From contig NZ_CP014301.1 in NCBI RefSeq assembly GCF_001562255.1, positions 806,001 to 870,000 of the forward strand: 64,000 bases of DNA. Reading direction: 5' to 3'. This document shows positions 1 to 64,000 of this stretch, in pieces. The notes under the pieces are model-generated. The model saw nothing but the letters and a program-made list of their open reading frames with translations. It was not told where the DNA came from and did not search any database. Origin of the DNA: Bosea sp. PAMC 26642 (GTDB lineage: Bacteria > Pseudomonadota > Alphaproteobacteria > Rhizobiales > Beijerinckiaceae). Made by a program: the position numbers and the translations under genes. How positions within the stretch are numbered: the first letter of the stretch is position 1; every line of letters starts with the position of its first letter.

Positions 1-546
1 GACCCGACCTTGCCTTTGAGCCACCCCGTCGCGGTCGAGACGATCAAGCCGCGCGGCTCTGTCGTCCGGGTCGAGGCCGACGCTGCCGCTTTGTCGACCC
101 TGGCGCGGGTGCTCGATCTTGCCTCCGTCGAGTCGGTCGTCGCACGTTACGACCTGACCCGCAACGGCGAGCGGGTGAAGCTTGAGGGCACCATCGAAGC
201 CGCGCTGCACCAGACCTGCATCGTCACGCTAGAACCCTTCCCGGTCTCGCTCAGCGTTCCAGTCAGGCTGGATTTTGCGCCCCAGGTCGAGATTTCGGCC
301 GCCGCCGCCCGCGAGGGCATCGACGAGGATGGCAAGGTCGATGTCGAGGTCAGGCTCAACGAGGACGATCCCCCGGAGCCCATTCTGGACGGTATGATCG
401 ATCTCGGCGCCGTCACGCAGGAGTTCCTGGCGCTGGCGCTCGATCCCTATCCGCGCAAGCCGGGGGCGGCCTTCGACGCGCCGGCAGCGGGCCCCGCCGT
501 CGAATCGCCTTTCGCGGCGCTGGCCCGGCTCAAACGCAGCGAATGA
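1..546 (+). CDS. YceD-family (DUF177) protein, 5' end probably outside window
   Basis: DUF177/YceD proteins are small cytoplasmic proteins associated with 23S rRNA metabolism and are usually encoded just before rpmF or plsX. The reading frame is open from base 1. A TTG at position 10 could start it, but no clear ribosome site is visible, so the true start is probably a few codons upstream. The family pattern is visible: a central block around [10 protein letters not shown], where a conserved Cys precedes the beta-rich part, then an acidic stretch and the late block [20 protein letters not shown]. Nearly all of the usual length of about 180 residues is present. The order yceD-plsX-fabH-ihfA is typical of Hyphomicrobiales. 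The exact molecular role in alphaproteobacteria is not settled. Confidence 0.82.
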
Positions 547-661
547 AGCGGGAACCGGCTTGCGGTTGCGCTTGCGGCGGCGGCTCAAGTCGCTATTGTC
601 CCGCCCGCATCGAACCGCCCCCGCTCGAACGGCGGCCGCCCCCGGGACCAGCCAGCACCTC

Positions 662-1723
662 ATGACACGACCGGTTACAATCGCCCTCGATGCGATGGGC
701 GGAGATCACGGCCCTTCCGTCGTCATTCCGGGTGCGGCGCTGACTTTGGAGCGCCGTCCCGACGCGCGTTTCGTGATCTTCGGCGACGAGGCGCAGGTGC
801 TGCCCCTGCTCGACGCGCATCCCAAGCTCAAGGCGGTCACGACCTTCCACCATACCGACGTCTCGGTGAAGATGGACGACAAGCCGAGCCAGGCGCTGCG
901 CTACGGCCGCTACAAGTCTTCGATGTGGCGCGCCATCGACGCCACCAAGACCGGCGAGGCCGACGTCACGATCTCGGCCGGCAACACCGGCGCGCTGATG
1001 GCGATGTCGAAATTCTGCCTGAAGTCGATGCCGCAGGTCGACCGGCCGGCCATCGCCTGCCTCTGGCCCACGGTGCGCGGCGAGAGCGTCGTGCTCGATG
1101 TCGGCGCCACGATCGGCGCCGATGCCCGCCATCTCGTCGATCTCGCGGTGATGGGCGCCGCCATGGCCCGCGTCGTCTTCGATCTCGACCGCCCGACCGT
1201 CGGCTTGCTGAATGTCGGCGTCGAGGAGATCAAGGGCGTCGAGGCGGTCAAGGAAGCCGGCCGCATCCTGCGCGAGAGCAACCTGCCGCATCTGGAGTAT
1301 CACGGCTTCGTCGAGGGTGACGACCTCGGCAAAGGCACGGTCGATGTCGTCGTGACCGAGGGTTTCACCGGCAACATCGCGCTCAAGACCGCCGAGGGTA
1401 CCGCACGGCAAATCAGCACCTATCTGAAGGCGGCGATGAGCCGTTCGCTGATGGCCAGGATCGGATATCTCTTCGCGCGCGGTGCCTTCGCTGCCCTGAA
1501 GGACAAGATGGACCCGCGCAAGGTCAATGGCGGGGTCTTCCTCGGGCTGGAGGGCATCGTCATCAAGAGCCATGGCGGCACCGATGCCGAAGGCTTCGCC
1601 AGCGCCACCGAACTGGGCTATGAGATGGCCCGCGAGGACCTGATGGCGAAGGTCCGCGAGATGATTGCCGCGACCGCGCGGCCGCAGGCCGTGCCCATGC
1701 AGGCCGCCGCCGTCGCCAAATAG
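662..1723 (+). CDS. plsX: phosphate acyltransferase PlsX
   Basis: PlsX converts acyl-ACP to acyl-phosphate, the first step of the PlsX/PlsY route to phosphatidic acid, and acts as a peripheral membrane enzyme. The protein begins [18 protein letters not shown], the hallmark N-terminus of the family, and has the conserved blocks [27 protein letters not shown], and [17 protein letters not shown]. The length of 353 residues is normal. I chose ATG 662 because the family starts there; the frame is open upstream, but those residues are Arg-rich and look non-coding. The gene lies between yceD and fabH on the same strand, and fabH starts 13 bases after its stop, so they are probably cotranscribed. Confidence 0.97.
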
Positions 1724-1736
1724 GGATTACGGGACT

Positions 1737-2714
1737 GTGTCCATTCTCCGCTCTGTCGTCCGCGGCTGCGGTTCCTATCTGCCGGCGCGCATTGTCACCA
1801 ACGCCGAGCTGGCGACGCGCGTCGATACGACCGACGAATGGATCGTCCAGCGCACTGGCATCCGCCAGCGCCATGTCGCCGCCGCCGATGAGACCACCTC
1901 CGCCATCGGCCTGAAGGCCGCGCAGGCCGCGCTGGCCGACGCGGGCATGGACGCCAGCGAAATCGATCTGATCATCGTCGCGACCGCGACGCCCGACCAC
2001 ACCTTTCCCGCCACCGCGACCCAGATCCAGGCCGCGCTCGGCATCGGCGCAGGCGCCGCCTTCGATCTCCAGGCCGTCTGCTCCGGCTTCGTCTTCGCGC
2101 TGGCGACCGCCGACAAGTTCATCACCACAGGCGCCGCAAGGGCCGCCCTCGTGATCGGCGCCGAAACCTTCTCGCGCATCCTCGACTGGGAGGACCGCAC
2201 GACCTGCGTGCTTTTCGGCGACGGCGCAGGCGCGGTGGTGATCTCCGCTGAGGCGGGGGAGGGTACGCTCGCCGATCGCGGCATCCTCACCACCCATATC
2301 CGCTCCGACGGCCGCCATAAGGACAAGCTCTATGTCGATGGCGGCGCCGGCTCGACGGGAACGGTCGGCCTGCTGCGCATGGAAGGCAAGGAGGTCTTCC
2401 GCCATGCCGTGGTCAATCTCGCCGAGACCGTGCGCCACACCTTCGCCGTCACCGGGCTGACCGGGGCCGACATCGACTGGTTCGTGCCGCACCAGGCCAA
2501 CCGCCGCATCATCGACGCGACGGCCGACAAGCTGGGCATCGGCCATGAGCGCGTCGTGGTCACGGTCGACCGCCACGGCAACACCTCGGCAGCCTCGATC
2601 CCGCTGGCTTTGGCCGAGGCCCATGCCGACGGCCGCATCAAGCGCGGCCAGCTCGTCCTGATCGAAGCCATGGGCGGCGGCTTCACCTGGGGGTCGGCGC
2701 TGATCCGCTGGTGA
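1737..2714 (+). CDS. fabH: beta-ketoacyl-ACP synthase III (FabH)
   Basis: FabH condenses acetyl-CoA with malonyl-ACP to start type II fatty acid synthesis. With a GTG start at 1737 the protein has 325 residues, the usual length, and the catalytic triad is in place: Cys115 in DLQAVCSGF, His252 in VPHQANRR and Asn282 in GNTSAAS. The ATG/GTG choices upstream overlap plsX and encode a Pro/Arg-rich tail not found in the family, so GTG is preferred. It sits 13 bases after plsX and forms a lipid-precursor operon with it. No regulator site (FapR/FadR) was recognised. Confidence 0.97.
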
Positions 2715-2806
2715 TCCAGGCGTCTCCGATCCGTCGCTCTGTGACGATTTCCGTCATGATTCAGGGACTTTGCGAGAAGAGTCGCAAGACTCGCCCCGTT
2801 CGAGGA

Positions 2807-2835
2807 TTGACCCGCGCAATCGCTCCGCATAGCGT
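2807..2835 (+). promoter_or_regulatory. candidate sigma70-type promoter for ihfA
   Basis: TTGACC at 2807-2812 is followed after exactly 17 bases by TAGCGT at 2830-2835. The spacing is ideal and the -35 is 5/6, but the -10 is weak, as is common in alphaproteobacteria. It lies about 70 bases upstream of ihfA in the 190-base gap after fabH. Confidence 0.45.
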
Positions 2836-2906
2836 CCGCGGCGTCCATAATGGCGAATTGCAGGCGACGGTGCCGCCAGCACACGATAACGCCTTGGAGA
2901 ATGTGA

Positions 2907-3221
2907 ATGGCGGGGCAAACGGTCACTCGCGCGGATCTGTGCGAGGCTGTCTATCAGAAGATCGGTCTGTCGCGGACGGAGTCGTCGAAACTCGTCGAGG
3001 CGGTGCTCGACGAGATCTGCGATGCGGTCGCGCGTGGGGAGAACGTCAAGCTCTCGTCCTTTGGTTCATTCGTGGTGCGAGACAAGGGCGAGCGAATCGG
3101 GCGTAATCCGAAGACGGGTGTCGAAGTCCCGATCGAGCCGCGTCGCGTCATGGTGTTCAAACCCTCGAACGTGATGAAGGCCCGCATCAACGGGCATTCC
3201 GGCGAGGGCGATGAGGAGTGA
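2907..3221 (+). CDS. ihfA: integration host factor subunit alpha
   Basis: IHF-alpha pairs with IHF-beta to bend DNA sharply in recombination, replication and transcription. The 104-residue protein begins [23 protein letters not shown] and contains the DNABII signature [11 protein letters not shown] and the minor-groove arm with [12 protein letters not shown], where the intercalating proline lies. The C-terminal tail GEGDEE is a little longer than in E. coli. The stop codon overlaps the GTG of the next gene (GTGA, 3218-3221), which implies translational coupling. The order ihfA-merR after fabH is conserved in related bacteria. Confidence 0.96.
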
Positions 3222-3757
3222 CTCTGGAGTTCCACACCGGCAATCCCGAGGCCGAATTGGACAACAAGAGCCCAGATGCCTTCAGGACCATCAGCGAAGT
3301 CGCTGAGGACCTTGATATTCCCCAGCACGTCCTGCGTTTCTGGGAAACCCGCTTCACCCAGATCAAGCCACTCAAGCGCGGCGGCGGGCGGCGCTACTAT
3401 CGGCCTGACGATGTCGCCCTGCTGAAGGGCATCCGCCGGCTGCTCTACGGCGAAGGTTACACGATCAAGGGCCTCCAGCGCATCCTCAAGGAGCAGGGCC
3501 CCCGCCATGTCCAGGCGATCGGCCGCGGCGGCCCGTTGGGCCCGCAGGATCGCGAAAGAGCGGTCGCGGCGTCGGCCGGACCGGCCCCGCAGGCTGCTGC
3601 GATGTCGCCTCAATCGTTCGACAGTGCACGAGCGGCGGCTGCCGCCCCCCCCGACGGGCTCGACGACGTCACCGTTCTCGGCGCCGTCCTCACCGAGCTG
3701 CAGGAGTGCCAGAGGATCCTCCGCAGCGCGCTGCAGCCGGCCCCCGACCCGGCCTGA
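3218..3757 (+). CDS. MerR-family transcriptional regulator
   Basis: This is a predicted DNA-binding regulator of 179 residues. Residues about 22-90 form a MerR winged-helix domain with [20 protein letters not shown], the [11 protein letters not shown] wing and the [10 protein letters not shown] segment. The remainder is Ala/Pro-rich, ending in a short helix ([15 protein letters not shown]) that may serve dimerisation. No Cys-rich metal loop or ligand domain is visible, so its signal is unknown. It overlaps ihfA by four bases (GTGA), so it is cotranscribed and probably translationally coupled. This ihfA-linked MerR protein is common in Rhizobiales, but I know of no established function. Confidence 0.9.
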
Positions 3758-3841
3758 CGGCTCGACGCGTCACGGGGGCAGCGTCCGACGAGCAGCGTGT
3801 CATTCGAGGCTGCTGTCCCACCATCGCGAATGAGGACGTCT

Positions 3842-4156
3842 ATGGCCTGGCTCTATCTGTTCGTCGCAGGGCTGTTCGAGATCGGCTGGGCGATCGGGCT
3901 TAAATACACGCAAGGCTTCACGCGGCTGGTCCCGACTACGCTGACGCTCGTGAGCATGGTGGCGAGCATCGCCCTGCTTGGCCTGGCGCTGAAGACCCTT
4001 CCGGTCGGCACCGCCTATGCGGTCTGGACCGGCATCGGCACGATCGGCACGGCCATACTCGGCATCGTCCTGTTCGGCGAACCGTCCCACGCGCTGCGGC
4101 TCGCCTGCATCGGCCTGATCGTCGCCGGCATCGTCGGCCTCAAGCTGGTGTCCTGA
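3842..4156 (+). CDS. sugE: SMR-family exporter, Gdx/SugE type
   Basis: This is a four-helix small multidrug resistance protein of 104 residues. The N-terminus [20 protein letters not shown] carries the essential membrane glutamate, followed by LKYTQGFTR, the pattern of the SugE/Gdx subgroup that exports guanidinium in exchange for protons as an antiparallel dimer. The second half has the typical [19 protein letters not shown] segment. ATG 3842 is preferred over 3797 because GAGGA precedes it and membrane homology starts there. I looked for a guanidine-II riboswitch in the 84-base leader; no pair of ACGR-loop hairpins is convincing. Function by family is likely guanidinium export, though quaternary ammonium activity cannot be excluded. 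Confidence 0.92.
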
Positions 4157-4194
4157 ACGCGGCTCAGCCGGTCGACGCAAGACCGTGCGATGGG

Positions 4195-4362
4195 TCACCT
4201 TCTGAAGGCGCCGGGCCAATGGCCGCTGCGTTCCAGCAGAACGATGAGCACCACGGCCGCCAGCGTCACGGCCAGTGTCAGCAACTTGGCGTTCCACGGT
4301 ATGCGGCGGCCAATCAGCCAGATCAGTGAGACGCCCAACAGCAGGGGGATAACGATCTCCAT
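4195..4362 (-). CDS. small two-helix membrane protein, function unknown
   Basis: This is a 55-residue protein with two predicted membrane segments, MEIVIPLLLGVSLIWLI and LLTLAVTLAAVVLIVLL, separated by a short basic loop (GRRIPWNAK). It ends GHWPGAFRR. ATG 4362 is chosen because AAGGA lies about eight bases before it; a longer version starting at 4398 would add a hydrophilic stretch. I do not recognise the family. It is convergent with the sugE-like gene and divergent from the DUF892 gene. Confidence 0.5.
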   Translation of the reverse strand: MEIVIPLLLGVSLIWLIGRRIPWNAKLLTLAVTLAAVVLIVLLERSGHWPGAFRR

Positions 4363-4521
4363 GGCGCCATCCTTACCCTGCCGCAGCGCGCGGCGCACGG
4401 GGATTTACCGGCCCGGCTTCCAGGCCGGAACCCAATCCCCGGGAAAGGCGTTCCTGGAGCGGGGGAAGCGCGCCGCGAGCGGCGCCGGCCTGTCATTCCA
4501 AACCAGCGACAGGAGCTTACG

Positions 4522-5028
4522 ATGGGACTGTTTTCCAAGGACATCAAAACGATGGACGATCTTTTCGTCCATACGCTTCAGGACATCTATTATGCCGAGA
4601 AGCAGATTCACAAATCCCTGCCCAAAATGATCGAGAAGGCGACGGATACGCAGCTCAAGCAGGCGCTCGAGGCCCATCGCACCGAGACCCAAGGCCATAT
4701 CGAGCGGCTGGAGCAGGTCTTCAAGCAGCATGGCGCCGAAGCCAAGGCCGTCAATTGCCCTGCGATCGACGGCATCCTGAAGGAAGCCGACGAACTCGCC
4801 GGCGAGGTGGCCGATAAGCAGGTCCTCGATGCGGCGATCATCGCCGCCGCACAGGCCGTCGAGCACTACGAGATCACAAGGTACGGTACGCTTACCGCCT
4901 GGGCGAAGCAGCTCGGACGCAACGACTGCGCCGCCCTGCTGCAGAACAACCTGGACGAGGAGTTCGCCGCTGACGGCAAGCTTTCGAAAATGGCCGAAGG
5001 CGGCGTCAACCAGAAGGCCGCCGCCTGA
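4522..5028 (+). CDS. ferritin-like protein, DUF892 (YciE/YciF family)
   Basis: This is a 168-residue four-helix-bundle protein. It starts DLFVHTLQDIYYAEKQIHKSLPKM, the defining motif of DUF892, where Glu and nearby residues can form a di-metal site. HRTETQGHIERLEQVF supplies another Glu/His pair, and AIIAAAQAVEHYEITRYGTL and NLDEEFAADGKLSKMAE supply the rest of the carboxylate/His set. The family is stress- and stationary-phase-associated in enterobacteria; the substrate is unknown. The gene stands alone with a strong terminator immediately after it, so it is monocistronic. Confidence 0.93.
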   Translation: MGLFSKDIKTMDDLFVHTLQDIYYAEKQIHKSLPKMIEKATDTQLKQALEAHRTETQGHIERLEQVFKQHGAEAKAVNCPAIDGILKEADELAGEVADKQVLDAAIIAAAQAVEHYEITRYGTLTAWAKQLGRNDCAALLQNNLDEEFAADGKLSKMAEGGVNQKAAA

Positions 5029-5032
5029 TGCG

Positions 5033-5070
5033 AATGCCCCCGGCAGTGCGAACTGGCGGGGGCATTTTTT
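5033..5070 (+). terminator. Rho-independent terminator after DUF892 gene
   Basis: AATGCCCCC (5033-5041) pairs with GGGGGCATT (5058-5066). Inside, CAGT/ACTG closes a GCGA tetraloop, and T residues run to 5070. It starts 5 bases after the stop codon. Confidence 0.93.
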
Positions 5071-5085
5071 AGGAAGAGTCTACGC

Positions 5086-5256
5086 TCAGGTCGGGTTGCC
5101 CGGATCGCCGGGCGGTACCTTCGGCGCCTTTGGCTTTCTCAAACCGCGCGCCCAATAGCCAGCTAGCGCCAGTCCTGGCGGGATCGCCAGCAACAGCAGC
5201 CAAACGAGAAAATTCCAATCCCCCGGCCACGGCCGGACCTTTGCTTCAGGACGGTC
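5086..5256 (-). other. 56-codon membrane-protein-like frame continuing in frame after the preceding TAG
   Basis: Directly after the TAG of the minus-strand gene at 5257-5487, the same frame stays open for 56 codons to a TGA at 5086-5088. It encodes a tryptophan-rich start (RPWPGDWNF), one membrane helix (LVWLLLLAIPPGLALAGYW) and a Lys/Pro tail (RKPKAPKVPPGDPGNPT). This looks like a genuine small membrane protein, but no ATG, GTG or TTG lies between the TAG and the helix. Possibilities are stop-codon readthrough, a non-canonical start, a decayed start, or chance. Coding status is therefore uncertain. Confidence 0.3.
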
Positions 5257-5487
5257 CTACTGCACGGCGACCTTGCGCTTGTTGGACTTCGCCTTCGGTG
5301 CGACAGGCTCAGGTGGCGGCTCGGCCGCGATCTTCGCCATCCGGAGCGCGCGCAGGGTCTCGATCTTCTTACGGGCCGCAGCCTCTTCAGCCGCGATGCG
5401 CCCGCTCGACTTCTGCTTTTCGCGCGGTGCTTCCTGCACGCTATGCACATCGTGCCAGGCGCGTGGTCCACGGTCTTCCCCTGCCAT
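5257..5487 (-). CDS. small charged hypothetical protein
   Basis: This is a 76-residue hydrophilic protein: an N-terminal block MAGEDRGPRAWHDVHS, a Lys/Glu/Ala-rich helix (IAAEEAAARKKIETLRALRMAKIAA), then a Pro/Lys tail ending KRKVAVQ. ATG 5487 is preferred because GGGAGAGA stands just before it; the frame is open ten codons further. I recognise no domain. The basic helix would be compatible with nucleic-acid binding, but that is only composition. The frame after its TAG encodes a membrane-helix-like sequence (see 5086-5256). Confidence 0.5.
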   Translation of the reverse strand: MAGEDRGPRAWHDVHSVQEAPREKQKSSGRIAAEEAAARKKIETLRALRMAKIAAEPPPEPVAPKAKSNKRKVAVQ

Positions 5488-5752
5488 CGCTCTCTCCCGT
5501 TCGTCACGCAACATCATGACGCAAGCTTACGCGCGAATGGCCGCGGTTGCGAGCCGGGAATCGGCGCCAGCGGGGGATGACCGATTTTCAGTCGTCTTCG
5601 AGCAAGTCGACATGCGCTAAATGCTGCGGAAACTCTCAGTAGTGTTTTAACCAGTAAATCGTCGATCGAACTGCTGGATACACTAAAGTAAGGTCCGGCG
5701 ACTAACCGTCGTTTCATTGCATGTCAGGCAATGCTGGCGACGGATCAAGCAG

Positions 5753-6754
5753 ATGAATGCATTCGTGGCGGAAACGACGATACGCGTCGAGCGCTTCACC
5801 CTCCTTAAACTGGACAGGCGCGAATGGGACGGGTTCGCTCAGACCTGCGACGCCTCGTTCAAGTGCTCCGCCTATAATTTTGCGTCGAACCTTGTCCAAT
5901 TGCTGTTCGGCAAACGCATGTTCTTTGTGTTCTATGCGTCTACCGATGGCTTCGAGACCAAGATCGGCCAGTGCGCTCTGCGCTTTTTCAAAGGTGCGTA
6001 CCATTTTGAGGATCGGCTTCAGGTCCTTCCTGATTTCGACGATTACTGGACGGCCTGTATGCGGGCACTGCTCACGCATATCGGAAGCGGGCGCTTCTAT
6101 TATGGCTCGTTGTGGAGCATGGATCGAGACCGCCGCGACCAGCTGGAGCGGATCGAGGGCACCACCCTCGTCGATGTCACGCGATTTAGGGTGCAGTATA
6201 TCGATTTTGCAGCGTCATCGGATTGGGACCATTACGCCCAGTCGCTTCACAAGAACGTCCAACGCAATCTGAAGAAAGCCGCGTTGGAAAATGAGGCGAT
6301 TTATATCGAAAGCTATCGCGGCCCCTCCGCGATCAAGCTGCTCGGCAAATGCAGCAACCTCAGGAAGCTCGTCTACGACGCGAAGGGGATACCGTTTTCC
6401 ACCCTTCGGGTGCTGGCCCGTGCCGCCTTCCGGATCCTCTCCTTCCGGCATTATGCGGTGAGCGCAGCGGTAATCCGCGGCGATCGGACCGTGGGCGTGT
6501 TCTCCGGGGTCCAGTTCGGCAGATCGACGTTCTATATCGACGGCGGCTCGCTGCCCGGCAATCGCGGTTTGTCGTGGACACTGCTGATCACGATGATCAA
6601 GGCGGCCTATACGGCAGCCCCAAAGGGCTTTTTCATCTTCGGCTGGGTGCTCGAAGGCGGCAACGAATCCAAGGAGTTGATCTGGTCGCGCCAGCAATGC
6701 AACATCGCCGAGCGTCCATCCAGCCTGTTCGAGTTCGCCTATGAGGGCCGATAG
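5753..6754 (+). CDS. acyltransferase-like protein (GNAT/BioF2-type fold suspected)
   Basis: This is a 333-residue soluble protein with no signal peptide. The C-terminal half has the layout of BioF2/FemAB-like GNAT domains: HKNVQRNLKKAALENEAIYI followed by a strand with VSAAVIRGDRTVGVFSGVQF and FYIDGGSLPGNRGLSWTLLI, then GFFIFGWVLEGGNE. In that family such blocks bind an acyl donor and the protein modifies surface polysaccharides or peptides. ATG 5753 is preferred over TTG 5717. Base composition is slightly AT-richer than its neighbours and both flanks are non-coding, so it may be acquired. The assignment is from pattern only; a hypothetical label would be equally defensible. Confidence 0.6.
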   Translation: MNAFVAETTIRVERFTLLKLDRREWDGFAQTCDASFKCSAYNFASNLVQLLFGKRMFFVFYASTDGFETKIGQCALRFFKGAYHFEDRLQVLPDFDDYWTACMRALLTHIGSGRFYYGSLWSMDRDRRDQLERIEGTTLVDVTRFRVQYIDFAASSDWDHYAQSLHKNVQRNLKKAALENEAIYIESYRGPSAIKLLGKCSNLRKLVYDAKGIPFSTLRVLARAAFRILSFRHYAVSAAVIRGDRTVGVFSGVQFGRSTFYIDGGSLPGNRGLSWTLLITMIKAAYTAAPKGFFIFGWVLEGGNESKELIWSRQQCNIAERPSSLFEFAYEGR

Positions 6755-7221
6755 TCTGGTCGCAGCGCGTGTGTTGGGCAGGCAGATGGCCGCTGCCCGG
6801 TCGAGAGCTTTCCCAAGCTCGGCCCCGGTCGAAGCTTAGAAGCCTGGCAGGCGCGAGAGCTAGTCGTGCCAGGGCAGTTCGGGCGCCTTCCAGGCAAGCC
6901 CGATGACGACGATGAGCGAAGAGAGATGAAAAGCGGCGACCCAGATCATGTGGTGCCTGTGCCTTGCGAGCAGTCGGATCCGTATTCGGACATGGACGTG
7001 TTCACGTTGTCTTAACGGGTGCCCTGGCCCCGGGGATAAATGACCGAAGATTTTCCTGACGGGTTCCGGCAGCGGACAAGCTCGCGAAAGCCATCATCCA
7101 AGGGGGCGTCGGACAGAGACCTGACCTGACTGCGCGCGATTATGCGGTCTTCAGCTCATGCCAGCGATCCAGATCCAGGCGGATCCAGATGACAAGGCCC
7201 CTAATATTTTTTTGGGATTTA
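6755..7221. other. 467-base gap, mostly featureless
   Basis: The region lies between the acyltransferase-like gene and tRNA-Pro. The only structured item I see is a 29-codon minus-strand frame (6860-6949). I see no promoter, terminator or repeat that I would defend. Confidence 0.4.
6860..6949 (-). CDS. possible 29-residue membrane peptide
   Basis: A short frame encodes MIWVAAFHLSSLIVVIGLAW followed by KAPELPWHD, a single hydrophobic helix with a charged tail. AAGGC lies about 10 bases before the ATG. Small single-helix peptides are common in bacteria but also arise by chance; nothing else supports this one. Confidence 0.28.
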   Translation of the reverse strand: MIWVAAFHLSSLIVVIGLAWKAPELPWHD

Positions 7222-7299
7222 TGGTCGGAGCGAGAGGATTCGAACCTCCGACCCCTTGTCCCCCAGACAAGTGCGCTAACCGGGCTGCGCTACGCTCCG
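7222..7299 (-). tRNA. tRNA-Pro (anticodon GGG)
   Basis: Read on the minus strand, CGGAGCG pairs with CGCTCCG to form the acceptor stem, followed by discriminator A and an encoded CCA (7222-7224). The anticodon stem CTTGT/ACAAG encloses the loop CTGGGGG with anticodon GGG. The T-arm GGAGG-TTCGAAT-CCTCT and a D-arm with GCGC/GCGC are intact. The length including CCA is 78 bases. Confidence 0.97.
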
Positions 7300-7422
7300 A
7301 CGGCTCGGCTTATAGTGTCGCCTTCGCGCGGATGCAACGTGCTTGACGAAATGATCGGGAACACCCGTCGGCGATCCGGCGCTCGTGCAGGATCGAGCCC
7401 CGGACTGATGACGAAGTTGAAA

Positions 7423-8676
7423 TCAGCCGGAATGCGCGCCGCTCGGCCCGGAAGGCGGGGGCACCCGCAGCGCGGCCAGCCCCCATACGAGCCCCAGCAT
7501 CAGATAGAAGTGCCGCCAATGGTCGGTGTCGATCTGGAGGCCCTGCAGGATGGTGACGAACAGCACCGACCAGAGCACGATGGCGTGGTTCTGCCAGGGC
7601 GAGCGACGGAAGACGAGCGTCCAGCCGGCATAACAGGTCGCCGCCGTCAGCCCGAGCCAGGCGAAGCCGCCGAGCCAGCCATAGGAGGCGAAGGCGTTGA
7701 TGTAGACGTTGTGCGGGTCCTCCGGGAAGAACCAGCGGAAGCGCAGCGGCCCGAAGCCGTTGGGCTCGCCGAGCAGCAGCGGGATCGAGCGAAGCTGGTT
7801 TCCAAAGCGCCCGGTGACGCCCTGGTCGTAGCTCTGGTCGAGGCTGGCGCGCATCTCGAAGACGCTGCGGATGTTTTCAAACGAGAGGGCGACCAGCAGC
7901 GCCGCCGCCATCAGCACGAAAGCGGCCATGGTTAGCCCGACGATGCGCGCCCGCCGCGAGGCTCCCGCCGTGGTCAGGAAGGTCAGCGCCACCATCAGGA
8001 TCGCCGAGCCCGCGAGATTGCCCCAGGCGCCGCGCGAGAAGGTCAGGAACAGCGCCGCCAGCGGCAGGCTCATCAGGAACAACCCGCGCATCAGACCGAG
8101 CCGGCCGATCAGCACATGCTGCAGAGCAAAGACGATCGGCGGCACCAGGAAGGGCCCCAGCACGTTGGGGTCCTTGAAGGTGCCTGAGGCGCGCCCATAA
8201 AGCGAGAACACGCTGCTCAGTCCCGCAACGTCGAAATAGCCGAGCACGCCGGCAAGCCCCGCGCACCAGGCCGCGAAGACATAGCCGCGCCGCAGCGTCT
8301 CCAGCCGCGCCATCGTGTCGTCGTCCATGATCGCGGCGAGGAAGACCGCGGTGATCATCAGATAGACCGAGACGGCCGTGAACCGGACCGAGGCGCTCTC
8401 GTCCATCCAGGGGATCAAGGAGAAGGCCCCGCCGATATTGTAGAGCAGCAGAAGCACGAGCAGCGGCAGCGGCTTCTGCGAGAAGCGGATGCCGGTCAGC
8501 GCAAAGACGAGCACCGCCAGCAGAAAGACGACTTCATAGGGCGAAGGCTCGATCAGCGCGAACCCGCTCGACGCCGTCAGAAGCCACAACGCGCCGCGCT
8601 TGATCGCGCCATGGGAGACCCGCAGGCCGCTCCGTGGCGGCGCGTCCGCCCGGGACCGGTCCGCGAGCGCGCTCAA
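7423..8676 (-). CDS. O-antigen ligase / Wzy-like polymerase family membrane protein
   Basis: This is a polytopic inner-membrane protein of about 417 residues with roughly ten hydrophobic helices. The periplasmic region contains the Wzy_C signature: an Arg-rich start of the loop (TGRFGNQLRSIPLLLGEP), the GFGPLRF segment and the PHNVYINAFASYGWLGG block. In this family these Arg and His residues act on undecaprenyl-linked glycans, either polymerising repeats (Wzy) or ligating them to lipid A (WaaL). The start is probably TTG 8676, overlapping the stop of the upstream sugar-transferase gene (8673-8675) and indicating coupled translation. No ATG lies in frame near the first helix. The surrounding EPS genes favour a polymerase over a ligase, but sequence alone cannot separate them. 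Confidence 0.82.
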   Translation of the reverse strand: MSALADRSRADAPPRSGLRVSHGAIKRGALWLLTASSGFALIEPSPYEVVFLLAVLVFALTGIRFSQKPLPLLVLLLLYNIGGAFSLIPWMDESASVRFTAVSVYLMITAVFLAAIMDDDTMARLETLRRGYVFAAWCAGLAGVLGYFDVAGLSSVFSLYGRASGTFKDPNVLGPFLVPPIVFALQHVLIGRLGLMRGLFLMSLPLAALFLTFSRGAWGNLAGSAILMVALTFLTTAGASRRARIVGLTMAAFVLMAAALLVALSFENIRSVFEMRASLDQSYDQGVTGRFGNQLRSIPLLLGEPNGFGPLRFRWFFPEDPHNVYINAFASYGWLGGFAWLGLTAATCYAGWTLVFRRSPWQNHAIVLWSVLFVTILQGLQIDTDHWRHFYLMLGLVWGLAALRVPPPSGPSGAHSG

Positions 8677-10226
8677 TAGGCGTTCTCGTTCTTGGTCAGC
8701 AGCGAGATCGGCGTCTTGATCAGGATGTAGAGGTCCAGCAGCACCGACCAGTTTTCGATGTAGTGGAGGTCGTGTTCGACGCGCTTCTGGATCTTGTCGT
8801 CGGTATCGGTCTCGCCGCGCCACCCATGGATCTGCGCCCAGCCGGTGATGCCTGGCTTGACCTTATGACGCGCGAAATAGCCATCGACGACCTGCTCATA
8901 GGCCCGGTTCTGGGTATGGGCATGGATCGCGTGCGGGCGCGGACCCACCAGCGAGAGATCGCCCTTGAAGACCACGTTGAAGAATTGTGGCAGCTCGTCC
9001 AGTGAGGTCTTGCGGATGACGCGGCCGACGCGGGTCACGCGCGGATCGTTCTTGGTCACCTGCTTGGCGGCGGCCATGTCGCTCATGTTGTGATGCAGCG
9101 AGCGGAACTTCAGCACCTCGACGCAATCATTGTTGAAGCCGTAGCGCTTCTGCCGGAACAGCACCGGCCCCTTCGAATCGAGCTTGATCGCGATGGCGAT
9201 GACGAGCATCACCGGCAGGAGCGCGATCAGCGCCAGCGTCCCCACGACCTTGTCGAAGATCCATTTGACGACGATGTCCCAGTCGGCGATCGGCCGGTCG
9301 AATACATCGAGCACCGGCACGGCGCCGATATAGGAGTAGGAGCGCGGCCGGAACCGGAGCTTCGACATATGCGCCGAGAGCCGGATGTCGATGGGCAGCA
9401 CCCAGAGCTTGCGCAGCATCGTCAGCAGCCGCGCCTCGGCCGAGATCGGCAGCGTGAAGATCACCAGGTCGAGCCGGGTGCGCCTGGCGAATTCGACAAG
9501 ATCGTCGATCGTCCCGAGCTTGGGATAGCCGGCGACCAGATCGGGCGAACGGTCGTCGTTGCGGTCGTCGAACACGCCGCAGACGCGCAGGCCGGTGTCC
9601 TGCTGGGCCTCGAGCGCGCGGATCAGCGCCTCGCCGGCCTCGCCGCCGCCGACGATCGCGGTGCGCCGTTCGAACCGCCCCCGCCGCGTCAGGCTGCGCA
9701 CGGCGAGTGTGACGGCAAACCGTTCGGCCAGCAGCGCCGCCAGCCCGCCGACATAGAAGCCGGCAAGCCAGACGCGCGAGACCTGGTCCCCGATCTTGAG
9801 GAAGAAGAAGACCGCGAGCGCGATCAGGAACAGCGTGGTCCAGCCGGCGACGAGCCGCGCCGCCATGGCCATGTAATTGCGCAGCGCCCCGACATGATAG
9901 AGATGCAGCGCTTGGAAGGCGCCCAGCATCCCGACCGCCAGCACCGGCACCGTGACCTGGTAGTGCAGCGAGCTCTCGGCGTGGCCGGCGACATAGAGCC
10001 AGTAGATCAGCCCGCCCACGGCGCAGATCGCGAGCACGTCGAATAGCCGGACCGCACCCTCGATCATCACCGGTGACAGGGTCGGCTGAACCGGCATGGC
10101 GGCGATGCGTGCGGCCAGCGGATGAAAGGCGCGTGTCGGTCGAATCCGTTCGGAACCCGGCATCCCGGAACCGAGAGGCGTGGCAGCATCGGCCTTGATC
10201 ATATCGCGAACGTCGAACGCACCCAT
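8673..10226 (-). CDS. undecaprenyl-phosphate sugar-1-phosphate transferase (WcaJ/ExoY type)
   Basis: This enzyme transfers the first sugar phosphate to undecaprenyl phosphate to start a polysaccharide repeat. The 517 residues contain an N-terminal set of four to five membrane helices (about 55-165), a Rossmann-like CoA_binding_3 domain with TAIVGGGEAGEALIRAL, and the C-terminal bacterial sugar transferase domain. The latter has a re-entrant helix (KWIFDKVVGTLALIALLPV), GPVLFRQKRYGFNN, FRSLHHNM, TSLDELPQFFNVVFKGDLSLVGPRPHA and KPGITGWAQIHGWRGET. This is the length of the polyisoprenyl-phosphate hexose-1-P transferase family. The downstream polymerase/ligase-like gene overlaps its stop. The donor sugar (glucose or galactose) cannot be read from the sequence. 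Confidence 0.94.
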   Translation of the reverse strand: MGAFDVRDMIKADAATPLGSGMPGSERIRPTRAFHPLAARIAAMPVQPTLSPVMIEGAVRLFDVLAICAVGGLIYWLYVAGHAESSLHYQVTVPVLAVGMLGAFQALHLYHVGALRNYMAMAARLVAGWTTLFLIALAVFFFLKIGDQVSRVWLAGFYVGGLAALLAERFAVTLAVRSLTRRGRFERRTAIVGGGEAGEALIRALEAQQDTGLRVCGVFDDRNDDRSPDLVAGYPKLGTIDDLVEFARRTRLDLVIFTLPISAEARLLTMLRKLWVLPIDIRLSAHMSKLRFRPRSYSYIGAVPVLDVFDRPIADWDIVVKWIFDKVVGTLALIALLPVMLVIAIAIKLDSKGPVLFRQKRYGFNNDCVEVLKFRSLHHNMSDMAAAKQVTKNDPRVTRVGRVIRKTSLDELPQFFNVVFKGDLSLVGPRPHAIHAHTQNRAYEQVVDGYFARHKVKPGITGWAQIHGWRGETDTDDKIQKRVEHDLHYIENWSVLLDLYILIKTPISLLTKNENAY

Positions 10227-10962
10227 GGCAAGCCATCCTTGGTCGGACCGACGGAAGAACCGCTCGATCGTGCCGTTCGTCTAGCCGAAAATGCTCACGG
10301 AAGGCTTAATCGGTCGAGTCGCTGTTTTGGCTTGATCGGGTGGGAGGTGTGGGGGACGGTATTCTGTTGATTTGGGTTTTCGAACGCTACTTGCCGGTCA
10401 CTCCGGACAAGCGGCGCAAGCCGCGCCGATCCGGAATCCATCATCGAGCACCGCGGCGCCCTACGATGAATTCCGGGTCTCCGCTTCGCTGCGCCCGGAA
10501 TGACGGCAAGGGTCTGATTCCCGCAGATGCCCAGAATATCACTCGATTTTCCACGGGGCAGACGCTCGGCGAAGACCGTCCGGCGCCGGTTTTGCGCAAG
10601 CGCGGCCCTGACTGGGAGGTGTGAAGAAAGCCGATTTTGTCGTGGCCTGCCAATGTATTGACACAGCTTCGATGCCGGGATTCTCGTTCCGAGCCGACGG
10701 CATCATTAATATCAGAAGTTCTATGTGGTTGACATAAAGCAGAAAATCGCTCACAAGCATCCTTGATGAGTGTCTGAGAAGCACATTGTGAGCGGAAGAT
10801 GTCCCCGGTTTCGGCCGTTGTTTGGACGCCCCGTCGTGCTGTTTTTCGTGGCGGTTCACCGCCCCGATCTCGAACAAGACTTCATCTCGAAACTCAAGCT
10901 ATAGCCAGGCTGTCTGTGTACCGCCCCCGCGGTACCTGGAATCGGCCCGGCCCGTGTGCCCC
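10227..10962. other. 736-base non-coding region with one palindromic repeat
   Basis: It separates the sugar-transferase gene from the SMR pair. It contains the palindromic repeat at 10397-10505. TTGACA boxes occur at 10657 and near 10729, but no good -10 is found at correct spacing. Frames here are short and unlike proteins. Confidence 0.5.
10397..10505. repeat. palindromic intergenic repeat, family A copy 1
   Basis: Two facing half-sites begin GTCACTCCGGACAAGCGGCG and end GCGCCCGGAATGAC, each containing its own inner hairpin (GGCGCAAGCCGCGCC; CGCTTCGCTGCG). ATCCGGAATCCATC faces GATGAATTCCGGGT across a short variable centre. Related copies lie at 22980, 23710, 26367 and 36684. Confidence 0.85.
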
Positions 10963-11313
10963 ATGTCTTTCCACTGGTTCATTCTGCTCGCGGCCATCGC
11001 CGTCGAGATCGTTGCGACGGCTGCGCTGAAATCCTCCATCTCCGCGCCCGCTGTCCTGGCGCTTCTGCCTCTGCTCCTGATCGGGCTCTCCTTCGCGCTG
11101 CTAAGCGTCGCTTTGCGCGTCATCCCGATGGCCGTCGCCTATGCGGTCTGGGAAGGGCTCGGCATCGTCGGCATCGCCATCTCTGGCCACCTGCTCTTCG
11201 GCGAGCATTTGACGCCCCAGCGCATCCTGGCACTGGCTGCGATCATCGCCGGCATCGTCCTGCTCGAACGCGGAGTCGGTAGTGGTCACAACGACCAGAG
11301 GAGGCCGGCATGA
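10963..11313 (+). CDS. SMR-family transporter, first subunit of a pair
   Basis: This is a 116-residue, four-helix SMR protein. The first helix FILLAAIAVEIVATAALKSS carries the essential Glu and the third contains VAYAVWEGLGIVGIAISG. The N-terminus before MSFHWF is not membrane-like, so ATG 10963 is taken. It overlaps the next SMR gene by ATGA, a signature of obligate heterodimeric SMR pairs such as MdtIJ or EbrAB, in which the two subunits insert in opposite orientations. Substrates of such pairs include polyamines and cationic drugs. The hydrophilic C-terminal tail SGHNDQRRPA could fix orientation. Confidence 0.88.
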   Translation: MSFHWFILLAAIAVEIVATAALKSSISAPAVLALLPLLLIGLSFALLSVALRVIPMAVAYAVWEGLGIVGIAISGHLLFGEHLTPQRILALAAIIAGIVLLERGVGSGHNDQRRPA

Positions 11314-11648
11314 TCGCCCCCCTCCTGCCGCAGTCGCTCGCGCTGCTCTGGCTCGTGCTTGCGGTCGCTCTCGAAGTGTCGGGAACTTATCTGCTGAAGC
11401 TGTCGGACGGGCTGAAGCGCCGTCTCCTCGGCGCGCTGGGCCTCGTCCTCGTCATCGGCGCTTTCGCCGCGCTGGCGCAGGCGATCCGCGGTATGGATCT
11501 CTCCGTTGCCTATGCCGTCTGGGGCGGGGCCGGCCTCGTCGTGACGGCGATCGTCGGCGCGCTCGCCTTCGGCCAGGCCATCCGCCCGGCCGGCTGGGCC
11601 GGCATCGTTCTGGTGATCTGCGGCGTCGTCGCGCTGAAGCTGGCCTGA
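11310..11648 (+). CDS. SMR-family transporter, second subunit of the pair
   Basis: This is a 112-residue SMR protein with helix 1 ALLWLVLAVALEVSGTYLL bearing the conserved Glu, then KLSDGLKRR, a strongly basic first loop, and the VAYAVWGGAGLVVTAI block in helix 3. It starts inside the stop of the preceding SMR gene. The differing charge of the loops in the two partners supports opposite membrane topologies. Only six bases separate its stop from that of the convergent GT4 gene. Confidence 0.88.
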   Translation: MIAPLLPQSLALLWLVLAVALEVSGTYLLKLSDGLKRRLLGALGLVLVIGAFAALAQAIRGMDLSVAYAVWGGAGLVVTAIVGALAFGQAIRPAGWAGIVLVICGVVALKLA

Positions 11649-11654
11649 ACCTGC

Positions 11655-12815
11655 TCAGCGCGACGGGCGAGCGGCAAATGCGACGCGATAGGCCGCGATC
11701 ACGCCATCGACCATCGCGTCGAGCTGGAAGTTCTGCCGGACATGCGCCGCGAGATCGGTCGCCTCGGCCCGCCTTTCGGCATAGGGCGCGGCCAGCGTCC
11801 GCGCGATCGCGTCGGCCAGCACGACCGGGTCGTTTGCGGCGATCAGCCTGTGACTATGGCGCGGCCCGTAGATTTCCTTGATGCCGCCGACATCGGTCGC
11901 GATCAGCGGTTGGGCCGCCGCCGCCGCCTCCAGCACGACATAGGGCAGCGATTCCGCCCGCGACGGCACCACCATCACATGCGCCTGCGACAGCGCGCGG
12001 CGGATCGGTCCCGGCGGCTCGAAGACGCATTGTGCCGCAACGCCGCGATCGACTGTCATCTGCCGCAGCTCCGCCTCGTCCGGTCCCGAACCGATCAGCA
12101 GCAGGCGCGGCGTCAGCCCGTCACGGCTCTTCAGCAAAGCGAGCGCCTCGATCAGCGTGTCGATGCCCTTCGCCGAACGCAGCTCGCCGAGATAGACGAG
12201 GTCGAACCCGGCCTGGCTATGGTCGATCGGCTCGAACTCCGGCTCCGAGATGCCGTTCAGCACGATGCGATGGTCGGTCAGCGGCATATGGCCGATATGA
12301 GCCTCGAACCGACCGGCGATGAAGGCGCTCTCGAACATGAACATGTCCGTGGCGCGCTCGAGGAACCGCTCCACGCCCATATAGACGCGGTGTTCGGTCG
12401 AGCCGGGCTTGTAGTTGAAGCTGCCGCCATGGGGAGTGTAGGCCGTGGCGTAGCGGCGGCCGGGCGTCAGCAGCGCCGGCAGCCGCGAATAGAGTCCGCC
12501 CTTGGAGCCGTGGCCATGAACGATGTCGGGCTTCAGCCGGGCGCGCAGCCTGATCTGGCTGAGCTGCGCCTTGGCATCGGTCAGGCTCGGATAGCGGGAC
12601 ATGGCGACGCGCATCACACCGAGCGAGAGCTTGTCCGACAGCTCGGCGAAGACATCGTCGGCACGTGTGCCGCCGGTCGTCGCATCGCAGAAGATCCCGA
12701 CATGATGTCCGCGCGCCGCCTGTCCGCGCGCAAGGTCGAGCACGTTGCGGAACAGCCCGCCAAGCGGTGCGCGAAACACATGCAGGATGCGCAGCGGTGG
12801 CGCGGCCTCGGTCAT
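11655..12815 (-). CDS. glycosyltransferase family 4
   Basis: This is a 386-residue GT-B fold enzyme. The N-terminal domain begins RILHVFRAPLGGLFRNVLDL with the GGLF acceptor loop of GT4. The C-terminal nucleotide-sugar half contains LVYLGELRSAKGIDTLIEAL, LLLIGSGPDE and the E-x7-E motif region VPSRAESLPYVVLEAAAAA followed by ATDVGGIKEI. It acts in the cytosol on lipid-linked precursors; donor and acceptor are unknown. The Wza-like gene lies 22 bases upstream on the same strand, so the two form a unit of the polysaccharide locus. Confidence 0.92.
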   Translation of the reverse strand: MTEAAPPLRILHVFRAPLGGLFRNVLDLARGQAARGHHVGIFCDATTGGTRADDVFAELSDKLSLGVMRVAMSRYPSLTDAKAQLSQIRLRARLKPDIVHGHGSKGGLYSRLPALLTPGRRYATAYTPHGGSFNYKPGSTEHRVYMGVERFLERATDMFMFESAFIAGRFEAHIGHMPLTDHRIVLNGISEPEFEPIDHSQAGFDLVYLGELRSAKGIDTLIEALALLKSRDGLTPRLLLIGSGPDEAELRQMTVDRGVAAQCVFEPPGPIRRALSQAHVMVVPSRAESLPYVVLEAAAAAQPLIATDVGGIKEIYGPRHSHRLIAANDPVVLADAIARTLAAPYAERRAEATDLAAHVRQNFQLDAMVDGVIAAYRVAFAARPSR

Positions 12816-12837
12816 GACGACAGCTCCGCGAACAGGC

Positions 12838-13398
12838 TCAGAACCAGCGTTCCTTGATCACGATCGTGTCGCCCGGCTGCACCGGATAGATGATCGGTAC
12901 CGCCGCGGTGACGAGTTGACCGTCGATCAGGCGCGTCACCTCGGCGAAGCTGCGCTGGCCGCGTGGCGTGAAGCCCCCGGCGATCGCCACCGCCGTCTGC
13001 ACGGTCATGCCGTTGACATAGGGAAACTGGCCGGAATTGGTGACCTCGCCGAGCACGAAGAACGGCCGGTACGAATCGACCTCGACCGAGACCTTGGGCT
13101 CGCGCAGGAAGCCGCCGCGCAGCTTGCCCTCGATCGCCCGCTCGAGCTGCTGCGTCGTGCGCCCTTGCGCCTCGACCGTGTCGATCAGCGGCATCGAGAT
13201 GCGTCCCGAGCCGTCGACAGCGTAGATATTGGAGAGATTGTCCTGTCCGAAGACGATGATGCGCAGCTTGTCGCCGCTGGCGAGCCGGTAGGGCCCGCTC
13301 GGCTGCGCCATGGCGTAGTCGGCCTCGACATAGCGCGGCGCGCAGGCGCCGGCCGTCAGCGCGAGCGCCAAGGCGAGAGAGGTGAGGCGGGGACTCAT
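12838..13398 (-). CDS. polysaccharide export lipoprotein (Wza-like, single SLBB)
   Basis: This is a periplasmic/outer-membrane export protein. The signal peptide MSPRLTSLALALALTAGAC ends in a lipobox-like Cys, although the -3 residue is Ala rather than Leu. The Poly_export domain follows (PYRLASGDKLRIIVFGQDNL ... VDGSGRISMPLIDTVEAQGRT), and then an SLBB domain (FFVLGEVTNSGQFPYVNGMT ... PVQPGDTIVIKERWF). At 186 residues it is a short member lacking the C-terminal amphipathic helix of E. coli Wza, as in many rhizobial ExoF-like proteins. It is divergent from the Wzc-like gene and precedes the GT4 gene, its functional partners. Confidence 0.93.
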   Translation of the reverse strand: MSPRLTSLALALALTAGACAPRYVEADYAMAQPSGPYRLASGDKLRIIVFGQDNLSNIYAVDGSGRISMPLIDTVEAQGRTTQQLERAIEGKLRGGFLREPKVSVEVDSYRPFFVLGEVTNSGQFPYVNGMTVQTAVAIAGGFTPRGQRSFAEVTRLIDGQLVTAAVPIIYPVQPGDTIVIKERWF

Positions 13399-13585
13399 CA
13401 CTGGCTATACCCATGCGGAACCTGCCCTAGGCTTACGGTCGACATGGTTAAAAAAGCCTGACGATCCCCTTCGGCCGAGGCTGCCCGCAGGCCGGCCTTA
13501 ACCCCGCACTAACCTTAATGGGCTTTCATGGATTGGCGCGCGGCCGAAAGCCGCGCTTCAGTCCTTATGCGTGAACGGATGGGTC

Positions 13586-15742
13586 ATGACCGCTCAAACC
13601 GAGAGCCAGACGCGCGCCGCCGGCGAAGGTCGCGGCGACATGCTCGATCTCGCGGCGCTGTGGGCCGCGATCAAGCGCCGGAAGGCCTGGATCATCGGTC
13701 CGAGCCTGGCCGCGCTCGGTCTGTCCGTCGTCGCGATCAACCTGGTACCCGCCCGCTACACCGGCGAGGCCCGCATCCTGCTGGAGAATCGCGACAGCTT
13801 CTACACCCGGCCGGGCCAGTCGACGGGGGAAAGCTCGGGGCAGCAATTCGACAGCGAGGCCGTCCAGAGCCAGGTCCAGCTCATCATGTCCCGCGATCTC
13901 GCCCGCGAGGCGATCAAGCGCATCGGCCTCGTCGGCAATCCCGAATTCGACGCGGGCGCCGGTGCGCTCAACACGCTGAAGAAGGTCGGCGTCCTGGTCG
14001 GCCTGGGCGCCCATCCGGCCGACCGTTCGCCGGAAGACCGGGTGCTGGAGAAGTATTTCGACCGGCTGTTGGTCTATCCCGTCGGCCGCTCCCGTATCGT
14101 CTCGGTCGAGTTCTCATCGCAGGATCCCGCATTGGCGGCGAAGGCCGCCAACACCATCGCCGACGTCTATCTGGAACTGCAGCAGGCGGCCAAGCAGGAC
14201 ACGGCGCGCAGTGCCTCGTCCTGGCTTTCGACCACGATCGAACCTCTGCGCAAGCGTCTGGCCGAGGCCGAGGCCAAGGTCGAGGATTTCCGCTCGCGCA
14301 ACGGCCTTCTGGTCGGCGCCAACAACACCACGATCACCGCCCAGCAGCTCGGCGATCTCTCGACGCAGCTCTCGACGGCCCGCAGCCAGCAGGCCGAGGC
14401 GCAGGCCAAGGCCGGTCTGATCCGCGATGCCATCAAGCAGGGCCGGACCTTCGAAATCCCGGACGTCGCCAACAACGAACTCGTCCGCCGGTTGATCGAA
14501 CAGCGCGTGAATCTGCGCGCCCAGCTCGCGCTCGAATCGCGCAATCTCCTGTCCGAGCATCCCCGGATCAAGGAACTCAACGCCCAGCTCACCGATCTCG
14601 AAGGCCAGCTTCGTGCCGCGGCCGAACGGACCGTGCGGATGCTGGAGAACGAAGCCAAGATCGCCAGCCAGCGCATCGAGAGCTTTACCGCAGCTCTCGA
14701 CGGCCAGAAGAAGAACGTCTCCACCGCCAACGATAGCGAGGTCCAGTTGCGCGCCTTGGAGCGCGAGGCCCGCACGCTGCGCGACCAGCTCGAGCAGTAC
14801 ATGCTGCGCTATCGCGAAGCCGTCGCCCGCGACACCCAGAATGCGACCCCCGCCGACGCCCGGGTGATCTCGCGCGCCGTCGAGCCGAGCGAGCCTTCTT
14901 TCCCCAAGAAGGTTCCGACCATGGTCGTGGCGACGCTGGCGACCTTCCTCGTCGCGCTCGCCACCATCGTCTCGCGCGAATTGCTCAACGGCCAGTCGGG
15001 CGCGCCTGCGCCGGCCGACAAGCCGCGCCGGGCGCCGGGCTGGGTCGTCGGTGGGCCCGGCCGGACCAACTCCGACCCGCGCCGCGAGCGCGTCGCCGGT
15101 CTCCTGACCCATGCCGGCCGCCTTGGTCAGGTGACGCTCGACCTCGACGCACCCGAGCAGACGCTCGCCGACATCGCCGAACGCATCGAGGAGCCGGCCC
15201 GCGGCATGGCGCCCATGGTGGTTGTGCTGGACGGCGGCGGCCATGGTGCGACGACCGCGCGCGACCTCGCCGAACTGCTCTCGCAGCGCTGCCGCTGCAT
15301 CATCGTCGATCTCGCCGCAGATGGCGACCGCACCGAGCCCGGCTTCTCCGAGCTTCTCGCCGGCGAGGCGCTGTTCTCCGACATCATTACGCGCGAGACC
15401 GGCTCGCGCCTGCACCGCATCGGCCCCGGCCGTGCCGGCCGCGACGCCGTGCTGGCTGCGCCCGACCTAGTCGAACTCGCGCTCGACGCGCTCTGCGAGA
15501 CCTATGACTGGGTACTGGTCGCAGCCGCCTCCAACGACGAGGCGGCCGTACTCGCGCCGCTGGTCGGCCGCGCCCAGGGCGGCCTTGTCATGGCCGGCCA
15601 GGTCGGCAACGGCCATGCGATCGAGGCCGCCTACAGGCTGGCGGATTTGACGAAGGCGCCGGTCGCGCTGGTTCTGGACGCCAACGAACCGGTGCCGAGC
15701 CGGCTGGTCGCGTCGCGCGAACGCGACCAGGAGCCGGCCTGA
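13586..15742 (+). CDS. Wzc/GumC-like chain-length protein with degenerate tyrosine-kinase domain
   Basis: This is a 718-residue inner-membrane protein. It has a Wzz domain between two membrane helices (about 35-58 and 446-467) with a long periplasmic coiled-coil region (residues about 200-420, LDQ/E-rich). The C-terminal cytosolic domain has the layout of BY-kinases, but the P-loop is lost: DGGGHGATTARDLAEL begins at Asp549, where Ala555 replaces the essential Lys. The Walker B-like strand reads CIIVDLAADGD, and no Tyr-rich tail is present (it ends ASRERDQEPA). It therefore probably regulates chain length or docks partners rather than phosphorylating. ATG 13586 is chosen over 13571 on family grounds. 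It stands divergent from the Wza-like gene. Confidence 0.9.
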   Translation: MTAQTESQTRAAGEGRGDMLDLAALWAAIKRRKAWIIGPSLAALGLSVVAINLVPARYTGEARILLENRDSFYTRPGQSTGESSGQQFDSEAVQSQVQLIMSRDLAREAIKRIGLVGNPEFDAGAGALNTLKKVGVLVGLGAHPADRSPEDRVLEKYFDRLLVYPVGRSRIVSVEFSSQDPALAAKAANTIADVYLELQQAAKQDTARSASSWLSTTIEPLRKRLAEAEAKVEDFRSRNGLLVGANNTTITAQQLGDLSTQLSTARSQQAEAQAKAGLIRDAIKQGRTFEIPDVANNELVRRLIEQRVNLRAQLALESRNLLSEHPRIKELNAQLTDLEGQLRAAAERTVRMLENEAKIASQRIESFTAALDGQKKNVSTANDSEVQLRALEREARTLRDQLEQYMLRYREAVARDTQNATPADARVISRAVEPSEPSFPKKVPTMVVATLATFLVALATIVSRELLNGQSGAPAPADKPRRAPGWVVGGPGRTNSDPRRERVAGLLTHAGRLGQVTLDLDAPEQTLADIAERIEEPARGMAPMVVVLDGGGHGATTARDLAELLSQRCRCIIVDLAADGDRTEPGFSELLAGEALFSDIITRETGSRLHRIGPGRAGRDAVLAAPDLVELALDALCETYDWVLVAAASNDEAAVLAPLVGRAQGGLVMAGQVGNGHAIEAAYRLADLTKAPVALVLDANEPVPSRLVASRERDQEPA

Positions 15743-15749
15743 CGGCCGA

Positions 15750-16967
15750 TCATTCCTCGACCGCGCGCTGCCTTTTCATCAACCCCGACGCTCGCTGCGC
15801 CAGCTTCAGCGCCGTCGGCGAGCCCTTCACCAGGCGCTTGGCCTCGCGCTTCAGGCGGCTGAACCCGACGAAGAGCCTGCCCTTTGCCGTCAGCGGCAGG
15901 AACGTGTCGACCAGATCGTCGCGGTCGTCGCAGATCGTCGTCTTGTAGCGCGCCTCGCCGACGCCGAGGTCGAACGCTAAAAAACCTTCGCGGCATTTCA
16001 GTGCGATCAGATCGACCAGCAGGATCTCCCCCGGACTCGTCTTTGCGATGTCCTCGTCCATGGCGAAGGAGGTCGCCATCCCCGAGAAGCGGCCGCCTTG
16101 GACTGCGCCGACATAAGTCGCGACCGAGCGGCCCGCGACATCGAGCGAATAGAGTTCCAGCGTCGGCGCTGCGCCCTGAGCGCCTTCGCGCAGGAAGGCC
16201 CGCATCGCCGGCTCCGCGAAGGGATCAGGAATGCCCATCGCGGCGAAACGCGCCGCCTTCTGGGAAAAGAAGGCCTCGGTGATGCGCTCGATCTCGATCT
16301 CGCTCCGAGCCCTGACCAGCGCCGAGGCGCCGAAGCCGGCGAAGCGGTTGCGCTTGTTCTTGAGCTTCTTGCGGGCGTGGCTGCTCATCGAGCGCTTCAG
16401 CGTGCCCTCGGCGTCGCCCGGGACCAGCGCAAGCTTGTAGGCGCCGCTCGGGCTCGGGCCGGAGGCAAGTAGCACCAGCGGGTTGGAGGCATCGCCCCAG
16501 CGCACCGGCTGGTTGACGAAGACCAGGGCGTCGAGCCCGCCGATCGCCGCGCCGACCTCGTGCAGCATTGCCTCGGCCGCTTGCCCGTCCAGCGCCGCCG
16601 CAAAACCCGGCGCGAACAACCCCATATGATAGTTGGCGTGCTTGCCGCCGATGAACTCGGCGAACCGCACGCCCAGCCGCCGCGTGATCACCAGCGGCAG
16701 GATCGCGACAGGCCGGTCCTCATCATCGCGCAGAGCAACATAGCGGAAATCCATGCCATGGGCCTTGCCGACCGTCGCAGCGAAAGCGGAAACCCAGCCA
16801 TAAGCCTGATAGGGCGTCACCAGCGCCTGTGCTTCCAGCGCGCGCCACTCGCTTTCGAGCGCCGCTATATCGGTATCGACCGTAATGCGCCGCCACGGCT
16901 GCCACGCGGCGCTGCTCCGGCTTTCGGCCGAAGCCGGCACGCGGTTGCGTTCGGCAAGAGCAGACAT
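15750..16967 (-). CDS. FemAB/BioF2-like GNAT acyltransferase
   Basis: This is a 405-residue soluble protein of the group found in exopolysaccharide loci (CelD/BcsL-type acetyltransferase, Acetyltransf_6 domain). Visible blocks are WRALEAQALVTPYQAYGWVS, a strand with AILPLVITRRLGVRFAEFIG, SSHARKKLKNKRNRF (a basic helix typical of the family) and the acceptor region FDLGVGEARYKTTICD, usually linked to substrate binding. It most likely acylates a sugar of the polysaccharide made by this locus. It converges on the Wzc-like gene with 7 bases between stops. The start is ATG 16967. Confidence 0.85.
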   Translation of the reverse strand: MSALAERNRVPASAESRSSAAWQPWRRITVDTDIAALESEWRALEAQALVTPYQAYGWVSAFAATVGKAHGMDFRYVALRDDEDRPVAILPLVITRRLGVRFAEFIGGKHANYHMGLFAPGFAAALDGQAAEAMLHEVGAAIGGLDALVFVNQPVRWGDASNPLVLLASGPSPSGAYKLALVPGDAEGTLKRSMSSHARKKLKNKRNRFAGFGASALVRARSEIEIERITEAFFSQKAARFAAMGIPDPFAEPAMRAFLREGAQGAAPTLELYSLDVAGRSVATYVGAVQGGRFSGMATSFAMDEDIAKTSPGEILLVDLIALKCREGFLAFDLGVGEARYKTTICDDRDDLVDTFLPLTAKGRLFVGFSRLKREAKRLVKGSPTALKLAQRASGLMKRQRAVEE

Positions 16968-17096
16968 CAATGCGGCGGCCTCTGCGCGGACAGGGACGAC
17001 TGCCTTAACCCGGCATTGTGAACAGACCCGTCAAAGTGATGCAGACAAGCCGAAGCATCGGCGAACAGCGTTAGCGAGCGGTTGCGGCGGATTTCG

Positions 17097-18149
17097 ATGA
17101 GCCTGCGTCACAAAGCCTTCTCGGCCGTGTTCAAGGCGATCGCGCTGACCCGCGCCGATCGTTGGGGCAGGGGCTTCGCTCAGGGGCTAGGCGTCATCTT
17201 GACCCTGCATCAGGTCAGGCCGGAGCGCGCCTTCGGCTTCCAGCCCAATCGCTTGCTCGAGATCACGCCCGATTTCCTCGACACGGTGCTGCGGCTGATC
17301 AGGGCGGAGGGCTACGATCTCGTTTCGCTGGACGAGGCGGCGTCGCGCCTGGCGAACCCGCGGCAAGGCCGCTTCTTCGTCGCGCTGACCTTCGACGACG
17401 GATATCGCGACACCCTCGACCATGCCTGGCCGGTGCTGGCGAAATACGACGCGCCCTGGACGATGTTCGTCACCACAGGCTTCGCCGACCACAGCGCGCG
17501 GCTCTGGTGGATCGAGCTGGAAGAGGCGATCCGAGCCCTTCCGGAGATCGCCGTGGAGCTGCCCTCAGGCAGATTCTTCGCACGCAGCGGCACCGACGTG
17601 GAAAAGCAGCAGGCCTTCGAAAAGCTCTACTGGCGTCTGAGAGCCGAGCCCGAAGCGATTCTGCTCTCGACGATTTCCGATCTGGCGTGCCAGGCCGGCA
17701 TCGACGGGCCGGGGATCACCGAACGCGAATGCCTGCCCTGGGGCACCTTGCGGGCCTTGTCGGGCGCGCCCGGCGTGACCATCGGCGCCCATACGCTCAC
17801 CCACCCGATGCTGGCCAGGCACGACGATGCCTTCGCCCGCGCAGAGATCGCCAACAGTAAGGCGCGCATCGAAGCCGAACTCGGCATTCCCGTCCGCCAT
17901 TTCTGCTATCCGGTCGGCGATCCGACATCGGCCGGCCCGCGCGAATTCGCTCTTGCAAGGGAGGCCGGTTTCGCTGCCGCGGTGACGACGCGGCCGGGCC
18001 ATCTCTTCGCAGCCCATGCGAGCCATCTCCACGCCCTGCCGCGCGTCTCGCTCAACGGCCACCAGCAGACCGAGGAGGCGGCGCGGGCGCTGCTCTCGGG
18101 GCTGCCGTTCCTGTTGTGGAACCGGGGGCGGCGGGTGAATGTGGAATAG
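17097..18149 (+). CDS. polysaccharide deacetylase (NodB homology domain)
   Basis: This is a predicted metal-dependent N- or O-deacetylase of 350 residues. It has the NodB motifs: TFDDGYRD (catalytic Asp plus metal Asp), GAHTLTHP (H-x3-H metal ligands), a Pro-rich motif in CYPVGDPTSAGP (Arg replaced in part), and a late hydrophobic block VTTRPGHL. No signal peptide is obvious, although the first 30 residues are basic and amphipathic. It is at the edge of the polysaccharide locus and probably modifies the product. ATG 17097 is preferred over TTG 17082. A large inverted repeat follows. Confidence 0.92.
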   Translation: MSLRHKAFSAVFKAIALTRADRWGRGFAQGLGVILTLHQVRPERAFGFQPNRLLEITPDFLDTVLRLIRAEGYDLVSLDEAASRLANPRQGRFFVALTFDDGYRDTLDHAWPVLAKYDAPWTMFVTTGFADHSARLWWIELEEAIRALPEIAVELPSGRFFARSGTDVEKQQAFEKLYWRLRAEPEAILLSTISDLACQAGIDGPGITERECLPWGTLRALSGAPGVTIGAHTLTHPMLARHDDAFARAEIANSKARIEAELGIPVRHFCYPVGDPTSAGPREFALAREAGFAAAVTTRPGHLFAAHASHLHALPRVSLNGHQQTEEAARALLSGLPFLLWNRGRRVNVE

Positions 18150-18162
18150 CCGGTGTGGCTGG

Positions 18163-18330
18163 GCACGGGGAACCCCTCTCCCGGAGGGAGAGGGGCAGGG
18201 GTGAGGGGTCGGCCCCTTGCCGCACGAGCGCGGCCCGTCCGCAGCACCGGTCAGGATGGATGCCTCGCTGACTTGGCGTCCTTCACCTCACCCCTGCCCC
18301 TCTCCTTACAGGAGAGGGGTTCTCCCGTGC
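18163..18330. repeat. 168-base GC-rich inverted repeat, family B copy 1
   Basis: The outer arms GCACGGGGAACCCCTCTCC (from 18163) and GGAGAGGGGTTCTCCCGTGC (to 18330) are complementary, with inner CAGGGGTGAGG facing CCTCACCCCTG. It lies exactly between the convergent deacetylase and DUF2842 genes and could act as a bidirectional terminator or be a mobile palindrome. Confidence 0.85.
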
Positions 18331-18331
18331 T

Positions 18332-18541
18332 TTAAACCTCGTCCTTCCGCTCCATCCACCGGATCAGCGGCAGCAGCGGCAGCACCCAGGCCAGCCCCAG
18401 CGCGACATAGGCGACCGTCTGCCAGAGTTTGGGCGCCTCGGTGATCCGGCCCTGCGCCAGCGCCATCGCCACCAGCGCATACACGCAGACGAAGACCAGG
18501 ATCACGACGGTGCCGATCAGCTTGCGGTGGCTCTGGGTCAT
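18332..18541 (-). CDS. DUF2842 family membrane protein
   Basis: This is a 69-residue protein with two membrane helices (LIGTVVILVFVCVYALVAMAL and YVALGLAWVLPLLPLIRWM), matching the short DUF2842 family of alphaproteobacteria, which characteristically ends LPLLPLIRWM plus a charged tail. Function is unknown. It is divergent from ctaA, a neighbourhood often seen in related genomes, which suggests but does not prove a link to respiratory membrane assembly. Confidence 0.85.
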   Translation of the reverse strand: MTQSHRKLIGTVVILVFVCVYALVAMALAQGRITEAPKLWQTVAYVALGLAWVLPLLPLIRWMERKDEV

Positions 18542-18674
18542 GGCAGCGCGTCCTTGGGCTCGGTCCGGTCGGCTGCGGCAATGCGGGCGTTGTCGGGCCT
18601 TGGGCTTTGAGTCTATCTGTCACCCGCGCGCCGGCTTGTGAAGCGCGTAGCCTGCGACCGAAGGCCCCGCCGCC

Positions 18675-19745
18675 GTGACGATAGCCCTGAATCAGCCGCT
18701 CATCGAGGCGCCGTCGCGCCATGCCGGCATCCGCCGCTGGCTCTGGATCGTCGCCGCGCTGGTCTTCGCGATGGTCGTGGTCGGCGGCGCGACCCGGCTC
18801 ACCGGCTCGGGCCTCTCCATCACCGAATGGAAGCCGATCACCGGCGCCCTGCCTCCGCTCTCGGGCGCGGCCTGGGCGGAGGAGTTCGCGAAGTATCGCG
18901 AAAGCCCGCAATACCGGCTGCTGAACGAGGGCATGAGCCTGGGCGAATTCCAGTTCATCTACTGGTGGGAATGGGGCCATCGCCAGCTCGGCCGCTTCAT
19001 CGGCCTGGTCTATCTCGCGGGCTTCCTCGTCGTCGCGCTGCGCCGGCTGCTGCCCTGGCGCCAGACGGCGCTGCTCTTCGGCATGGGCCTGCTGCTCGGC
19101 CTGCAGGGCGCCATCGGCTGGATCATGGTGGCGTCGGGTCTCCAGCCCGGCATGGTCGCGGTCGCGCCGGTCAAGCTGACGCTGCATCTCACCTTCGCCG
19201 GCCTGTTCTTCGCCTCGGTCGTCGCCTTCGCCGTGTGGCTGACCCCTCCGCGCCGGGCCGAGCAGGCGAGGGGCCTCGTCGGCGCCTGGGCACTCCTGGT
19301 GCTGACCTTCGCGCAGATCGCGCTCGGCGGCCTCGTCGCCGGCTCGAAGGCCGGCTTCACCTACAACACCTGGCCGCTGATGGACGGCGCGCTCGTCCCC
19401 GACGGCGCGACGCTCTTCGCCAAATCCCCATTCTGGGAGAACTTCGTCGACAATGTCGCGCTGGTCCAGTTCAACCACCGCGTCGGCGCCTATCTGTTGC
19501 TGGCGCTGGCGCTCTGGCAGGCGGTGTCGCTGCGCCGTGCGGCGGCCGGCGCGGGCGCAGCCAAGCGCGCGACCGCGATTGCGGGGATGACGGTGATGCA
19601 GGCCGCGCTGGGCATCGTCACGCTGCTGCTGGTCGTGCCGCTCTGGGCCGGGCTCGCGCATCAGGCGCTGGCGTTCCTGCTGCTCGCGATGGTGGTCGTC
19701 CATCTCGTCCGGATGCAAACTGGCACCGCATTTGCGTGGCTTTGA
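18675..19745 (+). CDS. ctaA: heme A synthase
   Basis: CtaA/COX15 oxidises the C8 methyl of heme O to a formyl group, giving heme A for aa3-type cytochrome c oxidase. The 356 residues have eight membrane helices. Signature blocks are VVVGGATRLTGSGLSITEW, EFQFIYWWEWGHRQLGR (His heme ligand), LHLTFAGLFFA (His), FTYNTWPLMDG and VQFNHRVGAYLL (His), and a final helix with GLAHQALAFLL (His). It lacks the paired Cys of Bacillus-type enzymes, so it is the proteobacterial/mitochondrial type. The start is GTG 18675. It is adjacent to DUF2842 (divergent) and the chlorite-dismutase-family gene. Confidence 0.96.
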   Translation: MTIALNQPLIEAPSRHAGIRRWLWIVAALVFAMVVVGGATRLTGSGLSITEWKPITGALPPLSGAAWAEEFAKYRESPQYRLLNEGMSLGEFQFIYWWEWGHRQLGRFIGLVYLAGFLVVALRRLLPWRQTALLFGMGLLLGLQGAIGWIMVASGLQPGMVAVAPVKLTLHLTFAGLFFASVVAFAVWLTPPRRAEQARGLVGAWALLVLTFAQIALGGLVAGSKAGFTYNTWPLMDGALVPDGATLFAKSPFWENFVDNVALVQFNHRVGAYLLLALALWQAVSLRRAAAGAGAAKRATAIAGMTVMQAALGIVTLLLVVPLWAGLAHQALAFLLLAMVVVHLVRMQTGTAFAWL

Positions 19746-19764
19746 CCATGCCGGCCCTGCGGCC

Positions 19765-20331
19765 ATGACGGACGAGGTCAAGGTGAACCAGATCGTGGTG
19801 TTTTCGGGCGGCGATGCCGGCCAGTGGCGCGTCCGTGCGATCGAGCGTGTGCGGGGCGACGGTTTGCCCGACATCAGCCATGTCGCGATCGCGCTCGAAA
19901 GCGCTGTCGAGGGCGACGCCGTCTGGAGGCTGCGCGGCGCCATCAGCAACACACGGTATGCCACGCGTGACGAAGTCGCCATGCTCGGCGCGCGCCAGGG
20001 CGGTCTGGAGCGGCCGGAGGCGAGGTCGGCCGTGCTCATCCCGATTTTGAAATCGCAGGCTTGGTGGGACTTGGCGCAGGATGAACGCCGGGCGATTTTC
20101 GAGGAGACGTCGCGCCACACGCGCATCGGCCTTGATTATCTGCCTGCCATCGCCCGCCGTTTGCATCATTCGCGCGATCTCGGAGAAGCGTTCGACTTTC
20201 TCACATGGTTCGAGTTCGCACCCGAGCACGAAGCCGATTTCGATGAGATGACCGCGCGGCTGCGGAGCACGCGCGAGTGGGAGTATGTCGAACGCGAGGT
20301 CGAGATCCGATTGACGCGGACGGAATCCTGA
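19765..20331 (+). CDS. short chlorite-dismutase-family protein
   Basis: This is a 188-residue cytosolic protein. The C-terminal half carries the pattern of short-form Cld-like proteins: WWDLAQDERRAIFEETSRHT, GLDYLPAIARRLHHSRDLGE and FDFLTWFEFAPEHEADFDEM. Family members bind heme; true chlorite dismutases make O2, but short alphaproteobacterial ones have no proven substrate. The start is ATG 19765; an upstream TTG would overlap ctaA. It begins 19 bases after ctaA, which fits cotranscription and a heme theme. Confidence 0.82.
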   Translation: MTDEVKVNQIVVFSGGDAGQWRVRAIERVRGDGLPDISHVAIALESAVEGDAVWRLRGAISNTRYATRDEVAMLGARQGGLERPEARSAVLIPILKSQAWWDLAQDERRAIFEETSRHTRIGLDYLPAIARRLHHSRDLGEAFDFLTWFEFAPEHEADFDEMTARLRSTREWEYVEREVEIRLTRTES

Positions 20332-20345
20332 CGGCCGTCCCGATC

Positions 20346-21623
20346 TTACGCCAGCGCCTGATCCAGATCGTCGATGATGTCCTGCACGTCTTCGAGCCCG
20401 ATCGAGAGCCGCACCACCTCCGGCCCCGCGCCCGACGCCGTCTTCTGAGCGTCGGAGAGCTGGCGGTGCGTGGTCGAGGCCGGGTGGATCACCAGCGAGC
20501 GCGTGTCGCCGATATTGGCCAGATGCGAGAACAGCTTGAGGTCCGTCACAAGCTTGACGCCGGCGTCGTAACCACCCTTGAGGCCGAAGGTGAAGACGGC
20601 GCCCGCGCCCTTGGGGCAGTAGCGTTGCGCCAGCGCGTGGTATTTGTTGTCGGGCAGGCCAGCATAGCTGACCCATTCGACTGCCGGATGCTTGGCGAGA
20701 TGCTGGGCGACCGCCAGCGTGCTCTCGCAATGGCGCTGCATCCGCAACGGCAAAGTCTCGATCCCGGTCAGGATCATGAAGGCGTTGAAGGGCGCAAGCG
20801 CCGGCCCCATGTCGCGCAGGCCGAGCACGCGGCAGGCGATCGCGAAGGCGAAATTGCCGAAGGTCTCGCCCAGAACCATGCCGTTATACTCAGGCCGCGG
20901 CTTGGACAGCATCGGATAGCGATCGTCGCCGACCCAGTTGAACGAGCCGCCATCGACGATGATCCCGCCGATCGAATTGCCGTGCCCGCCCAGGAACTTC
21001 GTCATCGAATGCACGACGATGTCGGCGCCATGCTCGAAGGGGCGGATCAGATAGGGACTCGCCATCGTGTTGTCGACGATCAGCGGGATGTTGTGCTTCT
21101 TCGCGATCGCCGCGATGCCGGCGATGTCGACCACGACGCCGCCGGGATTGGCGATCGACTCGATGAAGATCGCCTTGGTCTTCGGCGTCACGGCGGCAGC
21201 GAACGCGTCCAGATCGTCGGAATCGGCCCAGATCACGCTCCAGCCGAAGTTCTTGTAGGAATGATTGAACTGGTTGATTGAGCCGCCATAGAGCTTCTTG
21301 GCGGCGACGAACTCGTCGCCCGGCTGCATCAGCGCATGGAAGCACAGGAACTCGGCCGCGTGGCCCGACGCGACGGCGAGCGCCGCAGTGCCGCCCTCCA
21401 GCGCCGCGACGCGTTCTTCCAGCACCGCGTTCGTCGGGTTGCCGATGCGGGTGTAGATGTTGCCGAAGGCCTGCAGCCCGAACAGCGAGGCGGCGTGGTC
21501 GACATCGTCGAAGACGAAGGATGTCGTCTGGTAGATCGGCGTGGCGCGCGCGCCCGTCGCCGCGTCAGGCGCTGCGCCAGCATGGATGGCGAGCGTATGG
21601 AACCCTGGTGCGCGGTCGGTCAT
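20346..21623 (-). CDS. metY: O-acetylhomoserine aminocarboxypropyltransferase (sulfhydrylase)
   Basis: This PLP enzyme makes homocysteine from O-acetylhomoserine and sulfide, giving direct sulfhydrylation in methionine synthesis. The 425 residues match the Cys/Met metabolism family of type I fold: TPIYQTTSFVFDD at the start, YTRIGNPTNAVLEERVAALE, VDNTMASPYLIRPFEHGAD and the PLP lysine in VVHSMTKFLGGHGN. The length (about 425 rather than 380-400) and the NFNWVG-like insertion favour MetY over cystathionine enzymes. I searched the 70-base upstream region for a SAM-II riboswitch and found none; there is only a CGTTC/GAACG hairpin. Confidence 0.95.
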   Translation of the reverse strand: MTDRAPGFHTLAIHAGAAPDAATGARATPIYQTTSFVFDDVDHAASLFGLQAFGNIYTRIGNPTNAVLEERVAALEGGTAALAVASGHAAEFLCFHALMQPGDEFVAAKKLYGGSINQFNHSYKNFGWSVIWADSDDLDAFAAAVTPKTKAIFIESIANPGGVVVDIAGIAAIAKKHNIPLIVDNTMASPYLIRPFEHGADIVVHSMTKFLGGHGNSIGGIIVDGGSFNWVGDDRYPMLSKPRPEYNGMVLGETFGNFAFAIACRVLGLRDMGPALAPFNAFMILTGIETLPLRMQRHCESTLAVAQHLAKHPAVEWVSYAGLPDNKYHALAQRYCPKGAGAVFTFGLKGGYDAGVKLVTDLKLFSHLANIGDTRSLVIHPASTTHRQLSDAQKTASGAGPEVVRLSIGLEDVQDIIDDLDQALA

Positions 21624-21695
21624 GGCCTACTCCCTGCGATCTTCTGAATGCGAGACGTTGCGTTCGTTTTAAAGAACGGTCTGTGCGGCGTCAAT

Positions 21696-22928
21696 TCAGG
21701 GACGCGGCACCAGCTCCGGCCCGATATGCTCCGGCCTGATACCGAGCCCGACGACCCGCGCCGGAAGTCGCCGGAGCAGCGGAAACCAGTCGAACAGTCT
21801 GACCATGAAGGGCGGGCGCAGGGGGACGTCGCTGTCTAGGCGCGCCAGAAGCGGCGAGATGATCCGGTCCTGCGCCAGCACCTGGATCCGCTGCGTCGCC
21901 CGCGTCGGGAATTCGCGCCGCTCCTGCACGGCCGCGAGATCGGCGTCGGTCAGGCGCCTGTCGCGCAAAGGCGCGGCGAGGCGGTTGGCAGCGGCCACTG
22001 CGTCCTGCACGGCAAGGTTCACGCCGACGCCGCCGATCGGCGACATCGCATGGGCCGCATCGCCGATGCAGAGCAGGCCAGGGCGCCACCATCTCTCCAG
22101 TCGGTCGACCGCGACCGTGAGCAGCTTGATGTCGTCCCAGCTCGCGATCGCGTCCATCCGGTCGGCGAACCATGGCGCGAGCGCAACGATCGTGCCTCGG
22201 AAGGCCGGTAGCCCGGCCGTCTGCAGATCGGCTAGCTTGCCCTTGGGAATGACGAAGGCGCTCTGCCAGTAGTCGCCGCGGTTGAGCGTCACGAGCAGCC
22301 GGCCGTTCGCGACTTGTCCGCCGGTCTGGTCGGGGTCGCTCTCCTGTCGCGGCAGTTTGAACCAGAGCACATCCATCGGCGCGCCGATATCGATGCCTTT
22401 CAGGCCAGAGGCGGCGCGGATGTCGGAGCGGCGTCCATCGGCCGCGACGACGAGATCGGCCCGGATCGAGAAAGGTCCGTCCTCGCTTGTGCCGGAAAGA
22501 CCGACGACCTTGCCGCTGGCTTCGATCAGCCTCTCCGCCTTGGCATTCATCATCAGCGTGAAGCGCCGTTGCTCGCGCCCACGATCGGCCAGGAAGTCGA
22601 GAAAATCCCATTGCGGCATCATCGCGACATAGGGCGCGGCCACGGGCAGGTGAGAAAAATCAGCGAACTGGATCGTCTCGTTCCCGAACCGCATCGCGAT
22701 GCTCGACAGGGCAGAATGCGGCAGCTTGAGGAACTCGTCGAGCAGGCCGAGTTCGTGCATCAGCTGCATGGTCGAGGGATGGATCGTGTCGCCGCGAAAA
22801 TCGCGCAGGAAATCGGCGTGCTTTTCCAGCACGACGACATCCACCCCGGCGCGCGCCAGCAGGAAACCGAGCATCATCCCCGCCGGGCCGCCGCCGGCGA
22901 TGCAGCAGGTCGTGGTGATCTCCGGCAT
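21696..22928 (-). CDS. FAD-dependent monooxygenase (PHBH/UbiH fold)
   Basis: This is a 410-residue flavoprotein of the aromatic hydroxylase group. It has the N-terminal GxGxxG Rossmann motif in CCIAGGGPAGMMLGFLLARAG, the mid-protein DG motif in DLVVAADGRRSDIRA, and the second FAD motif in GLLCIGDAAHAMSPIGGVGV. It shares the hydrophobic tail FDWFPLLRRLPARVVGLGI with a frequent rhizobial subfamily of unknown substrate. It is transcribed toward metY, 72 bases apart. The substrate cannot be inferred; hydroxylation of an aromatic compound using NAD(P)H and O2 is the family expectation. Confidence 0.88.
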   Translation of the reverse strand: MPEITTTCCIAGGGPAGMMLGFLLARAGVDVVVLEKHADFLRDFRGDTIHPSTMQLMHELGLLDEFLKLPHSALSSIAMRFGNETIQFADFSHLPVAAPYVAMMPQWDFLDFLADRGREQRRFTLMMNAKAERLIEASGKVVGLSGTSEDGPFSIRADLVVAADGRRSDIRAASGLKGIDIGAPMDVLWFKLPRQESDPDQTGGQVANGRLLVTLNRGDYWQSAFVIPKGKLADLQTAGLPAFRGTIVALAPWFADRMDAIASWDDIKLLTVAVDRLERWWRPGLLCIGDAAHAMSPIGGVGVNLAVQDAVAAANRLAAPLRDRRLTDADLAAVQERREFPTRATQRIQVLAQDRIISPLLARLDSDVPLRPPFMVRLFDWFPLLRRLPARVVGLGIRPEHIGPELVPRP

Positions 22929-22979
22929 CGACTTGGCCCCCTGGTCCCGCTTTCGCTATTCCATTGGTTTGAACGCGAC

Positions 22980-23087
22980 GTCATTCCGGGCGGAGCGGAG
23001 CGCAGACCCGGAATCCATCACAGGACACGATGGCGCCTTACGATGGATCCCGGATCGGCGCGGCTACGCCGCTTGTCCGGGATGACG
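22980..23087. repeat. palindromic intergenic repeat, family A copy 2
   Basis: GTCATTCCGGGCGGAGCGGA at one end faces CGCTTGTCCGGGATGAC at the other, with GACCCGGAATCCATC facing GATGGATCCCGGATC. It is the same family as 10397 but in the opposite half order. It lies upstream of the FAD monooxygenase gene. Confidence 0.85.
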
Positions 23088-23117
23088 CGGTGGTTGCATA
23101 TCAAGACACCCGACGGC

Positions 23118-23648
23118 TCATGTCCCCGGACGATGGATCGTCAGCTTCTGGAACCCCTTGCCGGCGAGCACCGGCTTCTTCGACGACAATATCCGTGAAT
23201 TGATCCCCTGCCAGCCGATTTCGCCCGAAAGCCGGCCATATTCGATCTTCGGGCAGCGGTTCATGATCACCGTGACCCCCATCGCCTCGGCACGTGCGGC
23301 AGCTTCGTCATTGCGCACCGAAAGCTGCATCCAGATCACCTTCGGCAGCGGGTCGAGGGCGAGCGCCTCGTCGGTGATCGGCCCGGCGGCGTCCGAATTG
23401 CGGAAGATCTCGACCATGTCGATCGTGCCGGGAATCTCCTTCAGCGAGGCATAGACCGTCTTGCCGAGCAGCGTCTGGCCGGCGAGTCCCGGATTGACCG
23501 GGATCACGTCATAGCCGCGGTCGAGCAGGTATTTCGTCACGATCCAGCTCGGCCGCGCCTCGCTGGCCGAGGCGCCGACCAGCGCGATGCGCTTCACGCT
23601 CTTGAGAATCTCGCGGATCTGGCTGTCGGGGTAGGCGTCGTGGGTCAT
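23118..23648 (-). CDS. CoA-binding domain protein (YccU-like)
   Basis: This is a 176-residue protein consisting of one Rossmann-like CoA_binding_2 domain: IREILKSVKRIALVGASASEARPSWIV, YLLDRGYDVIPVNPGLAGQ, then GTIDMVEIFRNSD and a late MNRCPKIEYGRL, in which the conserved Cys lies. Such small proteins resemble the N-terminal part of succinyl-CoA synthetase alpha; their role is unclear. ATG 23648 is preferred since the 22 residues before it are not part of the family. It is flanked on both sides by palindromic repeats. Confidence 0.88.
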   Translation of the reverse strand: MTHDAYPDSQIREILKSVKRIALVGASASEARPSWIVTKYLLDRGYDVIPVNPGLAGQTLLGKTVYASLKEIPGTIDMVEIFRNSDAAGPITDEALALDPLPKVIWMQLSVRNDEAAARAEAMGVTVIMNRCPKIEYGRLSGEIGWQGINSRILSSKKPVLAGKGFQKLTIHRPGT

Positions 23649-23709
23649 CGGGCCAAGGCTTTGCAGAGAGATCGGGAGGTTGAAGGTATAAGGGGATGGA
23701 AAACGCACC

Positions 23710-23814
23710 GTCATCCCGGACGTAGTGAAGCGGAGATCCGGGATCCATGCCTGAGCCTTACCGATAAAAGTTCAGGCATGGATCCCGGGTCTCCCGTTGG
23801 TCGCCCGGGATGAC
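23710..23814. repeat. palindromic intergenic repeat, family A copy 3
   Basis: GTCATCCCGGACGTAGTGAA faces GTTGGTCGCCCGGGATGAC, with GGGATCCATGCCTGA facing TTCAGGCATGGATCCC. The inner arms are extended compared with the other copies. It lies between the CoA-binding and enoyl-CoA hydratase genes. Confidence 0.85.
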
Positions 23815-23835
23815 GAGAAGGTTGTGGAAACGGCA

Positions 23836-24648
23836 TTACCCCTCCCACACCGGCGCCCGCTTCTCCATGAACGCGCCGATGCCTTCTTCCGCATCACGCG
23901 CCAGCATGTTCTCGACCATCACAGCGCTCGCATGGTCATAGGCGGCAGCCATCCCCATCTCGCGCTGCTCGTAGAAGGCGCGCTTGCCGATCTTGACCGT
24001 GGCGGGCGATTTCGAGGCGATGACGGCGGCAAGCCGGCGCGCTTCCGCCAGCGCATCCCCGGCCGCAACGACGCGGTTGAGCAGCCCCATCCGCGCAGCC
24101 TCTTGGGCCGGCACCATCTCGCCGAGCAGCAGCATCTCCATCGCGTGTTTGGCGGCAAGGTTGCGCGACAGCGCCACCATCGGCGTCGAGCAGAACAGCC
24201 CGATATGGACGCCCGGCGTGCAGAATTTGGCATCAGTCCCCGCAACCGCCAGATCGCAGCTCGCCACGAGCTGGCAACCGGCAGCCGTCGCCGTGCCCTC
24301 GACCGCCGCGATCACCGGCTGGGGCAGGGCGGTGATCTGCTGCATCACGCGCGAGCAGCGTCCCAGAATGTCGCTGAAATAGGCCCGGCCCCGGTCGGGA
24401 TCGGCGCGGCGCGCGCTCATCTCCTTGAGATCATGCCCGGCGCAGAACACCGGCCCCTGAGCCGCCAGGATCACCGCCCGCACGCTGCGGTCGGCCGCGA
24501 TCTCGCCAAGCGTCTGCCCCAGCGCCGCCAGCAGCGCCTCGCCGAGCGGGTTGCGCGCCTGCGGCCGGTTCAACATCAGAATTGCGACGCCGTCTGCGTC
24601 TTCGCGCAGCAGCACGGGCGCGGCTTCGGGCTTGGTGTGGGCATTCAT
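23836..24648 (-). CDS. enoyl-CoA hydratase/isomerase family protein
   Basis: This is a 270-residue crotonase-fold protein. It has the first oxyanion-hole block RAVILAAQGPVFCAGHDLKEM and the second GTATAAGCQLVASCDLAVAG, followed by TPGVHIGLFCSTPMVALSRN. The catalytic acid positions show Gly/Cys-type variation, so the precise reaction (hydratase, isomerase or hydrolase) is uncertain. ATG 24648 (MNAHTKPEAAP) is chosen. It is divergent from the thioesterase gene (86 bases apart), so the two may act on the same acyl-CoA pool. Confidence 0.9.
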   Translation of the reverse strand: MNAHTKPEAAPVLLREDADGVAILMLNRPQARNPLGEALLAALGQTLGEIAADRSVRAVILAAQGPVFCAGHDLKEMSARRADPDRGRAYFSDILGRCSRVMQQITALPQPVIAAVEGTATAAGCQLVASCDLAVAGTDAKFCTPGVHIGLFCSTPMVALSRNLAAKHAMEMLLLGEMVPAQEAARMGLLNRVVAAGDALAEARRLAAVIASKSPATVKIGKRAFYEQREMGMAAAYDHASAVMVENMLARDAEEGIGAFMEKRAPVWEG

Positions 24649-24734
24649 GGCAGCGCCTTTCGCAATCCTCCCTATTGTCGGAGCGGGGGCGTCATGCTGC
24701 AAGGGGAGGAACTCCATCCTCTCCGGTTTCCCGC

Positions 24735-25163
24735 ATGGCCACCCGCATGACCGTCTCCGAACTGGAGGCCTTCCTCGACCAGACCTTTCCGCAACTCCAC
24801 CATGGCGGGCGGACCTATTTCGTCGAGGAGGTCGGTCCGATGACCGCCCGGATGCGCTGCGACTACCATGAGAAGCATCTGCGCCCCGGCGGCACGATCT
24901 CGGGCCCGACGATGATGGCGCTGGCGGATCTGGCGCTCTATGCCGCGATCCTCGCCCAGATCGGCCCGGTCGCGCTCGCCGTGACCACGAGCTTGAACTT
25001 CAACTTCCTGCGCAAGCCCGGACAGGCCGCCCTGATCGGTGAGGCCAGGCTGCTCAAGCTCGGCAAGCGGCTCGCGGTCGGCGAGGTCTGCCTGTTCTCG
25101 CAAGGGGAAAGCGAGATGGTCTGCCACGCCACCGGCACTTATTCGATCCCAGCGGATCGTTAA
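24735..25163 (+). CDS. PaaI-type hotdog-fold acyl-CoA thioesterase
   Basis: This is a 142-residue hotdog protein. Motifs are HLRPGGTISGPTMMALADLA, in which the loop-helix with Gly and the catalytic Asp sits (ALADLALYAA), LNFNFLRKPGQ, and a last strand with CHATGTYSIP. It hydrolyses acyl-CoA thioesters by family; the chain preference is unknown. The start MATRMTVSELEAFLD (24735) fits, as the preceding residues are Arg-rich and not conserved. Confidence 0.87.
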   Translation: MATRMTVSELEAFLDQTFPQLHHGGRTYFVEEVGPMTARMRCDYHEKHLRPGGTISGPTMMALADLALYAAILAQIGPVALAVTTSLNFNFLRKPGQAALIGEARLLKLGKRLAVGEVCLFSQGESEMVCHATGTYSIPADR

Positions 25164-25237
25164 GCGGTATCTTGGTACCGTTTTTGTCATTGCCATGAAA
25201 ACATTGCGGTTTTTCCGCTGACTGCAATGATGACGGC

Positions 25238-25266
25238 TTGACAGCCCGCGGCCCGCACCCTATCCA
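25238..25266 (+). promoter_or_regulatory. promoter of rplM-rpsI
   Basis: A perfect TTGACA (25238-25243) and TATCCA (25261-25266) are separated by 17 bases. The predicted start is near 25273, giving a leader of about 60 bases that contains the hairpin at 25279-25309. Confidence 0.75.
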
Positions 25267-25278
25267 CCGCCTCACATC

Positions 25279-25309
25279 GCCGCCGGTCTCCGGCGGCTTG
25301 TCCTTTTTT
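25279..25309 (+). promoter_or_regulatory. terminator-like hairpin in the rplM leader
   Basis: GCCGCCGG (25279-25286) pairs perfectly with CCGGCGGC (25290-25297) around a TCT loop, followed by TTGTCCTTTTTT. It lies after the promoter and 27 bases before the rplM start, so it could reduce read-through into the ribosomal genes (attenuation or autogenous control) or mark a short leader RNA. Confidence 0.6.
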
Positions 25310-25335
25310 CTCGAACCAACCGAAGGGGTGCCGCG

Positions 25336-25797
25336 ATGAAGACCATGTCGCTGAAGCCCGCCGATGTCGAAAAGAAGTGGGTTGTGATCGACGCCTCCGG
25401 GCTCGTCGTCGGCCGTCTCGCCACCCTGGTGGCGCTGCGCCTGCGCGGCAAGCACAAGGCCAATTACACCCCGCACGTCGACTGCGGCGACAATATCGTG
25501 ATCGTCAACGCCGATAAGGTGGTTCTGACCGGGCGCAAGCGCGATCAGAAGATCTATTACCACCACACCGGTTATATCGGCGGCATCAAGGAGCGGTCGG
25601 CCAAGTTCATTCTCGAAGGCCGCTTCCCCGAGCGCATCGTCGAGAAGGCCGTCGAGCGCATGCTGCCGCGCGGTCCGCTGTTCCGCCAGATCCTCGGCAA
25701 TCTGCGCGTCTACAAGGGCGCCGAGCATCCCCATGCCGCCCAGTCGCCGGAGACGCTCGACGTCGCCGCGCTCAACCGCAAGAATGCGAGGGTCTGA
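25336..25797 (+). CDS. rplM: 50S ribosomal protein L13
   Basis: This is a 153-residue L13 of the large subunit. It begins [20 protein letters not shown] and has the family blocks [43 protein letters not shown] and [15 protein letters not shown]. The length is typical of alphaproteobacteria. AGGGGTG precedes the ATG. rpsI follows after two bases; the pair is almost universal and cotranscribed. Confidence 0.98.
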
Positions 25798-25799
25798 TC

Positions 25800-26279
25800 A
25801 TGGCAGAGGTTCTCCAGTCTCTCGAGCAGCTCGGCCAGGTCGCCAAGTCGACCCAGCCCGACGCTCCCGTCCACGTCAAGAAGATCGACGCCCAGGGCCG
25901 CGCTTACGCCACCGGCAAGCGCAAGAACGCCATCGCCCGCGTCTGGATCAAGCCCGGCTCGGGCAAGATCACGGTCAACACCCGTGACCAGGAGGTCTAC
26001 TTTGCGCGCCCCGTGCTGCGCATGGTTCTCCAGCAGCCGCTGATCCTGGTCGAGCGCCTGACCCAGTACGACGTCGTCGTCACGGTCAAGGGCGGCGGCC
26101 TCTCCGGACAGGCCGGCGCGGTGCGTCACGGCATTTCGAAGGCCCTGACCTTCTACGAGCCGGAGCTTCGCAGCCCGCTCAAGAAGGGCGGCTTCCTGAC
26201 CCGCGACTCGCGCGTCGTCGAGCGCAAGAAGTTCGGCAAGGCCAAGGCCCGCCGCAGCTTCCAGTTCTCGAAGCGCTGA
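25800..26279 (+). CDS. rpsI: 30S ribosomal protein S9
   Basis: This is a 159-residue S9 with an N-terminal alphaproteobacterial extension (about 30 residues). The conserved core follows: [37 protein letters not shown], and the C-terminal tail [17 protein letters not shown], whose final Lys-Arg contacts the anticodon of P-site tRNA. It is followed by a strong terminator, so the operon is rplM-rpsI only. Confidence 0.98.
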
Positions 26280-26307
26280 TCGGCTCACGCTTTTTCGGTA
26301 TGCATCA

Positions 26308-26334
26308 GGGCGGCTCGCAAGAGCCGCCCTTTTC
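26308..26334 (+). terminator. Rho-independent terminator of rplM-rpsI
   Basis: GGGCGGCTC (26308-26316) and GAGCCGCCC (26321-26329) pair perfectly around a GCAA tetraloop, followed by TTTTC. Confidence 0.95.
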
Positions 26335-26366
26335 GTATTCTCTGTCAGATCGATCGGCCCGCCGCC

Positions 26367-26469
26367 GTCATTCCGGACAAGCCGCGCAAGCGGCGCCGAT
26401 CCGGAATCCATCATAAGAAGCCACCGTTCCCTATGATGGATTCCGGGTCTCCGCTTCGCCCGGAATGAC
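26367..26469. repeat. palindromic intergenic repeat, family A copy 4
   Basis: GTCATTCCGGACAAGCCGCG at the left faces CTTCGCCCGGAATGAC at the right, with ATCCGGAATCCATCATA facing TATGATGGATTCCGGGT. The right inner hairpin is shortened relative to the copies at 10397 and 36684. It lies between rpsI and the SDR gene. Confidence 0.88.
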
Positions 26470-26519
26470 GGAAGTGGAATCGTGCAAACCGCAAGTGTGA
26501 CCGACCCAAGGAGCCGCCC

Positions 26520-27272
26520 ATGACCCGCCCCGTCCTCCTCGTCACCGGCGGCAGCCGCGGCATCGGTGCCGCCACCTGCATCCTGGCGGCCAAGCGCGGC
26601 TACGACGTCGCGGTCAACTATCAGGCCAACGCCCAGGCCGCCGCCGAAGTCGTGACCGCCTGCGAGGCGGCAGGCGCGAAAGCCTTCGCGATCCAGGGCG
26701 ACATGGCCAGCGCCACCGACATCATCCGCGTCTTCGCCGAGGCGAAGGCCGGGCTGGGGCCCCTGACCCATGTCGTCAACAATGCCGGCATCACCGGCAA
26801 GGCGAGCTCCCTGGCCGAGGCCGACACCGCCGTGATCCGCGCCTGCATCGACGTCAACGTCACCGGCGCGATCCTGGTGGCGCGGGAGGCGTCGCGCGCG
26901 CTTACCGCCAACGCCGATGCGCCCAACCGGGCCATCGTCAACATCTCCTCGGCAGCGGTCACCCTCGGCTCGCCCGGCGAATTCGTCTGGTATGCCGCCT
27001 CCAAGGGTGCGATCGATTCCCTCACCATCGGGCTGGCGAAGGAACTGGCTCCGGCCGGCATTCGCGTCAACGCGGTCGCGCCCGGCATGACCGAGACCGA
27101 CATTCACGCGATGTCTTCGGGCGAGCCCGGCCGCGTCGCCCGCATCGCCCCGACGATCCCGCTCAAGCGCGTCGCGACGCCCGACGAGATCGCCGAGTCG
27201 ATCCTGTTCCTGATGTCCGACGCCTCGGCCTACACGACGGGCATCGTCCTGCGCGTCGCCGGCGGGCGTTAG
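26520..27272 (+). CDS. short-chain dehydrogenase/reductase (SDR)
   Basis: This is a 250-residue classical SDR. The cofactor motif TGGSRGIGAATC lies at the N-terminus with no acidic residue in the key beta2 position (NYQANAQ), which suggests NADP(H). NNAG appears as VVNNAGITG; the catalytic Ser-Tyr-Lys comes from NISSAAV and WYAASKGAID. The C-terminal block TTGIVLRVAGGR is typical of FabG-like sugar or ketone reductases. The substrate is unknown. Confidence 0.92.
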   Translation: MTRPVLLVTGGSRGIGAATCILAAKRGYDVAVNYQANAQAAAEVVTACEAAGAKAFAIQGDMASATDIIRVFAEAKAGLGPLTHVVNNAGITGKASSLAEADTAVIRACIDVNVTGAILVAREASRALTANADAPNRAIVNISSAAVTLGSPGEFVWYAASKGAIDSLTIGLAKELAPAGIRVNAVAPGMTETDIHAMSSGEPGRVARIAPTIPLKRVATPDEIAESILFLMSDASAYTTGIVLRVAGGR

Positions 27273-27344
27273 CTCATTGCTTCGCTGCGCTCCTCGCATT
27301 GTCGGTGGGTTTTCACGCACGCGCCACTGCGATACCGGTGATCC

Positions 27345-27626
27345 ATGCGTGTCATTCTCATCCTCATCGCCTTCGGCATGATCGCCGTGCCGGCCCTGCT
27401 GGCGCTCTCGCGCGGCGACCGGCCCCGCGGCCGCCGCATCGCCGACGCGCTGATCATCTTCGTGACGCCGGCGATCGCGCTTGGCCTGATCCATGGCGTG
27501 CCGGAGCTCGACGGCCGGGCGCTGCAAAATCCCGTCGTCTGGACGACGTTGCGGCTCGTGCTCTCGTCGCTCGCCCTGATCCTGCCCTGGTGCCTTTACG
27601 TCTGGCTGTCGCGCCCGCGCCGTTGA
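27345..27626 (+). CDS. small membrane protein of unknown function
   Basis: This is a 93-residue protein with three hydrophobic segments: VILILIAFGMIAVPALLAL, ALIIFVTPAIALGLIHG and LVLSSLALILPWCLYVWL. A basic loop (RGDRPRGRR) between the first two predicts a cytosolic loop. No family is recognised. It stands alone between the SDR and the SnoaL-like gene on the same strand. Confidence 0.6.
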   Translation: MRVILILIAFGMIAVPALLALSRGDRPRGRRIADALIIFVTPAIALGLIHGVPELDGRALQNPVVWTTLRLVLSSLALILPWCLYVWLSRPRR

Positions 27627-27767
27627 CGCTGAATGCTCGGTGCACCGATGACCGAACGGATCCGCTAAAGGGCGGAATCGGCTTGCGAACAAACCGCGCC
27701 AAGTCTCTAATCCAGGTCCAGAATTTACAGCTCGAACGCTCGCCGGCGCTATCGGCAGGGTACCGCG

Positions 27768-28214
27768 ATGATGCCTGACCTGACGCCGGAGCAGAGTTTC
27801 CCCGCCGCGCTCGCACGGTTGCGGGCCGCGCTCGGCGATGTCGCCAATGGCGACGTCGCGGCGATCAAGGCGCTGTACTCGCACAGCGACGAGGCCACGA
27901 GTTTCTACGGCTGGGGCGGCTACGAGAAGGGCTGGGACGCGGTCTCGAACCGCTGGGACTGGGCACAGCAGCAGTTCAGGGGCGGCACGGTCAGGCACGA
28001 CAACGTCACCACCGTGGTCGGGGCGGAGCTTGCCCTCGTCACCGACATCGAGATGTTCGAGGTTGTGATGGCGGAAAACGCCGAGCCCTCGCGCTGGACC
28101 AACCGGGTCACGCATGTCTTCCGCTTCGAGCAGGGCGGCTGGCGCCTGCTGCATCGTCACGCCAACCGGCTGGAGGGCCGCTACGAGCCGGCGCCGCGCC
28201 TGAATGCGCGCTAG
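27768..28214 (+). CDS. SnoaL/NTF2-like (DUF4440) protein
   Basis: This is a 148-residue alpha+beta-barrel protein with the layout of SnoaL-3/DUF4440: an N-terminal helix (FPAALARLRAALGDVANGDV), then IKALYSHSDEATSFYGWGGYEKG, a strand pair VTTVVGAELALVTDIEMFEV and the terminal VTHVFRFEQGGWRLLHRHAN. Members include small hydrolases, isomerases and non-enzymatic ligand binders, so no reaction is assigned. Two ATG codons in tandem start it. The argC promoter begins 14 bases after its stop. Confidence 0.85.
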   Translation: MMPDLTPEQSFPAALARLRAALGDVANGDVAAIKALYSHSDEATSFYGWGGYEKGWDAVSNRWDWAQQQFRGGTVRHDNVTTVVGAELALVTDIEMFEVVMAENAEPSRWTNRVTHVFRFEQGGWRLLHRHANRLEGRYEPAPRLNAR

Positions 28215-28227
28215 CCGCATCAGCCGA

Positions 28228-28256
28228 TTGACAGGCGCGCCATCCGCGAACATATA
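28228..28256 (+). promoter_or_regulatory. promoter of the argC attenuator
   Basis: TTGACA (28228-28233) and CATATA (28251-28256) are exactly 17 bases apart. The predicted start near 28263 coincides with the A of the leader-peptide ATG, so the leader mRNA is probably leaderless. Confidence 0.78.
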
Positions 28257-28262
28257 CGCGTC

Positions 28263-28322
28263 ATGATCACGAACCCGACCCGACGTCGCAACGAACAGGC
28301 CGCCCCGGCGCGCTTGCGATGA
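28263..28322 (+). CDS. 19-residue arginine-rich leader peptide of argC
   Basis: The peptide reads MITNPTRRRNEQAAPARLR. Five of 19 codons are Arg, including a CGA-CGT-CGC run at 28281-28289. It lies downstream of a strong promoter and upstream of a U-tailed hairpin before argC, an arginine biosynthesis gene. Low charged tRNA-Arg would stall a ribosome at the triple Arg codons. The codons overlap RNA segments that pair alternatively: TCGCAA (28286-28291) with TTGCGA (28314-28319), and CGCGCTTG (28309-28316) with CAAGCGCG in the terminator. This is the layout of a classical amino-acid attenuator. Confidence 0.72.
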   Translation: MITNPTRRRNEQAAPARLR

Positions 28323-28350
28323 CGCTCGGCTTTTAGTCCGATCGTTCGCG

Positions 28351-28375
28351 ACCGCGCCCCAAGCGCGGTTTTTTT
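28351..28375 (+). terminator. attenuator (U-tailed hairpin) before argC
   Basis: ACCGCGC (28351-28357) and GCGCGGT (28363-28369) pair around CCCAA, followed by seven T (28369-28375). Bases 28360-28367 (CAAGCGCG) are also perfectly complementary to 28309-28316 in the leader-peptide frame, so the terminator and an antiterminator are mutually exclusive. Confidence 0.85.
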
Positions 28376-28442
28376 ATGCCTGAAGCCGACCAAGTACTTC
28401 GACCTTGCAAGCACCCAGCTTTCGCACCCATCGGGGGTCCAG

Positions 28443-29378
28443 ATGAGCCAGAATTTGAAATCCATCTTCATCGACGGCGAGGCCGGCACGACCGGCCTCG
28501 GCATCCGCGACAGGCTCGCGGCCGTGCCGGAGGTGGCGGTCAAGAGCATCGCAGCGGACAAGCGCAAGGACCCCGCGGCCCGCAAGGACATGATGGCCTC
28601 GGTCGATCTCGTCGTGCTCTGCCTGCCCGACGACGCGGCCCGGGAGTCGGTCGCGCTGGCCGACGAACTCGGCGCTGGTTCGCCGAAGATCGTCGATGCC
28701 GCGACCGCCCATCGCGTCGCGCCCGGCTGGGTCTACGGCTTCGCCGAACTCGAACCCGGTCATGCCGACAGGATCGCCAACGCTAACCGCGTCTCGAACC
28801 CCGGCTGCTACCCCACGGGCGGCATCGCGCTGCTGCGGCCGCTGGTCGATGCGGGGCTGATCGCGCCCGATCATCCCGTCGCGGTCAATGCGGTCTCGGG
28901 CTATTCCGGCGGCGGCAAGTCGATGATCGAGGCCTATGAAGCCGGCACCGCGCCCGCCTTCGAACTCTATGGCCTGGGCCTGCATCACAAGCACCTGCCG
29001 GAGCTGCAGCTCTATTCGCGGCTGACGCGGCGCCCGATCTTCGTGCCCTCGGTCGGCAATTTCCGGCAGGGCATGCTGGTCTCGATCCCGCTGCATCTCG
29101 ACTTGCTTCCGGGCAAGCCGAAGGTCGCCGACCTGCATGACGCGCTCGCCGCCCGCTATGCCGGCTCCACCTATGTCAGCGTGGTCCAAGGCGCCGAGGC
29201 CGGTGGCAAGCTTGAGCCCGAGGCGCTGAACGAGACCAACAAGCTGGAACTGCGCGTCTTCGGCGACGATGCACTCGGCCAGGCGGTTCTGATCGCCAGG
29301 CTCGACAACCTCGGCAAGGGCGCGTCCGGCGCCGCCGTCCAGAACATCCGGCTGATGCTGGGGCTTACGGAGGGGTAG
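28443..29378 (+). CDS. argC: N-acetyl-gamma-glutamyl-phosphate reductase, short type
   Basis: ArgC reduces N-acetylglutamyl phosphate to the semialdehyde, the third step of arginine synthesis. The 311-residue length is the short (type 2) form. It has an NADP-binding start (SIFIDGEAGTTGLGIRDRL), the catalytic Cys in NPGCYPTGGIALLRPL, and AVSGYSGGGKSMIEAYE. His of the active site is in YGLGLHHKHLPEL. The ATG at 28443 is 68 bases after the attenuator. It stands as a single gene; the convergent FAH gene follows across an inverted repeat. Confidence 0.95.
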   Translation: MSQNLKSIFIDGEAGTTGLGIRDRLAAVPEVAVKSIAADKRKDPAARKDMMASVDLVVLCLPDDAARESVALADELGAGSPKIVDAATAHRVAPGWVYGFAELEPGHADRIANANRVSNPGCYPTGGIALLRPLVDAGLIAPDHPVAVNAVSGYSGGGKSMIEAYEAGTAPAFELYGLGLHHKHLPELQLYSRLTRRPIFVPSVGNFRQGMLVSIPLHLDLLPGKPKVADLHDALAARYAGSTYVSVVQGAEAGGKLEPEALNETNKLELRVFGDDALGQAVLIARLDNLGKGASGAAVQNIRLMLGLTEG

Positions 29379-29385
29379 GGCGGTC

Positions 29386-29535
29386 TCCCTTCTCCCCTCG
29401 GGGGAAAAGGGGGCACGGCGAAGCCGTGACGGATGAGGGCAGCGCCTCATCCCAAACAAGAAAGGGGCCGCTTTCACGACCCTTCCCTCATCCGTCTGCT
29501 GCGCAGACACCTTCTCCCCCGGAGGGGAGAAGGGA
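29386..29535. repeat. 150-base GC-rich inverted repeat, family B copy 2
   Basis: The outer arms TCCCTTCTCCCCTC (29386-29399) and GAGGGGAGAAGGGA (29522-29535) are complementary. Inner parts ACGGATGAGGG and CCCTCATCCGT also pair. As at 18163, it lies exactly between convergent genes (argC and the FAH-family gene), so it could terminate both. Confidence 0.82.
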
Positions 29536-29543
29536 AAAACGCC

Positions 29544-30392
29544 TCAGCCTTGGAACGGCACGAAATTCTGCTGCTGCGTGCCCAGCCCCTCGATCCCAAG
29601 CTTCACGACCTCGCCGCCCTTCAGGAAGCGCGGCGGCTTGAAGCCGAGGCCGACGCCGGGAGGCGTGCCGGTGGTGATCACGTCGCCGGGGTCGAGCCGC
29701 ATGAACTGGCTGATATAATGCACCAGATAGGCGGCGCCGAAGATCATCGTCTTGGTCGAGCCGTTCTGGACGCGCTCGCCGTCGACTTCGAGCCACATGC
29801 CGAGATTCTGGATGTCCTCGATTTCGTCGGGCGTCACCAGCCAGGGGCCGAGCGGGCCGAAGGTCGGGCAACCCTTGCCCTTGGCCCATTGCCCGCCGCG
29901 CTCGGCCTGGAACTCGCGTTCCGAGACGTCGTTGCAGACGCAGAAGCCTGCGATCGCGGCCATCGCCTTGTCTTCCGGGATATAGGAGCCACCATCGCCG
30001 ATCACGATCGCCAGCTCGACCTCCCAGTCGGTCTTGACCGAGTTCTTCGGGATCATGACGTCGTCATTGGGGCCGACGATGCAGTTCGGCGCCTTGTTGA
30101 AGAGGATCGGCTCCTTCGGGATTTCGGCCCCCGTCTCGGCGGCATGGTCGGCGAAATTCAGCCCGACTGCGATGAAGTTGCGCACGTCGCCGACACAGGC
30201 GCCGATGCGCGGCGACCCTGAAACCGCGGGCAGCGCGGCCAGATCAAGTGCCTTCAATTTGGCCAGCGAGGCCGAAGTCAGCGCCGCTCCGGCGAAGTCC
30301 GGGACGGTGCCGGAGACGTCGCGCAGAACGCCGTTGGAATCCAGAACAGCAGGCTTCTCTTGGCCGAACGTGCCGTAGCGAACCAGTTTCAC
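29544..30392 (-). CDS. fumarylacetoacetate hydrolase family protein
   Basis: This is a 282-residue FAH-fold enzyme. It starts at GTG 30392 (MKLVRYGTFGQEKPAVL) and contains IGACVGDVRNFIAVGLNFADHAAETG, KAPNCIVGPND, the metal-binding DWEVELAIVIGDGG (Glu, Asp), ERGGQWAKGKGCPTFGPLGPW, and the last GDVITTGTPPGVGLGFKPP. The family hydrolyses C-C bonds in acyl-pyruvates or converts 2-oxo-hepta-diene dioates; the substrate is unknown. An 18-base perfect palindrome lies 39 bases upstream and may be its operator. Confidence 0.9.
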   Translation of the reverse strand: MKLVRYGTFGQEKPAVLDSNGVLRDVSGTVPDFAGAALTSASLAKLKALDLAALPAVSGSPRIGACVGDVRNFIAVGLNFADHAAETGAEIPKEPILFNKAPNCIVGPNDDVMIPKNSVKTDWEVELAIVIGDGGSYIPEDKAMAAIAGFCVCNDVSEREFQAERGGQWAKGKGCPTFGPLGPWLVTPDEIEDIQNLGMWLEVDGERVQNGSTKTMIFGAAYLVHYISQFMRLDPGDVITTGTPPGVGLGFKPPRFLKGGEVVKLGIEGLGTQQQNFVPFQG

Positions 30393-30813
30393 GTCGTTTC
30401 CCCCAGTTGGATCGTTTTAAATTGATGCTGCGATCCTGAACAGGATCGTAGGCGGGAGGCAAGTCTGTTCGCGTGCATGGCGCGCCTGCATTCGGGCCGT
30501 CACGAATTTGTTGCGTGAATGCAACGGCGACCACGAAAGGAACTCGTCCGCGAGTCGGTCTCGGCGGCCTGCAGCGTCAGCCTTTCGCCCAAAATACCGA
30601 TAGTTCTCATATAAACGATCCGTTTTCCGGAGAGGCGCTGGGAGAGCCTCCGGAAAGGGCGCGTTTTGAGCTCATTTTAACCATTCCGGTAGGTAAAGCA
30701 GCCGAAAGGTTTCAAATTAAGAAGTTTTGGCGCGGGATTGCCGCCGGAAATCCGCCACGGCATGTTTCCGTGAAGCAGGCCGTTGCAGGTCCTGAAGAAA
30801 CAACAATTCTGGG
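30393..30813. other. 421-base divergent intergenic region
   Basis: It separates the FAH gene (minus) and the FadL-type porin gene (plus). It holds the perfect palindrome at 30431-30448 and an AT-rich stretch before the porin start. I could not identify paired -35/-10 boxes with confidence. Confidence 0.4.
30431..30448. promoter_or_regulatory. perfect 18-base palindrome, possible operator
   Basis: CGATCCTGAACAGGATCG is fully self-complementary. It lies upstream of the FAH-family gene in the divergent intergenic space. Such a site fits a dimeric regulator; no regulator gene is adjacent. Confidence 0.45.
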
Positions 30814-32145
30814 ATGGACCCGATGAACAGCGTCGCTCGCTACACCGCCGCAGCCACCGTTTCCGCCGCCGCCCTGCTGGCGGCGGGCGCTGCGTCTGCC
30901 AGTTCCTTCGCCATCCGCAGCGGCCAGAGTGCCGAAGGTCTCGGCATGGCCTATGCGGGTGCGGCGTCGGGCGGCATAGGCATGGGCTCGATGGCCTGGA
31001 ACCCGGCGACCATCACCATGTTCCCCGGCCGCAACAGCCAGTGGAACTTCACCTATCTGTACGCCAATGCCTCCTACGAGCCGACCTCGGTGACCCGTCT
31101 GGGCTCGCCCGTCGGCCCCGCGAGCCCGGTCCAGAACGGCACCGGCAATATCGGCGGCGACGGCTCTTTCATTCCTGCTTCCTATTCGGCCTGGCAGCTC
31201 AACGACCGGCTCTGGGTCGGCCTGACGACCGGCGCGCCCTACGGTCTGCGCTCCAAGCCTGAAAATCAGGTCCATGCGGCGCAGGTCTATGGCCGCTCAG
31301 CCAAGGTCTCGACGATCAACGTCTCGCCGACCGTCGGCTACAAGGTCAACGACTGGCTGTCGATCGGCGGCGCGGTGCAGATCCAGTACTTCGACGCCAA
31401 GCTGAAAACGGCTTCGGGTGTTGCCCCGTCGGCGGCGCCCAACATCATCGAGGGCGACACGATCGACTTCGGCTACCGCGTCGGCGCGACGCTGACGCCG
31501 CGCGACGGCACCACGATCGGCATCGGCTATCGCTCGTCGATCCGCCAGACGCTGGAGGGCACGCTGCGGACGCCGGGCGGGGTCATCCCCGTCAAGGCCA
31601 ACCTGAACCTGCCCGATTCGGTCGTGGTGGGCGTTTCGCAGGTGATCAACGACCAGTGGCAGGCGCATCTGGGTGTCGAGTGGACGAACTGGAGCCGGTT
31701 CCGCAACATCCCGATCGTCAGCCAACTCACCGGCGTGCCGGCGACCAGCCTCAATTTCCAGTACGATGACAGCTGGTTCTTCACCGCCGGTCTGGAGTAT
31801 CGCTACAACCGCGACCTGACGCTGCGCGCCGGCGTCGGCTACGAGCTTTCGGCGGTCAACGACCGGAATCGCCAGATTTATATCTCTGACAATGATCGTC
31901 TCTGGCTCAGCGCCGGCGCGAGCTACCAGGTCAGTGAAAAGTTGAAGCTCGATCTCGGCTATACCTTCATCACCGTGAACAAGGCCTCTGTGAACTATAG
32001 CGGCGCCCATCCGGGACAGCTCGGCGTGTTCTACACCGCCGAAGCCAAGCCCTATATCCACGTCGTATCGGCCGCCGTGACCTATCGCTGGGACAATCCC
32101 GCCGAGACGGCTCCCATGGTCCAGCCGGCAGTGCGGAAATACTGA
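30814..32145 (+). CDS. outer membrane porin, FadL/TodX family
   Basis: This is a 443-residue outer-membrane beta-barrel protein. The signal peptide is clear (VARYTAAATVSAAALLAAGAASA) and the mature part begins SSFAIRSGQSAEGLGMAYAG, matching the FadL plug where the N-terminal region blocks the barrel. SMAWNPATITMFPG is the FadL-like NPA region. Repeated amphipathic strands end in VVSAAVTYRW plus a tail. The family takes up hydrophobic compounds such as fatty acids and aromatics. A terminator follows 22 bases after the stop. ATG 30814 or 30823 are both possible starts. Confidence 0.92.
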   Translation: MDPMNSVARYTAAATVSAAALLAAGAASASSFAIRSGQSAEGLGMAYAGAASGGIGMGSMAWNPATITMFPGRNSQWNFTYLYANASYEPTSVTRLGSPVGPASPVQNGTGNIGGDGSFIPASYSAWQLNDRLWVGLTTGAPYGLRSKPENQVHAAQVYGRSAKVSTINVSPTVGYKVNDWLSIGGAVQIQYFDAKLKTASGVAPSAAPNIIEGDTIDFGYRVGATLTPRDGTTIGIGYRSSIRQTLEGTLRTPGGVIPVKANLNLPDSVVVGVSQVINDQWQAHLGVEWTNWSRFRNIPIVSQLTGVPATSLNFQYDDSWFFTAGLEYRYNRDLTLRAGVGYELSAVNDRNRQIYISDNDRLWLSAGASYQVSEKLKLDLGYTFITVNKASVNYSGAHPGQLGVFYTAEAKPYIHVVSAAVTYRWDNPAETAPMVQPAVRKY

Positions 32146-32167
32146 GACGACGAGTCAGAGCTCGCAA

Positions 32168-32192
32168 AGCCGGCCTTAGGGCCGGCTTTTTT
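32168..32192 (+). terminator. Rho-independent terminator of the FadL-type gene
   Basis: AGCCGGCC (32168-32175) pairs with GGCCGGCT (32180-32187) around TTAG, followed by a run of T to 32192. Confidence 0.93.
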
Positions 32193-32246
32193 GTTGGAGG
32201 ATGCGGGAGGTGGACGCTAACGAGGTCCTCGTTGGGTGACGCGCGA

Positions 32247-32762
32247 TCACCACAGCCGCTGCGTACTGAGGACACGGACCGGCGGCCAAGATACACAGTC
32301 AATAGCGTCGAAGGTCATGACGAATGGCTCGAACGGCTGCGCGGCAAGTTCGAGAGATTGGCTCCGCTGAGCGATCGCAACAGACAGCGCAATCGTCAGG
32401 TGAGGCACCCATTCGCGCAGTCGATAGTGCGGGTCGCACAGACGGGGGGTAATGATCTTATGAACCCTCGCATGTAGATCTAACAGGCGCTGACTCCGTC
32501 GCGGCGATAACCACAGAACAAGTGGATCAGTATCAAAGACGCTGACTCGATCGAATGTAAGTGAGATCGGCGTTTCGCCCTCAAATGCTCTTGCGACACT
32601 AAGAAGCAGATCTATAGAAACATCTGGATAGCGCGTAAGCGTGATATGCGGGTGATAGCCCAGCGACCGGATCGAAGGCGACGGCTCGAACGCAGAAGCT
32701 CTAGCGACCCACTGCCAAAATGGGCCAGCATCCGACGTTGTGCGCAAGGTGATACCGAACAT
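32247..32762 (-). CDS. 2'-5' RNA ligase-like (2H phosphoesterase) protein
   Basis: This is a 171-residue protein with the two H-x-T-x motifs of the 2H phosphoesterase superfamily: HITL after a LGYHP segment and HLTI in EWVPHLTIALS. The motifs frame a symmetric two-lobe fold acting on 2',3'-cyclic phosphate or 2'-5' bonds in RNA. Codon use looks less GC-rich at third positions than neighbours (for example ATA, TCA and AGA codons), which suggests recent acquisition. It is alone between the porin and phaC genes. Confidence 0.8.
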   Translation of the reverse strand: MFGITLRTTSDAGPFWQWVARASAFEPSPSIRSLGYHPHITLTRYPDVSIDLLLSVARAFEGETPISLTFDRVSVFDTDPLVLWLSPRRSQRLLDLHARVHKIITPRLCDPHYRLREWVPHLTIALSVAIAQRSQSLELAAQPFEPFVMTFDAIDCVSWPPVRVLSTQRLW

Positions 32763-32876
32763 GGTTCGATCGGTTTAACCGCTTCAACTGCCGGAGCAAT
32801 CCCTGCAAAGGGTGGGAGCAGCAATGCACCAATTTCCGCAACAGGTCCGAACCCGTCGTCTCCCTTCCCAAACCTC

Positions 32877-34712
32877 TTAAGCCTTCATCCGCACATAGCT
32901 CCCCGGCGCATCCTCGATCGCCTTCAGCTTGCCGCTGCCGGGCTCGCGCGCCGGCACGCGCTTTTGCGCCTGGGCTTCGATCCAGGCGAACCAGTGCGGC
33001 CACCACGAGCCCGGATGCTCCTGCGCCTGGCCGATCCAGTCATCGAAGGCGCCCGTCACCGGCCCGCCGGTCCAGTACTGGTACTTCACCTTGCTCGGCG
33101 GGTTGACCACGCCCGCGATGTGGCCGGACCCCGCGACGACATAGTCGACAGGGCCGCCGAAGCGTTGCGAGCCGAGGAACACCGACGGGGCAGGGGCGAT
33201 ATGGTCCTCGCGCGCGGCCAGATTATAGACCGGGATCGTCACCTTCTTCAGGTCCAGCCGCTTGCCGCCGATCTTCATCTCGCCCTTGGACAGCGTGTTG
33301 TCGAGATAGCAGTTGCGCAGATAGAAGGAGTGGTTCGCCGCGGGCATCCGCGTCGAATCCGAGTTCCAGTACAAAAGGTCGAAGGCGGTCGGGGCCTTGC
33401 CCTTGAGATAGTTGTTGATCGCATAGGACCAGATCAGGTCGTTGGGCCGCAGCATGTTGAAGGCGCCCGCCATTCGCGAGCCGTCGAGATAGCCGGTCTT
33501 GGACATCTGTTCCTCGACCGAGCGGATCTGCTCCTCGTCGACGAAGACAGAAAGTTCGCCCGCCCCGGAGAAATCGACCTGCGTGGTGAAGAAGGTGGCG
33601 CTCTCGATGCGCTTGTCCTTCACCGCCGCCATATAGGCCAGCGTCACCGCCAGAAGCGTGCCGCCGACGCAGTAGCCGATCGCGGTGACCTTCTTTTCAC
33701 CGGTCGCCTGCTCGATCGCGTCGAGCGCGGCGAAGATGCCCTCGCGCATGTAGCTCTCGAAATCCTTGGCGGCGTGGCGCTCGTCCGGGTTGACCCAGGA
33801 AATGCAGAACACCGTCAGGCCCTGGGCGACGCACCAGCGGATGAAGCTCTTCTCGGCATTGAGGTCGAGGATGTAGAACTTGTTGATCCAGGGCGGTACG
33901 ATCAGGAGAGGGCGCTTCAGCACGTCGGGCGTCGACGGAGCGTACTGGATCAGCTCGATGATCTCGTTGCGGAAGATCACCTTGCCCGGCGTCATCGCGA
34001 TGTTGACGCCGACCTCGAAGGCGCGCGCATCCGACTGGCGGATCTTCAGCTCGCCCTTGCCGGCCTCGATGTCCTCGGCCAGCATCTTCATGCCGCGCAC
34101 CAGGTTCTCGCCGTTCTGCGCCAGCGTCTCGCGCAGCAGTTCGGGATTCGTCGCGACGAAATTCGAGGGCGAGAGCGCGCCTGTAATCTGCTTGACGTAG
34201 AAGCGCGCCTTCTCGCGCGTATGCGGGTCGAGATCCTCGGCCCGGTCGACCATGTCCTCGGCCCAGCGCGAGCCGATCAGATAGGCCTGCTTGACGAAGT
34301 CGAAGACGGGGTGCTCCGACCAGTCGGGATCTTTGAAGCGGCCGTCGCGCGTATCGGGCTGGGCCACGGGCTCGGCCGCCTCGCCGCCGGCGCGCTTCAG
34401 CGTCGCGCTCCACAGGCTCAGGAAATCGGTCGTCAGCGAGGCCTGCGCCTCGATGATCTTGCGCGGATCACTGACCCAGCGCTCGGCGACCCGGCCGAGC
34501 GTCTTGACCATCTCGCTCGCCTCCTCGGCCTGGCCGCTCTTGGCCTCGCCGCGCTCGATCGGCTTGAGATAGGCCGCGGTGACCTTGCCGTATTCCTCGA
34601 CGAGGCGTCCCATGTTCTGCGCGAACTGATCGAGATTGGGAGCGATCGGGCCCTCCGCCGCATTGGTGGGGCCGGCCGGGTCCTTTTGCGTGTCGTCCGC
34701 TTTCCGGCTCAT
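32877..34712 (-). CDS. phaC: class I poly(3-hydroxyalkanoate) synthase
   Basis: PhaC polymerises hydroxyacyl-CoA on granule surfaces. The 611 residues contain the N-terminal PhaC_N domain and an alpha/beta-hydrolase with the lipase-like box GYCVGGT (nucleophile Cys), the Asp of [16 protein letters not shown] and the His of [30 protein letters not shown] and [18 protein letters not shown] are further family signatures, and the size is that of class I. ATG 34712 ([10 protein letters not shown]) is preferred. The gene is divergent from the small lipoprotein; no phaAB genes are in the window. Confidence 0.97.
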
Positions 34713-34820
34713 GGCGCGTCTCCCGTGGCATTTTATGCGGGGTCGCCGGAGGCTCCCCATTTTGGTCCCATTAACGACGTAGCCGATATGATTGACAAAG
34801 AAAATTCTGGACCGCACCAG

Positions 34821-35288
34821 ATGGTCATGCCGCTCGATCCGTTACGCCCCAAGTCGCCCCTAGTTCCCGCCCTCGCGATCCTGCTCGCGCTGGGGCTCGC
34901 CGGCTGCGCCTCCGACGGTCCGGTCAAGGGCCTGGCCGAGGCGACAGGGCTGGCGACGACCCCGCAGGAGAGCAAGACCTTCGTGCAGGAGACGCGGCCG
35001 GCCGATTCGCAATACATCCCGGTCGGGCGCCGCTTCGGCAATCTGCCTTTATGTCGCGAAAGCAATGCACCGCCGACCGGTGCGCCGACCTCCGCACGCG
35101 GCCATATCGGCACCTTCCCGATTTCCCAGGCCGCCCCGGACACCTGCAAGCCCAAGGCGCAGTTCAAGGCGATCGAGGCCGGGCTCGAGGCCAAGCGCAT
35201 CTCCAACGAGGCGGCCGGCTCCCAGGCACAGTCGCTCGGCAAGGCGTTGCCGCCGCCCAAACCCTCGGTCGTCGTCCCGACCAACTGA
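34821..35288 (+). CDS. small lipoprotein of unknown function
   Basis: This is a 155-residue predicted lipoprotein. The signal helix [17 protein letters not shown] ends in an ideal lipobox (LAGC). The mature part is Ala/Pro-rich with [19 protein letters not shown] and a C-terminal [13 protein letters not shown]; two Cys occur in the middle ([15 protein letters not shown]). I recognise no domain. Two in-frame ATGs (34788 and 34821/34827) exist; 34821 gives a normal signal peptide. It precedes the aminotransferase and is divergent from phaC. Confidence 0.8.
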
Positions 35289-35428
35289 CAACTGTCGTCG
35301 GTAGACGTCACTTGGTCGAATCTTGCGTTTTCGACACTGTCGCGACCGAAGATGCGGTGCTAAGGACCGCCGACGCAACGATCTGACGCCGGCCCGCTCG
35401 GCCTCGTCCGACGAAGGAACCGTTCGAG

Positions 35429-36649
35429 ATGGCCGATTTCCACCGCATCAGGCGACTGCCGCCCTACGTCTTCGAGCAGGTCAATAAGATCAAGGCCGCC
35501 GAGCGCGCCAAGGGCGTCGATATCGTCGATCTCGGCATGGGCAATCCCGATCTGCCTGCCCCCCGGCACGTCATTGAAAAACTCGTCGAGACAGCCGGCA
35601 AGCCGCGCACCGACCGCTACTCGGCCTCCAAGGGCATCGGCGGCCTGCGCCGCGCCCAGGCGCATTATTACGAGCGCCGCTTCGGCGTGAAGCTCGATCC
35701 CGATACGCAGGTCGTCGCCACGCTCGGCTCCAAGGAAGGCTTCGCCAACATGGCGCAGGCCATCACCGGCCCGGGCGACGTCGTGCTGGTGCCCAATCCA
35801 AGCTATCCGATCCACGCCTTCGGCTTCCTGATGGCCGGTGGCGTGATTCGGTCCGTGCCGGCCGAGCCGACGCCGGCCTTCTTCCCGGCGCTGGAGCGTG
35901 CCATGATGCATTCGGTGCCCAAGCCGATCGCGCTCGTCACCTGCTACCCGGCCAATCCGACCGCCTTCACCGCCTCGCTCGATTTCTATCGCGACCTCGT
36001 CGCCTTCGCCAAGAAGCACGAGCTGATCCTGCTGTCGGACCTCGCCTATGCCGAGGTTTATTTCGACGACAACGACCCGCCGCCCTCGATGCTGCAGGTT
36101 CCCGGCGCGATCGACGTCACCGTCGAGTTCACCTCGATGTCCAAGACCTTCTCGATGGCGGGCTGGCGCATGGGCTTCGCCGTCGGCAACGAGCGCCTGC
36201 TGGCGGCGCTGGCGCGGGTGAAGTCCTATCTCGACTACGGCGCCTATACGCCGATTCAGGTCGCGGCCGCCGCCGCCCTCAACGGCCCCGACGACTGCAT
36301 CCGCGAGATGCGCGACATCTACCGCAAGCGCCGCGACGCGCTGGTCGAGAGCTTCGGCAAGGCCGGCTGGGACATCCCCGTGCCGCAGGCCTCGATGTTC
36401 GCCTGGGTGCCGATCCCGGAAAAATTCCGCCATCTTGGCTCGCTGGAATTCTCCAAGCTGCTGATCGAGAAGGCCGAGGTCGCGGTCGCGCCGGGCATCG
36501 GCTTTGGGGAGCATGGCGACGATTTCGTCCGCATCGCCATCGTCGAGAACGAGCAGCGCATCCGCCAGGCCGCCCGTAATGTCGGCCGCTTCCTCAAGAG
36601 CGCCGACCAGACCCTCCACAACATCATCCAGATGCCGAAGGCGGGGTGA
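35429..36649 (+). CDS. class I/II aminotransferase (AlaC / LL-DAP-like)
   Basis: This is a PLP aminotransferase of 406 residues. Blocks are VDLGMGNPDLPAPRHV, YSASKGIGGLRRAQAHYYE, NPSYPIHAFG, LSDLAYAEVYF, and the PLP lysine in SMSKTFSMAGWRMGF. The early Gly-Asn-Pro motif and length match the family that includes glutamate-pyruvate transaminase AlaC and LL-diaminopimelate aminotransferase homologues. The aminotransferase-hom-glpX-recJ arrangement is common in Hyphomicrobiales; here it is split by a repeat and two extra genes (36897-38285), which look inserted. Confidence 0.9.
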   Translation: MADFHRIRRLPPYVFEQVNKIKAAERAKGVDIVDLGMGNPDLPAPRHVIEKLVETAGKPRTDRYSASKGIGGLRRAQAHYYERRFGVKLDPDTQVVATLGSKEGFANMAQAITGPGDVVLVPNPSYPIHAFGFLMAGGVIRSVPAEPTPAFFPALERAMMHSVPKPIALVTCYPANPTAFTASLDFYRDLVAFAKKHELILLSDLAYAEVYFDDNDPPPSMLQVPGAIDVTVEFTSMSKTFSMAGWRMGFAVGNERLLAALARVKSYLDYGAYTPIQVAAAAALNGPDDCIREMRDIYRKRRDALVESFGKAGWDIPVPQASMFAWVPIPEKFRHLGSLEFSKLLIEKAEVAVAPGIGFGEHGDDFVRIAIVENEQRIRQAARNVGRFLKSADQTLHNIIQMPKAG

Positions 36650-36683
36650 GGGGGCGCAACATGCTGCCTCATCCATCCGCACC

Positions 36684-36791
36684 GTCATTCCGGACAAGCG
36701 GCGCAGCCGCGCCGATCCGGAATCCATCGTAGGGAACAGACAGCGCCCTATGATGGATTCCGGGTCTGCGCTTCGCTGCGCCCGGAATGAC
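36684..36791. repeat. palindromic intergenic repeat, family A copy 5
   Basis: GTCATTCCGGACAAGCGGCG at the left faces CTTCGCTGCGCCCGGAATGAC at the right, with ATCCGGAATCCATCGTAGGG facing CCTATGATGGATTCCGGGT. It is nearly the same as the copies at 10397 and 26367. It lies just after the aminotransferase gene. Confidence 0.9.
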
Positions 36792-36896
36792 GGCGGTTGT
36801 GTTGAAGCCGCAGGTTGGCACTGGACCGCGCCTGTAAAACATGGGAACCCCTTAGGCGGTGGACACATGTGTCCGCATCGAGGCTCAAGGCACGAG

Positions 36897-37328
36897 ATGT
36901 TCAGCAAGGGCCGTTTGATCGGCATCGGCCTCGGCCTGTTCGCCCTGGTCTGTCTCGTCTTCACCTACGACTATGCGCGCGGTCGCACGCCGCGGACCCG
37001 TTCGCCCCTCGTCAGCGAGGTGCTGACCGCCACGACGGCCCGTGACTGCGGACGAGACGCAACCGAGATCGCCTCGCGCTATCTGCCGCTCGGCATGGAG
37101 CAGGCCGAGGCCGAGCGTGTCCTCGGCACGATCGCCATCGTGCCGCCCAAGCCCTGGTTCTGGCGCCCGGCCATGGAGAACGCCACGACCTGGACCGGCG
37201 ACACGCTCGAGGCGCTGCGCACGATCAAGGCCACCGCCTTCGGCAGCAATCTGCTGCGTCTGCATCTGACCTTCGGCGACGGGAAGCTGAGGCGGCTGGC
37301 AGCGGAGGTCGTCTGCCGCTTCGATTGA
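36897..37328 (+). CDS. hypothetical protein with N-terminal membrane anchor
   Basis: This is a 143-residue protein. LIGIGLGLFALVCLVFTYDYA is a single N-terminal helix (anchor or signal) and the rest is soluble, with Cys in ATTARDCGRDATEI and at the C-terminus VVCRFD; an ordered block reads PLGMEQAEAERVLGTI. No family recognised. Its last roughly 87 bases are partly repeated as a decayed copy at 38314-38394 on the far side of the methyltransferase gene, which suggests a local duplication or insertion. Confidence 0.62.
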   Translation: MFSKGRLIGIGLGLFALVCLVFTYDYARGRTPRTRSPLVSEVLTATTARDCGRDATEIASRYLPLGMEQAEAERVLGTIAIVPPKPWFWRPAMENATTWTGDTLEALRTIKATAFGSNLLRLHLTFGDGKLRRLAAEVVCRFD

Positions 37329-37469
37329 GGGCGGTGCGCTCCAGTCTGCCCAGATGACGATATCGCGCTGTCGCTGCCGGGTGTATGGTCTGGGGGCAGT
37401 ATATTGCGGCTCGCGCGGGCTGGACCCCATCGACACCCGGCCATCCTTCCTGCCTGACAGGAGTGTATC

Positions 37470-38285
37470 ATGGCATCGACTGACAAAGTCTTCGCCGGCC
37501 CGATTCCTGAAATCTACGATCGCATTCTCGTGCCGCTGCTGTTCGAGACCTATGCCACTGACCTTGCCGAACGTGTCGCAGATGCGAGGCCGCAGCGCAT
37601 TCTCGAGATTGCCGCGGGAACCGGAGCGGTTACGCGGGCCATCGCGGCGCGGTTGGATGCGACGGGGCGGATCGTGGCTTCCGACCTGAACCAGCCGATG
37701 CTTGACCGCGCCGCGGCCCGGCAGGGCGCCGATGCAAGGATCACCTGGCGGCAGGCCGACGCCATGGATCTTCCGTTCAATGATCAGGGCTTTGATGTCG
37801 TGGTTTGCCAGTTCGGCGCGATGTTCTTTCCAGACAAGCTTCAGGCCTATCAGGAGGTCTACCGCGTTCTCCGGCCCGGTGGACATTACCTCTTCAATGT
37901 CTGGGACCAGATCTCGGAGAATGACTTTCCGCGGGTCGTTACCGACGCGCTGGTGGGCGTTTTCCCCCACGATCCTCCCCGTTTCATGGAGCGAACCCCG
38001 CATGGCTACCACGACCTCGACATGATCCGTCGCGATCTCGCCACGGCGGGTTTCGATGCGATTTCGATCGAGACCCTCGGCCGCATGAGCAGGGCTGGTT
38101 CCGCACAGGAAGTCGCGGTGGCCTATTGTCAGGGAACGCCGCTTCGCACGGAAATCGAGGCGCGGGCTCCGCCGAACCTTGAGGCCGTGACGCAATCCGT
38201 CGCGGAGGCTTTGGCCCGCAGTTTCGGACATGGTGCGATTGAAGGCAAAATCCGTGCGCATGTGGTTTCGGCCAAGCGCCGGTAG
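37470..38285 (+). CDS. class I SAM-dependent methyltransferase
   Basis: This is a 271-residue methyltransferase. The SAM-binding motif I is RILEIAAGTGAVTRAIAARL, then ASDLNQPMLDRA (acidic end of strand 2) and DAMDLPFNDQGFDVVVCQFG, as in Methyltransf_11/25 families. GAGG before the ATG supports the start (CAGGAGTGTATC). The substrate is unknown. It stands between the hypothetical gene at 36897 and a decayed copy of that gene's tail, so it may have been inserted into a duplicated locus. Confidence 0.9.
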   Translation: MASTDKVFAGPIPEIYDRILVPLLFETYATDLAERVADARPQRILEIAAGTGAVTRAIAARLDATGRIVASDLNQPMLDRAAARQGADARITWRQADAMDLPFNDQGFDVVVCQFGAMFFPDKLQAYQEVYRVLRPGGHYLFNVWDQISENDFPRVVTDALVGVFPHDPPRFMERTPHGYHDLDMIRRDLATAGFDAISIETLGRMSRAGSAQEVAVAYCQGTPLRTEIEARAPPNLEAVTQSVAEALARSFGHGAIEGKIRAHVVSAKRR

Positions 38286-38313
38286 ATCAGGCTGCGGAAC
38301 TTTGTCAGGTTCT

Positions 38314-38394
38314 CGGCAACAACCTGCTGCGCCTGACCTTCACCGACGCCAAGCTGGGAGGCCGGTGGCCGAGGTCGTCTGCTGGTTCGATTGA
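38314..38394 (+). pseudogene. decayed copy of the 3' end of the 36897 gene
   Basis: GGCAACAACCTGCTGCGCCT and the following GAGGTCGTCTGCTGGTTCGA-TTGA match bases 37242-37328 at most positions, but with small deletions that break the frame (LGNNLLRL versus FGSNLLRL; stop after TTCGA). It shows no start or complete domain. Confidence 0.7.
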
Positions 38395-38452
38395 AGGCGG
38401 ACGGGACGCTGCGCCGTTGACTCGGCACCCCGCCTCATGCGACCCCGCGCCC

Positions 38453-39799
38453 ATGACCGTCGCGACCGCTCCGAACGCCCAGAAGCCCCTCCGTATCGGC
38501 CTTGCCGGCCTCGGCACGGTCGGCGCCTCCGTGTTGCGCATCCTGCGCCGGCAGGAGAATGCGCTGAGCGCGCGCTGCGGACGCGCCATCCGCGTCACTG
38601 CCGTCTCCGCACGCGACCGCAGCCGCGACCGCGGCGTCGATCTCGGCGGATTGACCTGGTTCGACGATCCCGTCGCATTGGCGGCCTCGCCCGAGATCGA
38701 TTGCCTGGTCGAGCTCGTCGGCGGCTCGGATGGCCCCGCGAAAGCCGCGGTCGAGGCCGCCCTGAATGCCGGCAAGCCGGTCGTCACCGCCAACAAGGCC
38801 CTGCTCGCCCATCATGGCATCGCGCTGGCGACCCTCGCCGAACGGGCAGGCGTCGCGCTCGCCTTCGAAGCCTCTTCCGCCGGCGGCATCCCGATCGTCA
38901 AGACGCTGAAGGAGGGGCTGTCGGGCAACAGCGTCACGCGCCTCTACGGCATCCTCAACGGCACCTGCAATTACATCCTCTCCCGCATGGAGCTCGAAGG
39001 GCTGACCTTCGAGGCCTGCCTGAAGGACGCCCAGCGTCTCGGCTATGCCGAGGCCGACCCGACCTTCGATGTCGAGGGCTACGACACCGCCCACAAGCTC
39101 GCCATCCTGACCAGCCTCGCCTTCGGTACGAAGATCGACGCCGAAGCGATTCATGTGGAAGGCATTTCCTCGATCGCGCCGCTTGATCTCAAGATGGCCG
39201 ACGAACTCGGCTACCGGATCAAGCTGCTCGGCGTCGCCGAGCGCACGAAGACCGGCATCGAGCAGCGCGTCCACCCGACCATGGTGCCGAAATCCTCGGC
39301 CATCGCCCAGGTCATGGGCGTCACCAACGCCGTCACCGTGGATGCCGACGCCGTCCGCGAGATCACGCTCGTCGGACCCGGCGCCGGCGGCGACCCGACG
39401 GCGTCCGCCGTTGTCGCCGACATCGCCGATATCGCTCGCGGTACGGCCGGGCTGCCCTTCGGCCTTCCGGTGGCGCGTTTGGAGGATGCTGTCCGCGCCC
39501 CGATGCAGCGCCATGAGGGCGGTTACTATATCCGCCTCGCGGTCGCCGACCGTCCCGGAGCAGCCGCCGCGATCGCGACCCGCATGGCCCAAGCCGACAT
39601 CTCGCTGGAGAGCATCGTCCAGCGCCGCTCGGAAGCCGCCGCCCTGCGCGATCCCGCCGGCCGTTCCGGCGCCCCGGTCCCGGTCGTGCTTATCACCTAT
39701 GCCACCTCCGAGACCGCGATCCGCGCGGCCCTGGAGAAGGTCACCGCCGACGGCCATATCGCCGAACCGCCGCAAGTCATCAGGATAGAGCGGGAGTAG
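38453..39799 (+). CDS. hom: homoserine dehydrogenase
   Basis: This enzyme reduces aspartate semialdehyde to homoserine in the Met/Thr branch. The 448 residues start with a Rossmann motif LRIGLAGLGTVGASVLRIL and include VTANKALLAHHG, SSAGGIPIVKTLKEG, and GILNGTCNYILSRM, the catalytic/substrate block with Lys and Asp residues. A C-terminal ACT domain (YYIRLAVADRPGAAAAIATR) predicts feedback by threonine. ATG 38453 is chosen. It is followed by glpX with 63 bases between, containing two alternative hairpins. Confidence 0.96.
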   Translation: MTVATAPNAQKPLRIGLAGLGTVGASVLRILRRQENALSARCGRAIRVTAVSARDRSRDRGVDLGGLTWFDDPVALAASPEIDCLVELVGGSDGPAKAAVEAALNAGKPVVTANKALLAHHGIALATLAERAGVALAFEASSAGGIPIVKTLKEGLSGNSVTRLYGILNGTCNYILSRMELEGLTFEACLKDAQRLGYAEADPTFDVEGYDTAHKLAILTSLAFGTKIDAEAIHVEGISSIAPLDLKMADELGYRIKLLGVAERTKTGIEQRVHPTMVPKSSAIAQVMGVTNAVTVDADAVREITLVGPGAGGDPTASAVVADIADIARGTAGLPFGLPVARLEDAVRAPMQRHEGGYYIRLAVADRPGAAAAIATRMAQADISLESIVQRRSEAAALRDPAGRSGAPVPVVLITYATSETAIRAALEKVTADGHIAEPPQVIRIERE

Positions 39800-39862
39800 G
39801 CAGTCGGCGGGAGCAAGCCCGACTGCGCACTGCCCATTGCCGACTGCCCAAAGGAGCCACCC

Positions 39863-40861
39863 ATGTCAGAAGATCTCCGTATCTCCTCCTCCCAGATCAT
39901 CGAGCGCTATCTCTCGATGGAACTGGTCCGCGTCACTGAGCGCGCCGCCGTCTCGGCTGCGCGCCTGCGCGGCCACGGCAACGAGAAGGCGGCGGACCAG
40001 GCGGCGGTCGATGCGATGCGGCGCGAACTCAACCGCCTGCCGATCGACGGCGAGATCGTCATCGGCGAGGGCGAGCGTGACGAGGCGCCGATGCTCTTCA
40101 TCGGCGAGAAGGTCGGCACGAGGCAGGGGCCCAAGGTCCACATCGCCGTCGATCCTCTGGAAGGCACGACGCTTTGCGCCAAGGACATGCCCGATTCCAT
40201 CGCCGTGATGGCGATGGCCGAGGCCGGCAAGCTACTCAATGCGCCCGACGTCTACATGAACAAGATCGCGATCGGCCCCGGCTATGCCCGTGGCGTCGTC
40301 GACCTAGACGCCTCGGCGACCGACAACATCCATGCGCTCGCCAAGGCCAAGGGCGTCAAGCCGAGCGAGATCTCGACGCTGATCATGGACCGCCCGCGCC
40401 ATGCCAAGCTGATCGAGGAGGTCCGCAAGACCGGCTGCTCGATCCGCCTGATCACCGACGGCGATGTCGCCGGCGTGATCTACTGCACCGAGCCGCACAA
40501 GACCGGCATCGACCTCTATCTCGGCATCGGCGGCGCGCCCGAGGGCGTGCTGGCGGCGGCCGCGCTGCGCTGCGTCGGCGGCCAGATGCAGGGCCGCCTC
40601 ATCCTCGACACCGAGGAGAAGCGTGCGCGCGCGCTGACCATGGGCATCACCGACCCCAACAAGAAATACAGCATGGAAGAAATGGCCTCGGGCGACACCA
40701 TCGTCTGCGCCACCGGCGTCACCGACGGCGGCATGCTCAAGGGCGTCAAGTTCGGCCGCGACGTCATCGAGACCGAGACGATCGTGTACCGCTCGATCAC
40801 CGGCACGGTCCGCCGCATCCACGGCGAGCACCGCGATTTCGGCAAGTTCAAGCTGGACTGA
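39863..40861 (+). CDS. glpX: class II fructose-1,6-bisphosphatase
   Basis: GlpX hydrolyses fructose-1,6-bisphosphate in gluconeogenesis. The 332 residues contain the family signatures GNEKAADQAAVDAM, GEIVIGEGERDEAPML, and IAVDPLEGTTLCAKDMPDSI (metal- and phosphate-binding), plus TDGDVAGVIYC and GIGGAPEGVLAAAAL. AAAGGAGCC precedes the ATG. The hom-glpX pairing is conserved in rhizobia. A terminator follows 40 bases downstream. Confidence 0.97.
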   Translation: MSEDLRISSSQIIERYLSMELVRVTERAAVSAARLRGHGNEKAADQAAVDAMRRELNRLPIDGEIVIGEGERDEAPMLFIGEKVGTRQGPKVHIAVDPLEGTTLCAKDMPDSIAVMAMAEAGKLLNAPDVYMNKIAIGPGYARGVVDLDASATDNIHALAKAKGVKPSEISTLIMDRPRHAKLIEEVRKTGCSIRLITDGDVAGVIYCTEPHKTGIDLYLGIGGAPEGVLAAAALRCVGGQMQGRLILDTEEKRARALTMGITDPNKKYSMEEMASGDTIVCATGVTDGGMLKGVKFGRDVIETETIVYRSITGTVRRIHGEHRDFGKFKLD

Positions 40862-40900
40862 GCGCCTGCCGCGGCTATGCCATGATCGAGCCGACAAGCG

Positions 40901-40928
40901 GCGCGCGACGATGATCGCGCGCTGTTTT
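40901..40928 (+). terminator. Rho-independent terminator after glpX
   Basis: GCGCGCGA (40901-40908) pairs with TCGCGCGC (40915-40922) around a CGATGA loop, followed by TGTTTTC. Confidence 0.8.
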
Positions 40929-40954
40929 CGTAGCGACCTGAGGGAGAGTGAGCG

Positions 40955-41977
40955 ATGGTTGACGCGAGCCGATATGACCGCATGAAATATAACCGCAGCG
41001 GCCGCAGCGGGCTCATGCTGCCCGCGCTCTCGCTCGGCCTCTGGCAGAATTTCGGCGAGACCACGCCGCGCGAGACGGGCCGCGCCATCTGCCGCACCGC
41101 CTTCGATCTCGGCATCACCCATTTCGACCTCGCCAACAATTACGGCCCGCCGCCGGGCTCGGCCGAGACCGCCTTCGGCGAGATTCTGCACGGCGACCTC
41201 GCGGGCCATCGCGACGAACTCGTGATCTCGACCAAAGCCGGCTACCGCATGTGGCCCGGACCCTATGGCGAGTGGGGCAGCCGCAAATACCTGCTCTCCA
41301 GCCTCGACCAGAGCTTGAAGCGGATGAAGCTCGACTATGTCGATATCTTCTATTCCCACCGCTTCGACCCCAATACGCCGCTGGAAGAAACGATGGGCGC
41401 GCTCGACGCGGCCGTGCGCCAGGGCAAGGCGCTCTATGTCGGCATCTCCTCCTACAATGCGAAGCGCACCCGCGAGGCCGCCGCGATCCTGAAAGGCCTC
41501 GGCACGCCCTGCATCATTCACCAGCCGAGCTATTCGATGCTCAACCGCTGGATCGAGGAAGACGGGCTTCTCGAAACGCTGCAGCAGGAGGGCATCGGCT
41601 CGATCGTCTTCTCGCCGCTGGCGCAGGGTATGCTCACCTCGAAATATCTCGGCGGCGTCCCCGAAGGTAGCCGAGCCGCCAAGAAGGCGCCGTCCTTCCG
41701 CGACGGCTTCCTGAGCGAAGACAATCTGCGCCACATTGCCGGGCTGAACGAGATCGCCGCCGCGCGCGGCCAGACCCTCGCCCAGATGGCCATCGCCTGG
41801 GTCCTGCGGGGCGGTCGCGTCACCTCGGCGCTGATCGGCGCCAGCCGTCCGGAGCAGGTGGTCGAATGCGTCGCCGCGCTGGAAAAGCCAGATTTCTCTG
41901 TCGAGGAACTGGAGAGCATCGACCGGCATGCCGTTGACGGCGGGCTCAACATCTGGGCGGCCTCGGCCGAGCGCTGA
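40955..41977 (+). CDS. aldo/keto reductase, YghZ/Gpr-like
   Basis: This is a 340-residue TIM-barrel NADPH reductase. The catalytic tetrad is visible: Asp and Tyr in FDLANNYGPPPG, Lys in ISTKAGYRMWPGPYG, His in YSHRFDPNTP. The start MKYNRSGRSGLMLPALSLG and the GEWGSRKYLL block match E. coli YghZ, an L-glyceraldehyde-3-phosphate reductase. A physiological role in detoxifying aldehydes is inferred. It follows the glpX terminator and likely has its own promoter. Confidence 0.92.
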   Translation: MVDASRYDRMKYNRSGRSGLMLPALSLGLWQNFGETTPRETGRAICRTAFDLGITHFDLANNYGPPPGSAETAFGEILHGDLAGHRDELVISTKAGYRMWPGPYGEWGSRKYLLSSLDQSLKRMKLDYVDIFYSHRFDPNTPLEETMGALDAAVRQGKALYVGISSYNAKRTREAAAILKGLGTPCIIHQPSYSMLNRWIEEDGLLETLQQEGIGSIVFSPLAQGMLTSKYLGGVPEGSRAAKKAPSFRDGFLSEDNLRHIAGLNEIAAARGQTLAQMAIAWVLRGGRVTSALIGASRPEQVVECVAALEKPDFSVEELESIDRHAVDGGLNIWAASAER

Positions 41978-42039
41978 CATCGCGACGGTGTGGCCGTGTC
42001 GCTTGACGCGGGCCCCGGCCTGCGCGACCCCATCCGCCC

Positions 42040-43845
42040 ATGAGTCTCACCCTCCCGCGTGCCTTTCTCGGCGTCACTCGCTCCGCGCTCGGTCGCCCCT
42101 GGCGCGACAGGCTGGATGCGGCCGGCCTCGGCCGGGCCGAAGCGCTGGCGCAGGTCGAGGGCATGCCCGACATCCTCGCCCGTGTGCTTGCCGGCCGCGG
42201 CGTCGAGGCTGCTGACGCCGCCCGCTTCCTCGAGCCGAAGCTGCGCGACCTCCTGCCCGACCCCGCCTCGCTCGCCGGCATGGAGGCCGCCGCCGCCCGC
42301 CTCGCCCGGGCCGCGCAGTCGGGCGAGGCGGTCGCCATCTTCGGCGACTACGATGTCGACGGCGCCTGCTCCTCGGCGCTGCTGGCCGAGTTCCTGGAGG
42401 CGGCCGGCGCCCGCCCGCGCATCCACATCCCCGATCGGCTGATCGAGGGCTACGGCCCCAATGCCGAGGCCATCCGGATGCTGGTAGGCGAGGGCGCGAC
42501 CTTGCTGGTCACCGTCGATTGCGGCACCACCAGCCATGAGCCGCTGGCCGAGGCCGCGAGGCTGGGACTCGACGTCGTCGTGCTCGACCACCACCAGGCG
42601 CCCGAGCGGCTGCCGGAGGTCGCGGCGCTGGTCAATCCCAACCGGCAGGACGATCTCTCGGGCCTCGGCCATCTTTGCGCTGCCGGTGTCGTCTTCCTGA
42701 CGCTGGTCGCGACCCGCGCCGCCCTGCGCCAGCAGGGTTTCTGGGCCAACCAGGCTGCGGAGCCCGACCTGCTGGCAGCCCTCGACCTCGTCGCGCTTGC
42801 GACCGTCGCCGACGTCGTGCCACTGACCGGCCTCAACCGCGCCTTCGTCCGGCAAGGCCTCGCCATGCTGCGCGGGCGCACGCGGCCCGGCCTTGCGGCC
42901 TTGATGGATGTCGCGGGCCTCGACGGGCCGGTGCAGCCCTGGCATCTCGGCTTTCTGCTCGGCCCGCGCATCAATGCCGGCGGGCGCATCGGCGATGCCG
43001 CGCTCGGTGCCCGCCTGCTGCGCACGCAGGACGCGATTGAGGCTCGCGGCCTCGCGGGCGAACTCAACCGCCTGAACCAGGAGCGTCAGGAGATCGAGCG
43101 CCAGGCCGTGCTGGAGGCGACGGCCGAGGCCGACCACGCGCTGATGAACGCACCCGATCAGCCGGTGCTGCTCGCAGGCTCGCTCGACTGGCATCCAGGC
43201 ATCGTCGGATTGGTGGCGGCGCGGCTGAAGGAGCGCTTCCGCCGCCCCGCCTTCGCACTGGCCCTGAACGGGGAGGGCGGCGCCACCGGCTCGGGCCGTT
43301 CGGTCCCCGGCGTCGATCTCGGCCGGGCGGTGCGCAAGGCTGTGGAAGCCGGGCTCGCGCTGAAGGGTGGCGGCCACGCTATGGCGGCGGGCGTCACGCT
43401 CGGCCCCGGACAGACGGAGGCCTTCCACGCCTTCCTGATCGACCATCTCGCTGCCGAATTCGGCGCGACCGATTCGGCGCAGGCCCTGCTGGTCGATGCC
43501 GCGATGAGCGCCGGTGGTGCCAATCCGCGCCTGCTGGCCGAACTCGACCGGGCAGGGCCCTACGGCCAGGGCGCGCCCGAACCCGTCTTCGTCTTCCCCT
43601 CGCATCGCCTGACCGATGTGGTCGAGATCGGCAGCGGCGGCCATATCCGCATCAAGCTCAGGAGCGGTGACGGCGCAACTGTGGGCGGGATAGCCTTCCG
43701 TGCGGCCCAGGAACCCCTCGGCCAGGCCCTGCTCGCCGCCCGCGGCGACAGCGTCCATCTCGCCGCGACCTTGTCGCTGAACCGCTGGGGCGGCAACGAG
43801 ACCGCCGAACTGCGCGTCCTCGACATGGCCCTGCCGGGACTTTGA
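42040..43845 (+). CDS. recJ: single-stranded-DNA exonuclease RecJ
   Basis: RecJ degrades ssDNA 5' to 3' in repair. The 601 residues contain the DHH domain with DYDVDGACSSALL, VTVDCGTTSHEPL and VLDHHQAPERLPEVAALVNP (the DHH motif and metal ligands), and the DHHA1 domain with GSGRSVPGVDLG and GGGHAMAAGVTL. The C-terminal OB-fold is present (IRIKLRSGDGATVGGIAF). The length is typical. tRNA-Glu follows 96 bases later, so the locus ends here. Confidence 0.95.
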   Translation: MSLTLPRAFLGVTRSALGRPWRDRLDAAGLGRAEALAQVEGMPDILARVLAGRGVEAADAARFLEPKLRDLLPDPASLAGMEAAAARLARAAQSGEAVAIFGDYDVDGACSSALLAEFLEAAGARPRIHIPDRLIEGYGPNAEAIRMLVGEGATLLVTVDCGTTSHEPLAEAARLGLDVVVLDHHQAPERLPEVAALVNPNRQDDLSGLGHLCAAGVVFLTLVATRAALRQQGFWANQAAEPDLLAALDLVALATVADVVPLTGLNRAFVRQGLAMLRGRTRPGLAALMDVAGLDGPVQPWHLGFLLGPRINAGGRIGDAALGARLLRTQDAIEARGLAGELNRLNQERQEIERQAVLEATAEADHALMNAPDQPVLLAGSLDWHPGIVGLVAARLKERFRRPAFALALNGEGGATGSGRSVPGVDLGRAVRKAVEAGLALKGGGHAMAAGVTLGPGQTEAFHAFLIDHLAAEFGATDSAQALLVDAAMSAGGANPRLLAELDRAGPYGQGAPEPVFVFPSHRLTDVVEIGSGGHIRIKLRSGDGATVGGIAFRAAQEPLGQALLAARGDSVHLAATLSLNRWGGNETAELRVLDMALPGL

Positions 43846-43941
43846 CTGCCGAAAGCGGCAAACTGGCGCTTGCGGAGGCCGGGCCCTGCCACTATACCTC
43901 GGCCCGCTTCGCAGCGAGCCGTCCGCGGTTCACCCAAGCTC

Positions 43942-44016
43942 GCGACCTTCGTCTATCGGTTAGGACACCAGCCTTTCACGCTGGGGAGACGGGTTCGACT
44001 CCCGTAGGTCGCGCCA
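43942..44016 (+). tRNA. tRNA-Glu (anticodon TTC)
   Basis: The acceptor stem GCGACCT pairs with AGGTCGC (discriminator G), then encoded CCA. The anticodon stem CCAGC/GCTGG encloses CTTTCAC (anticodon TTC); the T-arm is GACGG-GTTCGACT-CCCGT. It is the probable attachment site of the island that follows, as the integrase lies 119 bases downstream. The tRNA itself is intact. Confidence 0.97.
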
Positions 44017-44080
44017 CTCATGTGGCTAAGTCATTGATTTTCAACGAAGTGTTTGGTAGATAATAGGCCGAAATCGGCTC

Positions 44081-44116
44081 TGGTAGGATCCTTGGTAGGA
44101 ATCCTGGTAGGAATCA
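44081..44116 (+). repeat. three tandem 12-base repeats upstream of the integrase
   Basis: TGGTAGGATCCT, TGGTAGGAATCC and TGGTAGGAATCA follow one another at 44081, 44093 and 44105, with a related TGGTAGA at 44054. They lie between tRNA-Glu and the integrase and could be arm-type integrase or excisionase binding sites. Confidence 0.75.
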
Positions 44117-44134
44117 GCGCCGGATGAGGTGCTG

Positions 44135-46015
44135 ATGGGACGCTCGTCAAACTTCGGAATGCCGTATTTCGTGAAGCGCCCTGAGGGCGGTTTCAGCTAT
44201 ACGCGCGACCTGTCTCCGAAGCTCTTCGCGAGCCTGTCAGGTGAGCTTGCCTTGTCCTGGTCGCAGGAACGCCGGAAGGTCGGTGGGAAGCAGGTCCTCA
44301 AGATCGCACTAGGAACAACCGACCTGACCTTGGCGCGCCAGCGATGGATGGAGGTTCATCCTCAGGTCGAGAACCTGATCGGCTTTGCGAAAGAGACGTT
44401 CCAGCGTCGCACGACGCGCCCTTCAACAGTGACGCGCCTGCAATCGCTTCCGCGCGAGGCCATCAAGCAGATCGCCGAGGACGTCTACCAGCGAATTCTC
44501 GCCTCCGATGATGAAGAGGCTCTCACGGGGCGGCCTGCCGATCTGACGGAGATCGTGCTCAACGAGATGGGTGAGCGCGGCAACGACGATGTGCCCAACC
44601 TCTTCGATGCGAAGCGGCGGGCCCATTTGCGTGAACTCGATCATCTGAGATCGCATGCTCGCCGCGTAGATCAGTTTGACTTCGACGGCGCCAGGCAGAT
44701 TCCGACGCTGGAGAGCCTCGTGCGCGAAGGCATGTCTCCCGACAGTGCGAAGCGAGCAAGGGAGGACTTGTCAGACGTCATTGGAGAAAGCGCTGTCGAA
44801 GCTGTTCTGGCCCAGAGCGGAGTGGATCTCCCGCACGGCCATCCCGATCGTAATCTGCTGGCGCTGGAAGTCATCCGTGCGGGCATACGTGGCCATAGCG
44901 CTGTCCTCGAGCGATTGGAGGGTGCGGCCGTACCGACGCCGGCCCTGGTGGCGCCGATAGCTCGCACCCAGCCTAACGAGGGCGTGAAGCTCGGTGAGGC
45001 CTACGATACATGGAAGAACGAACGGAAGCCGTCTTCACGCACGGCAGAGGGTTATCGGCTCTACGTCGATAGATTCATTGAAATTAACGGTGATGTTCCG
45101 ATCGCTTCCATCACGAAGAAGCATGTGCGGGCCTACCGCGATGCCCTGACGGGTTGCCCGCGAAACGTCCCGAAGGAGATGGCCGGCTGCCCTTTCTGGG
45201 AGCTTCACGCCTGGGCCTTGGCGGAGGGACATCCGCTGCTGTCACGGACCACGATCAACGACAAGTCGATCGGCGCGATCTCGGCCATCCTTGCCGTAGC
45301 GCTACGAAACGGGGAGATCGAAGCCAATCCATGCACCGGTATGAAGTTTTCCTTGAAGGAGGGCGAAGCGGGCAAGCGGAAGCCTTACGATGATGCGGAC
45401 CTATCCAGGCTCCTAGCGTCGCCGGTTTTCGGTGAGGGAAAGAGATATGACGCGGGGGGAGGTGAGGCCCAGAAATGGCTGCCCTTGATCAGCGCGTACT
45501 CGGGAGCGAGGCTCGAGGAGATCGGGCAACTCCGGGTAATGGATATCAAGTGCGAGGATGAGGTTCATTATTTCGATCTGCGAGAGATCGATGATACGCC
45601 AGGTCAGACCACGAGCCGAAAGACGGGTTCATCGCGCCGGCGGGTGCCGATCCATGCGATGTTGATCGCAAAGGGGCTACTTGCCTATGCCAAGGAGCAG
45701 GGTAAGGCCGGGCACGTTCGTCTCTTCCCAGATCTCGTAGAATACGACGGCAAGACGACGCACTATTTCAGCAAGTGGTGGGGTCGGTACGCGCGTCAGT
45801 TCATTACAAAAGACAAAGATAAAACTTTCCATAGCTTCCGCCACAGGGTGACGGACGAGCTCCGGAAGGGGAAGCTATACGCCGTCATGCAGGCCATCCT
45901 AGGCCATCATGTGGGCGATACGACCAGCGGCTATGGCGATGGATTTGACATCGGAACTTTGAACGAGATGCTGCAAGGTATCTCCTACTCCAAGGTCGAC
46001 CTCTCGCGCATCTGA
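44135..46015 (+). CDS. site-specific tyrosine recombinase (phage/island integrase)
   Basis: This is a 626-residue integrase. It has an N-terminal part of the type found in tRNA-targeting rhizobial integrases (NFGMPYFVKRPEGGFSYTRDL), a long helical middle with the SAM-like core-binding region (TWKNERKPSSRTAEGYRLYV), and a C-terminal catalytic domain: Arg in YSGARLEEIGQLR, H-x-x-R in FHSFRHRVTDELR, His/Trp region in ILGHHVGDTTSGYG, where the Tyr nucleophile lies. GAGGTG before ATG 44135 supports the start. Orientation away from tRNA-Glu and the neighbouring tandem repeats support integration at that tRNA. Confidence 0.95.
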   Translation: MGRSSNFGMPYFVKRPEGGFSYTRDLSPKLFASLSGELALSWSQERRKVGGKQVLKIALGTTDLTLARQRWMEVHPQVENLIGFAKETFQRRTTRPSTVTRLQSLPREAIKQIAEDVYQRILASDDEEALTGRPADLTEIVLNEMGERGNDDVPNLFDAKRRAHLRELDHLRSHARRVDQFDFDGARQIPTLESLVREGMSPDSAKRAREDLSDVIGESAVEAVLAQSGVDLPHGHPDRNLLALEVIRAGIRGHSAVLERLEGAAVPTPALVAPIARTQPNEGVKLGEAYDTWKNERKPSSRTAEGYRLYVDRFIEINGDVPIASITKKHVRAYRDALTGCPRNVPKEMAGCPFWELHAWALAEGHPLLSRTTINDKSIGAISAILAVALRNGEIEANPCTGMKFSLKEGEAGKRKPYDDADLSRLLASPVFGEGKRYDAGGGEAQKWLPLISAYSGARLEEIGQLRVMDIKCEDEVHYFDLREIDDTPGQTTSRKTGSSRRRVPIHAMLIAKGLLAYAKEQGKAGHVRLFPDLVEYDGKTTHYFSKWWGRYARQFITKDKDKTFHSFRHRVTDELRKGKLYAVMQAILGHHVGDTTSGYGDGFDIGTLNEMLQGISYSKVDLSRI

Positions 46016-46128
46016 CGTTTGAAGTTGCGCAGACGCTTTCTCCGCGCCTGTTCGTACTGCGCGGGTTAGGGAGAAGACATCTGAGGCGGCGCGACCCAGA
46101 GATCGCGCCGACATGCATCGATGAGGTG

Positions 46129-47040
46129 TTACCGCTGGCTGCGGCAGCGCCACCCGTAGTGGCCGCGATCCCACCCTGGCATGACAGCGTCGTGGACGAT
46201 GCGCTCGACGATGCCCACCAGCCTGCTGGCATCGCGCCCCTTGGGCCTGGCGATGTAGATTTCCTGTGCCTCGCTCCGGCGTTGCCCGGCGCCGAATGCG
46301 TAGGTCGTGTAGCGCTTCTGGTCGGAAGCGACGAGATCGAGCTGTTCGCAGTGGCTTCGGCCGGCGGGCGTGTCGAGCCAGCGGTTGAGGCTCGACCGCG
46401 ACATCGCCGCATGCAAGGCCTTCTCGAAGGCGCGCAGCGACAGCGTGCTTGGCAGGCGAACTTCCAGGCAGCGAGTCTGCAGGACGACAGGCGAACCGTC
46501 GAGCGGTCGCCGATCGGGCCGCAGGATCTGGGCCGTGTAGGCGTCGAATCCGAGCTGGCAGACGGGGCCATCCGGGCCATTCGTCTCAGAGGCGTACCGG
46601 TCGGCGCTGACTTCGTCGAGCCTGTCACGCAGGTCTCCGCTGGTGGCGGAGATCTTGTAGATCGGGAGCTTGAGCTTACGGGCGACGCCGAGCAGGCCGC
46701 CGGCCTGAGTGGGATTACGGAAGTTCTCGCCACATCCGGCCGCGTAGACGTAGGCCGTGAACCCGGGCTTGAAGCGGCTCGTGAACGATGCGTCGGTGAA
46801 GGCGCCTGCCGGCAGCGCAGGACCGTTGCCTCCGAGCGCCGGCCATTGGGTCGGCAGATACTCGGTGACGGCGGCGGCGCTGTGCTCCGGCTTGATCCGG
46901 CGCAGGGCAGGGGAGGTGATGCAGCTGCTGCGCGAAGCTCGGGAGCGCTTGGTTGGGTGGCTGACGAGGGGCGTGGTGGTCTTGGTCTTGGTCATCAGGG
47001 TCTCGTTCGATTTCGGCGTGAGCGGCATTTCCGGGGGCAT
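46129..47040 (-). CDS. island protein of unknown function (remote GIY-YIG-like pattern)
   Basis: This is a 303-residue protein. The first 60 residues are basic and low-complexity. A compact domain follows: AYVYAAGCGENFRN ... KLPIYKISATSGDLRDRLDEV, which resembles the order of a GIY-YIG nuclease (strand with Tyr, strand ending Tyr-Lys-Ile, then a Leu-Arg-x-Arg-Leu helix), but the catalytic Glu is not secure. The C-terminal half has GRDASRLVGIVERIVHD. It starts 18 bases after the stop of the AAA+ gene (read on the minus strand), so the pair are probably cotranscribed. Confidence 0.55.
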   Translation of the reverse strand: MPPEMPLTPKSNETLMTKTKTTTPLVSHPTKRSRASRSSCITSPALRRIKPEHSAAAVTEYLPTQWPALGGNGPALPAGAFTDASFTSRFKPGFTAYVYAAGCGENFRNPTQAGGLLGVARKLKLPIYKISATSGDLRDRLDEVSADRYASETNGPDGPVCQLGFDAYTAQILRPDRRPLDGSPVVLQTRCLEVRLPSTLSLRAFEKALHAAMSRSSLNRWLDTPAGRSHCEQLDLVASDQKRYTTYAFGAGQRRSEAQEIYIARPKGRDASRLVGIVERIVHDAVMPGWDRGHYGWRCRSQR

Positions 47041-47058
47041 CCCTTCAATCCCTCAAAA

Positions 47059-48327
47059 TTATTCCTTCCGATCGAGTGTCCGCTTGGTTGGACCGTCCTT
47101 CGGCGGGTTCCGACCGAGCCCCGCGCGCTCTCCCTGCTGGGCAGCAGGCTGCGACGGAAGGAATCCGATGCGGGGTTTTTCGTTAGGCCCACCGCAGATG
47201 GCGTCGGCGGCGTCGGCATCGGCGAACACGATGTGGTCTCGCCCGGCCGCGGCGGCATAGCCGAAAGCCAGCCGGACGATGCGTGCGATCCGTCGCGGGT
47301 TCGCGCGGGCCAGCCGCGCCAGCACCTGGTCGCTGGGCATGGTGACGGTCTGCCCCAGCTCGGCCACTGCCACCTCGCAGATCAGGCGCGCGACCGCGAT
47401 GAGCTGGTTCCCCGTCGGCGGGGAGATCTCGAACACCAACAGCCGATCGACGATGAAGTCCGGTAGGAGCGAGACGTCGTTTGCCGTCGCGATGAAGATG
47501 CTATGAGCCAGGTTGAATGGAACTCGCAGATATTCGTCGAGGAGGGCGCGGCTGTTTTCGGGCTCGAAGACGTTCAGAAGCACGTTGTAGGGCTTCTCCG
47601 ACCAGTGAGTGACCAGCTTGTCGATTTCGTCTCCGAGGAAGACGGGGGAGGCGGTGTCGCCCTTGTAGAGGGCTTCGGTCATCACGCCCATGCGTGCTCC
47701 GCGCCAGGAGGTCGGGTGCCCAGCCACGAGTTGCTGAGCGTCGCCGTTCGTCGAGAACTGAAGAGGGTGCATGGCAACACCCAACGCTGCAGATAGGGTC
47801 TTGGCGAAGTGGGTCTTCCCGATCCCCGGGGGACCGGCAACAAGGATGGGCGGGACGGAAACCGGCGCCCCGGTACGCTGGGACAACGCGACGCTGCGGT
47901 CGACGAGATCGACGATCGCGGTGAAAGCCGGGCAGCCCTGCCGGACGATGTCGAGCCGGGAGCGAAACGCGTCGGATCCGAACAGGAGCGGCCTGAGTGG
48001 GCCCCGAGGATCGTGGTAGATCGCCTTCAAGCGATCGATGCGCACCTGCTCGTCACTCTGCAGGTTCGGGGGAACATAGCCGTGTTCGGCTTCAAGATCA
48101 CCGAGGTACTCACGCCCATAGGCGATTTCGATCTGTTGCAGGACGGCGGGGAGGTCGACCACCGAGGCGAAGCGCGATGAATCGTCGGGCAGCGCTGGCT
48201 CAGCCTTGACCGAAGGTACTTCGGCGGAAATTTCGGTCGCCTTTTGTGAGTTTGCGCGCTTCGCTCTTACGACTCGCGCCTTGAGCCCCGCGTCCGCGAA
48301 CTGGAAGTCGTAGTCGTCTTTGGTCAT
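47059..48327 (-). CDS. AAA+ ATPase, Lon-like, without protease domain
   Basis: This is a 422-residue protein. After a 150-residue charged N-terminal part comes one AAA+ module: Walker A GPPGIGKT (165-172), GHPTSWRGARMGVMTEAL in the position of Lon's GH-x-G loop, Walker B VFLGDEID (229-236), sensor-1 ATAND, and an Arg finger region FIVDRLLVFEI. It resembles the Lon ATPase core (NPVFLLDEIDK-like), but the serine/lysine protease domain is absent; the C-terminal region is a helical lid plus a Lys-rich tail. It is probably a remodelling ATPase acting on a partner encoded nearby. Upstream lies a terminator, so it begins a transcription unit. Confidence 0.82.
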   Translation of the reverse strand: MTKDDYDFQFADAGLKARVVRAKRANSQKATEISAEVPSVKAEPALPDDSSRFASVVDLPAVLQQIEIAYGREYLGDLEAEHGYVPPNLQSDEQVRIDRLKAIYHDPRGPLRPLLFGSDAFRSRLDIVRQGCPAFTAIVDLVDRSVALSQRTGAPVSVPPILVAGPPGIGKTHFAKTLSAALGVAMHPLQFSTNGDAQQLVAGHPTSWRGARMGVMTEALYKGDTASPVFLGDEIDKLVTHWSEKPYNVLLNVFEPENSRALLDEYLRVPFNLAHSIFIATANDVSLLPDFIVDRLLVFEISPPTGNQLIAVARLICEVAVAELGQTVTMPSDQVLARLARANPRRIARIVRLAFGYAAAAGRDHIVFADADAADAICGGPNEKPRIGFLPSQPAAQQGERAGLGRNPPKDGPTKRTLDRKE

Positions 48328-48412
48328 CGAGCTGATTTCGCTATTCCGCCGAACCTGAGCGTTTGACGGGGTGGTCGGTCCGACCCTCCGTGAACCTGGT
48401 TCAACGAGAAAA

Positions 48413-48434
48413 GGCGGCACCGCGCGGCGCCGCC
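48413..48434 (-). terminator. terminator after the 48497 gene
   Basis: On the minus strand GGCGGCGCC (48434-48426) and GGTGCCGCC (48421-48413) form a stem with one G-U pair around GCGC, followed by TTTTCT. Confidence 0.8.
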
Positions 48435-48496
48435 TGACTTGGCCTTGAACGGTGCTTATCAGTGATGAGCGATGTTCATCTCTGGATGAATCAGGT

Positions 48497-49486
48497 TCAG
48501 ACGATCTCCGTCCAGGTCGGCATCTTGATGGCCATGCGCTCGGCCCCAAGCAGCTTGGCCAGCCAGGTCGCCTCCTCGAAGATGTTGCGGACAGCGGCCT
48601 GCATATGGAGCGGATCGGAACGGCAGGCGCGATCGTCGATCGCCTTCGCCATTCGACGCTTCGCCTTGACCCCGGCCGAGCCCCGCTCGACCGGCCAAAG
48701 TGCGACCTGGGCGGCGGCGAGGTAAGCCATGATCTGCGCGCCCTCGGCGGCACGGCGCAGTTCCGCGCTGTTTTCTGTCGGGCGCGCAGCCAGCAGGAAC
48801 AGCCGATCGGCCGTCGCCAGCAGGCGTTCAACGCGGTCGGCAAGTCGATCGAGATCGGGCGGCGCAGACAGGAGGCCGGCCCATGCACCTGCCTGCTGGT
48901 CGGCGAAGACCGGCTCGCCGCCGCGCGGCGGCAGGAGGAGCGTCAGGTCGAGGCCCTGCATCGGCCAGGTCGCCAGCCCGCGATCGGTCGATGCCGGCCC
49001 GGCGGCGCGGGGCGGCACCATCAGCTCGCCCACGTTGAAGGCGGCGCGCCGGACGCGGATGCGCCGCGCGGTGTCGGGCTCGAGCATCGGGGCGTAGTCG
49101 TCTTCCTGGTCGTCGCCATGCACCCGGCCGACCTCGGCCAGCGCGAGCTTGGCATCGACCTCGTCGAGGCTGTCGGACGGCCAGATGCAGACCATGGCGA
49201 CGAAGGAGAGTCCGACCAGCATGAGGCCGGCGGCGACGCGCTGTGCATCTTCGAGATCGCTGCTTGCGAGCCTGATCCGCATGGCCTCGTCGAGGAATTC
49301 CTTGGCTTTGCGAGCAGCGAACTTCAAGTCCGGCGCTCCGTTGCGGAAGGCGGCAAGCTCGCTAAGGCAGGGATCGTCTCCGACGCTGCCGGTGACCATG
49401 GCGATGGGATCACCAGGGATTTGCTGGGGCATTTCGGTGTCGCTGGTCTCGGTCGGCGCCGGCACGCCTTTGTCTTTGTTGGTCAC
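48497..49486 (-). CDS. island protein of unknown function, related to the 49841 gene product
   Basis: This is a 329-residue largely helical protein starting at GTG 49486 (AAAGGATC upstream). I recognise no domain. It shares a motif with its neighbour: VALWPVERGSAGVKAKRRMA here and IGLWPARDPGDHRVKLQARE in the other, both preceded by Ala-rich helices. A second variant, FVAMVCIWPSDSLDEVDAKL, lies earlier in this protein, so the motif may repeat. Transcribed as its own unit between two hairpin terminators. Confidence 0.6.
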   Translation of the reverse strand: MTNKDKGVPAPTETSDTEMPQQIPGDPIAMVTGSVGDDPCLSELAAFRNGAPDLKFAARKAKEFLDEAMRIRLASSDLEDAQRVAAGLMLVGLSFVAMVCIWPSDSLDEVDAKLALAEVGRVHGDDQEDDYAPMLEPDTARRIRVRRAAFNVGELMVPPRAAGPASTDRGLATWPMQGLDLTLLLPPRGGEPVFADQQAGAWAGLLSAPPDLDRLADRVERLLATADRLFLLAARPTENSAELRRAAEGAQIMAYLAAAQVALWPVERGSAGVKAKRRMAKAIDDRACRSDPLHMQAAVRNIFEEATWLAKLLGAERMAIKMPTWTEIV

Positions 49487-49551
49487 GGATGTGATCCTTT
49501 ACGTGGGTGACAGCCATGTCGCTGCTCCCTCCGATCTCTCCGAACATGGGA

Positions 49552-49576
49552 AAGGCGCCCCCCTAGGGAGCGCCTT
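49552..49576 (-). terminator. terminator-like hairpin after the 49841 gene
   Basis: AAGGCGC (49552-49558) and GCGCCTT (49570-49576) pair, with inner CCC/GGG, and on the minus strand TTTCCC follows. The T run is short, so it is weaker than the others. Confidence 0.55.
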
Positions 49577-49840
49577 CATCGTCTGACGCGGTCCTGAGCG
49601 CCCTGTTGTCGTGTTGTCGCCGTCCTGGCTCGGTCCGGCCTTGGAATGTGGTGGGAGCGCCGTCCTGGAGGCAACCTGGGTCTGACCGGGCTTTGCTGAT
49701 CGTCGATAGAAGGCAGCGATATGGATGCCTGGTGGCTTCCCGTCGGCTCCCTGCGAGCTCCTGAGCCAGTTTAGCCGTCCTGGGCGCTTCTTGTTGCGGT
49801 GTTGTTGGCTACCGGGATCGGGGCGCTACTCCGGAACCTC

Positions 49841-50803
49841 TTAGATCTTGGCCTCGCTCAGGCGCGCGGTGAGCGCGCCGAGCCCGGCCTGCATCTGGCC
49901 TCCGATGACGAAGGCGAGTTCGACGATCGCCTTGTGCCGATCCGGACCCTGCCGCGCCCGCATCAGCTCACGCGCCTGGAGCTTGACGCGATGGTCGCCA
50001 GGATCGCGGGCGGGCCAGAGCCCTATCCTGGCGAGATCGGCGAGCGCGAGGATCGTCGCGCCAGCCTGGGCTCGGCCGAGCCGATCACGATGGGCCTGGC
50101 TGAGCTCGCCATCCTCGAGTTCTGCGGCGAAGCGATCGGCCCAGCGAAGATGGTGCCGGACGGAATCGAGGCGGTACTCGAGGTCGAGGTGATCGGCGAC
50201 GTAGTCAGCCAGCGTTGACCCACGTTCCAGCCAGTGGACCCGCGTGCCGCCATCCTCAACCTCCCTGCTTGGTGCCAGCGCATTGGTCACCGCGAGGAGA
50301 CGGTCGGCTCCCGCGATGAACGCTCGCGGCGATTCTAGGGCCGCATTCACGGCTGGCGTGCCCAGTCCGAAGGCGGCGCGAGCCAGTTCGGCGGTCGCCG
50401 GGGTCTGATGCCGCTGCGACGTTTCGATGATGCTCTCGCCGGCGTTGCCGCGGATCCAGTCGTCGATGGTGTCGCGGGCCGGCAGAAGCGCGACCGCGAG
50501 CGTCGCAGCGTGGTTCAGCATCGTCAGCGCAAGAATCCACGGCAGCCGGCACTGGATCAGCGCATGGTCCTGCGTCCGGCCAGCGAGATCGAGGAAGCGC
50601 TCGACCTGGCCCGCGTGGTAGCGGGCGCGGGCGGCGACGTCGATCAGCGAGGGAAGCTTGCCGATGATAAGGCTGTAGCTTTCAGCGTCTCCGTCTCCCC
50701 AGGGACGCTCGCGCGCGATGGCATCGAGCTCGTCGACGATCGAGACGTTCCACGCCTCCTCCTTCACGTCCGCGAGGCTGCTTTTGGTGTTGGTGTCCAT
50801 CAT
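49841..50803 (-). CDS. island protein of unknown function, related to the 48497 gene product
   Basis: This is a 320-residue helical protein. ATG 50803 is chosen because GGGAAAG precedes it. No domain is recognised. The segment ILALADLARIGLWPARDPGD and following VKLQARELM matches the motif in the 48497 product; AFIAGADRLLAVTNALAP parallels its RLLATADRLFLLAA. The pair therefore look like diverged paralogues, perhaps structural partners. Separate terminators suggest independent dosage. Confidence 0.6.
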   Translation of the reverse strand: MMDTNTKSSLADVKEEAWNVSIVDELDAIARERPWGDGDAESYSLIIGKLPSLIDVAARARYHAGQVERFLDLAGRTQDHALIQCRLPWILALTMLNHAATLAVALLPARDTIDDWIRGNAGESIIETSQRHQTPATAELARAAFGLGTPAVNAALESPRAFIAGADRLLAVTNALAPSREVEDGGTRVHWLERGSTLADYVADHLDLEYRLDSVRHHLRWADRFAAELEDGELSQAHRDRLGRAQAGATILALADLARIGLWPARDPGDHRVKLQARELMRARQGPDRHKAIVELAFVIGGQMQAGLGALTARLSEAKI

Positions 50804-50871
50804 GATCTTTCCCTTTTGAGTGGGGTTCTGCCCAGTTGGCAGCGCTGACATCCTTTCCCCTGGAACGAACG

Positions 50872-50901
50872 AAGGCCCGCGAGCGGGAGCGCGCGGGCCT
50901 T
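50872..50901 (-). terminator. terminator after the exonuclease I gene
   Basis: AAGGCCCGCG (50872-50881) and CGCGGGCCTT (50892-50901) are perfectly complementary with a 10-base loop. On the minus strand it lies 26 bases after the exonuclease stop. Confidence 0.7.
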
Positions 50902-50926
50902 TGTCGGTATCCGTTCTGTGATCCGC

Positions 50927-52342
50927 CTAGGCTGCGGATGCCCGCGCCAGTTCCTGCTGGCGCTCAACGAGCCAGCGCTCGATCTCAGCAAGCTGACGCA
51001 GGCGCTCGCCGTCGCCAGGTTCGGCTTGAGCGCGAAGCACGTCGGTCTCGTGGAGCGCTTTCGGCAAGGTCAACCAAGGCACATCGTCCTGCGTCAGGAG
51101 GCGATGGCGCAGCCAGTCGCGGCCTTTCGCCCAGGCCGCCGGCGATAGGTGCTCGGCGGCATTGAGGAACGTGAGCCTGTTGGCGAAGGCCCGCATCCGC
51201 AAGTCGGTGAAGAGCTTGTCGGCGAAGGCCGGGCGCTGCACCCAGTCGATCTCGTGCCAACGCCGGGACAGGCGAATCTGCTCGTCGGCGATGAAGCCAC
51301 CGCTATACAGCGTCGCCTCGGGCCAGTGCGATGGTTCGGCATCGGCATACTGGTCGGCGAGCGCCAGCATCAGGTTCTTGCGAAAGCCCTCGTGGTCACG
51401 AACCTGCCGCGCGCGCCGGCGGTAGACTGCGTCATCGAGGCGATCGGCCGGCAGGGCATGTACCCCATGCTCCCATCCGGTGAGGATCGGCTGGGCATTG
51501 GTCCGGACCGTCCGGATCGTCCGCGGTCCTTTCGCGGTCAGCAGCGCCGCGATCTCCTCGACCGGGCTGTCGAGATAGCTTGCCGGGTCGACCGAGAGGT
51601 CGGCCACCGCCCAGGCTGCGGCGTTGCGCGGGCTCGGCGCGACGCCGATGACTGGCGCCATCGCCGTCATGCCACCTAGCAGGATCAGCTCCTCGCCGGC
51701 CAGCAGTGCCGCAGGGCCGGATTTTTGGGCATTCTCCAGCATGAGGGCGATGGTGCTCGGCGCGACCTTGCGGAGGTGGCGGAACAAGGCCAGCGTGGCG
51801 CGGGTGTCGGCGAGCGCATCATGGGCATCGTCCTCGTGGAGCGTGATGCCGTTCGCGCAGCAGACGTCACCGAGCTTCATCGACGGCTTGCCGTTGGTGC
51901 CGATCGGGATCGTCACCGCTCCCGGTTCGAGCAGCCGCACCGAGCGCAACATGACCAGGAGGTCAGCCCGCTTCAGGCCGGGTCCTTGCGTCGCGTAAGG
52001 CGGCAGCAGGTGGGTGAAGAAGGCGTGGCGCAGCACCTCCTCGTCGAAGCGCAGACCGTTGTAGGTCACGATCGTCGCGGGCGCCCATCCGGTGAAGGCC
52101 CGGGCGATGAGGCCGAGTATCTCACCGACCGAAAGCGGCGCTTGCTCCAGCATCGCCGGTGTCACGCCGGTGACAAGAAGCGCGCCGGGCGACGGCACGA
52201 TATGCGCCGGCAGCCGCGCCCGGAACGAGAGCTCGGCCTGGATGTTGAGATCGGCATCGGTGTGGATCAGGGCAGCCTGCAGCGGCACGTCCCATTGCGG
52301 GGCGAGGCCGGTGGTTTCGAGGTCGTAGAAGATGAAGCTCAT
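50927..52342 (-). CDS. exodeoxyribonuclease I homologue
   Basis: This is a 471-residue DEDDh 3'-5' exonuclease matching the full length of E. coli ExoI (SbcB). Catalytic residues: Asp7 and Glu9 in IFYDLETTG, Asp100 in YNGLRFDEEVLRHAFF, and His174/Asp179 in DDAHDALADTRATLALF; the PSPGALLVTGVTP block is typical. The C-terminal ExoI_C-like helical region is present (YRRRARQVRDHEGFRKNLML). Chromosomal copies are rare in alphaproteobacteria, so an island copy is notable. It follows the 52354 gene by 11 bases (on the minus strand) and ends in a terminator. Confidence 0.9.
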   Translation of the reverse strand: MSFIFYDLETTGLAPQWDVPLQAALIHTDADLNIQAELSFRARLPAHIVPSPGALLVTGVTPAMLEQAPLSVGEILGLIARAFTGWAPATIVTYNGLRFDEEVLRHAFFTHLLPPYATQGPGLKRADLLVMLRSVRLLEPGAVTIPIGTNGKPSMKLGDVCCANGITLHEDDAHDALADTRATLALFRHLRKVAPSTIALMLENAQKSGPAALLAGEELILLGGMTAMAPVIGVAPSPRNAAAWAVADLSVDPASYLDSPVEEIAALLTAKGPRTIRTVRTNAQPILTGWEHGVHALPADRLDDAVYRRRARQVRDHEGFRKNLMLALADQYADAEPSHWPEATLYSGGFIADEQIRLSRRWHEIDWVQRPAFADKLFTDLRMRAFANRLTFLNAAEHLSPAAWAKGRDWLRHRLLTQDDVPWLTLPKALHETDVLRAQAEPGDGERLRQLAEIERWLVERQQELARASAA

Positions 52343-52353
52343 GACCGGCGACC

Positions 52354-52797
52354 TCAGTGCCAGCCGCCGGCGTCGGGCATGATCGGCCCTTCGTCGATGA
52401 CGATGCCGAGGTCCTGCGCGTCGCGCCGGATGGCGGCCTCGATCATCGCCACGGCGCGCGAACGCTTGAGCTCGTCAGCGTCGATGATCATGGCCTCGTA
52501 GCATGCGATCTTGAGGCGGAGCAGCGGCTCGGAGAAGGCCGGCGGCTCGGCCAGCAGCAGCGCGAAGCGCCGCGCCGCGATCCGCGCACCCTCTCCGATC
52601 TGTCGGCCGTTGAGGCCGCCATGTTCCGGATAGATCCGCGTCGGGTCGTGCTCAAGCAGCATCGCGTGCGCGGTATGCAACTGCCAGCGCAGGTAGAAGG
52701 TGTCGGCCTCAGCGCGCTGCCGGTAGGCGCGGGCGTACATTTCAAGCTCGGCATCGTTGGGGCGCGGTTCGCCGCCCGCAGGGGTCTTCAACGTCAT
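52354..52797 (-). CDS. island protein of unknown function preceding exonuclease I
   Basis: This is a 147-residue helical protein with ELEMYARAYRQRAEADTFYL and RSRAVAMIEAAIRRDAQDLG. No domain is recognised. ATG 52797 is preferred over TTG 52809. Its stop is 11 bases upstream of the exonuclease I start on the same strand, so it is probably the first gene of that operon and may act with it. Confidence 0.6.
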   Translation of the reverse strand: MTLKTPAGGEPRPNDAELEMYARAYRQRAEADTFYLRWQLHTAHAMLLEHDPTRIYPEHGGLNGRQIGEGARIAARRFALLLAEPPAFSEPLLRLKIACYEAMIIDADELKRSRAVAMIEAAIRRDAQDLGIVIDEGPIMPDAGGWH

Positions 52798-53313
52798 CGG
52801 ATCATCCAAGGTCGGAGCATCAGGCCCGGCCGCCCACTCTCCCTCTCCAGGACGTCATGCGCAGGTTCCGGGGGTTCCCTTAGACGGGTTCCGGCCGCTC
52901 AGTTTTCCGCCTTCCATTGGCCGCCATGTTCCCTGGCAGCCGGCTCGACCAGCGGGGAAAGTTGGCCCCTAGCCGACGTCTGGAACGTCTGCTTCCGAGG
53001 AGCCCGATGGGCCAATCGGTCTAGTTGCCGAAGGTGGCCCCAAGCCGACGGCTGGAACATATGTTCAGGGCAGTCTGCGGAGGCTGCGTGGGCGGTGAAC
53101 GCCGACGATGCTACCGTTTCAATGGGGAAGTCGAATACGTCGGCGTGACGATCGGCTGCGACGCGGCTACGGCTACTGGAGCGCAAGTACGGTAGGAAAG
53201 CTGCAGGCCAACGCTGTATGAGTCCACCAAGGACGTTGTGTTGACCTCCGCGCTTTTGCGATAGTCGCCGGGCGGACGTTTGGAGAAGGCGGCGTAAGCC
53301 TTCAGTTGAGCCC
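52798..53313. other. 516-base divergent intergenic region
   Basis: It lies between the exonuclease operon (minus) and the STAND-nuclease gene (plus). It holds two diverged 31-base direct repeats (52961 and 53033, next entry) and no clear paired promoter boxes. The strings here resemble degraded coding DNA, without an intact frame. Confidence 0.45.
52961..53063. repeat. two diverged 31-base direct repeats
   Basis: Copies start at 52961 (GTTGGCCCCTAGCCGACGTC) and 53033 (GGTGGCCCCAAGCCGACGGC), with 26 of 31 positions identical and a 72-base period. They may be remnants or binding sites before the STAND gene. Confidence 0.6.
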
Positions 53314-56300
53314 ATGGCCGTTGACCCAAGTCATTACGTGTCGGTTGAGCGGACGTTCCGCGATCTGTCGGATGCCGAGGTTGCCGACATCGAGAAGGCG
53401 TCGGCGCTGGCTAAATTCGGTTGGGCTGGCGGAGTTGGCTGGGATGAGATTCTGCGTTCGCCACGCGTGCTGCTGATCTCCGAGGCAGGGGCGGGCAAGA
53501 CCCGGGAATGCCGGGAGAAGCGGGATCGCCTTATCGCCATGGGCGAGGCCGCATTTTTCTTCGATCTTGCCACGTTGGCTAAGGAGCCGCTCCGCGACAT
53601 GCTCCTTCCCGAAGAGGAGACCCGGTTCGATGGCTGGCTCTTCTCACAGTCCGATATCGCTACGTTCTTTCTAGATTCCATAGACGAACTGAAGCTGACC
53701 CTCGGCAGTTTCGAACTCTCGCTGAAGCGCTTCGCCAAGGCGCTCGGCGGCCAGATAGCTCGCGCTCGCATCGTGGTGACAACGCGGCCCGTGCCGTTCG
53801 ACCGCGCCTTGGTCGAACGATTGTTGCCGATCCCTTCGCCGATCCTCGCCGAGCCGACGGCCGAGGCGTTCGCCGACATGATGATGGAGCGTGGCGACAC
53901 ATCGGACGGAGGCGATAGCGAAAAAGAAGCCAAGTCATGGCGGACCGTCGGGTTGATGCCACTGTCGCAGGAGCAGCGGCGGACCTTCGCGGTGGGACAA
54001 GGGATCCCTGACCCGGACGCGTTGTTGGAAGATATTCGCATTCGCGACGCCGAGGAATTCGCCGGTCGACCGCAGGATCTGATCGAGCTATGCGCCGACT
54101 GGCGCGATCATCACCGAATTCGATCGCATTTCGACCAAGTCGAATCGAACATCGCGTACAAACTTAAGCCGCGCACCGATCGGCCCGAGCGAGTGGAGTT
54201 ATCGCTGGAGGCCGCGGTAGAGGGGGCAAGCCGGCTCGCTCTCGCCGCGATGCTAACGCGAAGGCTGACCCTTCGCCACAGTGTCGAATCCGATCGTGTT
54301 ACGGCCAGCGAACCGGCACTCGATGTTTCGAGGATCCTCGTCGATTGGACCGCGGCGGCACAGGCCACATTGCTTGAGCGGCCGCTTTTCGGGTTCGCCA
54401 GCTACGGCCGTGTTCGATTTCATCATCGATCAGTCGTCGAGTTTCTTGCAGCAAGGCGCCTTGACGCCCTGCTTGCACGAGGCGCGCCGATCAAGGGGAT
54501 CAAGCGCCTCCTGTTCGCTGAAACTGCCCAAGGCCGAATGGTGGTGCGTCCGTCGATGCGCCCGGTTGCGGCCTGGCTGGCAACTTGGCACCCGACCATA
54601 CTCGACGACGTCGTGCGGCTCGACGCGTCGGTGGTGCTGGATTTCGGCGACCCGCAATCGCTGTCGATCGCTCAGCGCAGCCGTGCGCTCGAGGCCTATG
54701 TCGAACGTCACAGGACCGGCGGTTGGCGGGGTCTGCAAACCCCATCCATTCAGGTTCGCCGCTTCGCGGCCGAGGAGCTGGCGGGCCCGGTCTCGCGGCT
54801 ATGGGACCAAGGCATTGAAAACGGCGAAGTTCGTGAACTGCTGCTGAGGCTTATCGCAGCCGGGCGGTTGCGTGGATGCGGAGATCTCACCTACGCCACG
54901 GCAATGGACGGGCATTCGCCGCTCCATGAGCGCACCCTCGCCATCGAAGCGCTTCTTCGCTTGGGCGATCCCCGAGTAGACGCTCTCGCTGCCTCGCTCG
55001 AGAAAGATGCCGAACGCTGGCCACCCGCGGCCGCGCGCCGCGCCACTGTCGAGCTGTTCCCGACACATATGCCGATAGAGCGGCTGAAGGTAATCCTTGC
55101 GCGCGTCGTCGACGACAGCAGCGGCCTTGGCGATTACACATATCGTTTGCGTCAGGAAATCACGCACGCTGAGCTCGCGCCGGAATATCTCGACGGATTG
55201 CGACAGGCGCTCTTCGATCTCGTGAGCTACGGCTTGAAGTGGAAGGACGGAGCCCATCCGCCTCTCAGAACTCCGCGGTCGGATCTTCTTCCGGCATTGA
55301 CGTCGGCATGTTGTCGACAAGCCTCGGAAGGCGTCCGAACGGACGCTTGGACGAGATCGGCGCTGTTGGCGGCGCGGCTGACGAAAAGGGAATACACAGA
55401 CGAAAAGCCGTCGGAGCAGTTGCGTCGGGCGCTCGACGAACTGCCCGCCGCAGCGCGCGAGGCAGGCTTCTGGAGCGAAGCCGCGCTCCTGGAAACCCTT
55501 CGTCCCATGAAGGACGCTTACAACCGGATGTTCGAGCTGACCCACAACAAGGGCATCGTGTTGGACGATGCGAAGGACGGGGAGTGGGTACACCGACGCC
55601 TAGCCGATCCGGCCGCGCCTCTCGAACATCGCGAGATGATGCTTTGGGCGGAGATGGTTTTTCTCAACCGTCACATATCCGATCACGCCGCCCTCCTTGA
55701 TGATCTCCTACTGATCGTGGCCGATGCCCCACGGCTGGTCACCATCGTCGAGGAGCGAAGGAAGCCGCGGCCCGACGATCCGGAGATGAAGCGGTGGGAA
55801 GCCGAAAGCGCAAAACGCAAGAGGCAAGCGGAGCGGAAATCGGCCAAGGCGCACGGCAGCTGGGTCGCGTTCTGGCGCGAGGTGGCACGCGATTCCGATG
55901 TGGTCTTCCATCCTGAGCGCGCTGAAAACACCGCGTGGAATCTCTGGAGGGCGGTCGAGCGCTCGGGCGGCGAAAGCCGCGCCACTGGCTGGAACCGGCG
56001 TCTCATCGAACAGCAGTTCGGTAAACCTGTCGCAGATCAGCTCCGCGAGACAATGAAGGCCGCTTGGCGGAAGGATACGCCCACCCTCGCAAGCGAGCGG
56101 CCGAAGGAAGAAAGAAATACCTTCCTCGTTCGATGGCAGTTCGGTCTCGCCTGCATCACCGCCGAAGCCGAAGATCCGAACTGGGTCAAACATCTTACGC
56201 AGAGCGAGGCAGAATTGGCCTGTCGCTATGTTCCGATGCAACTGAGCGGCTTTCCACCGTGGCTGGAATGCTTGGCGGTCCAGCATCCGGCGGCAATCGA

Positions 56301-57633
56301 TCGGGTTCTTGGCCGAGAGCTCAGCCTGTCGCTGGCAGACATGGAATCCAATGGCTATGCCGTGACGCTTCAGGACGTCGGTCACGCCTCACCGATCCTC
56401 ACGGTACTCTTCGTTCCCCGCATCCGCGCTTGGCTGGCGGGGCTCGGCGAAATAAACAACACCGGGGATGGTGCTCCTGTGGGACGCCACATCCGGCAAG
56501 CGGTCGGAATCCTCATCAAGAGCGGCGGCGATGACGATCGTCGTTTCGTCGAGGCGGAGGCGACACGACGTTTGGCAGAAGCCGAACCGTTTGGCGACAT
56601 CTGGCTCTCCGCGCTTCTCCAGCTTCAGCCTGCGGCGGGTGTCGATGCGTTGGAACGCTGCCTGGAGACGGCCAAGATCGCGCCAATCGGCGCCGGCGTG
56701 TACCTCCTTGGTAGCCTCTTCGACGGTGATCGCGGCGCAGGGATCGACCTTCGTGGCACGGGCTTTGTCCCGGCTCTCCTGCTACGCATGCTCCGGGTCG
56801 CTTACCGTCACGTCCGGCTCGAGGACGATGTGCATCACGAAGGCAGCTATACTCCAGACACACGCGATTACGCCGAGCGGGCGCGAAATGCCATCCTGAG
56901 CGCCGTGTTGACGGCACCGGGTGCAGAAGGTTGGAGTTCCAAGCTTTCCGTGGTCGGCGACCCCGCCTTTCGGCATATCAAGGATCGGACGCTGGCACTG
57001 GCGGCAGAGACGGCCGCAGAGGAGGCCGATGGTACACCCGCGAGCGAAGCCGAGTTCATCGTCCTCGACAGATTGGGCGAAATGCCACCCTCGACGAACG
57101 ACGCCATGTTCGCGCTAATGCGCGACCGCCTCGATGATCTCGATGATCTTCTTTTGCGGGATACTTCCCCGCGTGAGTTCTGGGCGAGCATCACGGTCGA
57201 GCGCGTCATGCGGCGCGCGTTGGCCAATGTGCTGCACGACGCAGCAAAGGGGGCCTATGTCGTCGATCAGGAAGCGGTAACAGCCGACGAAAAGGAAACG
57301 GACATCCGGCTTCGCTCCACCGCTTCGACGCACCAGGCGACGATCGAACTCAAATTGGCCGACGACCGTCCGGGCCGAGATCTTTTCGATACGCTCCGCA
57401 AACAGCTGCTGAAAAAGTATATGGCTGCCGAGGACTGCCGTGCGGGCTGCTTGCTAGTTAAAATTGCCCGGGAGCGAGAGTGGGACCACCCAACGACAGG
57501 CATGCGGATTGGGTTCGAGGAACTGATGCGCCTTCTTAACGATGAGGCCGAGTCCATATCGCGCGAGTTGGGCGGCACGGCGAAGCTCATGACGAAAGGC
57601 CTGGATCTGAGACCGCGCCTCGGGCGCGGGTAG
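53314..57633 (+). CDS. STAND/NACHT-like NTPase with C-terminal PD-(D/E)XK nuclease motif, defence candidate
   Basis: This is a 1,439-residue protein. Near the N-terminus is a P-loop NTPase: Walker A EAGAGKT (Lys62), Walker B FFLDSIDEL (118-126, two acidic residues) and an Arg in VVTTRPVP (158), as in NACHT/STAND NTPases. A long helical, repeat-like middle (residues about 300-1200, VEAL/ARRL-type helices) looks like a sensor. The last 150 residues have a nuclease-like core: Asp1330 in ETDIRLRS, then Glu1345-Leu-Lys1347 in ATIELKLAD, and QLLKKYM, the pattern of PD-(D/E)XK domains. The model is a sensor that binds a phage component, oligomerises by NTP and activates a nuclease. ATG 53314 has a weak ribosome site. 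No known name is assigned; Avs proteins have the effector N-terminal instead. Confidence 0.82.
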   Translation: MAVDPSHYVSVERTFRDLSDAEVADIEKASALAKFGWAGGVGWDEILRSPRVLLISEAGAGKTRECREKRDRLIAMGEAAFFFDLATLAKEPLRDMLLPEEETRFDGWLFSQSDIATFFLDSIDELKLTLGSFELSLKRFAKALGGQIARARIVVTTRPVPFDRALVERLLPIPSPILAEPTAEAFADMMMERGDTSDGGDSEKEAKSWRTVGLMPLSQEQRRTFAVGQGIPDPDALLEDIRIRDAEEFAGRPQDLIELCADWRDHHRIRSHFDQVESNIAYKLKPRTDRPERVELSLEAAVEGASRLALAAMLTRRLTLRHSVESDRVTASEPALDVSRILVDWTAAAQATLLERPLFGFASYGRVRFHHRSVVEFLAARRLDALLARGAPIKGIKRLLFAETAQGRMVVRPSMRPVAAWLATWHPTILDDVVRLDASVVLDFGDPQSLSIAQRSRALEAYVERHRTGGWRGLQTPSIQVRRFAAEELAGPVSRLWDQGIENGEVRELLLRLIAAGRLRGCGDLTYATAMDGHSPLHERTLAIEALLRLGDPRVDALAASLEKDAERWPPAAARRATVELFPTHMPIERLKVILARVVDDSSGLGDYTYRLRQEITHAELAPEYLDGLRQALFDLVSYGLKWKDGAHPPLRTPRSDLLPALTSACCRQASEGVRTDAWTRSALLAARLTKREYTDEKPSEQLRRALDELPAAAREAGFWSEAALLETLRPMKDAYNRMFELTHNKGIVLDDAKDGEWVHRRLADPAAPLEHREMMLWAEMVFLNRHISDHAALLDDLLLIVADAPRLVTIVEERRKPRPDDPEMKRWEAESAKRKRQAERKSAKAHGSWVAFWREVARDSDVVFHPERAENTAWNLWRAVERSGGESRATGWNRRLIEQQFGKPVADQLRETMKAAWRKDTPTLASERPKEERNTFLVRWQFGLACITAEAEDPNWVKHLTQSEAELACRYVPMQLSGFPPWLECLAVQHPAAIDRVLGRELSLSLADMESNGYAVTLQDVGHASPILTVLFVPRIRAWLAGLGEINNTGDGAPVGRHIRQAVGILIKSGGDDDRRFVEAEATRRLAEAEPFGDIWLSALLQLQPAAGVDALERCLETAKIAPIGAGVYLLGSLFDGDRGAGIDLRGTGFVPALLLRMLRVAYRHVRLEDDVHHEGSYTPDTRDYAERARNAILSAVLTAPGAEGWSSKLSVVGDPAFRHIKDRTLALAAETAAEEADGTPASEAEFIVLDRLGEMPPSTNDAMFALMRDRLDDLDDLLLRDTSPREFWASITVERVMRRALANVLHDAAKGAYVVDQEAVTADEKETDIRLRSTASTHQATIELKLADDRPGRDLFDTLRKQLLKKYMAAEDCRAGCLLVKIAREREWDHPTTGMRIGFEELMRLLNDEAESISRELGGTAKLMTKGLDLRPRLGRG

Positions 57634-57981
57634 TCGGCGCAGAACATTCGGGACCTCGCGCTACGCCCGAAAGTAAAAATCTGGTTTCGGGCAGCAAGCC
57701 GGCGTCGGCTCGTGGCGCTGCTCGCCCGGCCGAACGGCTGGCAGTTTTGGCCCTTATGTATGGACCGGCTGCGTTTCACAACGGGTTCGGCGCGGTGACG
57801 GAAGTCGCTCATATGTATCCGGCCTACTGATCGGCTCGTGGGCCGTGGCCTTGATGGGAGTACGCGCGCACCTTTGGCCTTATTAGCAGATCGGCCGTTC
57901 AGGGGCCAAAAGGGCCACCAGGCTCAGGGTGCGCATATTGAATCCGTTCCATGCCTGCTCCGTCGCGAACTCCTTGGGGTG
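57634..57981. other. 348-base gap between STAND gene and IS110 transposase
   Basis: It contains a CCCGAAA/TTTCGGG hairpin (about 57668-57691) without a T run, and presumably the 3' end of the IS110 element next to the transposase stop. No coding frame seems real here. Confidence 0.45.
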
Positions 57982-59043
57982 CTAGATGGCGACAGCCTCC
58001 CCGTGCGCGTCGAACGACCTGCCGTTGCGCAGAACGCTCCAGCTGATGCGAGCGAGCTTGTTGGCGAGGGCCGTTGCCAGCTTGTTGCGGTGAAGCCGCG
58101 GAGCCGCTTCCTTCAACCAGGTTCCGAAGCTGAACTTCTCCCAGTTATGCGGTCTCATGATGATGACCTTCGCGGCCTGGATGAACAGCATTCTGAGATA
58201 GGTGTTGCCCTGTTTGGAGATGCGCCCGAGCACGGTTCTGCCGCCGGTGCTGTATTGCCGCGGGACGAGACCGAGCCAGGCGCCGAAATCGCGGCCTCGG
58301 TCGAAGGCTTCACCATCGCCGATCGCGGCGACCAGCGCCGTCGAGATGATCGGCCCGACGCCCGGAATACTCATGAGCCGAGCGCACGCGGCCTGCTCGG
58401 CTGCGATCTTCTCGATCTCGGCGGTGATCGTCTCGATCCGCTTGTCGAGCCACAGCCAGTCTTCATAGAGGCCGACGATCAGATCGCTCATGCGAGGCGA
58501 GATCTCATCGGCACGGTTCTTCAGGATATCGAAGAGCGAGGCGCGCAGGGCTCGCAAGCCGGGGCGGATGGCGATGCCCTGCTCGATGAGGAAAGCCCGA
58601 ATCTGGTTGACCGTTGCGGTCCGGCGCGAGACCAGGCGCGACCGGATACGATGATAGGCTTGCAGGTCCAGTTCGTCCTGCGTCTTCTCCCGCACCACCC
58701 GCAGGTTCGGTCGCAGCGCGGCCTCCGCGATCGCTTCGGCATCGTTGTAGTCGTTCTTCTGTCCCTTCGCGAAGGGCTTGGCATATTTTGCCGGAATGAT
58801 GCGGGGTTCGTGGCCGAGCCTGCGCAGTGTTCGGGCGACGAAATGAGCGCTCAGGCACGCCTCCATCCCGACGATGCAGCCTGGGAGGGTCTTGAAGGTC
58901 TCCTCCAGCGCCAAGCGCCGGATCTTGCGTCGGAAGGCAAGCTTGCCGTTCCCGTCGAAGCCGACAAGGTGAAAAACGTCTTTGCCAATGTCGATGCCGA
59001 CAACGGTAAGCTCTGCTTCGGTGTTCGAGGTCGTCCTGTTCAT
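57982..59043 (-). CDS. IS110-family transposase
   Basis: This is a 353-residue DEDD recombinase. The N-terminal RuvC-like domain has Asp in VVGIDIGKDVFHL, Glu in GMEACLS, and the DYNDAEAIAEAAL block. The C-terminal Transposase_20 domain has SIPGVGPIISTALVAAIGD and GRISKQGNTYLRMLFIQAA, with the serine used in IS110 recombination. The length and order are intact, so it may be active. ATG 59043 (MNRTTSNTEAE) is chosen. IS110 elements lack terminal repeats and use a bridge RNA encoded in non-coding ends; a large hairpin lies just upstream (59046-59096). Confidence 0.95.
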   Translation of the reverse strand: MNRTTSNTEAELTVVGIDIGKDVFHLVGFDGNGKLAFRRKIRRLALEETFKTLPGCIVGMEACLSAHFVARTLRRLGHEPRIIPAKYAKPFAKGQKNDYNDAEAIAEAALRPNLRVVREKTQDELDLQAYHRIRSRLVSRRTATVNQIRAFLIEQGIAIRPGLRALRASLFDILKNRADEISPRMSDLIVGLYEDWLWLDKRIETITAEIEKIAAEQAACARLMSIPGVGPIISTALVAAIGDGEAFDRGRDFGAWLGLVPRQYSTGGRTVLGRISKQGNTYLRMLFIQAAKVIIMRPHNWEKFSFGTWLKEAAPRLHRNKLATALANKLARISWSVLRNGRSFDAHGEAVAI

Positions 59044-59045
59044 GG

Positions 59046-59096
59046 GGCTGCTCCGGCTTGGGTAAGGCCACAGCTTACGCGGCGGCGGGAGCAGCC
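59046..59096 (-). ncRNA. candidate bridge-RNA hairpin of the IS110 element
   Basis: GGCTGCTCC (59046-59054) pairs with GGAGCAGCC (59088-59096), with a second TAAG/CTTA hairpin inside. It lies directly upstream of the transposase start, the place where IS110-group elements encode their bridge RNA. Loop bases matching donor or target could not be checked here. Confidence 0.4.
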
Positions 59097-59287
59097 GGTC
59101 CATCCCATTAGCTGACACTAGAAATGTCTCCTTCTGGGCACTCCACTGAGGGGGCACCGAGCCGCCGCTTGCGCCCCGTTTCATCGCCGTCTCAGGCATC
59201 TTTCGAGGGCGGCATGCCCCCTCACGCCATGGTCAGCGGGACGCCGTCGCCTTGAGCGAGCGCTCGTTCAAGGTGACCATTCGACCA

Positions 59288-59407
59288 CTATGGCCGGTAT
59301 TGAAACCCGAGCTCTTTAAACCCCGCCTTCGCCTCGTCGAGCGCGTCGGCGTAAATTGCAAAATCGGCGCGCCGAGGAAGTTTGCCAGGGCCCACAAAAA
59401 CTTTCAT
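59288..59407 (-). CDS. possible 39-residue hypothetical protein or remnant
   Basis: A short frame reads MKVFVGPGKLPRRADFAIYA followed by DALDEAKAGFKELGFQYRP. GGAAAG precedes the ATG, and the frame is open upstream with less protein-like content. The regular helix near the end looks coding. It may be the C-terminal remnant of a gene cut at the island edge. Confidence 0.4.
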   Translation of the reverse strand: MKVFVGPGKLPRRADFAIYADALDEAKAGFKELGFQYRP

Positions 59408-59578
59408 CCCACTTTCCAGGAAATATCCGATGTTCGCATTACAAGGCCGGCGTGCGCGGTAGACCACAGCAATGTGAAGCAACTCCGGCAAACGTCAGTT
59501 CAGGTTTGCAATTGGCCGGGCTATCTCCCACTCACCGATGCGGTCAATTCAATCGCCTGAAGCTCCGGAGGATCACAA

Positions 59579-59980
59579 ATGTCCCTCACTCGACGTAATC
59601 TTGGACTTGCAGCTGTGGCTCTCGCCAGCTTGGCGTCCGCAAGTTCTGCCGTCGCCTTCTCCGCCAAGGCGCCCTTCGACGTGAAGGCATTCGAGGCTGC
59701 GCAGGCAGCCGGTGAGTCGATCCTGGTCGAGATAAGCGCGCCTTGGTGCCCTACCTGTAAGGCGCAGAAGCCCATTATTTTGAGCCTGGGCAGCAAGCCC
59801 GAATTCGCCACGCTTACGGTCTTCGAGGTCGACTTCGACAGCCAGAAGGACGTCGTGCGCATGCTCAAGTCGACGATGCAAAGCACGCTAATCATCTACA
59901 AGGGCAAGCAGGAAGTCGGGCGTTCGGTTGGCGACACCAACGCCGCCTCGATCGAGGCGCTCCTGAAAAAGGGTGTCTGA
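59579..59980 (+). CDS. thioredoxin-fold protein with Tat-like signal
   Basis: This is a 133-residue protein. The N-terminus MSLTRRNLGLAAVALASLAS has twin Arg (RRNLGL) and a hydrophobic stretch, resembling a Tat signal; the mature part has the thioredoxin active site WCPTC in EISAPWCPTCKAQKP. It is probably a periplasmic thiol oxidoreductase. It is followed after 6 bases by the CcdA-family gene, which supplies electrons across the membrane to such proteins, so they likely act together. Confidence 0.88.
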   Translation: MSLTRRNLGLAAVALASLASASSAVAFSAKAPFDVKAFEAAQAAGESILVEISAPWCPTCKAQKPIILSLGSKPEFATLTVFEVDFDSQKDVVRMLKSTMQSTLIIYKGKQEVGRSVGDTNAASIEALLKKGV

Positions 59981-59986
59981 GCGATC

Positions 59987-60703
59987 ATGGGCACTGCCGC
60001 GCTCGCGCTGCTGGCTGGCTTACTCTCGACGCTGTCGCCCTGCGTTCTACCGCTCTTGCCGATCGTGCTCGGCACGGCGGTTTCGCAGCATAGGTTTGGG
60101 CCGGTAGCGCTCGCTGCCGGCCTGGCCTTGTCCTTTGTCACCATCGGTTTGTTCGTCGCCACGATTGGCTTCTCGATCGGGCTCGACGGCGGCTTATTCC
60201 GGCTTGCGGCCGCGATCGTGTTGATGCTGATCGGCCTCGTGCTGGTGACGCCCAGGCTGCAGGCGCAGGTCGCGCTCGCGGCCGGCCCGGTCGGCAACTG
60301 GGCCGAACAGCGCTTTGGCGGAATATCCGGCTCCGGCTTGTCCGGCCAGTTCGCCGTCGGGCTCCTGCTTGGCGCGGTCTGGGCTCCTTGCGTTGGCCCG
60401 ACGCTTGGCGCAGCTTCGGTGCTAGCAGCGCAGGGCGAGAATCTGGGGCAGGTCGCGCTGACAATGGTGGTGTTCGGCATCGGCGCGGCACTGCCGCTTC
60501 TGTTGCTCGGCTTTCTCTCGCGCGAAGCGATACTGCGCTGGCGAGGTAGGATGCTGAGCGCTGGACAGGGCTCCAAGATCGTGATGGGCGCTGTCCTGAT
60601 CGCCACCGGTCTCCTGATTGTGACGGGCTTCGACAAAATCGTAGAGGCCTATCTGGTCGAAAACTCGCCGGCTTGGCTGACCAACCTCACCACCCGCATC
60701 TGA
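59987..60703 (+). CDS. CcdA-family transmembrane thiol-electron transporter
   Basis: This is a 238-residue protein with six membrane helices. It has the conserved Cys pair in STLSPCVLPLLPIVLG and WAPCVGPTLGAASVLA. It shuttles electrons from cytosolic thioredoxin to periplasmic thiol proteins, as in c-type cytochrome maturation. The tight coupling to the upstream thioredoxin-fold gene suggests a dedicated pair. The C-terminal part LVENSPAWLTNLTTRI is short and soluble. Confidence 0.9.
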   Translation: MGTAALALLAGLLSTLSPCVLPLLPIVLGTAVSQHRFGPVALAAGLALSFVTIGLFVATIGFSIGLDGGLFRLAAAIVLMLIGLVLVTPRLQAQVALAAGPVGNWAEQRFGGISGSGLSGQFAVGLLLGAVWAPCVGPTLGAASVLAAQGENLGQVALTMVVFGIGAALPLLLLGFLSREAILRWRGRMLSAGQGSKIVMGAVLIATGLLIVTGFDKIVEAYLVENSPAWLTNLTTRI

Positions 60704-60973
60704 ATTCGCCTCTCTCCGAGCGAAAATTCATGACGATCTCGTCACGCTGTTTCCGCGCCAGCCCGTGCCGGCGCGCGGCGAGATTATTGAGTTGTCGATT
60801 TCGTCAGCTTGAGCCGTAAACGAGGATGACCATCGTGGCCTTCTGCTGGCTTCATGGAACGCCCAAGCTCGGTGTCCACGATACCGGCGGCAGGCCAAGT
60901 TTAATTAAACGCTGAGCCCGAAGCCCGAAGATATTTCGGCTGCCAGCCGAGCGCGTGGGCGAAATCTGGGCAT

Positions 60974-62227
60974 TCAGCGCGGCCCTGAGAACCGCTCGAC
61001 GACAGCTCTCAAGCTCAAGCCTTGGACGACGATCGTGAAGATAACGGCCGCGTAGGTCGCGGCAAGCAGGATCGGCTTCTCGGCAACGGTAGGAAGCGAC
61101 AGCGCCAACGCGATCGAGATGCCGCCGCGCAAGCCGCCCCAGGTCAGAATGGGGATCGTTCCCTTTACGAATTCAGTGCGCGAGCTTAGCGCCATGACCG
61201 GGATTGATACGGCCAGGAAACGCGCCAGCAGCACGAGCGGAATGACGCAGAGCGCGGGCCAGAGGAATATCCGGTCAAAGCTGAGGACCAGGACCTCCAG
61301 GCCGATCAGCAGGAAGAGGACCGAATTCAGGACCTCGTCGATCAGGGTCCAGAACGCAAAGAGATAGCGCTGCGTCTCGTCGCTCATCGCATCGCGTGGG
61401 CCTTGGTTGCCGATCAGGATGCCGGCGACCACGACGGCGATCTGCCCGCTCATGTGAAGCTTCGATGCCAGGGCGTACGTGCCCATCACCAGCGCCAGCG
61501 AGATCAGAGTCTCGATCGGGTAGTCGTCGATCGCGCGCGTGGCGCGATAGGCGACATAGCCCGTGATGAGGCCTAGGATGGCGCCGCCGAGCGCCTCGAA
61601 GACGAATAGATGCGCGACCTGCGTGACCTCGACGGCACCGTTGCTCGCACCTGCCGCGATCGCGACGATCACCGTGAAGATCACGACACCGACGCCATCG
61701 TTGAAGAGCGATTCTCCGGCCATATCGGCTTCGAGCGTCTTGGGAACGCTGACCGATTTGAGCGTGCTCAGGACCGCGACCGGGTCGGTCGGACTGATCA
61801 GGGCGCCAAAGACCAGCGACCAGGCGAGAGGAACCGGTGCTCCAAGGAGAGCCGACAGCCACCAGAAGCCGACGCCGACGACGCCTGTCGAGATCACCAC
61901 GCCGACGGTTGCCATCAAACCGACGGCCCAGGCCCGGCTTTTGAGAATGGCGAGATTGACGTGGAGCGCGCCGGCAAACAGCAGAAATGCCAGCATCCCG
62001 TTGAGGACCGCCTCCTGGAAATCGATCTGCCGAAGCAGGCGCCGCAAATCATCGTAAAGCGAGATATTCGGCAAGGCGACCTCGAGCCCGATGAGGATCA
62101 ACGACGAAGCCAGCCCCAACACAAGCAGGCCGATGGCGTGCGGAAGTCCGATGAAGACGTGGTTCAGCCAGCCGAAGATGGCGGTCAGGACGATCAGGAT
62201 GGCAATGAGGTCGAAAGCGGAGAGCAT
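60974..62227 (-). CDS. CPA1-type cation:proton antiporter (NhaP-like)
   Basis: This is a 417-residue protein with about 12 membrane helices. The ion-binding core has TDPVAVLSTLKSVSVPKTL and AGESLFNDGVGVVIFTVIV, the Asn-Asp pair of CPA1 antiporters that exchange Na+ (or K+) for H+. GGLRGGISIALALSLP is another signature. The start MLSAFDLIAI (62227) gives an N-terminus inside the family; the 20 upstream residues do not. It is divergent from the DUF2254 gene. Confidence 0.92.
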   Translation of the reverse strand: MLSAFDLIAILIVLTAIFGWLNHVFIGLPHAIGLLVLGLASSLILIGLEVALPNISLYDDLRRLLRQIDFQEAVLNGMLAFLLFAGALHVNLAILKSRAWAVGLMATVGVVISTGVVGVGFWWLSALLGAPVPLAWSLVFGALISPTDPVAVLSTLKSVSVPKTLEADMAGESLFNDGVGVVIFTVIVAIAAGASNGAVEVTQVAHLFVFEALGGAILGLITGYVAYRATRAIDDYPIETLISLALVMGTYALASKLHMSGQIAVVVAGILIGNQGPRDAMSDETQRYLFAFWTLIDEVLNSVLFLLIGLEVLVLSFDRIFLWPALCVIPLVLLARFLAVSIPVMALSSRTEFVKGTIPILTWGGLRGGISIALALSLPTVAEKPILLAATYAAVIFTIVVQGLSLRAVVERFSGPR

Positions 62228-62404
62228 TGCTGATCCTGGAAGCGCGGGAGGGCGGCACGCAGCGTCACGATAAGGGCTCCATCTCAACGCTCATCGTCGA
62301 TCGGGCGAGACACCGCAACTGATGCGATGGGCCCGCGTTATATCAATCGGCTTCTCTGACTAGCCTGAGACCAAGAAAGTACTCCGTATGACCTCGGCAC
62401 CGCT

Positions 62405-63655
62405 ATGACGTCGCGATGGCTTTGGCTTGCGTCTCAACTGACCCGGCGGATGTGGTTTCGCGCCACGCTTTTCTCGATCCTGGCAGTTGCCACGGCGCTC
62501 GTGGCGATCGTGCTGGGTCCCTATATCCCCAGCGACCTGCCAACGAAGATCGGCGCCGACGCGGTCGACAACATTCTCGGCATCATCGCCTCGAGCATGC
62601 TGGCCGTGACCACTTTCTCGCTCAGCACGATGGTCTCCGCCTATTCGGCTGCGACCAGCAACGTCACGCCGCGCGCGACCCGGCTGGTGATGGAGGACAC
62701 AACCACGCAGAACGTGCTGGCGACCTTCGTCGGCTCATTTCTCTACAGCCTGGTCGGCATCATCGCGCTCAGCACAGGGGCTTATGGCAGTACCGGTCGC
62801 GTCGTGCTGTTCGTCGTCACGGCCGGCGTCATCGTCCTGATCGTTGTGACGCTGCTGCGCTGGATCGATCACCTGTCGCGGCTCGGGCGGGTGACGGAGA
62901 CCACGGCCCGCGTTGAGAAGGCTGCAACAGATGCCATGCTGATGCGCCACGAAAGCCCGTTCATGGGCGGCCAACCTCTGACCGAGATTCCGAAGGCGGC
63001 ACGGCCGATCTACGCGTCGCAGATCGGCTATGTTCAGCATCTCGACGTTGGCCAGTTGTCGAAGATCGCAGAACGCGGCGGGGGCACGATTTTTGCCGGT
63101 GCCACGCCTGGTGCCTTCGTCAGCCCGACCGAGCCGATCGCCTGGGCGGACGCGCTTGAACAAGACGAGCAGGACAGCGAGATCCGCGCCTGCTTCACGA
63201 TCGACGACGTCCGTTCATTCGATCAGGACCCACGCTTTGGCGCCTCGGTGCTGGCCGAGATCGCATCGCGCGCCCTGTCGCCTGCCATCAATGATCCCGG
63301 CACCGCGATCGACGTCATCGGCCGAGCTGTCCGCATACTCGCGATCTGGGCCAAACCGGGCGACCCGGAGCACGAGACGCTGTTCCCGCGGGTGCATATT
63401 CCGGCGATCGCAGTGGCCGACCTGTTCGACGACCTGTTCACGCCGATCGCGCGCGATGGCGCAGGCATCGTCGAAGTCGGGGTCAGGCTGCAAAAGACGC
63501 TTAAGATCCTGTCGCGCCTCGGTCCGGCAAACTTCGCCGAGAATGCCGCGCGGCACTCAGTGCTGGCCTTGAAGCGGGCCGAGACTGCTCTGCCCCTTGA
63601 GCAGGACATCGCTGTGCTACGCAGTCTTGCGGCAGAGATAGAAGGCGTGAGCTAG
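62405..63655 (+). CDS. DUF2254 membrane protein
   Basis: This is a 416-residue protein. Four N-terminal membrane helices (residues about 10-165) are followed by a soluble domain. The family blocks are IGADAVDNILGIIASSMLAVTTFSLS and RLGRVTETTARVEKAA, then FDQDPRFGASVLAEIASRAL with SPAINDPGTAIDVI, typical for DUF2254. Function unknown; homologues are predicted inner-membrane proteins with a large cytosolic or periplasmic domain. Intergenic space with the antiporter gene is 177 bases and has no clear promoter. Confidence 0.9.
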   Translation: MTSRWLWLASQLTRRMWFRATLFSILAVATALVAIVLGPYIPSDLPTKIGADAVDNILGIIASSMLAVTTFSLSTMVSAYSAATSNVTPRATRLVMEDTTTQNVLATFVGSFLYSLVGIIALSTGAYGSTGRVVLFVVTAGVIVLIVVTLLRWIDHLSRLGRVTETTARVEKAATDAMLMRHESPFMGGQPLTEIPKAARPIYASQIGYVQHLDVGQLSKIAERGGGTIFAGATPGAFVSPTEPIAWADALEQDEQDSEIRACFTIDDVRSFDQDPRFGASVLAEIASRALSPAINDPGTAIDVIGRAVRILAIWAKPGDPEHETLFPRVHIPAIAVADLFDDLFTPIARDGAGIVEVGVRLQKTLKILSRLGPANFAENAARHSVLALKRAETALPLEQDIAVLRSLAAEIEGVS

Positions 63656-63844
63656 GATGGTCCAAAGTCGCCCTTTCCGCGATGACGTGCCGGGGATTCG
63701 GCCCAGCCAAGCCGGTAAGATGCTCATTGGCAGGCTTAGATGTTGGCGCGCCGGTGGCGCGGTGAACGACATAGAGATTCATATGTTGACGCACCGACGT
63801 CGACGCAGGTGATGATCGTCGTCTAAAAGGAAGAACGAGTTGCC

Positions 63845-64000
63845 ATGCGCCAGCCTAACGCAGTTGATTTCTGGCGCGGCTTTGCTCTGATCACGATATT
63901 CATCAATCACGTTCCTGGACTGTTTTACGAGCGGTTCACGCATCGCAACATTTCACTTTCCGATTCCGCTGACCTGTTCGTGTTCCTTGCGGGCTGGGGC
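63845..64000 (+). CDS. opgC: OpgC-family membrane acyltransferase, 3' end outside window
   Basis: The visible 52 residues read MRQPNAVDFWRGFALITIFI followed by NHVPGLFYERFTHRNISLSD and an SADLFVFLAGWG block. This matches the N-terminus of OpgC, which transfers succinyl groups to osmoregulated periplasmic glucans in alphaproteobacteria; the conserved His of acyltransferase_3 type lies in INHVPG. The gene is cut at the window end. Confidence 0.85.
   Translation, partial: MRQPNAVDFWRGFALITIFINHVPGLFYERFTHRNISLSDSADLFVFLAGWG

Follow-up and report, generated by a model that had tools for sequence, protein, structure and literature searches.

The window, as the whole 64,000-nucleotide stretch of Bosea sp. 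PAMC 26642 is called here, contains the arginine biosynthesis gene argC behind a compact leader region that combines a promoter, a short open reading frame (ORF) and an intrinsic terminator. The elements of this region are as follows:

28228..28233, forward strand: -35 element TTGACA, read from the sequence; TTGAC(A/G) in 36/36 Bosea loci
28251..28256, forward strand: -10 element CATATA after a 17-nt spacer, read from the sequence; CATAT(A/C) with a spacer of 17 in 36/36 Bosea loci
28263..28322, forward strand: leader ORF MITNPTRRRNEQAAPARLR, 19 codons plus TGA, with its ATG at the predicted transcription start (leaderless)
28281..28289, forward strand: arginine control codons CGA-CGT-CGC, invariant in 35/35 Bosea leaders
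28280..28289, forward strand: segment 1, CCGACGTCGC, with 10 pairs to segment 2 in 34/34 distinct Bosea leaders
28308..28330, forward strand: segment 2, spanning the 3' end and stop codon of the leader ORF, pairing with segments 1 and 3
28344..28357, forward strand: segment 3, the 3' side of the antiterminator, whose terminal part also serves as the terminator's 5' arm; 12/12 pairs in 34/34 distinct Bosea leaders
28350..28370, forward strand: segments 3 and 4, intrinsic terminator hairpin, 8/8 pairs in 34/34 distinct Bosea leaders
28369..28375, forward strand: U7 tract, read from the sequence; invariant in 34/34 distinct Bosea leaders
28443..29378, forward strand: argC, N-acetyl-gamma-glutamyl-phosphate reductase of the short type (TIGR01851 argC_other, 394.1 bits against a cut-off of 229.85)

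The leader ATG lies 6 nt behind the -10 element, and 67 nt separate the U tract from the start of argC. A sequence-only reading of the window had named a promoter, an ATG, a peptide with CGA-CGT-CGC, two complementary pairs (TCGCAA at 28286 with TTGCGA at 28314, and CGCGCTTG at 28309 with CAAGCGCG at 28360), a hairpin with U7, and argC, and all of these elements are present at the positions it gave. Upstream, rpsI is separated from the leader by two genes (26520-28214), one for an SDR protein and one for a small SnoaL-like protein; the latter gene (27768-28214) ends 13 nt 5' of the -35 element. Downstream, an ATG directly follows the U tract in 33/35 Bosea leaders (window 28376-28442 and equivalents). 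The ORF opened by this ATG was considered as a second conserved ORF and rejected, its frame and length not being kept. Six Bosea leaders (L004, L005, L006, L107, L109 and L110) show an inverted repeat, GTCGCAAAA...TTTTGCGAC, after the U tract, which is imperfect in some of them.

Taken singly, the window leader gives weak statistics. A terminator scan found one site at the leader against 0.5 +/- 0.6 in shuffles, the leader folds mildly better than its shuffles (z -1.50, for a single sequence), and a promoter scanner listed nothing at this position, CATATA failing its rule for the second hexamer. An Rfam scan of the window returned two tRNAs only and no leader family; the best weak match at the leader reached 18.7 bits, below the gathering score of 49.5. 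It is comparison that raises the leader above chance, because 36/36 Bosea loci keep the architecture.

These 36 argC loci comprise the window's own, six Bosea records and 29 other genomes of the genus, and they represent 34 distinct leaders, as two of the records duplicate two of the genomes. The window argC is 85-89% identical to the argC genes of the six records. All 36 loci show TTGAC(A/G)-17-CATAT(A/C), then an ATG where the RNA is predicted to begin, a reading frame of 19 residues, and the hairpin with U7. The first ATG 6-8 nt after the -10 element starts the 19-residue peptide in 35/36 loci; in the remaining one (L095), an out-of-frame ATG lies 3 nt after the -10 element and the correct ATG 4 nt further. 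Codons 7-9 are CGA-CGT-CGC in 35/35 Bosea leaders (the 34 and L112), and codons 2-6 and 10-12 differ in amino acid. Within Bosea, the leader is near-universal: it lies upstream of argC in 36 of the 37 genomes surveyed, 30 of which were already in the 36-locus set, and the rest consist of three leaders with a diverged peptide (L262-L264) and three of the usual kind (L265-L267). L112 is a further Bosea leader beyond those 36 genomes. For the sole Bosea genome without a leader before argC (G030), only a distant argC relative was found. Loss of the Arg codons or of the terminator/antiterminator pair in homologues, which would speak against attenuation, is not what the genus displays: Bosea keeps the Arg codons, the terminator, the pairings, the ATG at the leaderless position, and argC. 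Arg runs, terminator, and promoter spacing are also found in other genera and before argD.

Outside Bosea, the same architecture with diverged peptides precedes short-type argC (Microvirga, Salinarimonas, and others), long-type argC (Phreatobacter), argD, and one RidA-type gene. Among 74 non-Bosea argC loci, leaders were recognized in L010, L014, L021, L027, L028, L038, L049, L050, L070, and L079, with L075 doubtful; Bradyrhizobium contributes two in 21 argC loci (L050 and L079) and Methylobacterium none in 11. A covariance model built from 17 leaders (R1) matched at E <= 0.01 in 64 of 347 genomes of the order, and the 30 loci inspected comprised 17 leaders and 13 loci that are not. The long-type argC (TIGR01850, 415.6 bits for L127) stands behind the leader in 11 genomes of one genus; relatives of this ArgC include proteins of a Phreatobacter sp. 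(94% identical) and of Phreatobacter aquaticus (91%). Across 385 genomes of the class, six had an R1 match at E <= 5e-4 (five leaders, one not), and the six matches at this threshold in 299 genomes of the phylum were the window's own and five non-leaders; there, the window's site alone scored better than 4e-5, the best non-leader having E = 4.2e-5. Within the same family, R1 matched nothing in 14 genomes of other genera. Direct reading of argC-upstream DNA yielded four leaders among the 115 regions from the class (L245, L250, L255, and L222, whose terminator is weak; L253 is doubtful) and two in 84 regions of the order survey (L296 and L338), one of them too short to judge, the scans relying on Arg-run filters that diverged leaders can escape. 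Upstream DNA of L279 was too short for judgement. Most alphaproteobacterial argC-upstream regions examined had no leader; a few lineages have the element often, and most do not have it.

Several kinds of candidates were discarded along the way. Low-scoring covariance-model matches turned out to be plain terminators or coding DNA (13/30 inspected loci of the order survey, 6/23 loci in the G310 family, 3/4 loci in the L115 family, and the five phylum matches besides the window's). Many matches of the argC-upstream scan were the C-terminus of ribosomal protein S9 (rpsI) with its terminator and were set aside by eye. In L075 and L253, a terminator and an ORF containing Arg codons are present, but no promoter was found at the expected position. 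Where the leader is absent, many alphaproteobacteria (e.g. L144, L147, and L171) have argC directly after rpsI and its terminator.

In the G310 family (39 genomes), leaders were found in 12 genomes, and 17 of the 23 listed loci are leaders. In five genomes (G310, G535, G548, G551, and G560), argC and argD are each preceded by a leader of their own, complete with promoter, Arg codons, and terminator; one leader of this paired set (L372) has Arg-Gly-Arg and no run. NCBIfam assigns the five paired argD genes to acetylornithine transaminase (NF002325, 596-625 bits against a cut-off of 372) and the five paired argC genes to TIGR01851 (398-422 bits, all over the cut-off). A sixth genome has an argD leader before an interrupted gene (L379:713-1390), which is stopped by TGA after 226 argD-matching residues; the assembly is 77% complete, and the interruption may stem from a sequencing error, gene decay, or recoding. 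In L115 (598-1417), the leader is followed by a RidA-family gene (PF01042) and then by a gene whose product carries the domains PF13840 and PF21631 (ACT_7/A9CJY8-like_N), and a possible tie of these two to arginine sensing is worth a look; within the L115 family, just one of eight genomes has the leader before the RidA gene. With the exception of this RidA-type gene, the genes behind the leaders belong to the arginine pathway (argC and argD by NCBIfam). Since two arginine genes bear the same device in one genome, and this five times, a chance ORF is not a ready explanation.

For the comparisons that follow, 78 leaders (35 from Bosea and 43 others) were extracted by their terminator pattern; the hairpin is present in 78/78, in a set selected by that very pattern (L222 and L262 were dropped as unmatched). 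Also left out were L264 and L265 (start string unmatched), L125 and L266 (not added), L263, L267, L296, and L357 (same genome or leader as L014, L006, L127, and L010, respectively), and L098 and L104 (repeats of L003 and L004). L379-L382 were found after this set, L380-L382 being L245, L250, and L255 once more. A second alignment, intended for a broader model, placed the Phreatobacter leaders wrongly and was not used for model building.

A -35-like hexamer starts 34-39 nt 5' of the ATG in 76 of the 77 leaders with 50 nt of upstream DNA (34 nt in one, 35 in 26, 36 in 39, 37 in seven, 38 in two, and 39 in one); the background is 62/2188 ATGs (2.8%) of argC-upstream regions, true leaders included. 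The promoter served as a filter when some loci were picked, but not for the 35 Bosea leaders or the 28 finds of the promoter-free covariance model, and the hexamer lies at this distance in 35/35 of the former and 28/28 of the latter (L112 is in both). The single leader of the 77 without it is L075 (Stella vacuolata). Shine-Dalgarno-like 4-mers occur in just 3/77. Hexamer distance and the 17-nt spacer together place the start at or beside the A of the ATG, so that an RNA beginning at the leader AUG is predicted. The available text on the trp attenuator of S. meliloti (trpL/rnTrpL) describes a leaderless RNA starting at the leader AUG (PMC7298713, PMC10117765), which makes a leaderless leader plausible in this group.

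Two or more consecutive Arg codons are found in 77/78 leaders. Outside Bosea, 42/43 have such a run in the leader frame versus eight and seven in the other frames, with some loci picked by an Arg-run filter, and the share of Arg codons is 0.307 in the leader frame, 0.130 in the +1 frame, and 0.102 in the +2 frame. The corresponding shares in Bosea are 0.279, 0.279, and 0.084, and the equality of the leader and +1 frames cuts against the frame argument. A short ORF with at least three consecutive Arg codons followed by a terminator occurs in 13 of 130 argC-upstream regions (nine judged leaders) and the same arrangement for each of the 19 other residues in at most two of 130, a rough control given that Arg codons are frequent in GC-rich DNA. 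The runs are built from CGA, CGC, and CGT, with CGG accounting for 2/233 run codons (105 from Bosea, 128 from others); among the Arg codons of 30 window ORFs, CGG makes up 24%, CGA 5%, and CGT 7%. CGA, CGU, and CGC are decoded by one inosine-containing tRNA; given the near absence of CGG from the runs, the charging of just this isoacceptor may be what the leader senses. The codon choice can be explained equally well by the pairing of segment 1. It appears evenly balanced whether several lineages of Hyphomicrobiales, in which ArgR is reportedly missing, govern arginine biosynthesis by a dispersed attenuation regulon, with copies of one leaderless attenuator before argC, argD, and sometimes a RidA/ACT-domain operon, that senses the charging of tRNA-Arg(ICG) alone. 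A natural codon variant exists in the leader of Microvirga sesbaniae (L038:2791-2902), where Arg-Arg-Cys replaces the Arg triplet. The last residue of the peptide is Arg in 76/78 leaders, for which segment pairing may be the reason.

Consensus folding of the 34 distinct Bosea leaders gave three structures. The 1:2 helix joins CCGACGTCGC with GCGATG...TCGG and has a small inner stem (99.6% of cells paired), the 2:3 antiterminator has 12 pairs, and the 3:4 terminator has eight (100% of cells paired in both); when the partners are slid by 1-3 columns in the Bosea alignment, paired cells drop to 14-63%. The antiterminator pairs of the window are 28308-28312/28353-28357, 28315-28318/28347-28350, and 28328-28330/28344-28346. 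In Bosea, the 1:2, 2:3, and 3:4 pairings are mutually exclusive and placed so that stalling would free segment 2. The pairings proposed from the window alone need revision in this light. The TCGCAA/TTGCGA match is real in the window but kept across Bosea just as GTCGC/GCGAT, the conserved 1:2 helix being the one given above, and the full 8 bp of CGCGCTTG/CAAGCGCG likewise need letters that are absent from most other Bosea leaders. Segment 2 does pair with a terminator arm, as had been suggested, but the conserved partner is the 5' arm and not mainly the 3' arm. An alignment of leaders, advised in the same reading, bears out the conservation of the Arg codons; the stems hardly vary and two-sided (compensatory) changes are absent from the 34 distinct Bosea leaders, so that covariation within the genus speaks neither for nor against the pairing model. 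At its outer end, the terminator stem closes with an A-U pair in Bosea and with a G-C pair in most other genera.

The behavior of these structures was modeled by masking the RNA to 12 nt past the first A-site nucleotide (an assumed mask size) and computing the equilibrium probability of the terminator; as a control, the stretch between mask and terminator was shuffled 30 times per leader. For the 35 Bosea leaders, placing the first Arg codon of the run in the A site gives a predicted terminator probability of 0.11, placing the last one there gives 0.06, and placing the stop codon there gives 0.95, compared with 0.73 in the shuffled control. All 35 stalled leaders lie under their own shuffle mean, 32 of them in the lowest tenth. 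The 43 non-Bosea leaders give 0.54, 0.62, and 0.92, respectively, versus 0.83 for shuffles; 25/43 lie under the shuffle mean when stalled (22 in the lowest tenth) and 18/43 do not. With the ribosome at the stop codon, the terminator probability exceeds 0.7 in 76/78 leaders, the modeled value for L362 and L363 being 0 even then. Textbook attenuator RNA is expected to terminate without a ribosome; here, ribosome-free RNA gives probabilities anywhere from 0 to 1 (28/78 below 0.3, 36/78 above 0.7). In this equilibrium model, the Bosea leaders switch clearly, and a switch is seen in about half of the others.

Taken together, the region before argC is very probably an arginine-specific transcription attenuator of the classical ribosome-mediated type. 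RNA polymerase would start at the AUG or within one or two nucleotides of it, and a ribosome would load on the leaderless RNA. With ample charged tRNA-Arg, the ribosome would pass the Arg codons, reach UGA, and cover segment 2; segments 3 and 4 would then form the terminator, and argC would not be transcribed. With charged tRNA-Arg scarce, it would stall on CGA-CGU-CGC and thereby cover segment 1, leaving segment 2 to pair with segment 3, so that no terminator would form and polymerase would enter argC. Attenuation, as proposed by the sequence-only reading, is supported by conservation in Bosea, recurrence before argD, and the folding switch in Bosea, with corrected pairing details and with the switch in 25/43 of the other leaders.

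Three other explanations were considered. The leader RNA or peptide might act mainly in trans, the terminated transcript serving as a small RNA or yielding a functional peptide, and cis control of argC would then be secondary; this is unlikely, though it has a precedent in S. meliloti trp, where rnTrpL and peTrpL act in trans according to the accessible text (PMC7298713). The terminal Arg of 76/78 leaders and the well-kept Bosea C-terminus AAPARPR would fit a functional peptide, but the C-terminal codons sit in segment 2, where pairing can account for their conservation irrespective of any peptide function, and the non-Bosea peptides have little in common except Arg residues. A nascent peptide that itself responds to free arginine or ornithine by halting the ribosome at the stop codon, which would favor the terminator at high arginine, is very improbable. 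The speF leader peptide is arrested by ornithine, which counts in favor of such an arrest, as does the Arg immediately before the stop in those 76 leaders. Salmonella orf34 has two consecutive Arg codons and one beside the stop, but the latter is dispensable for arginine control as far as the available part of that report goes (PMC6386406), and in the present leaders the residues before the last Arg vary among lineages (AAPARPR, ILIQR, and PRLR).

The simplest alternative, a plain intrinsic terminator of the upstream unit with a chance ORF, can draw on the weak single-sequence statistics and on the position of argC after rpsI and a terminator in many alphaproteobacteria. Genus-wide invariance, the Arg runs, the promoter spacing, and the recurrence before argD contradict it; it retains next to no probability and is rejected on conservation and recurrence. 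The arginine-specific attenuator remains the preferred reading, and the leader represents a concrete candidate for a cis-acting arginine sensor in alphaproteobacteria.

Attenuation of argC had been described as not being an established textbook case, and no report of attenuation in arginine biosynthesis was found in the open-access literature; subscription papers could contain one. The words "arginine" and "argC" are absent from the main text of PMC2965389, "argC" is absent from the available text of PMC1273637, PMC7298713, and PMC10117765, and the accessible part of PMC1262725 names arginine twice, one mention falling under T-boxes. The arginine biosynthesis genes repressed by the DNA-binding protein ArgR include argC and, in some taxa, argD; as far as the consulted sections of a survey go that covered 33 regulators across 196 genomes of proteobacteria, many gammaproteobacteria keep ArgR and other classes lack it (PMC5343134). 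By our own reading, which is not that paper's, the control of arginine genes in alphaproteobacteria hence looks open. The arginine specificity of this probable classical attenuator is new, and it occurs in a class in which ArgR is reportedly missing. Arginine would thereby join the amino acids with a transcription attenuator ahead of biosynthetic genes, the leader would be a further leaderless attenuator of the group besides trpL, and the paired argC/argD leaders suggest that attenuators can make up a regulon without a regulator protein.

The leader-peptide attenuators for trp, his, leu, ilv, thr, and phe in Proteobacteria combine control codons with 1:2, 2:3, and 3:4 pairings, and the argC leader follows the same logic with a different amino acid. 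Arginine is reportedly not among the amino acids covered by the survey of Vitreschak et al. from 2004. The ArgR regulon includes argC and, in some taxa, argD (PMC5343134, in the part available), before which the arginine leaders also stand; ArgR operates as a repressor protein on DNA, the leaders would operate as cis-acting RNA. The S. meliloti trp attenuator is likewise alphaproteobacterial; as the accessible text has it, it shows the leaderless RNA, the exclusive antiterminator/terminator pair and the stalling at control codons that are predicted for the argC leader, but has Trp codons and trpE as its target (PMC7298713, PMC10117765). In the Salmonella speF leader, two consecutive Arg codons of orf34 sense arginine availability (PMC6386406, in the portion available), and consecutive Arg codons in an upstream ORF are shared by the argC leader, for which arginine sensing is predicted. 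The same portion describes for speF an ornithine decarboxylase target, Rho, RNase G, occlusion of the ribosome-binding site, and a long leader with a Shine-Dalgarno sequence, whereas the argC leader has an intrinsic terminator and precedes a biosynthetic gene.
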